Assembly (NCBI GenBank): GCA_951640195.1
Contig: OX621175.1
Span: 124,001-188,000, forward strand
Origin: Porpolomopsis calyptriformis
Lineage: Eukaryota; Basidiomycota; Agaricomycetes; Agaricales; Hygrophoraceae
DNA: 64,000 nt
Direction of reading: 5' to 3'
In this document: in pieces, positions 1 to 64,000 of the stretch
Position numbering within the stretch: position 1 is the first letter of the stretch
Layout: each line of letters begins with the position of its first letter
Translations under genes and position numbers: made by a program
The notes under the pieces: model-generated
The model's input: the letters and a program-made list of their open reading frames with translations, nothing else
What the model was told of the DNA's origin: nothing
Databases searched by the model: none

Positions 1-591
1 CTGGATGTGTGGTTAGAGAAGGTGATATCTACTGGAGAGTTGAGGAAAAGCATACCTAGTGGATAGTCTTTGATCTGACATCTGTCCACTCATCCCTCCT
101 CTTCATCGCTCACCTATCTCATCACCCCTCTACCCACCTCTACCATCCCTTTACACCTCCCCTTGACACCCTTCCTTCGCTTCGAAGGGTCTTCTCAAAA
201 TTCGGGACGAATTTCCTTTTTGTGGAGGTGAATGTCAGAGATATATTTTTTCTTTTTCCTTTGCTCGTCTATTCCCATTTACATCAGACAGTTTACACCA
301 ATAGCCGCTTAGCCACCCAAGCTCTGCTTAGTAATACAAGGTGACCAAGCCATATCTATATTTAGTCAACCATCACTCTCCTTATCTACATGACTCATCC
401 ATAGTCGTTACGACTCACACATAGTCAATATGACTCATACTTAGCTAGTATATAAAGCTAGCAGTAGATAGACTTAGGATAAGTCTGTTTCTTTCGTTAA
501 CACCCCAATCAGTAGTCTTCCAACCCTTTAAAACCCTACACCCAGAGCCTGAAGTAAAACCTTGCGATCAACCCTAGACTGCCGTCTAACA
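1..591 (+). mobile_element. 3' end of a Ty3-type LTR retrotransposon (enters from the left edge)
   Basis: Only the 3' end of this element lies in the window. Bases 1-66 are open in frame 1 and end in TAG, so they are probably the tail of the last ORF. A hairpin sequence (198-214) and a purine-rich stretch (about 221-232) precede an LTR, in the same order as at the 3' end of the complete Ty3 element further right. The two LTRs differ in sequence, so these are separate families. The 5' LTR and the target duplication lie outside the window. Orientation is plus, because the purine tract lies left of the LTR. Confidence 0.75.
233..591 (+). repeat. 3' LTR of the left Ty3-type element
   Basis: The repeat begins TGTCAGAG and ends TCTAACA, giving TG...CA ends and about 359 bp. 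A TATATAAA box lies at 449-456. By analogy with the complete element, transcription would start about 31 bp downstream, near 480. The end resembles the end of the other LTR (a GAAGTAAAAC-type block and a terminal TAACA). The exact 3' boundary is inferred from that resemblance, since the partner LTR is not visible. Confidence 0.65.
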
Positions 592-772
592 CCGAGACAG
601 CATATGGAGACCGCGAGGCAGTATGTGAGACGGGAAGGCGAATGGAAGACGGTGAATATTATGACAAGGCATATGCGACAGGGTGCGACACAGCGTATGG
701 GAGGCAGTGAGAATATGCGAGACAGTGGTGGTGAATCTGAGTAACAAAAGAAGTGAGTAGAGACGGAGAGGG

Positions 773-2596
773 TTAGTTACGCCTGGCTTTTTTGTGTTGT
801 ACTGCCTTCCCTTTGGCAGCAGTCTTGCGAGCCCTACTGATGTTTTGATGAGATGGGGAGGGTTCTCGCGACGGGCCTGGACTGTTGCGAGCACTGCCCG
901 TATCGCCACGGTGAGAATTATTTTCAATGTCAGAACTGAGCGGAGAGGGAGGGTCTTGGGGAGTAGGAGCGCGTTGGCATTGGCGCGGTCCCACAGGCTC
1001 CTGCGACGGTCCAGCGTGGGGAGTCGTATGGCGTTCCAGTTCTCTCGGTGGATGTTCACATTGCTGTTGATGCGCAGGATCCCTGTCTTGCCTTGCATTG
1101 GCTGCCATAGTGAGCTCTCGACGCAGGTGGCATTGCTCAAACATGTCCGAAATGTCGTTTGATTTTGGCGCCTCAGTGTGTTGATTTTCTGCCATTGTCC
1201 CTTTAAAAACTTGCCTGTTACATACAGTCAGTAGCAACTTGAGTATAAATGCGAAAGGATTACTCGTTCCACCATTCAAGGGTGTCAATAGACCACTCAT
1301 GGCCAGGGCACTGCTTGAACATCTCCACAATCGCATTGAAGAAGTCTTCCTTGTCGAACAGCTTGTCTTCCAGTTTCCAGTTGTCCTCTGAACAGAGGAA
1401 CCAGCGGGTCTGCAAAGTTCTTCAGTATTTGGGATGTACAATGTGAAAAAGAAAACTTACATGTAAAGCAGCATAAGCAATCGTGCGAGGGGTTACACAT
1501 TCCAGATCATTTAACTTCGCTTGACCTGCTTTTGTGCGTATGGGACCCTGCGAATCATTTGCGGCAGATGATGGAGAGGTGAAAATGTGCCGCCAAACCT
1601 AGACGATGACAAGTTAATGAAGAAAAAAAGATCCGAGGAAGATTCACCCGAACAAGGAGAGGCCCTCGACAGAGACCCTTGTCGATTTCTTCGGGAGTCC
1701 ATGTTTCAGGATTTTCGAAAAGAAAGACTGGTAAGTCGCGTGAAGTGACGGGCAGGGTGCCCATAGCAAGTTTTTCTAAAATTCTAAAATCGCGGTATGA
1801 GATTGAATGGATACGATATAAAAACGGCGTACCTCTCATTAGGGTTATTAAAATTTTTGAGGTATTTGATAGGGAACAGAAGGCGACCGAGAACTTGGTG
1901 ATTGAAACCTCGCGTTGCGGCTTTCAGACTCTTGAGGGGGATAGCCGGATGGATGACCTTTAAGGGAAGATCGAGAGTGATGTAAGCAAGTCCGTCATTG
2001 CGCAGACTGCTAATATCATCGGAGCATGCCGCGCAAGCTCCTGAGTTCATCTAAAGGGAAAATGAACTGTGAACAAGTAGTTATGTAAAAATTAAACTGC
2101 ACACATACCATTCTTGCGAGATCCTCCAGCTTTTCTGGATCCTTGGCGTACTTGGCCCTGTTGTTCGCAAACTCAGGTACGGCATCTAGGATCATCTTGT
2201 ATGCGGTGAGAAGTTCAAGGCGTCGTTTTTCGCTCATCCTATAAGTCTATAATTAATACATGTATACGTGATTGATAAAATATGACACATACTGAATCGT
2301 TACTTCTTCTTCATCAACACGAGCATTGGCGTGTAACCTGACATCAAAGACAAGCGGAAAGAAAAGAAAAGGGTTGTAGCTACGCGCCAGCCAACGCGCG
2401 AGCTTCAAATACGGCGAGAGACGCGTTAATCTAGAATAGAACGCGTCAGTAATTTCGTGCTTATTAGTGCTAGTGGTAAAGAGACTTACTTTGGCTGCTT
2501 TCGGATTCTCTCCTCACATTGATCCTCGTCATGTCTATGTCTCAAATCTTGCTGGTCTTCATGCTCAGAGTTATCACTCTCATCGCGTGCTGGCAT
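773..2596 (-). CDS. Basidiomycete-specific protein of unknown function, probably carried by a mobile element
   Basis: Eight exons give 484 codons with consistent phases: 2596-2490, 2430-2293, 2238-2109, 2050-1833, 1783-1648, 1598-1461, 1409-1264 and 1214-773. The protein begins MPARDESDNSEHEDQQ. It then has conserved stretches that I recognise from a large agaricomycete family: KLARWLARSYNPFLFFP, VFDVRLHANARVDEEEVTIQ, a TRGFNHQVLGRLL block, EIDKGLCRGPLL and LEWWNEQVF near the end. The last 140 residues are polar, Pro/Ser-rich and end in a basic KKARRN tail that could be a nuclear signal. The family may be DUF6698, a name given from memory. I know of no function. The gene is intact, unlike the transposase that starts 105 bp away in the opposite direction. 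Its 3' end abuts the LTR at 591. Confidence 0.72.
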
Positions 2597-4792
2597 GGTG
2601 GGTGGATGTTGGAGGTTGGGGGGACTTAAGAGAAACTTTAATTGCAATAAACACGTGATATGATATTACCTCTGTTCAAAGCATTCTGAGTCCTCACACC
2701 AATGACCTTTGTGTGTTCAGGATGCGGAAGGCAGTTCCACAATGCCCATGGACTCACCAGGCATAGAAACTCGTGCAAAAAGGCCCTCCAGAGGATTTCG
2801 CGCATCATCCAGAAAGATCAAGAGCGATCGGAGGCCGAACGAGCTGCAAAAATTGCTCGGCGATTTGGTGGAGATATCGGGGAGGAACTGGGAGGCCTGG
2901 AAGTAGATAACATACTGGTATGTCTTATGATTTTTATCTAGAGCTTCGCAACTTACGGGAAACGATAGCTTGCAAGCGAGGATTATACTGATGCACACAT
3001 AGCTGATCCGCCTGCGTTCGCACTGCAAGCAACTTGGTCTGGCCGCGTCAGGTGATTTCCTAAACAATATAATGACTACCTTCTATCATCTACAACACAT
3101 ATGCCCCATATGCCCCCACCCATTCCCCGTGTTTCATCCCGAATGGCTCGAGAAATTGGGCCACAAGTCCCTGACCCTCCACCTCAAGTTCGTGACCCCC
3201 TCTCTGACCTGCCTTTCTATGAAACTGAGCCAAATGAATATGGCCTTTTCCGACGATACCCTACGATGCCAACACATGAACCTGACCAAGACGTCTCACT
3301 GGACGATTTATGCGACGCCCCTGGACTTGCTGTCCGTGATCGTACCACTCAAAACTGGTGGTCTGGCCTTAGCGAATCTTTTTCTACCATTACAAAGAAT
3401 CTGTATGCGCCCTACCACAACTCGACGGTTTTCAATTTAATGTCGTGGTACTACAATGGCTCAAATACGAAATCTGCAGCAGACCTCGATGCCCTCATCA
3501 AAAATGTCATTCACACAGACAGATTTAATGCAGAGCACTTAGCAAACTTCAGTGCTGCTAGAGAGAACAGACGCCTCGATGAATACACGGACGCTGGGTT
3601 TTCAGAGAAGGATGGGTGGAAAGAGACGTCAGTTTTTATACCGCTCCCTGGAGAAAACTGAGAACACACATCAAATGAGGATTCTGCGCCAAAATTCGAG
3701 GTCAAAAACGTGTTCTATCAACGTATAATTGAGGTCATCAAACATGTGTTTCAAGACCCAACTGCAAAATCGTTTCATTTCACACCCTTTGAACTTTTTT
3801 GGCAGCAATCTCTGGATACACCACTGGAACATGTAATTTCGGAACTGTACAACTCTGACGCGTTTTTGGATGAACACAAGAAGATCGCCAAGCAGCTAGA
3901 ACCTGGGTGCCAACGCGAGACGGTAATTGCAGCGATCATGCTGTGGTCCGATGCTATGCACCTGGTGAATTTTGGGACAGCATCCCTCTGGCCAATCTAT
4001 TTGTATTTTGGGAATCAGTCCAAGTACGCGCGAGGTAAACCTACCTCGTTTTCGGGCCACCACATGGCCTATATCCCACCGGTACGTTCATTTTTTCACC
4101 AATGAAATGATTCGCACATCTCACGAAATTCACAATAGCTACCAGATGAAATACAAGATGCCTACAGGGGAATTTTCGGTAAAAGCGCCAGCCCCGCGGT
4201 GCTCACGCAGTTGAAGCGTGAACTCATCCATGCCATCTGGAAAGTCATCCTTGATGGGGACTTCGAGCATGCGTACAAACACAGCATCATTATCCAATTC
4301 TCAGATGGAATCGAGCGCCGAGTGTTCCCGCGGTTATTTACATACTCAGCAGATTATCTAGAAAAGTGGGTAACTGTATTCATCTTTGCAGAATCACACT
4401 GACTATTGTATTCTAGAGTCCTTCTTACATCTATCAAGTCGTTAGGCCAATGTCCATGCCCGCGATGTTTCATCACCAAAGACAAAATCTCAAGTCTTGG
4501 CACTAAGCCAGATATGTGACGTCATGAAGATATTCGGAAAGACGACCACCCACTACGAAAAACCATAGAGATGGTTCGCGGGTGGATATTCGAGAAGGGC
4601 TATCCACTTACTAGCAAATCTATCGATAACATACTTGGCCGAAAGTCTTTGGCCCCAATTCAAGTAAGTAACGGCTTGTATTTTATATCAGAACTAACTA
4701 ATGTCTCACAGAACTCATTTTCGAGTGTCTTCTCGAAACTCGACTTCAACTTTTATTCAATATTCGTACCCGATCTTTTGCACGAGTTTGAA

Positions 4793-4797
4793 TTGGG
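4793..4797. repeat. Target-site duplication TTGGG, left copy
   Basis: The five bases TTGGG stand directly before the 5' LTR, and the same five bases directly follow the 3' LTR at 11469-11473. This is the duplication expected from Ty3-type integration. Removing one copy together with the element restores an open transposase frame across the site. Confidence 0.95.
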
Positions 4798-5166
4798 TGT
4801 CACGGACACTTTTTCCTTTTCCCTTTTAGTCATACTTGATTAGTCTCCATTCCGTTTATCCTTCCGCTTTGCCGTTTTATATATAGACTGATCACACGCA
4901 CCTTCCTTCTGACTCTTTCACGAGTCACATTCCGTTTCCGCTATTCTCTTTGTGACTCTTCACTGGTCACATTCCGGATTCCGCTTTGTAATCGTACATA
5001 CAACTGACTCATGGTGACTCAGGTAGTTAGTATATAAAGCCTGATCTTTAGTCAGTAGGTTAAGTTCGATTCCTAGTTAGCTCCCCCACTCTTTAGTCGA
5101 ATTCCATTTCCCTCATCAGCCCCTCCAACGCGAGAAGTAAAACCCTTCGACTACTGAATCATAACA
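4798..5166 (+). repeat. 5' LTR of the chromovirus
   Basis: The repeat begins TGTCACGG and ends TCATAACA (369 bp). A TATATAAA box lies at 5031-5038. The predicted transcript start is A5062, 31 bp downstream, which coincides exactly with the first base of an 11-base sequence complementary to the primer-binding site. Compared with the 3' LTR there are seven mismatches, every one a transition. Confidence 0.95.
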
Positions 5167-5167
5167 A

Positions 5168-5178
5168 GAATCGAACTT
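5168..5178 (+). promoter_or_regulatory. Self-priming primer-binding site (Tf1-like)
   Basis: GAATCGAACTT lies one base after the 5' LTR. It is the perfect reverse complement of AAGTTCGATTC at 5062-5072, which lies 31 bp after the TATA box. The first 11 bases of the predicted RNA could therefore fold back and prime minus-strand synthesis, as in Tf1 of fission yeast. I see no tRNA 3'-end complement (no TGG start) at this position. The pairing does not extend on either side. Confidence 0.75.
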
Positions 5179-5341
5179 CCTTCTTGCGCATCAAACTACT
5201 TCCACTCTGGATCTTGCCGAAGACTTAACAAGGTCAATCTTCTCATCCGCAGATTCAGATACTCCCTTTCAACCTATAGCATTCCAAACCCCTGCACAAT
5301 CCATCATCCCCCTTTCCCCCTCGTCATCATCACTAACATCA

Positions 5342-6761
5342 ATGCCTCAACAAGAATACGAAGCCGATCAGAGTGTTCCCGCACCCGGACCCAGTAACAT
5401 TCCCCCTACCATTCGAGAAGAAGAAGAAGTCGTCGTCCCATTCAACATCGAACAAGAGCTCAGAGATCTAAGAGCACAAATCGATCAATTTCGTGGCTGG
5501 TACTACAACGAAGTCGACGTCAATGACGAACTCCGAAAGGAATTAAAAGCTCTCAAAGAAAGTCGACGAGAAGACTCAGAACCAACCACCCCTCCCCCAC
5601 GACGACGATCTGTACTTCGGGGACCTGGACTTTCCCCCTCGAATCCTTTCGTTTACCCTGCAAGAAGAACCGAATCCATCCAACCTCCTCTCCCATCAAC
5701 CTTTCCCACTCAACTACCTACCCAGACAACTGCCCCCTACACTTCCAGCCCCCACCAAAATCAAAATCGCCGATCCAACTGAATACGATGGAACTTCCAA
5801 GAAGCTTGAAGATTTCATTCACCAATGTCGACTCAATTTTGTGGTCAAGGACTACAACGACAAACAGAAAATCATCTACATGCTCTCTTATCTCGGTGAC
5901 AGCAATCCACGGGCTTGGGGACGACTGTTCACAGAAGGAGTTGATAGAACGAAGAATTTCATATGGGACTACGCAACATTTTTGGACGATTTTAGGGAAG
6001 CTTTCGGAAGGATTAACCCAGCAGTGAAGGCGCGGATCGAGCTAGAAAAGGTGAAAATGACAGGAACGATAGAAGACTACAACCTTCGGTTCATGCAACA
6101 CGCAGCAAGAACTGAGTACAACGAGACCGCTCTACTTCGGTTTTACAAAGCCGGACTCCCCCAGCCAATCCGAACGCGGATTTATTCGATGGACAACATG
6201 CCATCGACCTTGCTGGACTGGACGACGAAAGCGGCCCAGTTCGAGGAACAGTACCAGGAGCAACGAGCCGAACAAGCGTTGTGGTCAAGTCGAGACCAAA
6301 AAGGAAAGAAGTCTGAAGCCAAATCGAATCCCCGAGGAAACCCTTCCCGCTCCACCACCACCACCACTTCATCCCCGATCAAACAAGAATCGAGAGAAGC
6401 CTCTCTCAAGACAGCGAAACGAGACAACTCCTCCGTCACTTGCTACAACTGTGGCAAAAAGGGACATTACGCCAATGAATGTCAAAGCCCACGTGCTGAA
6501 GACGTTCCGGCACATCAAGAATCCTCAACTCCTACTCGAGGAAAAGGAGGAAATCGCGGTCGAGGCAAAGGACGAAATGTCCGAACGATCAATCGGGTTG
6601 ATACAGAAGAATCGGAAGCGCGGATAGAGGAAGTACCGGAGGATGACGAAAAAGAGAAAAGGATGGCAAAAGACGACTTGAAGGATATGGGAATCGCGAA
6701 TTGGGACAAGGAGAGACGGGCTGCGCTAGCTCGAGCGTTAAAAGAGCAAAAGGATTTTTAA
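5342..6761 (+). pseudogene. gag: gag of the chromovirus, frame broken near 5738
   Basis: The N-terminal ORF 5342-5782 starts MPQQEYEADQ and has an acidic, coiled-coil-like first third. From about 5750 the conserved capsid sequence continues in the +1 frame (5841-6761 open): LEDFIHQCRLNF upstream, then WDYATFLDDFREAFGRI, GTIEDYNLRF and a CCHC knuckle, CYNCGKKGHYANEC. One extra base in the run around 5733-5738 (T5738 fits best) explains the shift; deleting it joins the two parts in frame. A programmed shift here is unlikely, because I see no slippery site and the change lies inside a non-conserved linker. The product would be the nucleocapsid and capsid precursor. Confidence 0.82.
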
Positions 6762-6769
6762 TCCAGCCA

Positions 6770-9700
6770 AGTGCAAAATGCCCGAGCACTTTGGCTGTGT
6801 CCCATGTATGTGTACCATCATCTATGAAAAGTTTTCGTTTTCTTGGCACACTTGAACAGGGCAAAGGCGCTCTCGAATTCTATCTTTGGATCACGAGTGC
6901 CGACAATCTTCGATGAGTGGCTATCATAGCACTCATTGACTCTGGCGCCTCAGGGAATTTTATTGACGAAGCATTCGTTCGTCAAATGGAGATATCGACC
7001 TATCTGTTGGATGAGGTTGTACCAGTACGAAACGCTGATGGTTCCGAGAACTGAGGAGGTCCCATCACGCACGACACAGACCTGTTTATCGAGGCACCAG
7101 ATCTATCTTTTCGAGAACGAATCCGGTTGGAGGTCACCAACTTAGGAGGAAAACAACAGGTTATCCTCGGCTTCCCATGGCTCTTGCGACACAACCCCAC
7201 CATCAATTGGACAAAAGGCACCTTAACCTTTGCGTCTGGTGACACGCTGTTCAGTAGTATGCGAGTCGGAGTGTTGCCCCCACAGGAAGAACTCTATGTC
7301 TTTGATTCGAGTCTGAAACATGACTCCTTTATCCGTTTGGTCAGAGTTGACCACTCCCGACCAGTTTCCATCGAGGAGGACATCAAATCTTTCATTCCCA
7401 GTCGTTATCACAATTTCTGGCGTGTTTTCCATACCACAGAATTCGACAAACTTCCTCCTCGACGTCCCTTTGATCATGCGATCAACCTCTACCCGAACAC
7501 CAAATTTCAAGTTGGAAAACTCTATCCCCTTTCCCCCTATGAACAGGTGGAACTTAATAAGTTTATTGACGAAAATCTCAGAACAGGTCGGATACGTCCA
7601 TCGAAATCACCACAAGCTGCTCCTTTCTTCTTTGCGAAAAAGGCCGAAGAGATCAATGCCAAAGGTCTCAGTGCTGGTCTACGTCCCATCCAGGACTATC
7701 GCTACATCAACTTGAAAACCATTCCTAATCGTTATCCCCTCCCCCTTCTATCGGAAATTCTCCAAGTGCCGAAGCTTGCTACTGCTTCACTCTTCACTGT
7801 CATCGATATTCGATGGGGATTTAACAACATACGACTCAAGGAAGGCGACAAATGGAAGGCAGCTTTCATCACCAATCGAGGACTCTTTGAACCGACTGTC
7901 ATGTTCTTTGGACTACGAAACTCCCCAGCATCTTTTCAACGAATGATAGACGTTCTCTTTAAACCCATTCTGGACTCTGGCTGTGTTCACATCTATATTG
8001 ATGACATTCTTATTATGGGCAACACCCCCGAAGAAATCCGCCACTGGACTGATGAAACCCTTAAACTCATGGAGAAGAATCAACTATCCGCCAAACCTGT
8101 CAAATGCCAAATGGAGAAGACCTCTGTTACATACCTTGGTACAATCATCAGTAAAGGTCAACTCGCTATCAATCCAAAAAAGGTAGACGCCATTATCAAT
8201 TGGCCGACACCCCAAAAACTGCGAGACCTCCAATCCTTCCTTGGCACCACCAACTTCTGGTGTCGTTACATCAAAAGTTTCTCCTCAGTCGTTTGTCCCC
8301 TCTGTGGACTTTTGCGGAAAGACCAACCTTGGGATTGGTCTCCTTTGTGTCAAAAAGCCTTTGAACAGCTCAAATATCTCGTCACTACAGCCCCTGTCCT
8401 TCTTACCCCATGGCCAGACCTTCCTTACCTCTTGGAGACCGATGCCTCCGATTTTGGTATTGGCACGGTCTTATCTCAAAAACACGACAATGGTTGGCAC
8501 CCTGTTGGCTTTTTCTCGAAGTCCCTACTCCCTGCCGAGTACAACTATCCTACCCATGACCTGGAGATGCTTGCGATCATCACTTCCCTCAAATATTGGC
8601 GCTATCTTTTAGAGGGCGCAAGGGATACTGTATTGATAAAAACAGACAATTTAGTGCTGAAGTATTTCATGCAGAACAGATCCCTCTCCAGACGACAAGC
8701 ACGTTGGATGGAATTCTTAGGCAGATTCGACTTCAAGATCGAGTATTCTCCTGGAGTCAAGAACAAAGCTGATGGACTCTCTCACCGACCTGACCACTGT
8801 TGTACAGAAAAAGAAGAATTAGAAGGCCAAGCCCTCCTCCCCCCTGAACGTTTCATCAATGCTATTATTTCCATGTCCGAACCCTCTTTCATGTCAAGAC
8901 TTCGCTTCCCCGACTTCAACCAAATCCCAGAGGACATTCGCATCAAATTATCTGATCCCTCTTCCGGCTACTCCTTCACTGACGGAATTGTGAGAGATGC
9001 AGGAGATTGTATTGTCGTGCCAGCAGATGTATTGCTACGCACAGAGATAATTCGATTGACCCACTCCCTACCCCATGGAGGCCATCCCGGAATCGAGAAG
9101 ACACGTGAGCTTGTGTTGCGGAACTACACCTGGAGTAGTGCTGCCCCTGACATCCGTGTATTCGTATTATCCTGTCCGACCTGCCAACAAGTCAAGCTTT
9201 ATCCCTCTAAACCTGCAGGTCTCCTGGAACCCATTCCCCCTTCGTCTCGACCTTGGGAAGAAATCACCGCCGATCTAATCGTGGAACTCCCCCAATCATC
9301 TGGCTACGATGCTGTTTTAGTCGTTGTCGATCGCTTTACCAAACGCGCTCATTTCGTCCCAACGACATCGAATATTTCTGCAGAAGGAGTCGCAAAACTC
9401 TTCAGGGACAACGTATGGAAACACCACAGCTGGCCAAAGAAGATCATAACCGATCGAGGAACTCAGTTCGCTTCCAAATTCGCGAAAGCTCTCAATACTC
9501 ATTTGGGAATCATTTCCGGTCTATCCACTGCTTATCACCCCCAAACTGACGGTCAAACGGAACGCACCAATCAAGAACTTGAACAATACCTTCGTTTATA
9601 TACAAACTTTATGCAAGACGATTGGTCCAACTGGCTATCCCCAGCTGAATTCGCATATAACAACCGACAACACTCCTCGACAAAACACACTCCCTTCTAC

Positions 9701-10321
9701 CTTGACACTGGCCAACATCCCTTCGTCCCATCTATCCCTGCGATCCCTACTTTCAATCCCGCAGCAGATGCCTTTCACGATCATCTCACAGAAGCCCGCG
9801 AAGAAGCCACAAAAGCTCTAGAAACAACAGCCGAAACCATGAAACGCTTCGCAGATCGTAAACAGAAAGATACCCAACTCCAAATAGGTCAATTTGTTTA
9901 TCTTGATACCCGTAACTTAAAAACAGGTCGTCCAACCCTCAAACTTGATGTCCGACGTACTGGACCATTCAAAGTTCTAGAAAGAATCGGGAAAGTCTCT
10001 TATCGCCTGGCCCTTCCCTTATCATGGAAAATACACGACGTCTTTCACGTTTCACTCCTGAGACCCGCTAACATTAACACCGATCTCCATCCAGAGGAAG
10101 TAGATGATAATCTCCATCCACCTCCGGATGTCATTCAGGAAAAAGAAGAATACGAGGTTGAACAAATTCTCCAACACCACGGGTCTACCCGACGTCATAC
10201 ATATTTGGTCAAATGGGTTGGCTATCCCATTGAAGAAGCAACCTGGGAGCCGAAGAAGAACCTCCTCCATGCGAAAGAACGAATTCTAGAATACGAACGC
10301 TCAATTCAAATGGCAACCTAA
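6770..10321 (+). CDS. pol: pol polyprotein of the chromovirus: protease, RT, RNase H, integrase, chromodomain
   Basis: The frame is -1 relative to gag and overlaps its end. The protease has the active-site motif LIDSGASGNFI near 6921, but TGA codons fall at 6914-6916 and 7052-7054, so the intact frame is only 7127-10321. In order, that frame encodes RT (first Asp in TVIDIRWGF, then YIDDILIMG), RNase H (TDASDFGIGTVLSQK), the integrase HHCC finger (HGGHPGIEKTRELV with CPTCQQVK), the integrase core (DLIVELP, ITDRGTQFAS, STAYHPQTDGQTER) and a C-terminal chromodomain (YEVEQILQHH, YLVKWVGYPIEEATWEPKKNL). The chromodomain places it among chromoviruses, whose integrases target methylated chromatin. 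The start of pol is inferred. Confidence 0.9.
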
Positions 10322-10440
10322 TCATTCTTTCACGGTATCAACTCCCCTCGTTTATATTTTCACTTTTGTCACCTTTCCAAACTCCGACCTGTCCTTATAA
10401 TCTCTTTCATCTCCGTCTTTCACCAGAAATCGACATCACT

Positions 10441-11019
10441 ATGCCCGCAGAATGCTCACACCAAACCGCTCGCAAGTCAACCGGTGGTCGTCCACCCCAC
10501 GCTCCTCGTATGTCCACTGGAGGACAACCCCCTCACCACGCTCTCCCTCCGCTCACTTCCACCTCCTCTGTCTACAGTGAAGCTGAGCTCGCCGGACAAC
10601 TCTGGCAACATAACCATCGCGCGCGTAACCAGGACCTTCCCATATGGCCAGAGGAAATCGTCGCGCCACCCATCCCACCCGAGCAAATCATCGAGTTGTT
10701 ACAGAAGGACGTTGAATACTACAAAAACGAAGTCGCGAGATTGAATGAGGAATTGTATAATCAAGGAATGAGCTTGGACGGAAAGAGAAGAGCGAGTGAC
10801 TATTGGCGAGAACAGGCCAAACACTGGGAGGCGAAATACGAGGAAGTCACAAAGGTACTTCCCCATCTTGATTCCCTGGTTCCTCCTGTTTTCCCAGGTC
10901 CGCTCATCATTCCCCCCGGTTCGTCGTCGAACCCCATCACCATCCCCGACGACGACGACACTTCCCCGGCCGACATTATTTCCTTGTCAGCCACCATCTC
11001 CAACAAGGACTTAGCTTAG
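10441..11019 (+). CDS. Third ORF of the chromovirus, with a histone H3 tail-like N-terminus
   Basis: This 192-residue ORF lies between pol and the 3' LTR. I chose ATG 10441; the frame is open further upstream without an earlier ATG that I trust. Residues 8-16 read QTARKSTGG, identical to histone H3 residues 5-13, which include Lys9 and Ser10. A degenerate second copy, RMSTGGQPPH, follows. Residues about 80-140 are charged and helical, probably a coiled coil (EQIIELLQKDVEYYKNEVAR). The C-terminus is Pro/Ser-rich with an acidic DDDDT patch. The element's own integrase carries a chromodomain, the fold that binds H3K9me in other proteins. A link between the two is inference. I know no family for the rest of the protein. 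Confidence 0.75.
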   Translation: MPAECSHQTARKSTGGRPPHAPRMSTGGQPPHHALPPLTSTSSVYSEAELAGQLWQHNHRARNQDLPIWPEEIVAPPIPPEQIIELLQKDVEYYKNEVARLNEELYNQGMSLDGKRRASDYWREQAKHWEAKYEEVTKVLPHLDSLVPPVFPGPLIIPPGSSSNPITIPDDDDTSPADIISLSATISNKDLA

Positions 11020-11063
11020 TCCTTCCCCTCCTCCGCACCCGTCAGCACTCTCGAAGCCGCCTC

Positions 11064-11099
11064 GAATTTCGGGACGAAATTCCTTTTAGTGTGGGTGTA
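11064..11099 (+). promoter_or_regulatory. Hairpin and purine-rich tract before the 3' LTR
   Basis: GAATTTCG and CGAAATTC (11064-11071 and 11075-11082) are perfect inverted repeats around a GGA loop. A GT/G-rich stretch then leads into the LTR at 11100, where plus-strand priming is expected. The left element has the same arrangement at 198-232, with a 7 bp stem and the same GGA loop. Confidence 0.6.
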
Positions 11100-11468
11100 T
11101 GTCACGGACACTTTTTCCTTTTCCCTTTTAGTCATACTTGATTAGTCTCCATTCCGTTTATCCTTCCGCTTTGCCATTTTATATATAGACTGATCACACG
11201 CACCTTCCTTCCAACTCTTTCACGAGTCACATTCCGTTTCCGCTATTCTCTTTGTGACTCTTCACTGGTCACATTCCGGATTCCGCTTTGTAATCATACA
11301 TACGACTGACTCATGGTGACTCAGGTAGTTAGTATATAAAGCCTGATCTTTAGTCAGTAGGTTAAGTTTGATTCCTAGTTAGCTCCCCCACTCTTTAGTC
11401 GAATTCCATTTCCCTCATCAGCCCCTCCAACGCGAGAAGTAAAACCCTTCGACTACCGAATCATAACA
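11100..11468 (+). repeat. 3' LTR of the chromovirus
   Basis: The LTR is 369 bp, ends TCATAACA and is followed by TTGGG (11469-11473). The copy of the self-primer has one C-to-T change (AAGTTTGATTC), which would still pair as G-U. Confidence 0.95.
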
Positions 11469-13610
11469 TTGGGCATGTGGAAGGCGACTTTTACACATCT
11501 CATTCGCATACTCGATGCTGTCAAGGGGATCGCGATCCAGCAATTGAACAGACGGTAAGTATTTTTATTCTTCGTGCATGAGACTATATCTAATACATGT
11601 ACAGATATCGGCGGGTACCTACGTTCGGACGATCTACCATACGGCGATTCAACAACAATGCCTCTGAAATGAAGAAGTTAGCAGTGCGAGATTTCGAAGA
11701 CTTACTGCAGGTATGTCGGGGTTTTGGGATCATTACATGGATCAAGTATTCACACACTTGCAGTGTGCGATGCCCGTTTTCGAGGGTCTCCTCCCCGTTC
11801 AACACAACGAGATCATGCTTGATCTCCTCTTTGTCCTTGCAACTTGGCATGGGTTTGCCAAGCTTCGCGTTCACACGCAATCGACAATGGCTGCCCTAGA
11901 AGCAACGATGACCGACCTTGGCAAGATTCTCCGAAAATTCAAGAGGGTCACATGCGCCGCATTTGCAACACGCAAGCTGCCTCGAGAAGCGGTAGCCCGA
12001 GCGCAACGCAATGCGAAGGGGTCTTCAGCGAAGGGGAAGGAAAAGGCTCCTCCCAGTGACACAGGTCAGCCAAAATCAAGTGGACAAAAAAAAAAACAAT
12101 TCAATCTGTCTACATACAAGCTTCATGCACTCAGCGACTACGTCAAGACCATTCAATTGTATGGTACAACTGACAACTACAATACTCAAGTGGTGCGTAG
12201 CGTGTAATACATCTCTCTATTCTTTAACTGTTATTTTATTGCAGGGAGAACTTGAACACTGCCGAGTCAAGCGGTTCTATGCGAGGACGAACAAGATTCA
12301 ATTTACACGGCAGATCGCTAAACACCAGCGGCGTGAGCGAATCTTGCAAAATATTCGAATGCAAAACAAGGTTGCAAACGCAACTGAAAACCTCACAGGA
12401 GATAGTGCCACGCTGGACTTCGATGAACAAGATCCACTACCATACACCACCCCTTCGGCTCACTACCATATTTCAGAGTCAACACGCTACCCGTTAAATG
12501 TTGTGCAGTGGGTCTCGTTGCATCAAAATGATGCTGCTCTCAAGGTAAGTGGTCTACCTATCATTTGTATCTCCCCATCTCACTTGTTTTCTAGAACTTC
12601 ATGCCAAAGTTGAAGGATCATATCCTTCGTCGGCTGCATGGAAAGGCTTACGACAGGGATGATGAACCCTTCCCAGATGAAGAAAGGGCTGCCATTTCAT
12701 TTGTCCATGGTCGAATCTACCGACACAAGGTTGTTCGCATCAACTACACTACATACGATATGCTCCGGTCACAAGATTCGCTGAACCCTCGCACTCATGC
12801 TGATATCATGGTTCTCACTCATGAGGATCAAACTGAGACTAACGATAGCCCCTACTGGTACGCGCGTATCATTGGGGTTTTTCATGCTCAAGTTTGCTAC
12901 AAGGATCCTGAGATGCAAACAGTCTATGGGCCTCAGAAGATTGAATTTCTGTGGGTAAGATGGTTTGGGCAGGATGTATCTCACAAATCAGGTTGGCAGG
13001 CGAAGCGACTTCATCGAATAGGGTTCCTCCCTGCTGATGATGACACGGACACAGAAGCCTTTGGGTTTCTGGATCCAAAGGATGTCATTCGCGGCATTCA
13101 TCTCATACCAGCATTCGCATATGGAAAAACCCAAGATTATCTCGGTCCATCAATTGCTCGGCAACCAAACGAAACTGATCAAGACTGGGTTTATTACTAT
13201 GTTGCTATGTAAGTTCCTTGTATTTCACTATCTACGAAACTAACATCCAGTCTAGGTTTGCTGATCGAGATGTCGTCATGCGCTACTTCGGTGGCGGCAT
13301 CGGTCATAAAGCGACATGGGCTCTAAATCCCAGCCGGTACAACGTGCGCGAAGATGACAGTGATGGTGATGAAGAGAACGACGGCAGCGAGAATGATGGT
13401 GACAACCGCCAAGACAACGGCAGTGACGACGGTGTTGAGGAGGAGGAGCGGGACTATGGTTATGTGCACGAGGATGCAGAGGGACCAGGCGCAGGCGCGG
13501 ATGTATGTGGAGAAGATGGTTTCGACAACGAAGGGTTGGGTCCTGAGGATGGTGAGGAGGGGTGGGAGGATGAAGAGGAGATAGACGATGATTACTACGG
13601 GGCGCTATAA

Positions 13611-14341
13611 TGTAGTACTCTTCAATATGACTTTCCGTCTCACTGAACACTCAACAAAGTCCATCTACATTGCAGAAGAATACATGATAGTACCCTACAC
13701 ACCCAGGTTGGGATTGACTTTGCAAGGTGACACCTACCATGAGGACTACAATCCCATGTACACGCCATGTTGGTAACTACTTTGTCAGGACCTGTCAATT
13801 TGATTCCAACTTGGCTTAAGATTGTAGGATAACTGGTTAATCAGTATGGCATTGTATAGCAATGTATATTTCGACTCATAGATTACCAGTCAAGACACTG
13901 TCAGGGAAAGTCTCACATAGTTGGTTGAGCCTTACTGAGCTTGAAATAGTTATTGCACTTTTGCTGATGAGTCTCGATCATGTTGATGCTAAAAGGTAGC
14001 TCTTTTCTGACTTTTCGAGCACATTCCTCTCAAGTCTTACAGCACACACAAAAATACATACTTGGCCATGGAGTTTCTTGGGAAGCGGAAAGTGGCGTTG
14101 AATACATCTACTTGTGTTTGTCAAGCGCAGTATCTCCAGAGTGTGAGGATTATTTGATTAAAAGCGAACCATTGCTGAAGAAGCGACTGATTCAACGATT
14201 GCAAAACAACAGCCAGCGTAGGCCTTCCAAGATAGACCGGATTTGCACAACGACGTCTCTACCCGAGTTCGGTCTGGTGCCTCGCGGTGTGCTCGTCTGG
14301 AGTTCTGAGACCCTCCCAATTAGAACATCCTACTCAGACCG
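13611..14341. other. Intergenic stretch after the transposase; no gene recognised
   Basis: The stretch holds only short ORFs without recognisable content (for example 13980-14363 plus). The 3' terminus of the Plavaka element should lie here, but I could not find a convincing terminal inverted repeat with a partner near position 700-2700. Confidence 0.4.
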
Positions 14342-15026
14342 TCAGGACTTTTGTGGGTACTGAGAACGGACATCATTTCCGACCTCGTGGTCTTTTTCTC
14401 GTTTCTCCCTTAGTGCTTTCTCTAGTTCCTCGAATGCACCCCAAGACACGTTATCACGTCGACGTTCCACCTTGTTCGTGGCAGAAGTACGGATGCTGAC
14501 AGGCCAACGAGATTCGGGTATGCGCAACTTCGACAAAGCATCGCGAAGTGACGCAAGAGATTCACGGTACCCGTTCAAGGCGTCTTGGTACAAGTCGAGT
14601 ACGCAGATAGCACAGCCTGACATGCAACATTCTGAGGCAAGTTGTCAAGCATGATATACTCACATCAAGTAGAAGCAATGAAACACACTGACCGTCCATT
14701 TCTGGAGGTTTGGGTTCTTCCGGAATACGAAAACCTTTAAAGAAGCGACCAGCGTCACCCTTTACTCGCGATGAAGACGTTGGCTGGACCTGGATGACTG
14801 ATCGAGGCAAGTCAATGAGATGTTTCGAGATAGCCTCCTTCCCACGTAGGGATTTCTCGAGCCGTCGATATCGTTCCGTGAGGTTGTGTCCTTTGCGGGG
14901 CAGATGTTTCTGGTATTCCCAGCCAGTGACTGCTTGAGTTTGCTGGAGTCGCCGGACAATGCTGTTGATGGTAAGCGGGAAACGGAGTCCTTGGCGACAG
15001 CATGAAAAGGATAAGAGGAGCGGCAT
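14342..15026 (-). CDS. Oxidoreductase-like domain protein, probably mitochondrial
   Basis: Two exons (15026-14693 and 14631-14342) give 207 residues. The N-terminus, MPLLLSFSCCRQGLRF and onward, is basic and lacks acidic residues, like a mitochondrial presequence. The domain runs across the splice: FFKGFRIPEEPKPPEMD, then ECCMSGCAICVLDLYQDAL. The clustered cysteines (ECCxxGCxxC) are the signature of the short oxidoreductase-like family (OXLD1-type). Despite the name, no reaction is established for the family. The C-terminal part is charged and helical. The start codon is 82 bp from that of the divergent CSN5 gene. Confidence 0.8.
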
Positions 15027-15108
15027 GAATACATGACAGACAGTGTTGACCGAAGCTTATGAGAGAGTGAAGCCACATTTAGCCACCCGCAAGTTTTAGA
15101 AGGCTACC
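15027..15108. promoter_or_regulatory. Bidirectional promoter between OXLD1-like gene and CSN5
   Basis: Only 82 bp separate the two start codons, so both 5' untranslated regions and the core promoter elements must share or overlap this interval. No clear TATA box is visible. The assignment rests on gene orientation only. Confidence 0.45.
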
Positions 15109-16628
15109 ATGTCTGGGACGGCGCTCAAGACGTTCGCGCTCGCCAATGACATCTCAACCATCCCGAAGCAAGACGAGATTTACAAATTTGACGTCGAAGC
15201 CAATCGACGTATCAACGATGAGGGTCCCTGGAAACAAGAGTTGAGCCAGAATTGCCTAGTCGTGTTTGCCCAAGCCAACCATTGCACCGCAGTCCTCATT
15301 ACTTCAAATCATGTAAAATCTCGGCTATCGCACTTATCAAGATGGTGAGTCTATTGACGGTATACTTATCATCGCTCCGAGTTTATGGTAAGGCCGTTTG
15401 TTCCAGGTTATCCATGCACGTTCCGGAGTGCCCCACGAGATCATGGGTGTGATGCAAGGGAAGACGATGGGCCATTCGATAGTTGTCATGGACTCATTTG
15501 CGCTGCCCGTCCAAGGCACGGAAACCCGTGTTAACGCTGCGGTCGAGGCAAACGAGTACATGGTCGAGTATGCAGAAGCAAGCAAAAAGGTCTATCCCCA
15601 AGTCTTCCTGCTCTCAACAATCAAGCTGTCGCTGACTCAACTGAATTCATGGTATATGTATAGGTTGGGAGACTGGAGCACGCGATCGGGTGGTATCACT
15701 CCCATCCAGGTTACGGGTGCTGGCTTTCTGGTATAGACGTGAATACGCAGATGAACAATCAGAGGTGGCAAGACCCGTTTATAGCCGTGGTGGTTCGTCT
15801 TTCTCCTATCCATTTTTCAACTTGTCCGTTCATCTATCTAGATCGACCCTAATCGCACCATCTCGGCCGGGAAAGTCGATATCGGAGCCTTCCGAACCTA
15901 CCCAGAGAACTACACTCCACCAAGCACGTCCTCGTCAGAGTATCAGTCCATCCCGCTCCACAAGGTCGAAGATTTTGGCGTACACGCCAATTTATACTAT
16001 CCCCTCGACGTTGAGATTTTCACCTCCAGCCTCGACACAGAGTTGCTTGGGCTACTGTGGAACAAATACTGGGTAAATACCCTCAGTCAGAGTCCTCTGA
16101 TCTCGGTGCGTTGTCACTTTGCCGTCGGATGAGCTTAGCTTGACCAAACCTTGGGTGTCCCCCTTTTTCTTGGGGGGAAATAGAACCGAGCATATGCTGT
16201 TTCCCAGCTATCTGATCTGCATCAGAAACTGGCAAAAGCCCAATCAGCCGTGCATAGTACCCGGGCTTCCGCTCCTTCGTTGAAAGACAAGGACGAGAAA
16301 GCGGGAGGAAACACCAAGGTAAGCCTACCAATCTCATCAATGGACCTCACAAATCAATTTACCACGGTACCTATAGCGGGACGAGAAGAAGAAGGAGGAA
16401 AACCAGCTCTCAAAGAGTGTTAAAGACAGGTTTGTTTCGGTCACGCACGGTTTCTCTCTTCCAATAATCTTTTTTGTCAGCACGAAAATCGCGATCGAGG
16501 CGCAGCATGGACTCATTTCTCAAGTCATCAAGGATGTCATATTTTCGATGCGGCCCGCTAATGCCAGATCTCAGGCAGATACCGCACAAATTTCGGACGT
16601 TATTGATACTGCAATGATCATCGGCTGA
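15109..16628 (+). CDS. CSN5: COP9 signalosome subunit 5 (JAMM isopeptidase)
   Basis: Eight exons give 364 residues with all phases consistent: 15109-15239, 15293-15344, 15407-15589, 15664-15792, 15842-16105, 16184-16318, 16377-16429 and 16481-16628. The start [19 protein letters not shown] and the core are typical of CSN5. The JAMM zinc motif [14 protein letters not shown] is in exon 4, with the upstream glutamate in [21 protein letters not shown] and [20 protein letters not shown] are nearly invariant in the family. CSN5 removes NEDD8 from cullins and so controls cullin-RING ubiquitin ligases in the nucleus and cytosol. The length is normal and no damage is seen. Confidence 0.95.
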
Positions 16629-16898
16629 CACCTTTTCTAAATGACCGTTCAATAGTAATATCCGTTATTTCAAGCTGTACCGAAAGCCATGTATAAACAG
16701 AGGAATTGCAATAGACCTTGTTCGATTTCCTGTCTAGCATCGTTAAGTGTGACACGGATAGTCTCAGAATCACGAACAACAGGACAATCTATTGCGCTAG
16801 TTGGACATAAAAGGCGCTACGGTACCTATCCATTAACGTACAACGCAGCAAGAGATTATCTTCACCGTATCCATCCCCCTCCAAGTCACACCCGGCCT

Positions 16899-17637
16899 TC
16901 AGAATGTACTCGGGCGTTTAGCGACAAATGTTGAGCGGACCTTCGATACACGATGCGGCAAAGGGAACTTGAGTTTCGGCACCAAGAGTTGCTTGATGTA
17001 TGGCCTGCGGACGTCCGCAGATTTTTCGATCTCCACCACACGCAGAATCTGAGACGGGAGGGTAAGCAGACATGCAAACACAACGAGGGATGAAACCCAG
17101 AGATAAGTCAAGCGCACATGAATAGACCGAAAACGAGCGCGATGTCTAGCGGCCATGTCTTGGTAAAGGCTCTTAACGGCATCGACACGGCTGAGCTCGC
17201 GGAATTCTTTGTACATGTTATGTGTACCCGACCGCGAGTCATACCGAAGCCAGATGCCAAAGTTCTTGACTTTCAAGGGCTTCTTCTCGAGGATCTAGAA
17301 ATAATATACCCAGGATAGGCCCAAAGACGACCGTTAGCGATGCCATACCGCCTGCCATTTGAACGGCTGCAAAGGCATATATGCAGATACACACAACATT
17401 GACACCAATGATTTCGCCACTGGCTTTCTTGACCTTCTTCAATTGCCTGAAAAGTGAGGGCATTATTTGTCGATTTAGGAGACGAGTGAGTGTTGAGACT
17501 CACCTAAGGAAATACCAGAATCGGGACTTGGCGACTACCTCGTTTGGCGCAAAGATGCGCATGCGGTAGATCTTTGGAGTGGGATCGGAGTCGGTAGGAA
17601 GATGACGTCCTACGACCTGATATTCTTGCAGGCCCAT
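16899..17637 (-). CDS. RPL20: 60S ribosomal protein eL20 (L18a/RPL20)
   Basis: Four exons (17637-17504, 17446-17395, 17294-17118, 17048-16899) give 170 residues. The start [16 protein letters not shown], the middle [20 protein letters not shown] and the end [20 protein letters not shown] match eL20. The protein belongs to the large ribosomal subunit. ATG 17637 follows directly on a TGTAG acceptor. Together with a GTGGGTAG donor near 17795, this suggests an intron in the 5' untranslated region, common in fungal ribosomal protein genes. Confidence 0.95.
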
Positions 17638-18240
17638 TCTACAGTAATCGATAATCAGTCTCCATTTTCTCAATCCAAGACCGCCCAGAAAGGTCTTCCG
17701 CTCCGCCTCAGCGAATCCAGCGGCAAAAGAACATCTTGAGAAGCAATATGCATTCCTGATGTTTAAAAGAGACTACCAGCAGCCTACCCACCTTTTCGTA
17801 TGCCGTGTTCTTGGGAAATTGGTGTTGTGGATGTCGGCGACCGGCTGTAGGTGAAGGTTTTCGAAAAGTTATTTGGTTGTGTTGAAGGGCGGCATCACGG
17901 CACATCACAGTCTACTAGGAACTGAACGAACGACGGCAAGATGGCTTTACCTCCAATGGAGGCTCACAGTAATGTTAGTCTGTCGGAAGGAATCAGACCA
18001 AAGTTACCGTCTGCGATATGTCCTCCTAAAAGGTCACTAATTCTGATTATCTACCATCTTCCAGTCGACATTCCTATTACCAGAATATTGTGCGAATCCA
18101 ATCCGTTCGCTGGGCCATCTGAAGCATGAGACAGGAATCTACCAATTCACCAGAACTGAATTTCACAGCGCCTAATTAGCCGCCACAATAACCCCTCAAA
18201 GCTGTGCGGCGTCTCATTCTCGTTCACATTCACCTCCATC
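17638..18240. promoter_or_regulatory. Divergent upstream region of RPL20 and the first NACHT-WD40 gene
   Basis: About 600 bp lie between two divergent start codons. The left part holds the probable RPL20 5' untranslated exon and intron (about 17641-17880). A few bases before the right-hand ATG is CTCCATC, also found in front of two other NLR genes in the window. No other gene is visible. Confidence 0.5.
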
Positions 18241-21200
18241 ATGTCCAGCTTGACTTCACCTACAACTCACATCCGCGACAGCACAGTAAACCTTGTCGGG
18301 GGTGATCAGTACAACTTGAACGTTCATGTCTATCCGCAAGGTGAGTTGCCTGATTCTCTCGACCCACTGCGTTCGCAAACAGGATCTAACTGAGCCATTC
18401 CAGAGGAACACCTGTCACATGCCCTCTTTTCTCCTTTCAACTGCAAAAATCGAGCGGGATGTTTGCAGGGTACCAGGGCCGACATTCTTGATAAGATTTT
18501 TCGTTGGATTGGTATCCGCAACTCGGTTCTGAACCGAGACGCCGATCCCGTTTCGGCCGATACTTGTGTGTTTTGGATAAACGGATCGGCTGGGACGGGG
18601 AAAACGACGATTGCTTTCACCGTTGCGGAGGTGTGTAGAATGCATGATGTGCTTGGCGCCAGCTTCTTCTGTTCGCGGGACGATCCGGATTGCAGCAACC
18701 CAAATCTGATCTTCACCACTATCGCCTACCAGCTCGGAATCTTCAGCACTTCATTCAGATCGGAGGTCGCTCGTGTTATAAAATCTAATCCCGACATTGG
18801 CTATACCACTCCTTCATATCAACTTGAAGAGCTCATCATTAAACCTCTTCGCGCACTCAGAAACTCAATCCCTCCATGCGTTGTTGTATTGGATGCACTC
18901 GACGAGTGTAAAGAAGCTGGGACGACTTCAATCATTTTATCGTCACTTTCTCGCTATGTCAACGAACTGTTCCCATTGAAGTTCTTGGTTACAAGTCGTC
19001 CCGAAAGCCATATTACCACCGTGTTCAAATCAAGCAAATTGAACCCGGTGACTCGACGATACGTTTTGCACCAAGTGGAATTAGGCGTCGTTCAGAGCGA
19101 CATTAAACTCTACCTGTCGACGAAGCTCGCTTTAACAAGAGAGTCCTACCATCTTGAAAAGGAATGGCCCTCTGCGGAAGATATCCATGCCCTGACACAG
19201 ATGTCTTCTGGGCTTTTCATCTTTGCGGCAACCTCACTCAGATTCGTCGAAGATCGAAACTATTGTGACCCGAAAGGTCAACTTGGTCGTCTTCTGTCTA
19301 ATGCATCCACAGCAACAGAAGACTCATCTCCTCATTATAACCTTGATCAGTTATACGATCAAGTGTTGAACAATGCGTTTCCTGACATATCCTCTTCTGT
19401 TTCTTCTCGGGTGAAGTCGATCTTAGGCACGATCATTCTCCTCCGAGAGTCCCTCTCGTCAATTTCTCTGGAACGATTACTTGACTTGCCGTCACGGACG
19501 GTGGATGTGACACTTCGTCATCTTCACTCAGTTATCATGGTGCCAGACGATGATAGTCAAGTGATTCGAACCTTGCATCCATCTTTCTCCGACTTCATAA
19601 CAAGCTCGGCCCGATGTCAGAATCCAAAATTTGTTGTCAACCCTGGAAGCCAGCATACTCTACTTGCTCGCGCCTGTTTGGATGCTATGAAAGGGCTGAA
19701 GCGAGATATGTGTGGAATCAGAAACCCATCGATGCTCAATAACGAGGTTGGCAACCTTCGGACACGGATCATGAACCGCATCCCACCCCAACTTCAGTAT
19801 GCCTGTCGTCACTGGGCTTGGCACCTATCCAATGCAACGTTCTCTGACGTTCTAGTTCAACTCGTGAACGAGTTTTGTTCGAAATATCTACTGTATTGGG
19901 TTGAAGCACTGAGTCTCATGGGAGATCTTCGAAATGCCCTTCTTGTCTTGGATACCGCTCGACAAACGATTACTGTTCGTTATTTTTTCTCTCCGCAATA
20001 CGCAAAACTGATCGAATTCGACAGAAAGTAGACAGAGACATGACTGACACGATGGATTTGCTCCGTGATTGCGAGCGGTTTACCCTCGAATTTTTCTGGA
20101 TCATCACGACTTGTTCCCTTCAAGTATACCATTCTGCATTGCTGTTTGCGCCCGCAGAGTCCTTAATCAAGAAGACGTATAGGAAAGAGTTGGACATACC
20201 GATAAAAGTATACAACGGATCAGACGAGAGATGGAATTCGTGCATACGGACGATAGAAGGACATTCTGGTGAGGTTGAGTCAGTCGCATTCTCCCCAGAC
20301 GGTGCGCGTATTGTGTCTGGATCCCGCGACTGTACTCTTCGGCTGTGGGACGCAGTGAGTGGCGCACACCTGAACACTTTCACCGGACACTCCAATTCGG
20401 TACTTTCGGCTGCGTTTTCTCCCGATGGCACGCGTATCGTTTCTGGATCCGATGAAAAAACTGTTCGGCTGTGGGACACAGTGAGCGGCGCACACCTGAA
20501 CACTTTCAAGGGACATTCCAGTGCGGTATATTCTGTCGCATTTTCTCCCGATGGTACGCGTATCGTTTCCGGATCTGACGATAAAACCATTCGGCTGTGG
20601 GATGCTGTGAGCGGTACACATCTGAACACGTTCGAGGGACATTCTAGTGCGGTATATTCGGTCACATTTTCTCTCGATGGCACGCGTATCCTTTCCGGAT
20701 CTGACGACAAAACTGTTCAGTTGTGGGACGCAGTGAGCGGCGCACATCTGGACACTTTCAACCGACATTCCAGTTCGGTATACTCGGTCGCATTTTCCCC
20801 CAATGACATGCATTTCATTTCTGGATCCCACGACAACACCGTTCGGCTATGGGACACAGTCAATCCCGCACGTCTGATGGGACATTCCAGTTCGGTAAAT
20901 TCAGTTGCATTTTCGCCCGACGGCACGCGTGTCATTTCTGGATCCAAAGACAAAACTCTTCGGCTATGGGACGGAGTCAGTGGTGCACATCTGAGCACTT
21001 TCAAGGCACATTCCAGTTCGGTAAATTCGGTGGCTTTTTCTCCCGATGGCACGCGTATCGTTTCCGGATCGAAGGACAAAACTGTTCGGTTGTGGGATGC
21101 GGTCAGCGGTGTGCATCTGAGCACTTTCAACTCACATTCCTGGCGGGTAAAACCAGTGGCATTTTCCTCCGATCGCACGCGTGCCGCTTCTGCATCCCCT

Positions 21201-23051
21201 GACAACACCATTCGGCTGTGGGATGCTGTGAGCGGCGCAACCCTGAACACTTTGAAAGGGCATTCCAGCGCGGTATATTCAGTTGGATTTTCTCCCGATG
21301 GCACTCGCGTCGTTTCCGGATCCCACGACAAAACGGTTCGGCTGTGGGACGAAATGAGTGGTAAACACTTGTATACTTTCAAGGGACATTCGAATTCGGT
21401 ACTTTCGGTTGCATTTTCCTACGATGGGACTCGTATCGTTTCTGGATCTGATGACAAAACTATTCGGCTGTGGTACGCAGTCAGCGGACTCCTTCTCAAC
21501 ACATTCAAGGGACATACCAGTGCGGTATATTGGACCGCATTTTCTCCCGATGACACGCGTATCGTTTCCGGATCCAACGACAAAACTGTTCGGTTGTGGG
21601 ACGCAGTGAGTGGTGCACATCTGAACACTTTCGTGGGACATTCCGAGAAGGTATCTTCAGTGGCATTTTCCGCCGATGGCACCCAGATCGTTTCGGGATC
21701 CGACGATTGTACTCTTCGGTTGTGGGATTCAGTCAGCGGTGCATGTCTGCACACTCTCAAGGGACATTCTAATTCGGTATATTCGGTCACATTTTCCCCA
21801 GACAGCACGCGTATCGCTTCTGGATCCTGTGACGCAACGGTTCGGCTGTGGGATGCAGTCAGTGGTGCACATCTGAGCACTTTCATGGGTCATTCACATC
21901 GAGTATCTTCAGTCGCATTTTCCCCCGATGGCACACGTATCGTTTCCGCATCCCCTGACGAAACTGTTCGGGTGTGGGATGCAGTGAGCGGCGCACATCT
22001 GAACACTTTCATGGGACATTCCAGCTCGGTAATTTCTGTCGCATTTTCCCCTGATGGCACGCGTATCGTTTCCGGATCCTTCGGCAAATCTGTTCGGTTG
22101 TGGGACGCAGTGAGCGGTGCACATCTGAAAACTTTCAAGGGACATTCCAGTGCGGTGTATTCGGTTTCATTTTCCCCCGACGGCACGCGTATCGTTTCTG
22201 GATCCAACGACAAAACTGTTCGGCTGTGGGACGCGGTGAGCGGTGCACATCTGAAGACTTTCGAGTCACAATCTGGTTTGATAAATTCGGTGGCATTTTC
22301 TCTTGATAGCACGCGTATCATTTCTGGATCCGACGACAAAACTGTTCAGTTGTCAGAAGCAACGAGCGGTGCACATCTGCACACTTTCGCGGGACATTCC
22401 ACATCAGTCAGTTCAGTCGCATTTTCACCCGATGGAACGCGTATCGCTTCTGGATCCTTAGGCAAAACGGTTCGGCTGTGGGACATAGTCAGCGGTGCAA
22501 AACTGAAGACTCTTTCGGGGCATTCCGATTCAGTATATTCGCTCGCATTTTCTCCTGATGGAACGCATGTCGTTTCCGGATCTGACGACAAAACTATTCG
22601 ACTGTGGGACGCAGTGAGCGGCGCACATCTGAAAACGTTCACCGGACACTCCCATGATATATCTTCGGTTGCGTTTTCCCCCGATGGCACGCGCATCGTT
22701 TCTGGATCTGAGGACAAAACTGCTCGGCTGTGGGACGTAGTCAGTGGTGCCCATCTCGACACTCTCGAAGGACTTTTCATCAATGTCGAAGCGATCGCGA
22801 GATCTTGTAGTCCATCCCAGAACTCGTTTTCTTCCAATGTCCGAAACCCAACTAGTCCAATATTTGGTTATTTCGCGGCGGACGGCTGGGTACACTCCCT
22901 CACTCTGAACCGACGTATTTGTTGGGTTCCGGTCTCTCGAAGGCCAGAGTGTTTGGCTGCGAACGGGGATCGTGTGGTTTTCGGCACAATATATGGTCGC
23001 GTCGTTATCCTTGATTTTGCAGGCATGCGTGCCTACTTTGATAACTTGTAG
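18241..23051 (+). CDS. NLR-like STAND protein: N-terminal motif, NACHT, 20 WD40 repeats
   Basis: Three exons (18241-18340, 18404-19974, 20025-23051) give 1565 residues without interruption. Exon 1 encodes a 33-residue tail with the motif DSTVNLVGGDQYN, then a phase-1 intron. The NACHT domain has Walker A GSAGTGKTT near residue 94, Walker B VVVLDALDE and the sensor KFLVTSRPE. A helical linker ends in WNSCIRTIEGHS, where twenty 42-residue WD40 repeats begin, most reading close to GHSSSVxSVAFSPDGTRIVSGS. The last 90 residues close with DGWVHSLTLN and a hydrophobic end. Such proteins (HET-E and NWD-type) act in fungal non-self recognition and cell death, sensing ligands through WD40. No HET, lipase or kinase effector domain is present, so the short N-terminus is the only candidate effector. 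Confidence 0.93.
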
Positions 23052-23515
23052 CTTTTCCCTCGCCGTTAAAGAATTTTTATCGAATCAAGAGTTTGTTGTT
23101 TGATGTCTATATTTCTCGGGCATACTAAGGGCCGACTTCGTCGGCAGAAACCTTGTTTGGTAATTTCGGGTATACGAGATTTTACAACGGCTGACTAATT
23201 ATGAAGCATTCATGGATCAATCACCATACCCAACATCTCGTCACCCTCATAATTATAGCCTCGCCTCAATCTCTTGGAAATTTGAGTTAGGTTTTTCAAA
23301 TAAAGTCACACTCGTGTCATGGTAAGCACGTCGCAAACGGCTTTGTTACATCTGCTGAAGGTATGGGATTACCCTTAGCAGTCCAATCCGTCATTGAAAC
23401 CCGCGCGAAGCGCAGACTTGTCATATATACAGGGTAAATCTCGTTCTCAATCAGTTCCATAGATCCGTATCCCACCCCAACTTCCCACCATCAAATCCAA
23501 ATCCAAAGTCAAATA
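23052..23515. other. Intergenic stretch between convergent genes; nothing recognised
   Basis: The NACHT-WD40 gene ends on the left and the FAD oxidase gene ends on the right, so this holds two 3' untranslated regions. I see no ORF, repeat or RNA gene. Confidence 0.5.
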
Positions 23516-25093
23516 TCAGAGCCTCACGCAAAAACTATTGGGCGTAAACACCCCAACGGGATCAGCCTTCCTCCTTGCCGCCCTCAGGCGCTCATACTTC
23601 TCCCTCGTCTCAAAATATGTGTTCCAAACGGCATCGAGATTGAACTCGCCAAACGAACCCCACAGGACGCGGCGATCCTGCTTGCTGAATTTGCCATTAG
23701 GGCCGATACCTTCCTCCTCGTTGCGCTTATGCCACAGGGTCGCCGTCTTGCGGGCATGATCGCCATCGTAGAAAGCGTCGAGGGTGCAACATATAGTGGA
23801 GTCGCGCCAGGAAAACGCAGTGCCGTTGTTCGCGTTCGTCGTGAATTTGGAATATTTGCCACCAAAGCACTGGATCTGGGCGGAGATGTAGCAGCCGTTC
23901 AACTCGGGCGCGACGAGGCCGTCGATGCGTCGCGCAAGCCATTCGGGCCAGCCATCTTTGCCCAAGGTGGTGGAGTTGGTGAGATGGGTGCTCTTGATGT
24001 AGGGCAAATTGAATTCGCGGATGTTGCGGAAGATCCAGTCGGCGGTGAGCTGCGACATGGGCTTGACTTTGTCGGTGGACCAGATGGAAGGTTCGGCGAT
24101 GGCCTTGAACCAGCTGTCGTCGGGAACGTCTTGCGGGGCGAAGGGCACCCATTGCGCGTAGACGACGATCGTGCGCGGCCAGACCTTAAAGCCTTCTTTG
24201 CCGAAGATCTCTGGGTATTCGTCTTCCATGAAATCATCGGCTTCGGGGACGAGGGAGGGGAGGTGGAAGGACGAGGAGAGGACGCTGACGCAGAAGTCGT
24301 AATTGCGCGGGAAGCTGGGGTCGTCAGCCATGGCAGCGAGGAGGGTGAACAGCTTCTGGAGCGTTTCTGGCTTGTACCAGTACAGGGCCTTGAGGCCGCG
24401 GGACCCGACGTAGTCCTTGTCGTGGTAGACTTGGATAGTGAAGTGGGTGATGACGCCGAGATTGCCGGGAGATCCACCCAGGAGGGCGTGGAACATCTCC
24501 GGGTCGCTGTTGCGCGTGACCTCCTTAAAGTTGCCGTCATGGTCGACGAGCTCGATGGAGACGACATGGTCGCCAAATAGGCCGAAGGAGCGACCGAGCT
24601 GGCCGTAGCCACCTGTCTGGACGTGGCCGCCGAGATGGACGTTGACGCACTGGCCGTGGGGGACGAAGACTTGGTGCTGGCCCATCCAGGCGTTGAACTC
24701 ACCGAGAGCCCAAGAGACACTGGTGCGCACGTACGTCTTGCCGTCTCGGCCATCGAAGAGCCGGCGGTCATCGGTGCCGCGGAAGGAGTTTCGCAGGTCT
24801 AGCTGGATGTTGGGCGCTTCGGTGGATGAGGCACCGCTGTACTGGTGGCCGCCGGTGCGGACGGCGACGGCGATCTTCTTGGCCTTGGCGTACTTGAGCG
24901 TGACGGCGATGTCTTCTTTGGAAGAGGGCTGGATGAGGAGGGCTGGGCTCATGCGGTTCTGGTCCGCGTAGCTGGAGGTGGCATATTGGTACTGGAACCT
25001 ATTGTAGTCGGATGCTCCTACAGGGATCTGGGTGCCGGTGATGTTAGCGATGTGAACTGCCATGGTTCTTCTGTGGCAGAGATTGAAGCACAT
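23516..25093 (-). CDS. FAD-linked oxidase with PCMH and BBE domains
   Basis: A single exon encodes up to 525 residues. Met11 (MAVHIANITG, at 25063) is the likelier start, since the upstream ten residues do not look conserved. The FAD-binding half has RTGGHQYSGASS, whose histidine is the usual covalent FAD attachment site, and GGHVQTGGYGQLGRSFGLFGD. The C-terminal BBE-type segment reads ADPVGVFTPNSF. The family oxidises alcohols, sugars or alkaloid-like substrates with oxygen, so the substrate here cannot be told. No signal peptide is seen, unlike secreted berberine-bridge homologues. It may be cytosolic. GC content is higher than in its neighbours. Confidence 0.87.
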   Translation of the reverse strand: MCFNLCHRRTMAVHIANITGTQIPVGASDYNRFQYQYATSSYADQNRMSPALLIQPSSKEDIAVTLKYAKAKKIAVAVRTGGHQYSGASSTEAPNIQLDLRNSFRGTDDRRLFDGRDGKTYVRTSVSWALGEFNAWMGQHQVFVPHGQCVNVHLGGHVQTGGYGQLGRSFGLFGDHVVSIELVDHDGNFKEVTRNSDPEMFHALLGGSPGNLGVITHFTIQVYHDKDYVGSRGLKALYWYKPETLQKLFTLLAAMADDPSFPRNYDFCVSVLSSSFHLPSLVPEADDFMEDEYPEIFGKEGFKVWPRTIVVYAQWVPFAPQDVPDDSWFKAIAEPSIWSTDKVKPMSQLTADWIFRNIREFNLPYIKSTHLTNSTTLGKDGWPEWLARRIDGLVAPELNGCYISAQIQCFGGKYSKFTTNANNGTAFSWRDSTICCTLDAFYDGDHARKTATLWHKRNEEEGIGPNGKFSKQDRRVLWGSFGEFNLDAVWNTYFETREKYERLRAARRKADPVGVFTPNSFCVRL

Positions 25094-25338
25094 TCGCTTT
25101 ATATGTAGCGCTGCAGGCTGTGATCCGATCCTCTGGGGACTAGCCGAAATAAGCGAGATAGGAGAGATAGGCCTAGTGTTGCCGCCCAGTTAGAGTTCAT
25201 ACCGGTGCTAACTTTTCACCGGCTTTGAAAAATTGGACTGGACTGAGTCCATATGTTACATCTATATCCATCCGTCGTCTATACACAAACAAGAGCAACA
25301 TACAGCTAGGAAACAGAACACAGGCATATGAGGGGGCA

Positions 25339-27728
25339 CTACTTCGAGGTCAACTGAAACACATATCGCGGTACGCCATCCTGCTGGAGGACCCACTTCC
25401 TCTCCAGCTTGTACCCCTTCCTTTCTGGTAGCCAGATACTCCAAATGTACCAGTAAAAGACTCCGATGAGTGAGATTGACACGGCCACGAGGACATGCGA
25501 CTTGTTTTGGGCAAGATTCAATTTCAGTCACAAACGTTGAATCTAGACATGGGGTGCAACGTACGAGATAGGGCAGATGATTGTACACTCTCGATCCGGG
25601 CGCGGGTGGGAGAAGCGGGGCGAAAACGAGGAAGAGGTTCGAGAGGGCGAACATGACGACGATGATCTTGGGGGCGTGGAAGGGCGGGTTCCAGCCCCAC
25701 TTTCTATATGCCGGCGTGTATAACAGGAGGAGGCCGATCGAGACGAGCGTGTTTATCATTGCGAGCGAGTATGAAGATGCTGCCGCCCCAGAAAGAAAAA
25801 AAAACACCAAGTCAGAAAGCGATGCGCCCATGAGTATCACCCCCCGGGAAAACTCACTGTTAATCATGAAAAGGTATGCGTCTCCTGGAGGCAAGGCGAG
25901 TAGGAAAAGTACCGAAAACGTGTATAGGGTGAAAAGGCCTGGCAAGGGCGCGTTGAAGGGTTCGTTACTTGCAAAGAAAGAGGAGTAGGGTAGGATTCCT
26001 TCACGACCCAATTCTTGTATGACTTGTGGGGGAGGGGAGTATCACAAGGGGTCGTAGGGCGGATGAAAAACACTCACCTCGTCCCTGAGAGAATTGTGCC
26101 GAAAGGATGTTGCCCAAAAGAGAGAAAGCGATGAGGACACTCAACATCTAGTTGTTTGTGGTGAAATATGAAAAAGAAAAACCAGGGGGTACGGTACCCA
26201 CCTTCTCCATAGCCGTCCCAAACAAATTCCTGAAAAACAGGGCTCTATGCAATGCACGCCAGTGAGAAAAATAAAATGAAATACCAAGACAGGAACTCAC
26301 GCTACGATCCGGCGGCTCCCCAAGATATCCGCCTTGGACACCACCCCAAAGTAGGCAACGTTGACGAGCATATAGACGATGGTGACAGCAGGCATCGCTA
26401 GCGGGGCCGCGCGTTTGATGGTCCTCACCGGATCGCGAACTTCAGATAAGGCGTAGTTAACGTTAGAGTAGCCAATGAAGGACCTAGTTGTTGTTTTTTT
26501 TTTTTTTTTTGACCGCATGAGAAACAATCCGTTTAGATGGACTGCCGTTGGAAAAAAACAGGGGGCTACTCCCACCATATGACGTTATACAAGCTCGTGA
26601 CGAACGCATTCACACCCGTCCCGCTGCCCTCCCACATCTTGTCCCATTCGAAATTCCGCGGCTTCTCGTAGCCGTCCTTGAGGGCGAACGCGGGTACGCC
26701 CGAGAGGGACAGTATACCCGAAATGGCGATCGCGCTGAGGATGACGAGCTTGAACGCGCCCAGCGTGTTCTGCAAGCGGACCCCCCAGTTCAAGAGCGTG
26801 CCGTGAATGAGCAGGGTGAACGTCAGACACAGGAAGGCGACGAATCGGATGTTGTACAGTGTCGGCTCCATGGAAAGAGCGTTGATGACATCTTATATGC
26901 GGATATCAGCGGGGGGGGAAAGCTGGGGGGAGGATGCAGAAAGGCGACGCACATTCGCCGAATACAACGCTGTTAGCGGTAGCAGTTCCCTGGAAGAAGA
27001 CGGCATGATCAGAGAGAAAGTATGGGAAAGGAATGAGCAGAAACTGACGGTGACGACAGCATAAAAGGTGAAAGTGCATGTAGTGAGAAACCTAGGACGC
27101 CGGTACATGTACTCGAGATAATTCTTCTCGCCTCCACTTCGTGGTAATCCCTATTTTTGTGAAAATAGTCATTAGATTATTGAAAGAACGGGCAGATTCC
27201 ACAAAGGGCCCGGCGTTCTTACCGTCCCTAGTTCGACGTATACGGTTGTTCCGCACGCGGCGATAAGAGCCCCGAGAAGCCACATGAGCAGAGCAACGCC
27301 GACGCTGCCAGAGGTGCGGAGGATTGCACTAGGAGTGGCATAAATTCTTGATGAATGAAAAAGATGTTTTGATTTTAAAGCCGGATGAGGATGTTTCGCA
27401 GGTTGAGAAAAACGGATGCATACCCCGTTCCGATTACTCTATTGAATACAAGAAAGATGGCACTAACGAGCCCTAGAGAACCGGTATTAGCCTGTGGCGT
27501 CTTCTGGGAGAGTAAGCTGTAACCTAGCTGTCTCTTTTCACGCGGAACACTGTCGAAAGACTCGCCACTCTGCGTTGCACCTTGCAAGGCAAAATGAGAT
27601 TATAGTGCGAGGAGCGAGATTATCTGTTTACCATCGATCTCATTTGTTAGGTCCAGGGAGGTATTCTCTGCAAGCAGACGAGGAGCGCCCGGTGAGGATT
27701 CGGAAAGCAATAATGGATCAGTCTCCAT
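25339..27728 (-). CDS. Amino acid permease of the APC/MUP1 (methionine permease) type
   Basis: About eleven introns split the gene. ATG 27728 opens METDPLLLSESS. After a polar N-terminus comes RQLGLVSAIFLVFNRVIGTG across a 51 bp intron, then IYATPSAILRTSGSVG, LPRSGGEKNYLEYMYRRP, the long LNWGVRLQNTLGAFKLV helix and YSNVNYALSEVRDPVRTIK, which is a hallmark of the MUP1/LAT group. The later helices (MLSVLIAFSLLGNILSAQFS, GREGILPYSSFFAS) and a C-terminal WVLQQDGVPRY tail follow. About twelve membrane helices are expected, in the plasma membrane, importing methionine or related amino acids. The substrate is by family only. No lesion was found. Confidence 0.85.
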
Positions 27729-28084
27729 ATCCCTTCAATTGCCCACTCCCCAGTCTGAACAAAAAAAGAAAGAAAAGAAAAAGAATCGTGATGGAAGGGA
27801 GGAGAGGAGGGCAGAGAGAGAGGCAGGCAGCAAGCTTTCAGCGGTGAGGCTGCCAGATTGAGAACATAGTTTGCGATTCGGCGAAAGCTTGAAGCTTAAG
27901 TGGCACCTGAACGCTGTTCAAGCCCGCGGGATCATGACTGTTGACGATGCTGAGGTGTTGCGATGGGGATACCGTAGGCCACTGGAAGGATGTAGGAGGG
28001 AAAGGGGGAGGAGGAGGAGTGAATGATTCAAAGTTCGGGTGATAGAATCTAGACTCTTCAGTCAGGCACAAGGTTGATGTCCTT
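27729..28084. other. Upstream region of the permease gene
   Basis: No gene is visible. It is A-rich at 27755-27785 and ends at the CCTT target duplication of the transposon at 28085. Confidence 0.4.
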
Positions 28085-28879
28085 CACTACGGGAAGAAAA
28101 ATCACTGAAATACATTGTGTAAAATCACTGAAAAGTAATCAGACAGCTGAATACTTTCCAGCGATGTCACTGGAAAAAGCAGTGATAAAAAAGTCAATGA
28201 ATGTCTCGTTTTGCTGTCTAAAATGTAGTGACTTGCTCACTGCAATCGAGTTACTCAGTAACTGCAATAAAATATAAAGAATTGTGAAAAAACAGTTTTT
28301 AATAGCTCAGCCTTATACCCACACATTTGGACACCAGGTCGGTTGCATGTTAGCATTGACTTATTAAAATACCCTGCTATGGGTTTGAACTCACGAACTT
28401 TGGGATACACACACAAAAACCCAACTTAACCACTAGACAATATTCATCACATTATTCATAGACATCAATGCATAGTTGTACCATTCAATGTTGATGCCCC
28501 ACCTTTGATTACTGCCTGCATCGAGCCAAGCACCCTTGCACAGTGCCACTGGACCCCCCAAGCCCAGCTGCTGACCGAATTGAACTTTACCACTGTGGTA
28601 GACCTTACAATAATTGTGCAATTGATCAGCTTTAATAATCAGTGAGTTAGTTGGTTTCAATAGATGACTATCCAGTGAGTCGACCAGTCACTGATAGCCA
28701 GTGCGTGCAAAATCTTCTTGAGATGTTTTCCAGTGATAAAGTGATCAAGTTACTTTCTAAGCAGTGATGAGTGATACTCACTGAATACACGCGAGTCCTG
28801 TTTACAATAACTTAGTCACTTTTTTTCAGACTTTCAGTGATATTTGTACTGGTTATCGGTGATTTTCCATCCCGTAGTG
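28085..28879. mobile_element. Non-autonomous DNA transposon with CACTA-type ends (about 795 bp)
   Basis: The left end CACTACGGGAAGAAAAATCAC (21 bases, of which about 19 pair) mirrors the right end, whose complement reads CACTACGGGATGGAAAATCAC. CCTT flanks both sides (28081-28084 and 28880-28883) as a 4 bp duplication; classical CACTA elements make 3 bp. Many CACTG/CAGTG copies crowd both ends, typical of subterminal transposase-binding sites. No transposase ORF is inside. It ends 25 bp before the start codon of the NB-ARC-TPR gene and must supply or separate its promoter. Confidence 0.8.
28340..28445 (-). repeat. tRNA-like segment (possible SINE head) inside the transposon
   Basis: On the minus strand, a perfect A-box match TGGTTAAGTTGG (complement of 28421-28432) is followed 30 bases later by the B-box GTTCAAACC (complement of 28382-28390). 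That is the spacing of a Pol III internal promoter. The rest does not fold into a convincing tRNA, so a tRNA-derived SINE or relic is likelier than a working tRNA. The 3' limit is unclear. Confidence 0.45.
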
Positions 28880-28903
28880 CCTTCGTTTTGTACTTTCTCC
28901 ATC

Positions 28904-31181
28904 ATGACTCTCCCCACCACTCAGATTCACGACAGTACGGTCAACCTTATCGGGCGTGATCAATACACCTTCAATATTGTCTTTCCACAAGGTAAGGCAA
29001 TTTCGTATAAGCGCTCTATATCTCATCTGCCTCTTTATCAACTAGATCGCGAGCCAGAGCCAGCATCACCACGATCCATCAACGATTCCCCCATTGGTCA
29101 TCTCTCTGTCCACTTTACCGGAAGACAGAACGAAATGGATTTCTTACAGAACGCTTTGAGCAACGTGCAGAACGATATACCAGGCTGTTGTGCTGTATAT
29201 GGCATGCCTGGTGTCGGCAAGTCGTTGCTGGTATTACATTACGCCAAAGTATGCTTCGATCGAGGCCAGTACTCATATATATTCTGGGTATCTGCCACCA
29301 GTGTCGACAAACTAAACGATGGACTTTCGAAAGTTCTCGATCTCATCTGTCATCCCGATCGCTACCTGCCGGACCAATATGCGAAACTGACTGCAGCTCG
29401 ACTGTGGTTGGAAAATGCCCATGAGGATTGGCTTCTGATCTTCGACAACGTCGATAGAAGCTCGGTTGATTTCTTTCGGGCGCACCTCCCTCGCAGAAAT
29501 GGACGAGGCCATATCATCTACACCACACGGACTGAGGACGTCGCCGAGTCTCTGGTGACTTTGGAAGGAAATCAGCGATCAATGTTTCAACTATATCCTC
29601 TTGAATGTCGCGATTCCGCGAATCTTCTCTTACAAGATGCTGGTGTTGATATGAGGACTGTAACACCTTCTGAAGTAGCCCGTGCCGAGCAATTGGTTGA
29701 ATGCGTTGGTCGCTTACCTCTTGCCGTTGTCCAAGCGGCATCATTTATGAGAAAAACCCATACCACGCTCCATGAAATGTACGACTTGTACATGGGCAAT
29801 GAAAAGATAGATGTAAGTTTATATACACTTAACTATCATTCACATTCTTATCCCCTGGTAATGACAGATCGTCGAATGGGAGAACGACCTAACTCCTTAC
29901 CAGGAGCGATCGGTGGCAACGACGTTCACCAAACAGTTCGATCAACTGCAAAAAGAATCGATCGATATTAGCAATCTCTTCAGAATTCTTTCTTTTCTTG
30001 ACCCAGAGATTATCACCATTTCGATGATTACCAAAGGAGCGAAAGAGTGGCTGCACCCACACAAGCCATTAGAAGCTGTTCGATCTCAACCCGAACACGA
30101 TTCTGATATATTCGCCGAGTTTCGTTCATTGGTTTCCCTCCTTTCCTCAACGACGAAATTCCGGACGGCTGTACAGAAACTACAGGCGTTATCTTTGGTG
30201 GAATATCGATCTACTGCGCAAAGTCCTTCACTGTGGATGCACGACTTAATCCGATTTCTGAGGCACGAAGGCGCGAAGAAAGAAGACACATATCGCGAAT
30301 GGCTCCAGTCATCAATCTCGCTCGTTTGTGGTGCGTTGCGACACATAAGAGATCCCCAATCAACGGAATGCTGGGCTGAATGTGAAGAGTTCATGCCACA
30401 TTTACGATCGCTTAATCGGTGGAGTAATGAGTATGGTGTGAACTTGGAACTGATTGACGCAAATGCGCAGATTGGGTTATATTTGGCGGGTCGAGGAAGA
30501 TACGATGACGCTGAATTGCTGCTGAAGCAAGTTCTTGAAGCATACGAAACGAAGTTTGGATGCAAGAACGTGTTTACGCTTAGTTCGGTCAATGACCTCG
30601 CGCGCATTTATCGATTACAAGGACGATACGAAGAAGCTGAGACACTCTTCAAGTGTGCATTGTCTGGAAGAGAGGACCATCTGGGCGCCGACCACCCAGA
30701 CACGCTCGTGTCGGTGAACAACCTCGGACTTGTTTACCAGTCGCAAGGACGATACGATGAGGCTGAGGCCCTCTTCAAGCGGACATTAGCTAGCTACGAG
30801 GATCGTTTGGGCGCAGATCACCCACCTACGCTTATGTCGGTGAACAACCTCGGACTTGTTTACCTGGCACAAGGACGATACGATGAGGCAGAGACCCTCT
30901 TCAAGCGGGCATTAGCTGGCAATGAGGATCATTTGGGCGGTGACCACCCATGCACGCTTATATCAGCACACAACCTTGCAAGCGCTTACCACTCACAAAG
31001 ACGATACGATGAGGCGGAAACACTCTACAAGCGAGCTATTCCCGGCCTTGAGAAGTCCATAGAGGCTCACCATCCATTTACTCAGTTTGCGACAAAGAGC
31101 CTTGCTGATCTCTATAGGTTACAAGGGCGATGTGATGAAGCTGAATCTATTATACAGAGCTACTCTATCTCTACATCGTAA
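28904..31181 (+). CDS. NLR-like STAND protein: N-terminal motif,NB-ARC, TPR repeats
   Basis: Three exons (28904-28991, 29046-29812, 29868-31181) give 722 residues. Exon 1 encodes QIHDSTVNLIGRDQYTFN and ends at a phase-1 intron after PQ, exactly like the two NACHT-WD40 genes. NB-ARC follows: P-loop GMPGVGKS (residues about 82-89), Walker B LLIFDNVD, the sensor IIYTTRTED and the GxP-like GRLPLAV. The winged-helix region has FRILSFLDPEI and SLWMHDLIRFL. The C-terminus has about six 42-residue kinesin-light-chain-type TPRs, most reading RYDEAETLFKRAL and ADHPxTLxSVNNLG. The role by family is ligand-triggered oligomerisation in immunity or incompatibility. A DNA transposon lies 25 bp upstream of the ATG. 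Confidence 0.92.
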
Positions 31182-33294
31182 ACCTTCCAATATTTGTATT
31201 TAATGATCAAACAAACGTTGGACATTCGATTCATACGTTATCGTCAACGTTTTCCCTTCTCCAGTTCATTTAATCAAGGAGGCTGTAGCTTGGGATAGTA
31301 ATCCTAATGGAGGTCTTGCCAGACAATGAGCCAATGATAAATCGGCAGGGACCCTCAGCAGCGACCTTCCAAAGAAGCCGATACAAGCCTACAAAACCAA
31401 AGCAAATCGACGAGGATGATGAACAGGGCGATGCAGAGGGAGGCTGTCACAACCGTCCAAAGGAGGAATGAAAAACAGATCGGGTTTGAGAATGTCGACA
31501 AGGAAACTCTCGCATGCAATCAGGTGACTGATGACCTGCAGATGTATGGGCGAGTGATGGAAACCATAAGCCGTCTGTAAGTCGCCGATGTGGGTGGTCT
31601 CATGGCATGAGACCAATCAGACTGGTTAGGTATGAGAATGTCAGTAAGGAAACTCTTGAGTGACTGATCCAACCGTCCAGCGATAATCTGCAAATGTAGC
31701 ATTTCTCCTCGATGAGTTCAAGAGCGTGCAAGCGAAGACGGCAGTGCCTGTCTGATTCTGCAAACAGATGGATAGGCGGTCCCTTGGCATGCAGACGACG
31801 GATCGTCTCCTCGTTAGACAGACCTTCGGAGCTGAGGATTGCTCGGTCGGAGGGGGACCGAGGGGGGCATAGCGGAGTGAGAAGACTGCTGTTCCCCATT
31901 ATGGTGATAGTAGGCTCTGTTTTGAAAATGGGAGTGCGACGAAGATGAACAGGAACACTCATTTTCCTCAGGTCGTGCATCGCTTCTCCTTGCGTTCTTT
32001 TAATGACTGCTCACCCTTTAGTCTGCCTAGATCCTTCTCCTTGTATAATTGCCTAGGCGATCGGAACCATTCTCGATTCTGCTCTTTCACCTATCCACTT
32101 GGTCCCTATTAGTTAGCTGTAAGCTCCAGCTTGAGCTTTGTAATGGCAGACACGGGATTGAGGCCCTTTGGACACATGCGCGAGCCTAATGCAATGGGAG
32201 TTGAATGCGAAGCAGGACAGTCAGTGGGAGTATGAATAAGCGGACGATGTGAAAATAGCCAATAGTTGAAGATGGTGTGGCACCGATCCAAGCTAAACTC
32301 ATTCCGCAACTTCCCCTTCCTCTCTGTGCGCGTAGGGGCATCAGCACATAGCGTTTACCGGGTCTCTGGTTTAGAGGTACTCACTCTCGAATTGAACATC
32401 CATCTATATGTCTGCATCAATGTAGCCAGGCCAAGGTACTCATCCTAATTCCACCAATACGGTGGGCACGAAGTAGAGCAGCATGCACACAGCATGCACT
32501 CGTACAATCCGTGGAGTTTCTTGTGGTCTTCCGGTGATTGTAAGAATTTTCTCAGGTGGGTAGTCATGTTGCAGGTAGGGTTGAATAGATTTGTATTGTC
32601 TGTAAAACAACGTAAGGCCCAATACAAGGTCTTTCATGATATACACTGATGGTAAAAGTCTATGGTTAGGTAAGGCAATGATTCGTAGAGGGGGGTCCAA
32701 ACATACTATGGGGAAAAGGGCAAAATTTTGTTCTGGTCACGGTCTGACAGAGAGGCAATGCCGGTCGATATTCATTGTACACGAGCCGCAGATGTTCTCT
32801 ACAAGACTGACAGAAGGTCAGAATGGAATCGATCTCATTCTTTATTTTAATCAGGGCATCGAGGATCTATGTGCACAGCATTTAAACTCGACAAAGGGAT
32901 CAAAATAGGGGTGTAGCGTACCATAGGACCAGTTTGGTTCAAGTTGATGGTATACAATTGTAACATAGGTTTCTTGGTTGGTTCGTCGGGGTTCTATGAC
33001 CTTGAAATCAGCATATGTATGAAAAAAGGGCGTCTAGAATTCGACAATGGTCCAATATAAACACAGGTTGTTTCCGTTGACGATGTAAAGTTATCATAAG
33101 GTAAAGAGTTCGACACTCACCCGGTAAATCTTGAACTCCTTTTCTCATTGAACGACCACAAGATTATGATATCCTTTGCAAAAACCACTACAAGTCGTTG
33201 ACGATCATAGCATGTCCAAGCCACTAACCACATCTATTACTGTCAGATTCCTTCTTTATCATAGTTGCCCATGACGCTGACACTGGGTAATTAG
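31182..33294. other. Gene-poor stretch with decayed coding sequence
   Basis: Apart from the Prp18-like fragment, I see no gene. Two related segments (about 31505-31545 and 31630-31700), each translating on the minus strand like HLQxI...SFLxDIL, look like a degenerate tandem duplication. The part 32000-33290 has no ORF that I can support. Confidence 0.35.
31600..31980 (-). pseudogene. Fragment with a Prp18/Prp4-type splicing factor motif (SFM)
   Basis: Residues 52-93 of this ORF (31827-31702) read LSNEETIRRLHAKGPPIHLF and on to RLRLHALELIEEK. This matches the SFM motif of pre-mRNA splicing factor Prp18 almost word for word. The C-terminal Prp18 domain, which binds Slu7 and the U5 snRNP, is missing; the frame runs into unrelated sequence and stops. 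I therefore read it as a broken partial copy, with the real gene elsewhere. It could instead be an exon of a gene whose other exons I failed to see. Confidence 0.5.
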
Positions 33295-33729
33295 GTGGCT
33301 ACGACTCCAATGGAATTAGAGATTCCGCAACGACAAACCAACGGTCGTCTCATGTTCTACGGTATTCAGACAACCGAGGATTGGCTCGCCAATTACACAA
33401 AAATGCACAGGAAGGACTACGATCTTCCTGTCTGTATCTCCAATATACTCAATTTGAGTTATGCGCTTTGGCTTCTGAAGATACACACTGGCATCAATAG
33501 CCTCAAGATTAGGACAGTTCTCCCCGATCATACACCCATACCCCCCGCTCGCAAGGGAACCCAACAGAGCGTTCCGTTGCCGAAATGTGGGACCCCCATC
33601 GTCTCGATCTGTTCGTCCAAACCACGTTCGTTTCAGAAGAGACCTAGTCAGGTGAAGGTGGACCTGCTGAAGCAGATTATGGGCGGGTTAGAACCGAGAT
33701 GGTGGGTTGATGATGTGGACAGGCATTGA
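33295..33729 (+). CDS. Hypothetical ORF, 144 codons
   Basis: The frame opens at GTG 33295 and its first ATG is 33310 (MELEIPQRQTNGRLMFYGIQ). The end, VDLLKQIMGGLEPRWWVDDVDRH, looks like a designed protein end. I recognise no family. It may be the last exon of a spliced gene, or chance. Confidence 0.25.
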   Translation: MATTPMELEIPQRQTNGRLMFYGIQTTEDWLANYTKMHRKDYDLPVCISNILNLSYALWLLKIHTGINSLKIRTVLPDHTPIPPARKGTQQSVPLPKCGTPIVSICSSKPRSFQKRPSQVKVDLLKQIMGGLEPRWWVDDVDRH

Positions 33730-34422
33730 GCCGAGTCGTGGCGGGTGTCGTGTCGTTTGTTGAGCTGGCTGTGCCTATGGTTCGAGGCTTCTTTGTAAAT
33801 AAATTCAATACACTCTCCACCCAAGCCCAAGCCCAAAATTGATCAGATTTACATTCGGTGATGACACCACTAGTATGAGAACTCGGTTGGGATCCCCAGT
33901 TCGGGGTTGAGATCCAGCAGCGTGACGGTATCCTAACGGGGTATTCTGACCGGAGGAACGGTTTATATCGAATCCAGAAGACGCCCGACTCCAGAAGGGA
34001 AAAAAATGATAGGTTGGTCTGTTTTAAAGGCAGCATATTTTATCAAACGACTGTAAAGCCAAAGAAAAATCTATTCCTGGCTGTCCTGTTCTTGCAGGAC
34101 CACCAGGGATAGGTTTATGGATAAACGCAGTAGATCGTTGAATCGCAGCGTCCAAGCCCACAAACCTACTCTTGGATCTTGATGTATTCCTCCGTGAACA
34201 ATGGGATCCGCTACGATGGGTTGAGTTCGCTGTTTGACAACCTGGGCGATTGATGAGTGATCCTGTAAGTCGCCGATGTGGGTGGCCTCATGATTTATCG
34301 AAACAAACGTGCGATGAAATTGGAGGCGGCGTGGGAAGACGAAAGGGGACAATCGATTCTTGGTTTCAAAATGTAAAATACAGGGTGATGATAATGTTAT
34401 CTTCAACATCTTTCCATTTCAT
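33730..34422. other. Intergenic stretch; nothing certain
   Basis: It contains a 29 bp sequence (34264-34292) nearly identical to 31576-31604. A minus ORF (34071-34409) covers it but has no recognisable content. The 3' end of the cyclophilin gene lies to the right. Confidence 0.35.
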
Positions 34423-35088
34423 TTAATAATTGAGGACGCCACAGTCTGCGATGGTGATTCTGGCCGAAGTCTTGCCAGACGATGAGCCGCGGCCCTCGAC
34501 CGTCTTGACGACTTCCATGCCAGAAACGACTTCGCCTGGAGGGATGGAGAGAAGATGAGAAATGGATATGAGAAATGGATATGAGGATATAAGACGAAAC
34601 TGACCGAAGACGACGTGCTTCCCGTCGAGCCAGGAAGTGACGACGGTGGTGATAAAGAATTGGGATCCGTTCGTGCCGGGACCCGAGTTAGCCATCGAGA
34701 GCAGACCTGGCTTGTCATGCTTTTGGATAAAGTTTTCATCTACAAGATGATGTTGAAAGGAGCGGTCGACGGAGAGAGAAAGACGGTTACCAGCAAACTT
34801 TTCGCCGTAGATGGATCGGCCGCCGGTGCCGTTGCCGGCGGTGAAATCGCCGCCTTGGAGCATGAAGTCGGGGATGACGCGGTGGAAGGCGGAGCCCTTG
34901 TAGCCGAAGCCGTGTTGGCCGGTGCAGAGCTCGCGGAAATTCCTGGCGGTTTTAGGGACGACGTCGTCGTAAAGGAGGAATTCGATGCGTCCCTCAGGGC
35001 TGCCGCCGATTTCGATATCGAACTGCAAGGGTGGGTTAGGTATATGTGAGTGGTGGTGGTGATGGTGGGACATACGAATACACGAGAC
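34423..35088 (-). CDS. Cyclophilin-type peptidyl-prolyl cis-trans isomerase
   Basis: Four exons (35088-35074, 35022-34791, 34739-34605, 34535-34423) give 164 residues, the size of a single-domain cyclophilin A. The catalytic region is complete: [22 protein letters not shown] (22 residues; Arg in FHRVIP, Gln in FMLQGG), then [27 protein letters not shown] and a short end. It catalyses proline isomerisation in protein folding and is the usual target of cyclosporin. No signal peptide or retention signal is seen, so it is cytosolic. Confidence 0.94.
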
Positions 35089-35215
35089 ATGGTGGATAAA
35101 GTGAAAGGATGGTTGGAGTGAAGATGAGATTTTATATATGACGGTTCGGGTGTTACCGTTATAGATCGGATATGATAAGTCGGGAATCGGAATGGTCTAG
35201 ATCGTTCCATTACAT

Positions 35216-36135
35216 TTACAGTCCCATAAGTCGCGCAACAAATCCTTTCCCTTTCGAAATCTCACTCTGTACCTCGTCCACAAACTGCAGTCTTATCTTT
35301 CCGGACATGGAGTACACCGTCACTTCGTCTCCCCGCCACCCCTCCTTGCCCTCCCCCCAGCGAGAGAAGTCTCCGACGAAGCACTTCCGTGTCGACTGCA
35401 CCTCGCTGAACGTCGTCACGTTCTCCGATAGCTGCTCCGATATCGAGCACGAGCAGTGGATGGCCGTGATCGTGAGCGGACCGTGGAACGTCCGCGGGAG
35501 GTGGACCGTCAGGCTCCGGTGTTTCACGGTCGCCGTGAGGTGGAACGGTTCACGAGAGGCGAGAGTGGGTGCATACTGTAAAGGACCCATGTCACCTTCT
35601 GTAGGCAATGTAGATTAAGCACGCACCAGCTTGGCGTTGATGTATCCGTGGTCGGAGTGAAGCTCGACCGTCGTCGGTTGTTTCGCGGAGAGCGTGCCCG
35701 AGCTGGAGTCCTGGTCCGAGTCAAGGTAGATCCCGACGTCGATGTTCCCGTGGACGGAGACGAGCTTCAGGTTCCTTCTGTCCGATTCAGACTCTCCCTC
35801 TGGCAATGGTGGGAGGAGAGAGGCGGGAATGTGCAGAGACGGGTTGATCACGAAGGTGTCTTTGATAGACTGGTGTTCGCGCACGAGGTAGAGGAAGTTG
35901 CTCGGCTTGGCCCGTGGTAGTTTCAGGATGGGTTTGGAAGAAGAAGGCTCGCCACGAACGGGTTCGGGCAAGGTTGTGTAGGTAGGAGGTTGCTCTGGCT
36001 CTGGCTCTGGCTCATCCTAGTATGTTACGTCAAAAGACGGTCGAGTTAGAGACAAAAAAAAATGCGACTTGCAGGTGTTGGCTCGGTGCTGACACTCTCA
36101 GCAGACTCGGGCAACTTGGCGTCGGGGATAATCAT
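35216..36135 (-). CDS. DUF7330-like protein A
   Basis: Three exons (36135-36073, 36016-35627, 35575-35216) give 270 residues. The first intron appears to use a GC donor (GCAAGT at 36072). The protein opens MIIPDAKLPES, then has a Pro/Glu-rich segment, NFLYLVREHQSIKDTFVINP, the linker IPASLLPPLPEGE and a beta-rich second half (HLPRTFHGPLTI, TRKCFVGDFS, SGKIRLQFVDEV). It is a paralogue of the divergent neighbour. The family is fungal and of unknown function; the repetitive beta strands suggest an adhesin-like beta fold. The family name is from memory. Confidence 0.75.
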
Positions 36136-36486
36136 TGTCAGGTCTAGAAGTGGACCTGCGTTCCTGATAATAAAGCTCGTGCACTGCCTTGCTCTCGCTG
36201 CGGGCTACGCTTTTCACCGGCGAGGCCAGCCTCAAAAGATATCATATGGCTACGTCCGAGCTACCCAGCCCAAAAGATTGGCCGTCGTGAAGCTGGATTT
36301 CTTGATAGAACTGGTGGAGCTGGAATTTGAAGGTCCCACGCATCGCATCAGGTGCGCGCTTCTCGCCAAAAGCTGGCTGCCTGCTGTATTCCGCAGCAGA
36401 GTTTGTGCACCGGCAAGATGCTGCGGAGTGACGAGTTCATGGCAAAGGTTTCACTTTAAACCTCGAACCTCTCGTCTGCACACTCG
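36136..36486. promoter_or_regulatory. Shared upstream region of the two DUF7330-like genes
   Basis: 351 bp lie between the start codons of two head-to-head paralogues. It is probably a bidirectional promoter. No ORF or repeat of note is visible. Confidence 0.45.
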
Positions 36487-37353
36487 ATGATCATTCCAGC
36501 CGACAAAGCTGAAAAGTTGCGGGATCAAGCGAGCGTTTTGACGGTGGGTGCACTTCACGTCCGGTGTCGTCTTTACAGAAACCCTTGTCAGGAGGACCCA
36601 CCGCCTACATATGTCTCGTCCCAATCCCCCACCCCATCATCTTCATCCCTCACACCTCGACCTCAATCCTGTAACTATATTTCCTTCATAAAGCAGAACC
36701 ACCCCATCAAGGGCACTTTTGCTGTCGACCCTTCTATACACATCCCTCCTGCTCTTCTCCCGCCATTGCCGCCGGGTGAGCAGGAAGAGGATAGAAAGAA
36801 TCTCAGGCTCGAATCGCATAATTGTACGGTAGATGCCGACATTCTCTTGGCCGACGGTGGCGGTGGTGCCGTCGACAATGGACGGGTGCGAACCACGCTC
36901 AGCTTGAGGTCCCATAATGGATCGGTCCTCGCGAAAGTGGTGCGTGATCACACTACTCTCTACCTGACCTCTAGCCGAGTTCTACCGCAGAGTGACACGA
37001 GTGGCCGTCGGCCGGTTCATATCGCCGCGAACAGCAAGAACGGCACGGTCATTATCTACCTCCCGCGCTCGTTTCAGGGATTTCTCACGCTCAGCTCACA
37101 AAACGCGAGTATCGTGCTCTCTGACGAGCTCTCGCGTCGTACGACGACGTTCAGCCATGTCTCACACACCGACCGCTGTTTCGTCGGTGATCTCTGCTGG
37201 ACCGAACAGGATGGGGAGTGGAAAGGAGACGAAGTCGTCGCAAGCTCTCACAACGGGAAAGTGCGGCTCTCGTACATCGACGAACTCAATGGGGAGAAAG
37301 ACAAGGAAAACTTTTTGAGCCGAGTTTTTTTGCGGCCTTTTAGGGTTAATTAG
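36487..37353 (+). CDS. DUF7330-like protein B
   Basis: I read three exons (36487-36543, 36592-36939, 36991-37353), giving 255 residues; the whole span is also open without splicing (288 residues). The spliced form aligns better with protein A: MIIPADKAEK, CNYISFIKQNHPIKGTFAVDP, IPPALLPPLPPGE, HNGSVLAKV then the same intron position, YLPRSFQGFLTLSS, TDRCFVGDL and NGKVRLSYIDEL. Function unknown. The pair probably arose by inverted duplication. Confidence 0.75.
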   Translation: MIIPADKAEKLRDQASVLTVGALHVRCRLYRNPCQEDPPPTYVSSQSPTPSSSSLTPRPQSCNYISFIKQNHPIKGTFAVDPSIHIPPALLPPLPPGEQEEDRKNLRLESHNCTVDADILLADGGGGAVDNGRVRTTLSLRSHNGSVLAKVVRDHTTLYLTSSRVLPQSDTSGRRPVHIAANSKNGTVIIYLPRSFQGFLTLSSQNASIVLSDELSRRTTTFSHVSHTDRCFVGDLCWTEQDGEWKGDEVVASSHNGKVRLSYIDELNGEKDKENFLSRVFLRPFRVN

Positions 37354-37608
37354 AATATGCACAAATACATGTAAATATTATATTTCTTTTCTGTAAATGG
37401 AAAGTCTGTATACCTAATATGGATATACTCTATCCATCTTCTAACTCGTCACTTTCCACACGAATATCGGGCTAATCAATTCAACCGTCCCCAGTATAAA
37501 TACCCCAATAAGTCCTCTCCCTTCCAGTCTTCTCTCTCTTCTCCCCCCCACTTCCCTCGTTTATTCCCTCTTGTATTTTACAGCGTTACCATACATACTC
37601 GATTACTT

Positions 37609-40600
37609 ATGCACTCCACCTCCACAGACATCTCCCATATTTCTTCCACTACACACTCTCCGTCCTCTTCACAGCCATCAAATCAATCCGATCCCTCCTC
37701 CGATGGAAATGGGGATGCCGAAGAAGCCAACCAAGTTGACGACTCCGTGACATCCTATTCCGTCACCATCCCACAGCTCACTGAAGACTCGTCTGTTTGT
37801 CCGTCCCGTCGCCTCCCTCTATTTTAATCTTTGTCTCAAACTTTTTCCTTTTGACTTCCCCGTCGAAAAACCTCAGCTATCGAAGCCGTACCCAGCACAT
37901 CGCGCGGACTCTCTACTTCAGTACATGCCCCGCCATCACCGACTCCCCCGACTTTAGCTACCCCTCCACCCTCGACTACACCCTTACCGACCCCGGCCCC
38001 AACACCAACTACGCAACCGTCTCCAAACCAACCACAAGATTCTCAACACCCAACCCCAACAACTACCAAAACCACACTACAAACCCCAGTATCGACTCCG
38101 GTGTCATCCGCAACACCCTTGAAGACGCCGAACGTGTACATCAATGGCCTTCCGCCCCACTTTCCGGAAGACGAGCTCTTCGCGCTCACAGCCCCGTATG
38201 GTGGCGTGAGGAGCGTGAGGAGTTTTACCAGGCATGTTGGGGAAAGGAGCTCGTCAGTTTCACGTTGTCTTCTCTGTCTCGATCACTTACCCGTCTTCAC
38301 CCAGCGGTTACGGGTTTGTCCTGTACGTTCAACGGTCTTTTGACATGTGCCGTACTGTATCATTGACACTTTCACTTTTGCATTTCTTTCTTCTTTCTGG
38401 GGGTTTGGCAACGACAGGTTCGACACGGTGGAATCCGCCGAGAGATGTATCGAGGGGCTGAAGCGATATCGTAATTTGCATCCGTCATTCTCAAAGGTAC
38501 GTCTTTGGGAGAGTATAACCTTGTCAGCGGGGTACGTATCTTATCAATTCAACAGCAAATCCACAAAATCCCTGGGACGGTATATGCACACACGAACCGC
38601 GCTGCATCCGCATCGTCGACACATGAATCCGGGTCAGATTCTGCGCCTGAGGGAAATTGCCATTCTAGTGGGGGAGGGAAGGGAGTAAGTCAAGAAGATT
38701 CGTTCAAGACCAGGATGGAGAAATTGCATGATGAAAGTTCGACAAATTTATACATTGAGGGATTGCCGTTGAGTATAGACGACGCCGTGAGTTGTTTCTC
38801 TTCGTTTCCTGTCAAAAATATTTTTTCTTACGTTCTGACTGCTTATTTCCATAGACTTTAGCGGCGCTTGTATCACCGTATGCCATAAAGAGCTCTCGGT
38901 TCTTTCAGACAAAGTTAAGTCATCCGCCTCGGATAATCGCTTTCGTAAGGTGTGCCGTTTGCCTTTTCTGGTAATCCTGCCATTCACGTGACTTATTATT
39001 CACAGGCTTGAAACGAGAATGGCCGCGGAGGAGATTATCGAGCGGCTGCATGGACGAATGGTCAGAGGTTGGAATGACCCTGGGAGTCGCATCTCAGTGC
39101 GGTTTGCAGATACAAATGAGCAGAGGGAATTGAGGGTAAGCATTTGCTTGGCTTTTGCTCTTTTCATCCTTCCCCTCATCACTTTCTTTCTCTCAATCAT
39201 ACCCTGTGGGGTTTATAGCGCGCTGAACGTTCAACGAGGGAAGGGGACCATTCTCCTGCGAGACTTACGATCGCACAGGCGGCCTTGCTCAACCTTCGAG
39301 GGCAGGAGATTCAGGCTCATCCCTCCGTCTCTTCTCTTGCCCCTCAACACCATCATCTTCCCTCGGCGGGTGCCACGGAATTCCACTCAGTTTCTCCTCG
39401 CGCAGGCCCTGCTTTCGAGTACGATGCTCTCGGGAGACAGTATGCCACAGAGTATCCTACCCAAGTTAATACCCATACGCTCATCGGAGTTGATTATAAT
39501 CATCCGCCGACGGCGCAGGACGAATACCTCCATCACTACCAGACCGTCAACCGGGATGCTAGACTCCCGGGGGGCTACCCGCATCTGCCATTTACTCAAC
39601 CTCAGCCAAGGCAAGATGTGACCCCGGAGATGGCCATCCTTCTCGATTCCCTTCGAAAGAGTGGTGTGCCTTACAGGGGGGGCTCGCACGCTGGCACTTT
39701 TGTTGACTATGACCCCGCGCTCCGTTCACGGGGGCAGCCTATCAGTCTTCCTGGTTCCAGTATAGACTTGTATCCTGGCACGCATATTCCTGTGATCGGT
39801 CAAGCACAAGCTCATAACGGATTTACCCCGGCCGAAGAATTAATCTTGCAGGCTCATGCCAGAGCACGTGGGGATTTTGGCGTCGACGGTGGCGGAGGAC
39901 AAGGCCAGCAGCACCAGCTCGGGCGTGGACCCAGGCACGCCAACGTTCCCGGAGCGAATGTAAATATCAGCATGGGTGTCCGCGGTCATCGTACGGTCGC
40001 ATCTACTCTTTCTTTACCTCCCCCTACTTTGCAGGGGTACCCATCCCCAGTGTCTCCCATCGATTTATTGCCTTCCGTGCCGACATCTGAGGCTGGTTTC
40101 CATTCAAACGCTATAGCTTACCATCGCCCGTCATTCGACAACGAGGATTTGGCCGTAGATGGCGGGAAGAATCTCGGTTTGCGAGTTAATAATAACGTCC
40201 ATTCCCCGCATATCATCAATTCACATCAGCCTTCGCGTGATTTCGACTCTATCTCAATGCAACAACAACACGAACACGAACAGCAGGCCTCTGTGACCTC
40301 CTATCCGAATATCCGTACACGAACAAAAGTCCAGAATTTGAAACAAAACCCGCATCAAATGCACGCACCGCACATACGTTCTACCACTCTGCCGCACCGT
40401 TCTTCGACCTCACAAACTGGTAACCAGCACCAGCGTCACTTCCAGCACAGCAGCCTTAGCATGACTATCCCGAATTCGTCCAACAGCAATCGCACGGACC
40501 ACATCCAGAGCCCGAAGCTCAACCAGAACCAGAATCAAGCCAGCCTTAACAATTACGAGAACGCTAGCATTTTCGACCACGACAACAGCAATAACTTCAA

Positions 40601-41006
40601 TATCAACCACCCAACCGCCGGCAATGGCGGAAATTTGCATCATTATCGTAACGACGCAGAACGTATCGGCAGCAACGATATTATCAACAACGCCATCCTT
40701 CCTAGTAGAGATTACGAAACCGCGCACTTTACCCATCCGCTCAAGCACGACGATGAACACGCATACAACAGCCATATCAGCAATAACCACAACGATACTA
40801 ACGTGGATCGTAGCGCTGTGCCGTCCGCATCCCCGCCACTCGTATCACCAGCCTTGACTTACTCGTCTTCGTCCCGCACCCCAGCCACGCTTAGCCCATC
40901 GACGCCATTCTTTAATTCGTTTGGAAGTTCCATGGAGTGCTTTGAGGGCCTTGGACATGGTCCCGGGATTGAGGCGAACTTGAAGAAGATGACATTGGGG
41001 AATTGA
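37609..41006 (+). CDS. RNA-binding protein with two RRM domains
   Basis: At least eight exons. The N-terminus is Ser/Thr/Pro-rich. RRM1 reads NVYINGLPPHFPEDELFALT and, across introns, SGYGFVLF (RNP1). RRM2 reads NLYIEGLPLSIDDATLAALV, RIIAFVRLETRMAAEEIIER and SRISVRFADTNEQRELRR. The layout resembles the RBMS/MSSP group. The C-terminal 550 residues are low-complexity, rich in Asn, His, Gln and Ser, and probably disordered. It likely binds single-stranded RNA in post-transcriptional control. The first donor (near 37812) is my weakest boundary; the others keep frame. Confidence 0.82.
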
Positions 41007-41092
41007 TGTGAATAGTGTACTAAAAATGTTCACTTTGCGGTTTATGAGATGTATTATCAGTATCATAACATATCGTAGGATATGTACAATAT

Positions 41093-42289
41093 TTATCTCT
41101 CTCTGCTGTCTGTCGGTGGTTGGGTATCCTGTCCGTTAATCCGTTCACACCGGAGCAGGGCTTCGTCGTGGAATACATCGGGGAGGCCATCAGCGGACTC
41201 TGGCAAGAGGATGTGCGGCAGAAGGCGAGTGTAGAAGATTCGGTGGGCTGTGAAGCCACCCTGAGAGTATTGGGTTTAAGGAGATGTTGAAGAAAGAAAA
41301 AAAGGTATTTACGAATTGATGGAAGATCCCGCCGATAACAGCTTGGACTGCCTCTCCTTGGACTTTATATAACCCCACGCTCCTAGTCGAGGTACCGTCC
41401 CAAACGGTAGATGTCGCCTCTCCGTCCGGGTTTGTATTTTCGGTGTTATTCTCTGTTGCGTGCCTGAGGTGGCGGTTCGGGAAGCCGAGTTGGAGAAGGT
41501 TGGCGGGGACGGGTGGGGCCCAGCGCAGGAGGCGGTGGATGCCCCATTGGGGGGCGAGGTGTTGGCCGAGGAGGTAGGTGTTGAGCGTGCGGGAGGTGAT
41601 TTGCTCGAGGTCGTGTGTCGGCTGGAGGGCGGTGCTGGATTGGAGGAAGAGGAGGAGGTAGGCTTCGAGGACGCGGCGGCCTGGTAGGTGGTGGTGTGGT
41701 GATAAGTGTGTGTGTGTGTGTTTTTTTTTTTTTGGATAATATAGAGTGGAGAAAGGGAGGGAGGACGTACCGATGAAACTGAATCGGGCGTTGTGCCCTT
41801 GGTAGGCGGCTTTGTGGCTTCCGTGTGTGAATAGCCGGATGGCGAGTTCGGGAGGGAACTGCAGGGGCGGGAAGAGGTTGTTGAGATGCTGTGAGAAGGG
41901 GGTGTCGGGGGAGGAGGGGGAAGGCGGCACGCGGGCGTTGTCGCTCGTGCGCGTGTCTGGGCCGCTAAATCGGATGTGCGTGTGTTCGTCATCGTCGTCG
42001 GCCGGGTGGGCCGTCGAGAACGGACGGGAAAGGTGTGGGGCTGCGACGGCGGGGGTAGAGTGTGTGCGCCATGAGGTGCTTTTGGGGTGGAGAGGGGTGC
42101 GTGGGCGCGAAGGGGGGTGTGTGCGTAGGTGTCGCGTCGGTGCTATGGGCGGGTGTGGGAGGAGAACGTATGGAGATGGGGGGGGTGTTGCTTACCTGGG
42201 GGTGTCTGTCGTGGACGCGTAGCCCGGGGTTGAACGAGTAATGGACGAGAGCGAGAACTGAGGGTGAGAGTGCGAATCGAGGAGGACAT
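41093..42289 (-). CDS. Mitochondrial ribosomal protein mL44 (RNase III-fold)
   Basis: Four exons (42289-42196, 42040-41771, 41680-41313, 41260-41093) give 299 residues. The first exon, MSSSIRTLTLSSRSRPLL and onward, is rich in Arg and Ser with no acidic residue, a mitochondrial presequence. The body has FPPELAIRLFTHGS, HNARFSFIGRRVLEAYLLLFL, VQAVIGGIFHQFGGFTAHR and FYTRLLPHILLPE. The fold is RNase III-like, but the acidic signature ERLEFLGD is replaced by HNARFSFIG, as in mL44, so it is structural, not catalytic. The start codon is 71 bp from that of the divergent NACHT-WD40 gene. Confidence 0.8.
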
Positions 42290-42360
42290 AGCTGTACAGC
42301 AAAAAAAGAAAATTTTAGCTGAATTATGTAATTTTTGTGTTTGCTTATCTTACTTCCATC
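42290..42360. promoter_or_regulatory. 71 bp bidirectional promoter, mL44 and NACHT-WD40
   Basis: Only 71 bp separate two divergent start codons. It is A/T-rich with TTCCATC just before the right ATG. Both untranslated leaders must be very short or overlap. Confidence 0.5.
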
Positions 42361-45300
42361 ATGTCCAGCGCTTATATCCACGACAGTACGTTCAATGTTG
42401 TAGGACGTGATCAGATCAACCAAAACACCTATAATATCTATCCCCAAGGTGAGTTGGCACCCCAGTGGACTATCGGACGGTAGTTTTGTCTGCGATATAC
42501 TGACAAAGGCATTCCAGACGAACACCCACCCCATGCCCTCTTTTCTCCTTTCAACTGCAAAGATCGAGCGGGATGTTTGCAGGGTACAAGGACTGAAATT
42601 CTTGATCAGATCTTCCGCTGGATTGATATTGGCGATCCACAACCTGATCACGATGCGATTCTGAACAGAGATGCCAATACTGCCACGGATGCTTGTATAT
42701 TTTGGATCAACGGATCGGCCGGGACTGGGAAAACAACGATTGCTTATACGGTCGCGGAGGCGTGTAAAGCGTATGGTGTGCTTGGCGCGAGCTTCTTCTG
42801 CTCTCGAGACGATGCGGATTGCAGCAATCCGAATCTAATCTTTACGACTATTGCCTATCAGCTCGGAATGTTTAACCCTTTATTCCGAGCTGAGGTTACT
42901 CGTGCCATGAAAGCTAATCGCGACATTGGCTATACGACTCCTTCATACCAACTTGAAGAGCTCATCATAAAGCCTCTTTGCTCCCTCCAAAACTCATTCC
43001 CTCCGTGTGTTGTTGTATTAGATGCACTTGACGAGTGCAAAGATTCCGGGATGATGTCTATCATTTTATCATCACTCTCTCGTCATGTCGACGGACTGTC
43101 CCCATTGAAGTTCTTATTGACGAGTCGACCAGAAATGCACATTGCTGCCGTCTTTAAATCGCGCGAATTGAACCCTGTCACCCAGCGATGCATTTTGCAC
43201 GAGGTGGAATTAGACGTTGTGCAGAGCGATATTGGCCATTATCTTTCAATGAAACTAGCTTTAACAAGAACGTGCTATTGTCTTGAACACAGTTGGCCCT
43301 CTGCAGCCGATGTCCATTCCCTGACACAGATGTCTTTTGGACTATTCATCTTTGCGTCAACGTCAATCAGATTCATTGAAGATCCAAACTATTCTGACCC
43401 AAAACACCAACTTATGCGTCTTTTATATGATGCACCCACGTCAACAGAAGACACGTCTCCGCATTACAGCCTTGATCGATTATACGCCCAAGTGTTGACC
43501 CATGCGTTTCCTAACATATCTGCCCATCTTTGTGGTCGGCTGAAGACGATTCTGGGCACAATCGTTCTGCTCCGAAATCCCCTTTCACAACCTGCACTTG
43601 AACGATTACTAGGCATGCCATCACATACAGTGGGAGTGGCTCTCCAGCGTCTTCATTCGGTTATCATGGTGCCCGATGATGACACGCAAGTGATCCGAAC
43701 CCTCCATCCATCCTTTTTCGACTTTATAACAAATCCAACTCGATGTCTAAATCCGAAATATGTTGTTGACCCCCAGATGCAACATACGTTACTTTCGTGT
43801 GCTTGTCTATCTACTATGAAGGAGCTGAAGCGAGATATGTGTGGAATAAGAAATCCGTCATTGCTCAATACCGAAGTCAACAATCTACCGATTCGTGTCA
43901 TGACTTGCATCCGACCTGAGCTTCAGTATGCCTGTCGTCACTGGTATTGGCACCTACAGCATTCGACATTCTCTGACATTCTTGTTGACCTCCTGGACGA
44001 GTTTTGTTGGACATATCTATTATACTGGCTTGAGGCGCTTAGTTTGATTGGAGATCTTCGAAATGGTCTGCTTGGATTAGATGCGGCACAGAAAGCGATT
44101 GTTGTATGTTCTCTTCCCTCACTTGATTGGCCAATGCTCATCTTATTCCACAGAAGGCGGACAGAGGCCTGTCTGAAGTCTGGGATATACTTCATGATTG
44201 CGAGCGATTTACCCGGGAATTTTTCTGGATCATCAGCAGTTCTTCGCTTCAAATATACCACACCGTGTTACTGTTCGCTCCTCGTGAAAGCTCAATGAAA
44301 AAGATATATAGAAGAGAGCTGGACATTCCTGTGAAAATCTACCATGGATTAGAGGAGAGGTGGAATTCATGCATAAGAACGATGGAAGGACATTCTGATG
44401 CAGTTAGGTCGGTTGCATTTTCCGCAGATGGCATGCGTATTGTGTCTGGATCCGACGACATAACTGTTCGTCTGTGGGACGCAGTCAGCGGTGCACATCT
44501 GAACACTCTCAAGGGACATTCCAGCTTGGTACGATCGGTCGCATTCTCCCCCGATGGCACGCGCATCGTGTCCGGATCCATGGACAGGACTGTTCGTCTG
44601 TGGGACGCAGCTAGCGGCGCACATCTCACCGCCCTCGAGGGACATTCCGGCACGATATGCTCGGTGGTATTTTCCCCAGATGGCACCCGTATCTTGTCTG
44701 GATCTTCGGACAATACTATTCGTCTGTGGGGCGCAGCCAGTGGTGCCCATCTGAACACCCTCAAGGGACATTCCGACTGCGTACGATCGATTGCATTCTC
44801 TCCCAATGGTACGCGTATCGTGTCTGTATCCGACGACAATACTGCTCGATTGTGGGACGCAGTCAGCGGTGCACATGTGAATACTTTCGAGGGACATTCC
44901 AAATCGGTACGATCGGTCTCATTCTCCCCCGATGGCACCCGTATCATGTCTGGATCCAGTGACACTACTGTTCGTCTGTGGGACGCTGTCAGCGGTGCAC
45001 ATCTGAACACCCTCAAGGGACATTCCGGTTCGGTAGAATCGGTCGCATTCTCTCCCGATGGCACGCGTCTAATGTCTGGATCCCTTGACAGTACGTTTCG
45101 TCTTTGGGACGCAGTCAGCGGCGCACATCTCATCACCCTCAAGGAATGGTGCTACGGGGTAATTTCGGTTGCATTCTCCCCCGACGGCACGCGCATCGTG
45201 TCGGGATCTTTCCACAATACTGTTCATCTGTGGGATGTAGTCAGCGATGCACATCTGAACACCTTTGAAGGACATTCCCACTTCGTACAATCGATTTCAT

Positions 45301-46037
45301 TCTCCCCCAACGGCACGCATATTGTGTCTGGATCCAATGACAATACTGTTGATCTGTGGGACTTCGTCAGCGGTTCACATCTGAACACTCTCAAGGGACA
45401 TTCTGACTGGGTAGAATCGGTCGCATTCTCCCCCGAAGGCACGCGCATCGTGTCTGGATCCCACGACAATACTGTTTGTCTGTGGGACGCAGTCAGCGGT
45501 GCACATATGAACACTCTCAAGGGACATTCTGACTGGGTATATTCGGTCGCATTCTCCCCAGATGGCACCTATATCGTGTCTGGATCCTACGACAAAACTA
45601 TTCGGCTGTGGGACGCAGTCAGTGGTGCACATCTGAACACTCTCAAGGGACATTCCGGCGCGGTATATTCGGTCGCATTCTCCCCAGATCGCACGCGTAT
45701 CGTGTCTGGATCCTGGGACACTACTGTTTGTCTGTGGGACACAGTCAGCGGTGCACATCTGAACACCCTCAGACATTCCAACCCCGTAGGTTCGGTTGCG
45801 TTCTCTCCTGATGGCACATGTATTGTGTCTGGATTGACCAACAATACCATTAGGGTGTGGGACGCTGTCAGGGCTGTACATCTGAAGACCTTCACAGCAT
45901 TTTTCATATCAGTCAAATCGGTCGCACGATCTTATAGTTTATGCCAGAGCTCTTTTACCGATGGCTCAAAAACAACTTGTCCAGTGTTTGGTTATATTGC
46001 AGAAGACGGCTGGGTCCATTCGATTACTTTGAATTGA
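42361..46037 (+). CDS. NLR-like STAND protein: N-terminal motif, NACHT, 12 WD40 repeats (C-terminus truncated)
   Basis: Three exons (42361-42448, 42518-44103, 44154-46037) give 1185 residues. Exon 1 carries IHDSTFNVVGRDQIN and ends at a phase-1 intron after PQ. NACHT: Walker A GSAGTGKTT near residue 95, Walker B VVVLDALDECKDSG and KFLLTSRPE. Twelve 42-residue WD40 repeats follow. It is a close paralogue of the gene at 18.2 kb, with the same intron positions but fewer repeats. The frame stops at TGA 46035-46037, just after DGWVHSITLN. The same frame then runs open for 45 more codons to TAG 46173-46175 and matches the end of the paralogue. The last 45 residues are therefore lost, probably by a CGA-to-TGA change. 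Confidence 0.92.
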
Positions 46038-46175
46038 CGCATTTGCTGGATTCCGGCCTCTTACAGACCATGGACCCTTGCTTCGACCGGAGATCGTGTA
46101 GCTTTTGCCACAACGGATGGTCGTATCATTATCCTTGACTTTCGGTGCACGGACGTTTACTTTCGTAACCTATAG

Positions 46176-46639
46176 TGGCTTCTAGCCCTTCCGTAGTCTT
46201 GTGGGCTCATCCTTAATTTCATAAGTGTTCTGGTTGATATTAGCACTTGCTTTCGCCACTTCTACCACTTTCTAAGTGTCTTATCTAGGTAATTTGTCAT
46301 ATTTAGCGACAGTCAAAACAGCTGCAATTGTTGAATCGACCCTTCCGAAATACCAAGGTCAACTGAGCAAAGACGACCAAAGGGACAGTGACCTTGCGTG
46401 CGGAGGTGTTTTGGTGCAACTTGAGATTGAGCATGAATAACAATAAGATTGGCGTTTGTCAGACAAATGGAAGTAAATCCTTGATGAATGGATCCGGTGC
46501 CATTGCCCACAACTACCCACTCTTCCTAGCTTGCATCCCCCTCGCTTTCTCATCCTACTGACCAAAAGAGATGGAGAAGATTACGTGCCGCCATTGGAGT
46601 TTGAGGGTGATCGACAATGAGACATTTCTCCTGGCCAGT
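46176..46639. other. Intergenic stretch between the NACHT-WD40 gene and a TPR pseudogene
   Basis: Nothing recognisable beyond possible further decay of the pseudogene to its right. Confidence 0.35.
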
Positions 46640-48355
46640 TAGGGCTTCCATGTAAAGTGCGGCCGCCTCGTCGTACTATCCTTGCATCACATACAAGATT
46701 GTTCATTAACGTCAGGATGTCTGGGTGATTGGCCCCGGGAAGTTTCTCCAAGCAGGCCAATGCCTGGTTTTTGCAATACCTCCGCCTCGACGCAACCCTC
46801 CTTGCGACTCATACACTGGTGCAAGATTGCCTATCCCCGTCAAGGTGGTTGGGTGATCGACACCGAGAAGTTCCTCCGCGCGGGACAGCACCTGCTTGTA
46901 GAGCCCCTCAGCCTCATTGTACCGTCCTTGCGCATCATACACCAATGCAAGGTTGGTCATCGACGTCGGATGGTCGGTCCCGAAAAGTTTCTCCGTGGTG
47001 GCTAGTTCCTTCCCATGCAATTCTTCCGCCTCAACATTCCATCCTTGGCATATAGGTGATCAGCCCCGAGAAATTTCTCCGCGCGAGCCAACGCCTGCTT
47101 GTGCAGCGCCTCCACTTCATTGTACCGTCCTTGTAATTGATACACCAACCTCAGATCATTCATGAACGCGAGCCTGGTTGGATGACCCCTAGATGCTCCC
47201 CCTTGAGTTCAAGTATTCATCATATCATCCACGGCACCGTAGGTACACTGCGATGGCTGCTTTGGCCTTCGTTAGCTCGATGCTCACGCCGTAGGTGTCA
47301 TCCCATACGCTTCGTTCAAGGATCGTAAGTGTGGGATGAACCTCTCGCATTCGGCCCACCACCGTGGCGATTGACAGTCCTCGGCGTGCTGGAATGCGCC
47401 GTGGACAAGCGGCACGGAGAACTGGAGCCATTCTCGGCAAGTTAGCTGTCCTTGCAGATTCTCGCACCATGAATCGGATCAAATCATGCATCCACAACGA
47501 GAGTCTCTGGTATTCGGGTCGACATTTGGCCAAATATAAGTTGTTGGGTGTGGTTTCCTGAAATTGAACGAGTGAGAAGACGAGAGAAATCAATGACCGT
47601 CATTCTGAAGATATGCAAGGTATGTCATCAGCTTGAGTTTCTGTAGGGCGACCCTTGTGTGTTCGACGACTCGATTCCTTGAGCTTTTGTAATGAACTAA
47701 GCTTGGGTGATGAGCCGATAGAGAGGATGGTGAGAGGGCAGGAGCAACTGGTAACACGTCAGCTAGCGGTGGAGGTATCCCCTCCGACCCCGACGACTCC
47801 TTTCACAGGTATAGATTCCGGGTCGAGGAATGAGAGAATTTTCAGGAGATTCCGGGCGTCATGATTCTTGCTTCAGTTGGTTAAATGGGTCGGTAATACT
47901 GATCAGGGATTTAAATCATTCTCCCCTCGAATTAACTGCCAACTAGGTAACCATTGATATTCGAAGCAGCAGAGGGAAGAGCTTACTTCTATTTTTGTTC
48001 GCTCTTGTAGCATATCACCCAGAGCATGCTGCGTGAATGACAGCTAGCGACAGACGACCAACACATTTCACCAATTCTTCAGCTTGACTCAGCCAGGGTG
48101 GCGTTACAATTTCTGAATCGATACCTCAGATAATAAGACTTTTCGTCTCTCTCTCACATCCAACGCCTAAATGACGAGTATGGGATGTTGTCCTCCGGCT
48201 GCGTTCGTTAAGGCTTCGGAAATTTCGGCCGTCCACGTCGTGAACAGAATCTTTCCTCGGGTAGAGGTAGATGCAAACGAAGAAAGTCGACTGTGTCGCT
48301 GTGAGCATTGTCGATGACTAGAAACCAATTAACGTCGTCGTCCCCATGAGAGCCT
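46640..48355 (-). pseudogene. Decayed NB-ARC-TPR gene
   Basis: Pieces in several frames follow the order of the NB-ARC-TPR gene at 28.9 kb. They are NWFLVIDNAHSDTVDFLRLH (Walker B region, near 48350-48270), FLDPESIPVKGVVGVGG (near 47820), HTRVALQKLKLMTYLAYL (near 47640), LSLWMHDLIRFMVRESA (near 47500) and two TPR-like blocks with NEAEGLYKQVLSRAEELLGVD and HPTSMTNLALVYDAQGRY (46800-47000). Stops and frame changes separate them. The P-loop and first exon were not found. The copy is non-functional. Confidence 0.7.
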
Positions 48356-48359
48356 TTCG

Positions 48360-49066
48360 ACCAAAACTCTTGCTGAAATCAGTTTCGCATTTAAGAAATC
48401 TAGTTCTCTCCCTCTTCCAGTGAGAGGAGATCCATGGGAGCGTTGTTAATGACTCTGGCTGACGGTTAACATTCTCTGGGTCTAGAGTGAACGAGCAAGT
48501 CAGACACTCGACAATGATTACGCGAAGCAGATGAGGTGAATGTACAACTTCCATGGAAGATTTATTTTTCGGAAGTACATACCCATCAAATCTGGTTCAC
48601 ATTGATATTGACTTGTCCTGACGAGATCTTGCCCGAAGAAATCGAGTGTGCTAGATCTGGCCTGACGAACTGCTTAGGTATAAGAGTGAATTCGCGTCGA
48701 GAGAGTCCACACGCACGTTGTTCGTCAGAACGTATTCAACCAGTTGGCTGTTTCCGCGCACGACACTGCCGTTGTCAACGGAGTACCCTGGCGATCATGT
48801 GGCGTAGTGTTGATGTATTGGGAAGACAACGGATACGATCACGTCTGAACTGCGCAGCATCGATGACTGCTATCTCGAGCTGTATTGAAGGGACGATGAC
48901 CCCGCAAAAGCTACCTCGATAATGCATCGAGTTATAAATATCTCGGTGTCCCGGCTATGGCCGACGATCGGTGCCTTCTTAATTCAGTAACAAATCGGGC
49001 CATTTTGGTGTGTTCCTTTCAAAGGCGTTCGCCCTCGTCTGTCTCACAGCACTCCTTTGCAAAAAC
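48360..49066. other. Gene-poor stretch left of the GPI-protein gene
   Basis: No gene supported. The left part may be the lost 5' end of the NB-ARC pseudogene. The right part is the promoter of the gene that starts at 49067. Confidence 0.35.
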
Positions 49067-49802
49067 ATGGTCATCCTCCAACAACTCGCAGCTCTCATCG
49101 GCTTTGCTACTTTTTTCACTCCTATCGTAGCTCAGCTATCCGTCATCTCCCCCGGTGGTCCCAACCTTTGGTGGGGTTAGTGATTTTCTCTCATGACAGT
49201 TCTCCCTATTCTGGACTGATTTTTTTTTTGTATCTCAGTTGCCAAGTCTCAGAATGTTCTCATTTGGTCTTGCAAGTCTTCAACTTATGACAACTTTACC
49301 ATCCTGTACGTTTCCTCACCTCCAGGACGAAACGTGTTCATGCTGACAGTCTAATCAGCATTGCCAATCCAAGCCCGACTATCCTCCCCGCCCCACTTGC
49401 GATTATCGGTATTGAATACAACTATATTTGCTCCCAGGAGATCACGCAAGACATGGCTAACCAACCCCCTGCCACCGGGTATACCATCCAGTTTGCGAAT
49501 CCCCTCAATTCAACCGACGTAAGTTCATTCCCTTTTACTTCCGTCTTCCTCGCACTCACTTACATCCCTATCAGATCTATGCCGAGTCCCAGCCTTTTGA
49601 GATTAAACCCCTCGGAGCTACCTATCCTCCGGCTTCTGCCACCCCGACGGAAGGCGTGACATCTGGCACATCCTCAGGTACAGCTGGAGGCCCAAGTTCC
49701 ACCTCGAAATCAAGCGCGTCTGGTATGAAAAACTCGATCGTTTACGGAGCTTCCGCCGCCGCCGCTGCTGCTGCTGCTGTGTTTGGGCTGATAACTGCTT
49801 GA
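49067..49802 (+). CDS. Kre9/KNH-type secreted GPI-anchored protein
   Basis: Four exons encode about 185 residues. A signal peptide (MVILQQLAALIGFATFF, cut near IVAQ) precedes a domain beginning LSVISPGGPNLWW and ending YAESQPFEIKPLG, typical of the Ser/Thr-rich Kre9/KNH family. A Ser/Thr/Gly-rich linker and a C-terminal hydrophobic tail (AAAAAAVFGLITA) predict a GPI anchor at a Ser/Gly/Ala triplet near SASG. The protein should sit on the outer membrane or in the wall, where relatives act in beta-1,6-glucan assembly. Introns start at 49176 (G|GTTAGT) and after ILGT-type codons with correct phases. Confidence 0.8.
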
Positions 49803-50631
49803 ATGGGAATATGAATTCTATGTGGGTGTGCTCTTGTTCCTGTGGATTCAAAATGGCCTTGAGTATTTTTTTTTCCCCTACTCTTTGCCCTTGGGCTAAG
49901 TTCTACATGACTTTCTTACATTCTTGATGGACATTCTTTTTTTCACTCTTTGGGTGATATACAATCCTTCCATACCTCCGATCTTTACTTCATTACTGGA
50001 TCTTGATAATCAGGCATGGGCCTTGCGCTCGACCAATGGGTTAAATTCGAAAAAAAAAAAGATCGAGGAAGACTCGGAGCTACAGCGGCTCTCAGCTTAA
50101 TTACCACTTCAGGTTTCAGATTGACGTGTTCAGGCTAATCTGCTGGTCAGTCTTAAGTACCGCCTTTAGCCCCATGATTAGGCATCGTGAACCGCCCGAT
50201 CGGCCAGGGTGTGCACTGCTACCAGCCTATTCCATAAGTTGCTCTCCCTCGTTCATCTCGACATGCATAGCCAAATGTGAATCAGAATCAGCGGACTGGA
50301 TAAACCTCACCGATGTATCAAGGGCCGTTGCAATGATCATGATTTTCACCTGTGTCGTTATGATCACGTGTGAAGGATTCTGGTTGCGATCACGCGTCGA
50401 TCGCCATATGGTCTCCAGAGTACACAGGTTCACACCCGGTGGGTAGGACACCTATAAATATACCGTATCATTGATATTTCTCAAATGTTCGCAGCTGTCG
50501 CCCTTCCTTTCCAATCTGCCCTTCCTTCGCTTTCTCGGTCTAACAGTCAGTTTCATCTTCGCGCTCTGCCTTGTCATGCTCTTGGATAGAATTCGACATT
50601 GCATTTAATTTTCCTCGATTCATGTTGCGAT
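49803..50631. other. Intergenic stretch; nothing recognised
   Basis: The left part is the 3' region of the GPI-protein gene (T-rich). The right part holds a pyrimidine-rich leader before the ATG at 50632. No ORF or RNA is supported. Confidence 0.4.
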
Positions 50632-52322
50632 ATGCTCCCCATTGATTATCAACTTCAGCTGTACGTTCTCAATTTTCGTTAGCACACCCTACGCTCGCGC
50701 TCATTTCATCTGGCAGAAATGTAATCTATTATGTCAATGTCGCCTCTCTCGGTGCATTCATTCTATCAACTCCAGAGTTTCTTGCTTACTTCCACTCCAC
50801 AGTTATTCTTTACTACGACTACTTTTTGACATTTTCCATGGAAGTCGAGCGGTTCTGGACACTGCCAACTCTCACCTGGACGTCCTTTCTCTTCTACCTC
50901 AATCGATATGTCTCTCTGTTCGGACATATCCCTGTTGCACTTCAGATTTTCTGGACAACCTCAAATATGTCGCTCAAGACCCACGTGAGTGCCGCCTCAT
51001 CGTTATTGTCGTCGTGACTGGAACTCAACCTCCCGTAGATGTCCGTTGTTTTCAGTTTATTTCACGTGCTCTTCTTTGTCCCTGATAACACTCCAGTTGT
51101 CATCCTATTCAAGTGTACCACCAAGTTTTGATCGTATTCTTACAATCAGTCATCGGAGGTGATTTTTAAGTTTTTGATAGTCCATCGTTTCCACCAACTC
51201 CTTTCTGTGTAGCTCTCTTGATTCTGCGTACCTATGCCCTTTATAATCGGAACCGCTACGTACTCCTCATACTCCTTGTAACCGCGACATCAACGATTGT
51301 GGTTGGTTTCGTGAGTAGATCCACTTGCTAGTATCCGAGACGCTAAGCAATACCTAGTGGGCCATCCACGCAGGAGCGAGTACTATCACGACATCCTTGG
51401 TTACGACCAATGAGGGGTGTATCTCAGAATTCACGTATAGCTCGTAAGCCGAACCCATTAATGTCATTTTGTGTCCTCGCTGAGTTTACGCCGTAGAAGT
51501 TTACGTGGGTGCCAATCTTGACACGAATAAGGCTACCAGCCCTGTATATACTGACTTCCTTGGTGCTACGTCTAGATTTCGGAATAGCATGGAGTGGCAT
51601 GCTGCTATTTGATGCGATAATATTCCTTCTGACGATGTATAAGTCGCTTTCCACCAAGTACAACGGCAAATACGCCCACCATCGACCTCTTTTCGCTATC
51701 CTTTTACGTGATGGTGAGCAGTCTCTGCTTTCTCATCTATACTCCTCACTGACCTTGCGGGATACACGAACCATTCATAGGATTTCTCTATTTCTCGTGA
51801 GCCTCTCTCTGAGGAAACGCTAATGACAGAATGTCTGACCTTCTCGTGTAGTGTTATGCTGCTCGCCAACTTGTGCAATATCCTCATGTTCTTTGTGGTG
51901 GTGGGTGTTACTTGTCATCCAACTCCTGTTCATTTCTCTCACTCCGCGCGCCCCCCTTTATGCGTCACAGGTATCTCCGGTGAGTCCGCCACGCCAATGC
52001 GACCAAGGTCCTAAAAAACCTAACGCCCCGTCTTGAAAAAGCCTTTACTTAGAGGCATGCCTTCAACCTTCACGAACGCGTATGTAGTCACCGTCCCACC
52101 CCCCACAACCGGCCCGACCTCTCATGCCTTCATTACAGCATATCGGCAACCATGATCTCTCGTCTCGTTCTCCGACTACGTGATCCGAGCCTTTCATCGG
52201 GCGGAGCACGGACTCAGCGACCGCAGACTACTGACACGGACTCGAACTATCAATCTCCCTCCACCGTTTTTCTGCCTGAGACTACGGTGTACTTGAGCGA
52301 TCGTGGATCAGCCGAATGGTAG
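50632..52322 (+). CDS. Seven-helix membrane protein of the DUF6533 type
   Basis: The gene has about eight exons; several boundaries are uncertain. The start is MLPIDYQLQL. A conserved block, VILYYDYFLTFSMEVERFW (across an intron), is the DUF6533 signature, followed by FLFYLNRYVSLFGHIP. Later helices are LLILRTYALYNRNRYVLLIL, WAIHAGASTITT, FGIAWSGMLLFDAIIFLLT and VMLLANLCNILMFF. The end has ISATMISRLVLRLRDPSLSS and a polar tail. The family is widespread in agaricomycetes, membrane-bound and without known function. I saw no clear lesion, but the middle (50990-51200) is hard to splice with confidence. Confidence 0.7.
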
Positions 52323-52637
52323 GGCCTTGGGAGGCCATCACGTGTTGACATGTTGCCGTGGGATACGAGTGAAAATGAGGAGCGGTTGGAGGTGGCTACT
52401 TTTTTTTCTGACGCTAATTTTGTGGATCATGTACATGGGGCTCCAGACGGCTGGGTTTACTTTGGATCATCTAGACTTCAGGCAAGTCTTGTATGGGTGT
52501 GTATCGAACACTTTGGATAGCAAACTCCGAGGTAGAGGGAGTAACAACATTGTTTTTTTATTATTATGCTAGAAGATACATATATGACAATGCGAGTGGT
52601 GAATCTCAATATTATACAAGTGGATGATCGAGAAGCA
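52323..52637. other. Intergenic stretch between convergent genes
   Basis: Two 3' regions face each other. A T-rich stretch lies at 52549-52562. No gene. Confidence 0.4.
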
Positions 52638-53599
52638 TTACCCGATCATATTCACGTCGTCCAATAGTGGTATTTTCACCTCCTGATTCGATGGTTGATG
52701 GTCTCCCGACGGACCTTCGTCTTCGTCTTCCCAACCGAATAATTCATCTGCCAAATCGTCGAGATCCCCAAAATCTGCAAGGGCAGCGCACTCCTCCGCA
52801 TACGCTGCTAGTTCTTCATTGTCAAGATCATCAGGTGAATCCTCTGGTGGACATGCCAGGGAGGTCCCGGTTTCTGTCTCGGACAAAAATAAGCAAGCAC
52901 ACGGACTACGGATGGAGGAAACGCCGCACGTCTCAGCTCATTTTCCCACGAAGCGACGTCTTCAAGGTCAGGGTCGAATGAGGAGCCTACTTCACGGGCG
53001 TATGACAAACGGTACGCGTGCCGTTTTCTATGCGCGGCGTTCTCTATCACGCGCTGTAACAACTGAAGCCCCAACCGTTACGGAGAAATGAACGATAAAA
53101 AGAGGGAATGGCAACGGGCATAGAGAGAGAGACGGACCTCATCTTGCATCACCGACTCATCGTCCTCACCGTCATCTTCACAATCCATAGCATCGGATAT
53201 ACCGTCACTGCTCCCCTCACTCGCGTTCCCGCCCCAGCGACGCCGGAGCACCTCGCGGTCTTTCTTCCTTTGAGCGGCGCGCTCGACACATCGCGCCTGG
53301 AATCTCTCCCGCAAAAACGCCTGCTGTGGTGCCTCTGCCGCAGACGCGCTCCGCCTCGTGATGATCAGCCCGCGTCGTAGTCCGAGTAGTCCTGGAGGTG
53401 TGGCGCATTCGGAGGTGGTGGACGTGCAGGACCGTCGCGGGGGGGGGTGGGTGGTACGGGATTTGTAATATTGGGAGCGTCGGCGGGCTTGTGCGTCGGC
53501 GAGGGGGGAGGAGAATGGCGGTAGGTATGATAGCTCAGGGGAGGACGTGTGGGAGCCTGGGCTTGAGGATGGCATTGGAATGGCGGAGCTTAGTGTCAC
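52638..53599 (-). CDS. Hypothetical acidic protein
   Basis: Three exons (53599-53138, 53062-52930, 52873-52638) give 276 residues with consistent phases and introns of 75 and 56 bp. The N-terminus is Ser/Pro-rich. A helical middle reads LLQRVIENAAHRKRHAYRLS then YAREVGSSFDPDLEDV. The end is very acidic (NEELAAYAEECAALADFGD, LADELFGWEDEDE). I recall similar agaricomycete proteins but no named family or function. The acidic tail suggests a nuclear, protein-binding role, which is a guess. Confidence 0.6.
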
Positions 53600-54044
53600 G
53601 CGTCACACCCGTTATGGACGCGTTGAAGTTGCTCCACATACTGTATTACGGTCTGGACACACCCAAAGTCGTGCATTATCGGATTGATATTGGAAGAGAC
53701 CTGGGCGATGGCCAGGAGGATGAACCCATGGCCTCTAAGGCATCGTGCGTAGCTCTGGAAACACTTGTGAACCTCTCCATACCTCATTCAGGTAATCTCA
53801 CATTTCATGGAGTTAGCTCCCATTAACTGGTGTATTGAGATCTAGGCGACGCTTATTTTCTCAACTCTGGTTGACTGGCACAACCCCGCTGAAGTCTGGC
53901 TTGCCCCTTGTGTATGTCGGAAATTGCCGTCAAGCTGTTCCCTCCATCAACCTTCTCGATTATCCGCCAATTCTTTATTCCACGACCGCAACCTGTCTAC
54001 CTTGGATCATAAAGGCGATTGTCTTGATTCATTCACAAAGTAAC
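53600..54044. promoter_or_regulatory. Upstream region of the NACHT-ankyrin gene
   Basis: No gene seen. The part 53915-54044 (GGAAATTGCCGTCAAGCTG, then GGCGATTGTCTTGATTCATTC) is repeated with changes at about 58530-58665, upstream of the decayed copy. Confidence 0.5.
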
Positions 54045-57000
54045 ATGAGCACGTCCATCACCGCCTCGACGTTTAACGCCAACTCGGTTGGCAGGGATCA
54101 GATTAACTACCACTTCTCCTCTGATTCTGATCGATGTGAGTTTCTCATCAAACCTGCTCTAAGAAAGGTCCTGATGCTTCCGATGATGAATCAAGACCGA
54201 GAGTATCGGGATATCACAGAGTGGCTGTCTAAGCTCAACTTCAAGGCGTCGCAGAGTGATTTTCTTCAGAGGCACGAAAAGGGTACCGGAACTTGGCTTC
54301 TCGAATCCGAAACATTTCAAACCTGGAAGAGTGGGATATCAAGGACATTGTGTTGTCCTGGAAATCGTAAGAATTATCTGCATCGGTGATATCGATCTCA
54401 TTAGTTGAACAGCTGGTGCTGGAAAGACGATCCTTGCGTAATATTAGTGTCTGAATCGTTCGTTGATCAAGACTGATTCCAGTCATTTTTTCAGATCCAT
54501 CGTTATAAACCATCTTCAGGGCTTCTTCACGGACGACAACGTCAAAGTCGCTTGCATCTATTGCAATTATAAGGAACACACACTGCAAACTGCCGCGAAC
54601 CTTATCGCAAGTCTGCTCAAACAATTTATACAAGATAGTCGAGCGATATCTGACCACGTCAAGGCATTCTATGATCGTCATCAAAAGAATAACACCTTCC
54701 CCACGCTAGACGAGTTTACGACCGCACTGGAGACAGAAATCAAGGCGTACCCCAAAGTATTCATTGTTGTCGACGGCTTGGACGAATGCTCCGAAAGTGA
54801 TGGCACCCGGTTGAAATTACTGCGGGCCCTTCGATCTTTGACTGGACCTGTGAACATTATGGTGACCTCACGAGACCTACCTTCAATTGAGCAACATTTC
54901 CGGGAAGCATTGCGTATCGATATTCGCGCGACCGACGGGGACGTGACAAAGTTCATTGAAAGCCAGCTTGTCGACTATCCTCATCTAATGAAACTGCGAG
55001 AGATTATCATAACGAAGATTGTTGAAAATGTCAAAGGCATGTAAGTATCTCCAATGTGACCCGAATTCACCTGGCGTTTTATTTCTCACCTGCCGACAAG
55101 GTTTCTACTGGCACGCCTGCACATGAACATGTTGGCTCAACAGAAGATGGCCAAAGGAGTCAAGAAGGCTCTTGATCAATTACCAAATGACATAAATGCC
55201 ATTTACGATCAAGCTATGGATCGAATCGAACGGCAAAGTAAGGACGACAAAGAGCTAGGCGAACGAGTTCTTTCATGGATCACTTATGCGCGTCGACCAC
55301 TCACTGTCAAAGAGCTGCAACATGCTTTTGCTGTTTTACCCGATATGACGGAACTAGACCCTGACGATCTCATTTTCGATTCGCAACTGACTTCCGTCTG
55401 CGCTGGATTAGTTGTGATTGATGGTCAAGGTGTTATTCGTCTTGCTCGTGAGTGGAATGTATAGTGGTTGAATAACGCACTCAGCACACAATCTATACAG
55501 ACTATACAACTCAGCAATATTTTGAAAATCAACGTGAATCCCGATTTCCGAATGCTGAGGTTGATATTGTGACCACATGCCTCAGATACCTTTCACTCGA
55601 TGTGTTTGCGCGTGGCTACTGCAAGAGCGATAGCGAGTTCGAATCGCTTTTGAAAGAAAATCCATTCCTTGATTACGCTGCCAGGAACTGGGGTCATCAT
55701 GCATGTCAGCGCCAAGAGTGTGTCAAAGACTTGGTAACGAATTTTCTTCAGGATAATTCAAAAGTTGCATTCCTCAGCCGAGTTATGTTGGTCTCTCAGC
55801 AACGTTTGCTGTGGGTATTTCTACTCGGGCTTTCTGGTGTCCATATGGCTGCTTTCCTCGACTTGCACCACATTGTCTGCTATCAACTGGAAAATGGTGC
55901 AAATCCAAATTCAATGGACAGCAGAGGTCGGACGCCCCTCCATATTGCGGCTATGGAGGGAAGCCAGGATGCAGTGATGCTTCTTGTTGCGCGTGATGAT
56001 GTTGACGCAGATTCGATGGACTTCGCTGGTCAAACACCACTTTCGTATGCGGCTGAGTATGGGCATGAGGGGGTTGTGAAGCTGCTGGTTGCGCGCAACG
56101 ATGTTTACGCAGATTCGAGGAGCTCATATGGTCGAACTCCACTTTCCTATGCAGCTCGGTTCGGGCGCGAGGGTGTCGTGAAGTTGTTGGTCGCACATGA
56201 TGATGTTGACGCAGATTCAAAGGACTCAAGGGGTCAAACACCACTCTTGTGTGCAGCTTGGTTCGGGCGCGAGGATGTCTTGAAGTTGCTGGTCGCACGT
56301 GATGATGTTGACGCGGATTCGAAGGACTCAAATGGTCGAACACCACTTTCGTGTGCGGCTGAGCTCGGGCAGGAGGGTGTCGTGGATTTGCTGGTAGCGC
56401 GTGATGATGTTGACGCAGATTTGAAGGACTCAGATGGTCGAACTCCACTTTCCTATGCAGCTGAATTCGGGCACGAGGGTGTCGTGAAATTGCTGGTCGC
56501 GCGTGATGATGTTGATGCAGATTCGCAGGACACAAATGGTCGAACCCCACTTTCCTATGCAGCTGAGTATGGGCGCGAGGGTGTCACAAAGCTGCTGGTG
56601 GCTCGTGATGATGTTGACACAGATTCGAAGGACTCAAATGGTCAAACTCCACTTTCCTATGCAGCTCAGCGCAGAAAAAAAGATGTCGTGAAGTTGCTAC
56701 TCGCACGCGATGATGTTGACGCAGATTCGAAGGACACAAATGGTCAAACTCCACTTTCCTATGTAGCTCTGCATGGAGAAGTGGTTCTTGTGAAGTTGCT
56801 ACTCGCACGCGATGATGTTGACGCAGATTCGAAGGACACAAATGGTCGAACCCCACTTTCCTATGCAGCTCAGCATGGAGAAGAGGATGTTGCGAAGTTG
56901 CTGATCACGCGTGATGATGTTGAGGCAGATTCGAAGGACACAAACGGTCGAACCCCACTTTCCTATGCAGCTGAGTTCGGGCGCGAGGGTGTCGTGTATT

Positions 57001-57323
57001 TGCTGGTCGCGCGTGATGATGTTGACGCAGATTTGAAGGACTCAGATGGTCGAACACCACTTTCCTATGCAGCTGAGTTCGGACAAGAGGGCGTTGTGAA
57101 TTTGCTGGTCGCGCGTGATGATGTTGACGCAGATTCGCGGGACTCGAATGGTCGAACACCACTTTCGTATGCAGCTGAGAATGGGCATGAGGGTGTCGTG
57201 AAGCTGCTGGGCGCGCGAGATGATGTCGATACGGATTTGAAGGACTCAAATGGTCGAACAGCACTTTCATATGCGACTTCGAATGAACACCAAGGCATCG
57301 TGAAGCTGCTTGTCGCGCGATGA
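54045..57323 (+). CDS. NLR-like STAND protein: N-terminal motif, NACHT, ankyrin repeats (C-terminus shortened)
   Basis: Six exons (54045-54135, 54196-54366, 54413-54437, 54495-55040, 55101-55447, 55501-57323) give 1000 residues. Exon 1 has STFNANSVGRDQINYH and again ends at a phase-1 intron; this intron is also open to read-through. The conserved LNFKASQSDFLQRHEKGTG precedes the P-loop PGAGKTILA, encoded mainly by a 25 bp exon. Walker B is VFIVVDGLDEC, the sensor NIMVTSRD. A winged-helix part (WITYARRPLTVKELQHAFAV) leads to about fourteen 34-residue ankyrin repeats, nearly identical (GRTPLSYAAEFG, VVKLLVARDDVDADS). A one-base loss in CGTGAT-type sequence near 57319 makes TGA 57321-57323. A further repeat follows out of frame and holds its own TAA at 57355. 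Confidence 0.9.
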
Positions 57324-58529
57324 TGTTGACACACATTCGATGGATTTTCATAACTAAACGCCACTCTCGTATGCGGCTGAGGTTGGGCACAAAGGTGGCG
57401 TGAAGCTGCTGGAGACCAACGCCAAGACTTCAACCCCCCAGAAAAGAAATTTCACTGATCAATGAAGGCGAAGAAGGTACCACAGAACAAGGACTTCGCT
57501 GCCATGATTACCAACTCCATTTCCACCAACATCACCATCTCTCATGCCATCAACTATCTCATCCGTCCACCCCATCCAATATCCACTCTCCGTCTCGTTC
57601 TCGAAGCCGACCACCTCTCCTTCTACACCCCAACCTGTCACAACCCGCCTTATGGCCCAGGTTGCTGTGCCCGATCCCTTTCCCCAAGCATACCCTCGCC
57701 GTTCTCTCTGCCTCGCCCGCGTTGCCGCCAATCTCCAATGGTCACTGAAGTCCGCACCTTATGAGCGACTCCCCAATGATCTGGTCTAGTTCTGTCGAAT
57801 CGAACTCTACTTTTGAGGCAAGGGCCACTTTCTTATATTTTTCTTTCTCGTGTGAGGAAAGAGGCGGAGTTACTTGATGGTCCCGAAGTTGACTTCTTTG
57901 TCGACCCTGGTTGGATTTTCCGTCTGTTATGACAAGCAAGTTGAGGCCCGTCTGGTCAGACGCTTGTCCCCCTGGCTAATGTACCCCTCCGCGAATAGTG
58001 GGCCCTCCGTCCGAAGAGGAAGACAGTGGCGCAATTGATCTTAGAACAAGACACGGAGGAAGGGGAAGATCTATTTGCCATGCTGGCAGACCAAATTGTG
58101 GTCTCCTCGGCGTCTTCCCTTAGCCGATTCGTTGCAGAGATTTGCTCCGACATTCCTGGTCGCAGCTTGAGCACTTTCGCTCTTCTCTGATATCTCTACT
58201 TCCTCTTCCAACGCAAGCTTCCGCAGTTCTTGGGAAATCATCCGAGACCGCCATCCATTCTACAGGAAGGATTTCTATATTTCCATGAACGATGAGAATG
58301 TTGCCTAATATACCACCCGTGTCAGTCGATGTGATAATAGCACGAAACTCGCGGATCGGAATTAGTAATGTATGGACGGCGTTCAAGTTGGAGTGATATC
58401 TGTTTGGACTTTCCACTGCCAAAATTGGGGTTTTTAGTCCTATATCTCTAGCCTAAAGATAACATTACCGGGATGTCCGACTAGGTGTAAAGCATATAAA
58501 TACGAGTGTCCTTATAGGTGAAATAGCTT
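57324..58529. other. 3' flank of the NACHT-ankyrin gene
   Basis: Bases 57324-57460 are the lost end of the ankyrin array. Bases about 57470-58140 include segments that recur, altered, at 59040-59345: GAAGTTGACTTCTTTGTCGA, and a stretch with TTGATCTTAGAACAAGACAC and TGCTGGCAGAC. No gene is supported; the ORFs here have no recognisable content. Confidence 0.5.
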
Positions 58530-59345
58530 GCCGGAAATTACCGTCAAGCTCCCTGTTCCCTCCATTAACCGCTCTATCGGTTATCCGTCAATTCTGGGGC
58601 CAGATGTTCTTGATACCACCCTGACATGTGTACCTTGAATCCTGAAGGCGATTGTCTTTATCCATATCTGAGCACGTCACCACTCAACGCCAAGCTCGGT
58701 TGGCAGGGGATCACCACTTTTTTCCGATTCTGATCCACGTAAGTTGTTTGTCATCAAATTTCCTCTACGACATGTTCCCTGATGCAGCTGCTGGTTTGCG
58801 CGTCAACTGGTCGAAGACCACTTTGAAACTTGCCCGGTTGTCTTGACGCGGATTCAAAGGACTCAAATGGTCGAATTCCATTTCGCATGCTACGAAAGTG
58901 GAGTTCGACTATTTGAGTCCTTTGAATCAAGTTCGAATGGCCACGACGACAGTCTGCGTGAAGCCTGCTAGTCGCCCGTTGACCCAGATTCAACAAAGGT
59001 GTTAGCTGAAGACACCAATTCCTCAGAAGAAAAAAATGCACTCATCGTACAACAGAACAGGGACCCCCGGTGCCGTGTTTACCAACTTCCCGGATCGTAA
59101 ACACTTCATGATCCAGGCTACCGTGCCCTTTCCCCCAAGCAACTGTTCCCTCTACCCCGCCCGCGCTGCCGACAATCTCCTCGCGAAGTTGACTTCTTTG
59201 TCGACCCCTGTCCCCCCCAGTCCAAAATGCACCCTTCCGGAAATCACGCTGGGTGATCGTGACACGATTGATCTTAGAACAAGACACAGAAGAAGGGCAT
59301 GCTGGCAGACGAAATCATCGTCTTCCCTTGTATCCGCTGATTCGT
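58530..59345 (+). pseudogene. Collapsed duplicate of the NACHT-ankyrin gene
   Basis: In order: an upstream copy (58530-58665), an exon 1 copy without a good ATG (AAGCTCGGTTGGCAGGGGAT near 58690), an intron starting GTAAGTTG after GATTCTGATC, a jump to ankyrin sequence (GACTCAAATGGTCGAATTCCA near 58855), then the gene's 3' flank (to 59345). The whole NACHT region is missing. It ends about 28 bp before the TRM44 stop codon. Confidence 0.75.
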
Positions 59346-59372
59346 ATTATTTATCACACCATCAAAGTGCCC

Positions 59373-61099
59373 CTAGTGATATTTCTTTCCTTCCATCTTT
59401 CTCGTCTTGAAAATCCCCCTTTGTCTAACACCGTCTACAATAACTTCCGCATTCCGCCTAAATTCTTCATCCTCTTGCACCGTCTTCCCTCTCCTTTTCC
59501 TCCCTAACAAAGCACTCAGCTACCGAAAAAAAAACCCGCCCAACCAAAAAAAATGTTTTCTCACCTACAATGGCCCAGTTACGGGTACTAGGAATCCTCA
59601 ACACTTCGCATTCGACCTTCCACCCGCAGTGGAGGCTGAGCGACGCCAGCCATAGGCGATACATGGAATAAGAAGAGCCTGTCGACTTACCGCCTCCTCC
59701 CCCAAGGTTGAGCGAGTCCGCGAATTCATCCATGGCGGATGTGACCGGAAACGGCTGGGTGCTCGTCCGGTCATAGCGTCTATCAAACGTCCATGGACAG
59801 CAAGGGATAGAAAGGTACCCCGATGCCGAGTAGATGGTTGACAGCACGGGCACCCAGGGAGTGAGCTCGTCGGCGTGATTGCCGATGATGAACACTCCTG
59901 GTTTGAGGTATTCGGCCTGCTCGTCGGGAGGGGGCAAGGTTATCGGGTCAAAGGCGTGAAGATGGAGATGGGTTCGGGTCGAGGGTGGATAATGGTCCCA
60001 GGACGTCCGGGCACGAAGGTCGATCCCTACTCCCTCGTAGCCTTCGGCTATTAAGATATGGGTCAGTAAGCCGTTGCCGCACCTGCAAAAACCAGACGTT
60101 GGAATGGTTGGAGGACAGTCAGTACAAGGGCGAAACTGTTACCCTAGGTCAAGGAAACCACCGGGCGGACGGCCCCACGCAAGCCGAGGTTGAGTGTCTT
60201 CTGTTGGGGAGCAGAAAGAGTCCTTCCATAGTAACATCAAAAATGTAGCTATCCCAATATCCTGAAAGAGGGCTATATATGAGATCGAGTTAGGCGATGA
60301 GAGAAGTGCGTACCTCAAAGACATGTTTCAATGGGTCTGTGACTTCATGCCATTGATCTACAAGATGGCCATGACGTTCGCGCATGGCAAGGTAAAGGTC
60401 TTGATAACTGTCGCGAGGGATAAGACAGTCATGCAAGACCCGCTTCCTGTAATCTGTCATCGCACCCCAGCCATATCTGTGCAAAGCGTCGAGTAAGGCA
60501 AGACACGTCCGGTACAATCTCGAGTTTAGCCCGGTGGGTGTGTCTGGGAGGGGGACGACGTCGATTCGCAGGATGATCGGTTGCTGCCCGGATGAGGGTG
60601 TGATGTAGCGGAAGGCGAGGTGCGAGACGGCTGGATGGTAATAAGGAAGTGGGGACGAGTCACTACGTGGGATGGGGGTAAGGACGAGGGTGGAAGGGGT
60701 GTAGAGGGTACAGAACTGCTCTAGGCTGGCGTCGCGAGCGGGCCGTCGAGGCAACAACTTGCGATGGATCACGCGGACGGGCGATAATCCGACGAACTTG
60801 GGTACGAGACTTGGAAAGTGGGAAACAGATTCGGAAAGTGTTTCCGATCGTAAAATAAGTGTCGAATTGTACTCTGGGTGATGGATGAGCTGAGAAATGG
60901 CTATCTCGAACTGGAGATCATTGGCGTGGAGTTGGTCAAAAGGAGAGATTGTGCTACATACCACTTCTGGAGGGAAATCAGCAGGACAGGAGATGAGCGG
61001 TAGCCAGGCATGATTTCCGCCATGATCGATGAGAGGATCACAAACGGAGTGTTGCTCGCAGCATCGCGATGGTTTGAAAGTTGGGCGAGTCGACGGCAT
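59373..61099 (-). CDS. TRM44: tRNA (uracil-2'-O-)-methyltransferase TRM44
   Basis: Five exons. Start ATG 61099 (MPSTRPTFKPSRCCEQ). The middle has FAFRYI-type sequence (SHLAFRYITPSS) and HLVDQWHEVTDPLKHVFED. The AdoMet site is GGFLDLGCGNGLLTHILIAE, formed across an intron, followed by GIDLRARTSWDHYP. Further on are IIGNHADELTPWVP, IPCCPWTFDRRYDR and LWLASLSLHCGWKVE, then RIPSTRNWAIVGRKR across the last intron, ending IFKTRKMEGKKYH. These are the marks of TRM44, which methylates U44 in tRNA-Ser in the cytosol. No lesion was found. Confidence 0.9.
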
Positions 61100-61407
61100 G
61101 TCATGGATGTGATATATCCTTCATTAGAAAAAGAATATTCCTCCGAGTGTACAGGTCGAATTACAAGCTCAACCAACCTTTTACATCCTGCGGTCCGCGA
61201 TAATCAAAATCGTGCTGTGATCTCTGCAACAGCTTAATTCAAGGTTGGCTAGACAATATTTGATGAACGGTAGTGAAAACGAAACAGGGAACAGGCTTGT
61301 CCAGCCACACCTGAAATTGAATATGATCATTGCCTGCCTGTTTTCAAGTATTTCATCCCGCTTGTATTATATCTAACAGGACTGCTATTTACTAAAGCAA
61401 ATCTTCA
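61100..61407. promoter_or_regulatory. Region between the phosphotransferase 3' end and TRM44
   Basis: 308 bp. Both genes run leftward, so this is the TRM44 promoter plus the 3' untranslated region of the upstream gene. No gene seen. Confidence 0.4.
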
Positions 61408-63600
61408 TTACCCAACATGTTGACCTGCCCCGGCCTCATGATCACCATCTCCCTCCTCGCCCCACTCTCTCCGAACGACACCATCACCCCCATTCACATG
61501 CAACCACGCCTCCAATCTCCTCCCCAACTCGCCTCCCTGCCCTCCACAAAAATCACCAATCGTATCCAACGTCTGCACCCTCTCCTTCTCGTCACAGAAC
61601 GGTAGCCGCTTCCGGCGCGCCAGAGAGGCAGGCTCCTCCTCCTCGCCATCGCCAGTCGATTGAGGGACACCCTCCGCGGCGACCTCTCTCTCTTCCGTCT
61701 CCGCATCCTTGAACCACTCTTCTTCCTGTTCCTCCGGTCCGAGGATGCTCTCGACCAGACCCTCTTCCCACCCATCCCATTCCACGCACCGATGCACCGT
61801 CCGGAGCCGCCCTCCCTTGAGCTCGTACTGCAGCCACTGGCGAGCAAGCGGCGCAAGGCCGCCGCCGTCTTGTTCGCCTGGTCCCCCCCTCTCCCCCCCC
61901 CGATCCGCACCATGGCCGGACGCAGGGGTGGCCAGTTTGCGGACGACGTCGCGGAAGAGGTCGGCTGTGAACGGGCTGGATTGGAGGAACGAAGGGAGAT
62001 GGGCGCAGGCCCAGAGCGGACGGGTCGTGGTTGATTCCCAATCAATGACGCATGTCTGGAGCGTGTGTGAGAGGGAGACAATGAATCAGTCACAGAACTC
62101 ACTATTTTTGTATGATCGTCTTCGTCGACAAACACGTTCTCCAGACTTAAATCATGACAGTCCAGCCCAAACTCCTCCACCGCGGTGTCGTCTATCCCCA
62201 CACTCAGCCTTTCCATAACCCGTAACCATCGCTGCATCTCCCGCTTCACACTCTCCACTCTCTTCGCCATATGCGCAACCAAAAAAGTGCTTCGCTGCAT
62301 CCGCCTGTAGTCCCTGTACATGGCATCCCCAGGTCCCTCCCACTCGTCCTCACTCTCTTGCAAATCCCACTCATCACTATCATCACTTTCATCTCCAGGG
62401 ACGGCCTTCAAATGGTGGTGTCTCGATGATTGTATCTCATCCGGATCGAGGTGCAACCGATGCGGAGCCGACTTTCCCTCGTTCTCGCGGATGACGCTAT
62501 CGATCTCACGCTGCACACACGAAATGAGGTAAGATTGCAAAGTGGTCCACGGTCCGCGATCTATCTCCTTGGGGTGGGAGAGCTCGCCTCGGTTGGAGCC
62601 GAAAAAGGACCAAGAAACGATCGGGCCTACATGGAAGGCTTCGTGGGGGACGTGTTTCGAGATAACATCGGATGCCGGTTGAGGTGTGACCGACGATGCG
62701 ATGCTTGACATGCTCAATGCAGAAGAAAACGGGAAGCCAGTGCCGCGGGACTGCCGAGCTTTTGGGGTAGAAGCAGCGGAAGGGACAAATAACGAGGGCT
62801 GACTTGGCCCACAGTATAAAGACCCAATATGGGAAAACCTGTGTGAGAATAGTGGGATGATAAGCCGGGCGAGATTTTCGAGTAATTTCATAAGCTCGCC
62901 ATGGGCCATCGAATGATACACTTTGGAAAGCGGGATTCCGGGAGCCTGTTAGAGCACGTGATTAGCGCACGTGTACCCGATTAAGTAACGCGCAGTGGTT
63001 ACCTTTGACATCAGAATAAATTCACTTCCCATGCGATTGTATGGATTCGAGTCGTAGTGATACACGACCGGAACGGGAATAGAGGTATGCTCGCGAAGAT
63101 ACTTCAAAGTGGCCACCTCGGATTCGGTCTTGAGGCGGGGCATGAATCGCCGCGCGACCCGAACGACGAGGGTGGCTGTGGAGACGAGAGTCACCAAATA
63201 TGCCTAAGGAGATACGTGAGTTTGGAGCTAAAGCTCCTAATTGAATCTAGTTGCGACATGCCTTATGGAATGTGCCTGCGATGCGATGCCAAAGCTTCTC
63301 AGCGCCTTTCGGAAGTGAAAGGCGGACCGGGAGGAACTTACCCAAACTGAGAAATTTGATCCTGCCGACTTCAATACCCATTTTCTCCCTCACGACATCC
63401 TTGAGAACCTTGCGGTCGACTTGAAAGGGATGCTGGTGCTCGAACGCCGCGTCAGTTTCGGCCTCCAACTTCCTGTCCTCCTGTTCGATCTCCCAATCCC
63501 ACTCTAAACCGGGTTTCGCGGTCTCGAGTGGGGCTGTATCGGAGGTAACGGTATTGTTGTGGTTGAGGTCGATGAATAGATGGTTGCCATTCCGTGGCAT
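61408..63600 (-). CDS. Aminoglycoside phosphotransferase-fold kinase-like protein
   Basis: Several exons. Start MPRNGNHLFIDLNHNN at 63600. The small lobe reads IKFLSLGTFHKAYLVTL only if a 14 bp exon (63275-63262) is used, ending at a GC donor (GCATGT). Next come VVRVARRFMPRLKTESEVA, IPVPVVYHYDSNPYNRMGSE and APGIPLSKVYHSM. The catalytic part is LDCHDLSLENVFVDEDD and, after an intron, TCVIDWEST; both match the HxDxxxxN and DWE motifs of the APH family. The C-terminal tail is acidic and of low complexity. Fungal members are common and mostly uncharacterised; real aminoglycoside resistance is not implied. Confidence 0.82.
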
Positions 63601-64000
63601 GGCTAGTATTTAAGAGCTTGTTCTTCCCCTATTCAACGTTGCCAGAGAGCCACTGAGTAGATGACGCGACTAGTGGATGGGAGAAAAAAAAGTGGAGATG
63701 GAATGAGTGGGAGATCAAAGACAATAAGACTCAGGTGATGAGTGGAGAAAGTGAGCGGTCCCGACCTTCATATCTTTCACAAGTTTATGATTTCGTCAAC
63801 GATTCCTAATCGGTTCGTTTGATAAGCACGTGTGAGTCACTCGTCAAAGCCGTGGAAGAGCTGCAACCACCGCCCGTCGTCGTCGGGCACAAAGATGAGA
63901 ACAAAGCGATGCATTGGTGTATAGTCTAGTCGTATAAGTACTTCGTGCATGAGACGCCCTCAAGCAACAATCCTGGGCATACAGCTGATCAGAACCGTCG
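63601..64000. promoter_or_regulatory. Upstream region of the phosphotransferase-like gene
   Basis: No ORF or repeat recognised up to the window edge. Confidence 0.35.

Follow-up and report, generated by a model that had tools for sequence, protein, structure and literature searches.

Sequence comparison indicates that selection has kept, at the N-terminus of a retrotransposon open reading frame (ORF), the nonapeptide QTARKSTGG as a mimic of the histone H3 tail around Lys9 (H3K9), a mimic whose biochemistry we infer. The ORF lies between pol and the 3' LTR of a Ty3 chromovirus. H3K9 methylation is a main mark by which transposons are silenced, and chromoviruses are thought to choose their insertion sites by it.

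The element and its post-pol ORF

The chromovirus occupies 4798-11468 of the window, by which we mean the whole stretch of 64,000 nucleotides analysed (C13:124001-188000 of a 33.5 Mb genome in 17 contigs). Its features are as follows.

4793-4797 and 11469-11473: target-site duplication TTGGG, on both flanks of the chromovirus
4798-5166, + strand: 5' LTR, 369 bp, begins TGTCACGG and ends CATAACA; differs from the 3' LTR at 7/369 positions
5342-6761, + strand: gag region, two listed ORFs (5342-5782 and 5841-6761), CCHC zinc knuckle (zf-CCHC, E 7e-7)
7127-10321, + strand: pol ORF with reverse transcriptase (RT), RNase H, integrase zinc-binding domain and core, SH3-like domain and chromodomain
10148-10300, + strand: integrase chromodomain (Pfam, pol residues 1009-1058, E 9e-13), cage aromatics Y24, W45 and Y48 in HP1 numbering
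10395-10400, + strand: TTATAA, putative core promoter, 46 nt upstream of the post-pol ORF ATG
10441-11019, + strand: post-pol ORF, 192 aa, putative accessory protein with H3 mimic
10462-10488, + strand: QTARKSTGG, equal to H3 residues 5-13, Lys12 corresponding to H3K9
10507-10536, + strand: degenerate second H3-like repeat RMSTGGQPPH, Met at the place of Lys9
10678-10857, + strand: predicted long helix, residues 80-139 (AlphaFold2), with a related stretch in family B
10927-10959, + strand: SNPITIPDDDD tail, its first nine residues being the most conserved nine-codon window of the ORF on inner branches
11100-11468, + strand: 3' LTR, 369 bp

The LTRs have the TG...CA ends and the 5-bp target duplication of a chromovirus by direct check of the sequence, and the Pfam matches follow the order RT, RNase H, integrase, with the chromodomain C-terminal, as the initial annotation had said of the integrase. 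Alignment to HP1 places all three aromatic cage residues of a group I retrotransposon chromodomain. The spacer between pol and the post-pol ORF measures 119 nt. The SNPITIPDDDD tail resembles a SUMO-interaction motif with acidic residues after it.

The insertion splits a long stretch (window 4571-4797 and 11474-13610) that looks like a gene and resembles a KDZ-type transposon protein; its ORFs that were compared with Pfam gave no convincing match. A post-pol ORF of another family, C, with the N-terminus MPREVRYACKSTGRRPPRGNP (L113), lies at C13:123261-123950 and ends about 50 bases before the first base of the window.

The N-terminus of the post-pol ORF reads MPAECSHQTARKSTGGRPPHAPRMSTGGQPPH, and its residues 8-16 equal H3 residues 5-13 at 9/9 positions, just as had been read at the outset; a linear match of this kind, to the part of a histone tail that holds a modifiable residue, is one mark of a histone mimic. 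The weaker second copy noted at the same time is likewise present as residues 23-32, and to this we add that Met stands there where Lys9 would. Given the composition of the ORF itself, QTARKSTGG would be expected anywhere in it 6e-10 times, and any 9-mer from H3 residues 1-40 6e-8 times.

At the nucleotide level, the pattern coding for QTARKSTG finds one site in the window at up to two mismatches, against 0.03 in shuffled sequence. Genome-wide there are 72 TARKSTG-coding sites against one for the backward pattern, and 125 ARKSTG-coding sites against 14. The 97 of these ARKSTG sites that lie on C1-C10 among the 100 listed comprise 53 N-termini of the window element's family (family A), 39 of family C, three H3 genes (L093 and L094 were read, and the third, C5:682832, is assumed) and two stray sites that match the pattern and do not code ARKSTG. 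With the whole ORF as query, a PDB sequence search returned H3 tail peptides in 10 of 15 rows (query residues 6-24, E 1.2-2, not significant alone), the top row being an unrelated enzyme at E 0.15; against Pfam the ORF has no match.

Conservation within and between element families

The ORF has 128 matches in the genome, of which 109, with pieces counted separately, belong to family A at E 4.2e-10 or better; 18 of the other 19 (E 4.8e-5 to 3e-4) belong to a distant family B. The set analysed consists of the 90 best rows of family A, including the window copy, and the 19 omitted rows are lower-scoring and mostly partial. QTARKSTGG is exact in 66 of the 90, and the Lys9 equivalent is kept in 88, the other two having Glu and Asn. 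When the 23 inexact copies that can be matched to an exact one are compared with it, 19 differ by C>T or G>A only, the decay that would be expected of a methylated repeat.

Codon changes were counted by parsimony on a tree of the 90 copies, with neutral rates taken from the noncoding spacer and CpG treated apart; parsimony with frequent CpG changes can misplace events, and inner branches were taken to reflect copies that went on multiplying. On these inner branches the motif underwent 6 replacements where 66.7 were expected, while its synonymous changes (19 against 18.5) were as expected, and since synonymous turnover is normal it is the protein that is conserved and not a DNA or RNA signal. 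The motif thus has a replacement ratio of 0.09, below the 0.27 of the remaining ORF codons (Poisson p 0.001). On outer branches there were 27 replacements against 67.8 expected (0.40), the rest of the ORF standing at 0.68 (p 0.0015). Of the flanking codons, 2-7 have ratios of 0.48 (inner branches) and 1.28 (outer branches), and 17-23 have 0.44 and 1.38. No inner-branch replacement fell on codons 12-15 (K, S, T, G), and the Arg8 equivalent changed on 3 inner and 12 outer branches.

The whole ORF is under constraint, and the motif is not its most conserved part: among 182 nine-codon windows it ranks 12 on inner and 19 on outer branches, the top inner-branch window being SNPITIPDD with 1 replacement against 53.6 expected. 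Conservation of QTARKS in related elements had been proposed as a test of the claim, and within this genome the motif passes it, being more conserved than its immediate neighbours; both the codon counts and the alignment with family C place its conservation above that of its surroundings, as would be expected of a histone mimic.

A sub-family of A (L078, L079, L080, L082, L084 and L087) carries an insertion before the motif, and four of these six read MPAERIQHHSQTARKSTGG. At L078 a truncated 3' LTR of A abuts an integrase end that has no chromodomain, and a family B ORF begins about 1.1 kb past the end of the A ORF (C1:522529). The same A-then-B order recurs at near-equal spacing on C1, C4, C5, C9 and C11, as if a chimeric unit had multiplied.

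Family C is a chromodomain family whose integrase end is 62% identical to that of A and whose post-pol ORF, with 135 matches in the genome, starts MPREVRYARKSTGRRPPRGNP (L095). Here ARKSTG occupies codons 8-13, compared with 10-15 in A. Only the N-terminal ends of the two ORFs align well: hhalign joins residues 7-56 at E 6e-4 with a probability of just 28%, and BLASTP, in a single comparison, joins 1-31 at E 2e-4, other pieces having E of at least 1.6. ARKSTG is exact in 39 of the 84 family C copies on C1-C10 that have codon 1 transcribed. Another 20 N-termini were read, comprising 12 from C1-C10 without a match to the pattern and 8 from C11-C14, past the end of the listed sites. All 20 retain Lys. 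An intact ARKSTG is present in 4, each of them from the group of 8, and Arg8 is missing from 12, of which 10 belong to the group of 12 and 2 to the group of 8. Among these 20, the substitutions within ARKSTG replace Ala by Thr, Arg by Cys or His, and Ser by Leu, each through a C>T or G>A change. Family C has neither the QT pair nor a second H3-like copy. The inner-branch replacement deficit in A, together with this core in C, argues for a selected H3K9 mimic rather than chance.

In family D (150 matches scored of 295 candidates) the post-pol ORF, read in two copies, L096 and the decayed L029, starts MPATRSTQSPSPQ and lacks the motif, and the chromodomain cage is full. This weakens the idea of a fixed partnership of motif and integrase, since D joins a cage-bearing chromodomain to a motif-free post-pol ORF. 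A narrower idea, that the motif is tied to an intact cage, had arisen from the loss of Y24 in the decayed copy and was dropped on the full cage of copy L096/L098. By first-look candidates (295) D is the most numerous of the families searched, and its ORF at L096:292-1000 carries an acidic INVDLEYPIDDDND and no H3-like motif.

The family B ORF is related to that of A along the helical stretch (BLASTP 1e-9, 34% over 76 residues) and is without the motif in L091; the B integrase end just upstream of its ORF (L078:2232-3020) gave no chromodomain match. The ORFs of B, C and D had no Pfam match above the cut-off. The motif is found, then, in two of the three chromodomain families that have a post-pol ORF and is absent from the one family without a chromodomain, a distribution that is suggestive, with cases too few to prove a link to the integrase; family B fits that idea as a single case. 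A fourth chromodomain family, of which little was read, lies at L019 on the minus strand. As to the order of gain or loss, a tree of about 90 residues groups A, C and D (0.88), with a support of only 0.46 within the group.

Protein database searches with the ORFs of A (75 candidates) and C (1561 candidates) gave no relative at E 0.01, while a control search with pol gave 1075 proteins at E 1e-20. The 8 organism-named pol relatives among the 120 listed are seven from mushrooms (six from Lyophyllum, one from Psilocybe) and one from the green alga Closterium; fungal pol relatives are thus found, yet post-pol ORFs may go unpredicted in such protein sets. ARKS occurs in 3 and ARKST in none of the 120 listed, which as pol proteins are uninformative on post-pol ORFs. 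A scan of IMG/VR and of bacterial and archaeal genomes found no relative, as expected of sets without fungal genomes.

In the host H3 gene L093:34-58 a predicted mini-exon codes exactly QTARKSTGG (H3 5-13), and host H3 codons 5-13 at L094:22-46 are identical in 24 of 25 bases to six family A copies. The motif might possibly have been captured from an H3 exon, or the likeness may be coincidence; we leave this as a remark, because with so few sites a common codon usage can account for it.

A candidate mechanism and its rivals

TTATAA precedes the post-pol ATG by 46 nt in A, 45 nt in C (L095:191-196) and 104 nt in D (L096:188-193), and 86 of the 90 family A copies have a TATAA no more than 130 nt from the ATG. 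On inner branches of A none of 528 TTATAA sites changed, against 200 of 9944 in the rest of the spacer (Fisher p 5e-5; p 1e-4 for A/T sites only), and on outer branches 9 of 540 changed against 346 of 10093 (p 0.026; p 0.13 for A/T sites only). Some other spacer 6-mers are equally conserved, and over all branches TTATAA ranks 6 of 113. These spacer counts suggest that TTATAA is the core promoter of the post-pol ORF, and hence that the putative accessory gene has a separate promoter.

An AlphaFold2 model of the ORF product (25 rows, mean pLDDT 64) predicts no secondary structure, at low pLDDT, for residues 1-46, a helix at 47-62, a helix at 80-139 with ten-residue pLDDT means of 75-97 that is probably a coiled coil, and past residue 139 no structure longer than three residues. 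A fold search with the model gave three matches, the best at E 7.

The cage of the integrase chromodomain is kept at Y24 in 87/87 copies, at W45 in 82/87 and at Y48 in 86/87, four of the 87 having a stop at W45. An AlphaFold2 model of this domain (15 similar rows) was set aside for its pLDDT of 53.9 in favour of the sequence alignment to HP1. The host genome has one Pre-SET match, of the H3K9-methyltransferase type (C14:899559); host HP1, sought by Chromo_shadow, gave no match, and the control was equally silent. Residues Q5-S10 of the H3K9 peptide are critical for chromodomains, which the QT pair helps to distinguish H3K9 from H3K27 (PMC3532415). SUV39H2 reads R8, S10, T11 and G12 and also uses T6, A7, G13 and K14 (PMC8303541), and the MAGGY integrase chromodomain is reported to bind H3K9me2/3 (PMC3350952). 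The chromodomain and SUV39H2 footprints jointly require H3 5-14, of which family A offers 5-13, so that they fit; the 7-12 of family C suits a writer better than a reader because the QT pair is absent.

We propose, in a judgement balanced about evenly for and against, that the ORF tail is an H3K9 mimic methylated by the host and read by HP1-type chromodomains. The expression, methylation, binding and effect of the product would all run as follows. The post-pol ORF would be expressed separately, from its own TATA box, as an accessory protein whose flexible N-terminal tail imitates the H3K9 site on a helical, probably oligomeric body. A host enzyme of the KMT1 type would methylate Lys12 as it does H3K9, and the methylated tail would be bound by readers of H3K9 methylation, which might be the element's own integrase chromodomain, host HP1 or both; host HP1 or the methyltransferase is as open a candidate partner as the integrase. 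An oligomer with several tails could rival nucleosomes in binding these readers, or keep integrase complexes together.

The proposal is supported by the exact motif in 66/90 and the lysine in 88/90 copies of A, the inner-branch replacement deficit and the ARKSTG of family C, and also by the kept cage, the published footprints, the Pre-SET gene and the predicted lack of structure in the tail. It is weakened by Arg8, on which SUV39 enzymes depend and which changes in A and is lost in 12 of the 20 further N-termini of C; by the motif-free family D; by family C, which has no QT and in which only 39/84 copies on C1-C10 are exact; and by the rank of the motif (12 and 19 of 182) within its own ORF.

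The methionine histone H3K9M traps the H3K9 methyltransferase, and by virtue of its Met repeat the ORF product might do the same: the Lys copy would be a competing substrate and the Met copy a pseudo-substrate that holds the host methyltransferase, so that new copies escape silencing. In its MSTGG (codons 24-28) there were 3 inner-branch replacements against 40.2 expected, none of them at Met, and the STG after Lys or Met is what SUV39H2 reads (PMC8303541); anti-silencing proteins coded by transposons do exist, VANC being an example (PMC5735166 and PMC10398659). However, synonymous changes in MSTGG were also few on inner branches (2 against 9.8 expected), so that low mutability may explain part of the deficit. 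Compared with A-R-M-S-T-G, the repeat conserves M-S-T-G-G and is preceded in most copies by P-R or P-H: Met follows either Arg or His, depending on the copy, and the next position upstream is mostly Pro, not Ala. The second copy is also absent from family C, and the C>T and G>A decay suggests that copies do become methylated and silenced. This is the main rival, and we think it rather unlikely; it could work jointly with the methylated Lys12 tail.

The tip might instead be kept for another reason, as a basic nuclear-import or DNA-binding tail (AT-hook-like GRP) or as a kinase or 14-3-3 site at RKS, with the likeness to H3 incidental. The region is indeed rich in proline and in basic residues, equal conservation is seen elsewhere in the ORF, and RKS can serve as a kinase site. 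Against this, the uncharged T9, S13, T14 and G15 had no inner replacement, just like the lysine, whereas beyond the H3 stretch positions 20 and 23, where Arg, His or Cys predominate, have 5 and 6 inner changes and R17 was altered on 2 inner branches and on 16 outer ones; moreover, the match extends across nine residues of a single given protein and comes back as ARKSTG in family C, and we find this explanation somewhat doubtful. Chance likeness without function, already disfavoured, is very improbable: short motifs do recur across large proteomes and the distribution is known from one genome, but the expectation of 6e-10 per ORF, the selection at the protein level and the recurrence of the core in family C uphold the first judgement of the initial annotation that such a match is unlikely by chance. 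A wider reading, which we judge clearly less likely than not, is a two-headed imitation of the H3 tail, with a methylatable Lys and an enzyme-trapping Met, carried on an oligomer under its own promoter and diverting H3K9 silencing while the integrase carries the matching reader.

Relation to known systems

With a likely reader of the mark and a conserved imitation of the peptide that bears it coded in one element, parasites would be seen to act on the H3K9 pathway from both sides. The element may present the silencing machinery with a decoy or with a tag for docking, and the tail of its post-pol ORF would offer a natural inhibitor or scaffold for study. The prediction is sharp, as it concerns a single peptide, a single lysine and named partner domains. 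Searches of the literature on histone mimics, on H3 ARKS/QTARKS and on transposons and H3K9 returned, among the matches listed, no report of a retrotransposon-coded H3K9 mimic beside a chromodomain integrase.

Histone mimicry in viruses and an additional ORF in fungal chromoviruses are already known. Fungal chromoviruses with an additional ORF of unknown function have been described (PMC2864245), and like the present element they are Ty3/gypsy elements with a chromodomain and an extra ORF; likeness to a histone is unmentioned in the portion of that source available, and the comparison is by description and not by sequence. The integrase resembles those of the MAGGY type in its C-terminal chromodomain with cage aromatics (PMC3350952), and differs in that the element here also codes a likely ligand of that chromodomain. 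A possible counter-silencing role for an accessory transposon gene recalls VANC of Arabidopsis VANDAL, although VANCs, described as sequence-specific, are likened to the post-pol ORF by role only. As in the H3K9M histone (PMC5030085), the second repeat has Met at the Lys9 place followed by STGG, but the protein is not a histone, most copies have Pro for Ala7, and either Arg or His stands at the place of Arg8.

The closest parallel is with viral and host histone mimics, among which are G9a and influenza NS1. ARKS of SARS-CoV-2 ORF8 and AKKRS of adenovirus protein VII are viral cases (PMC10208167), the ORF8 case being disputed (PMC10833455). Like these, the post-pol ORF codes a non-histone protein that reproduces a brief linear stretch of the H3 tail with a modifiable lysine in it. 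Unlike them, it has nine identical residues and not about four, it is coded by a retrotransposon whose integrase bears a reader domain of the H3K9me type, and its core is kept in two element families, in one of which selection at the protein level was measured.
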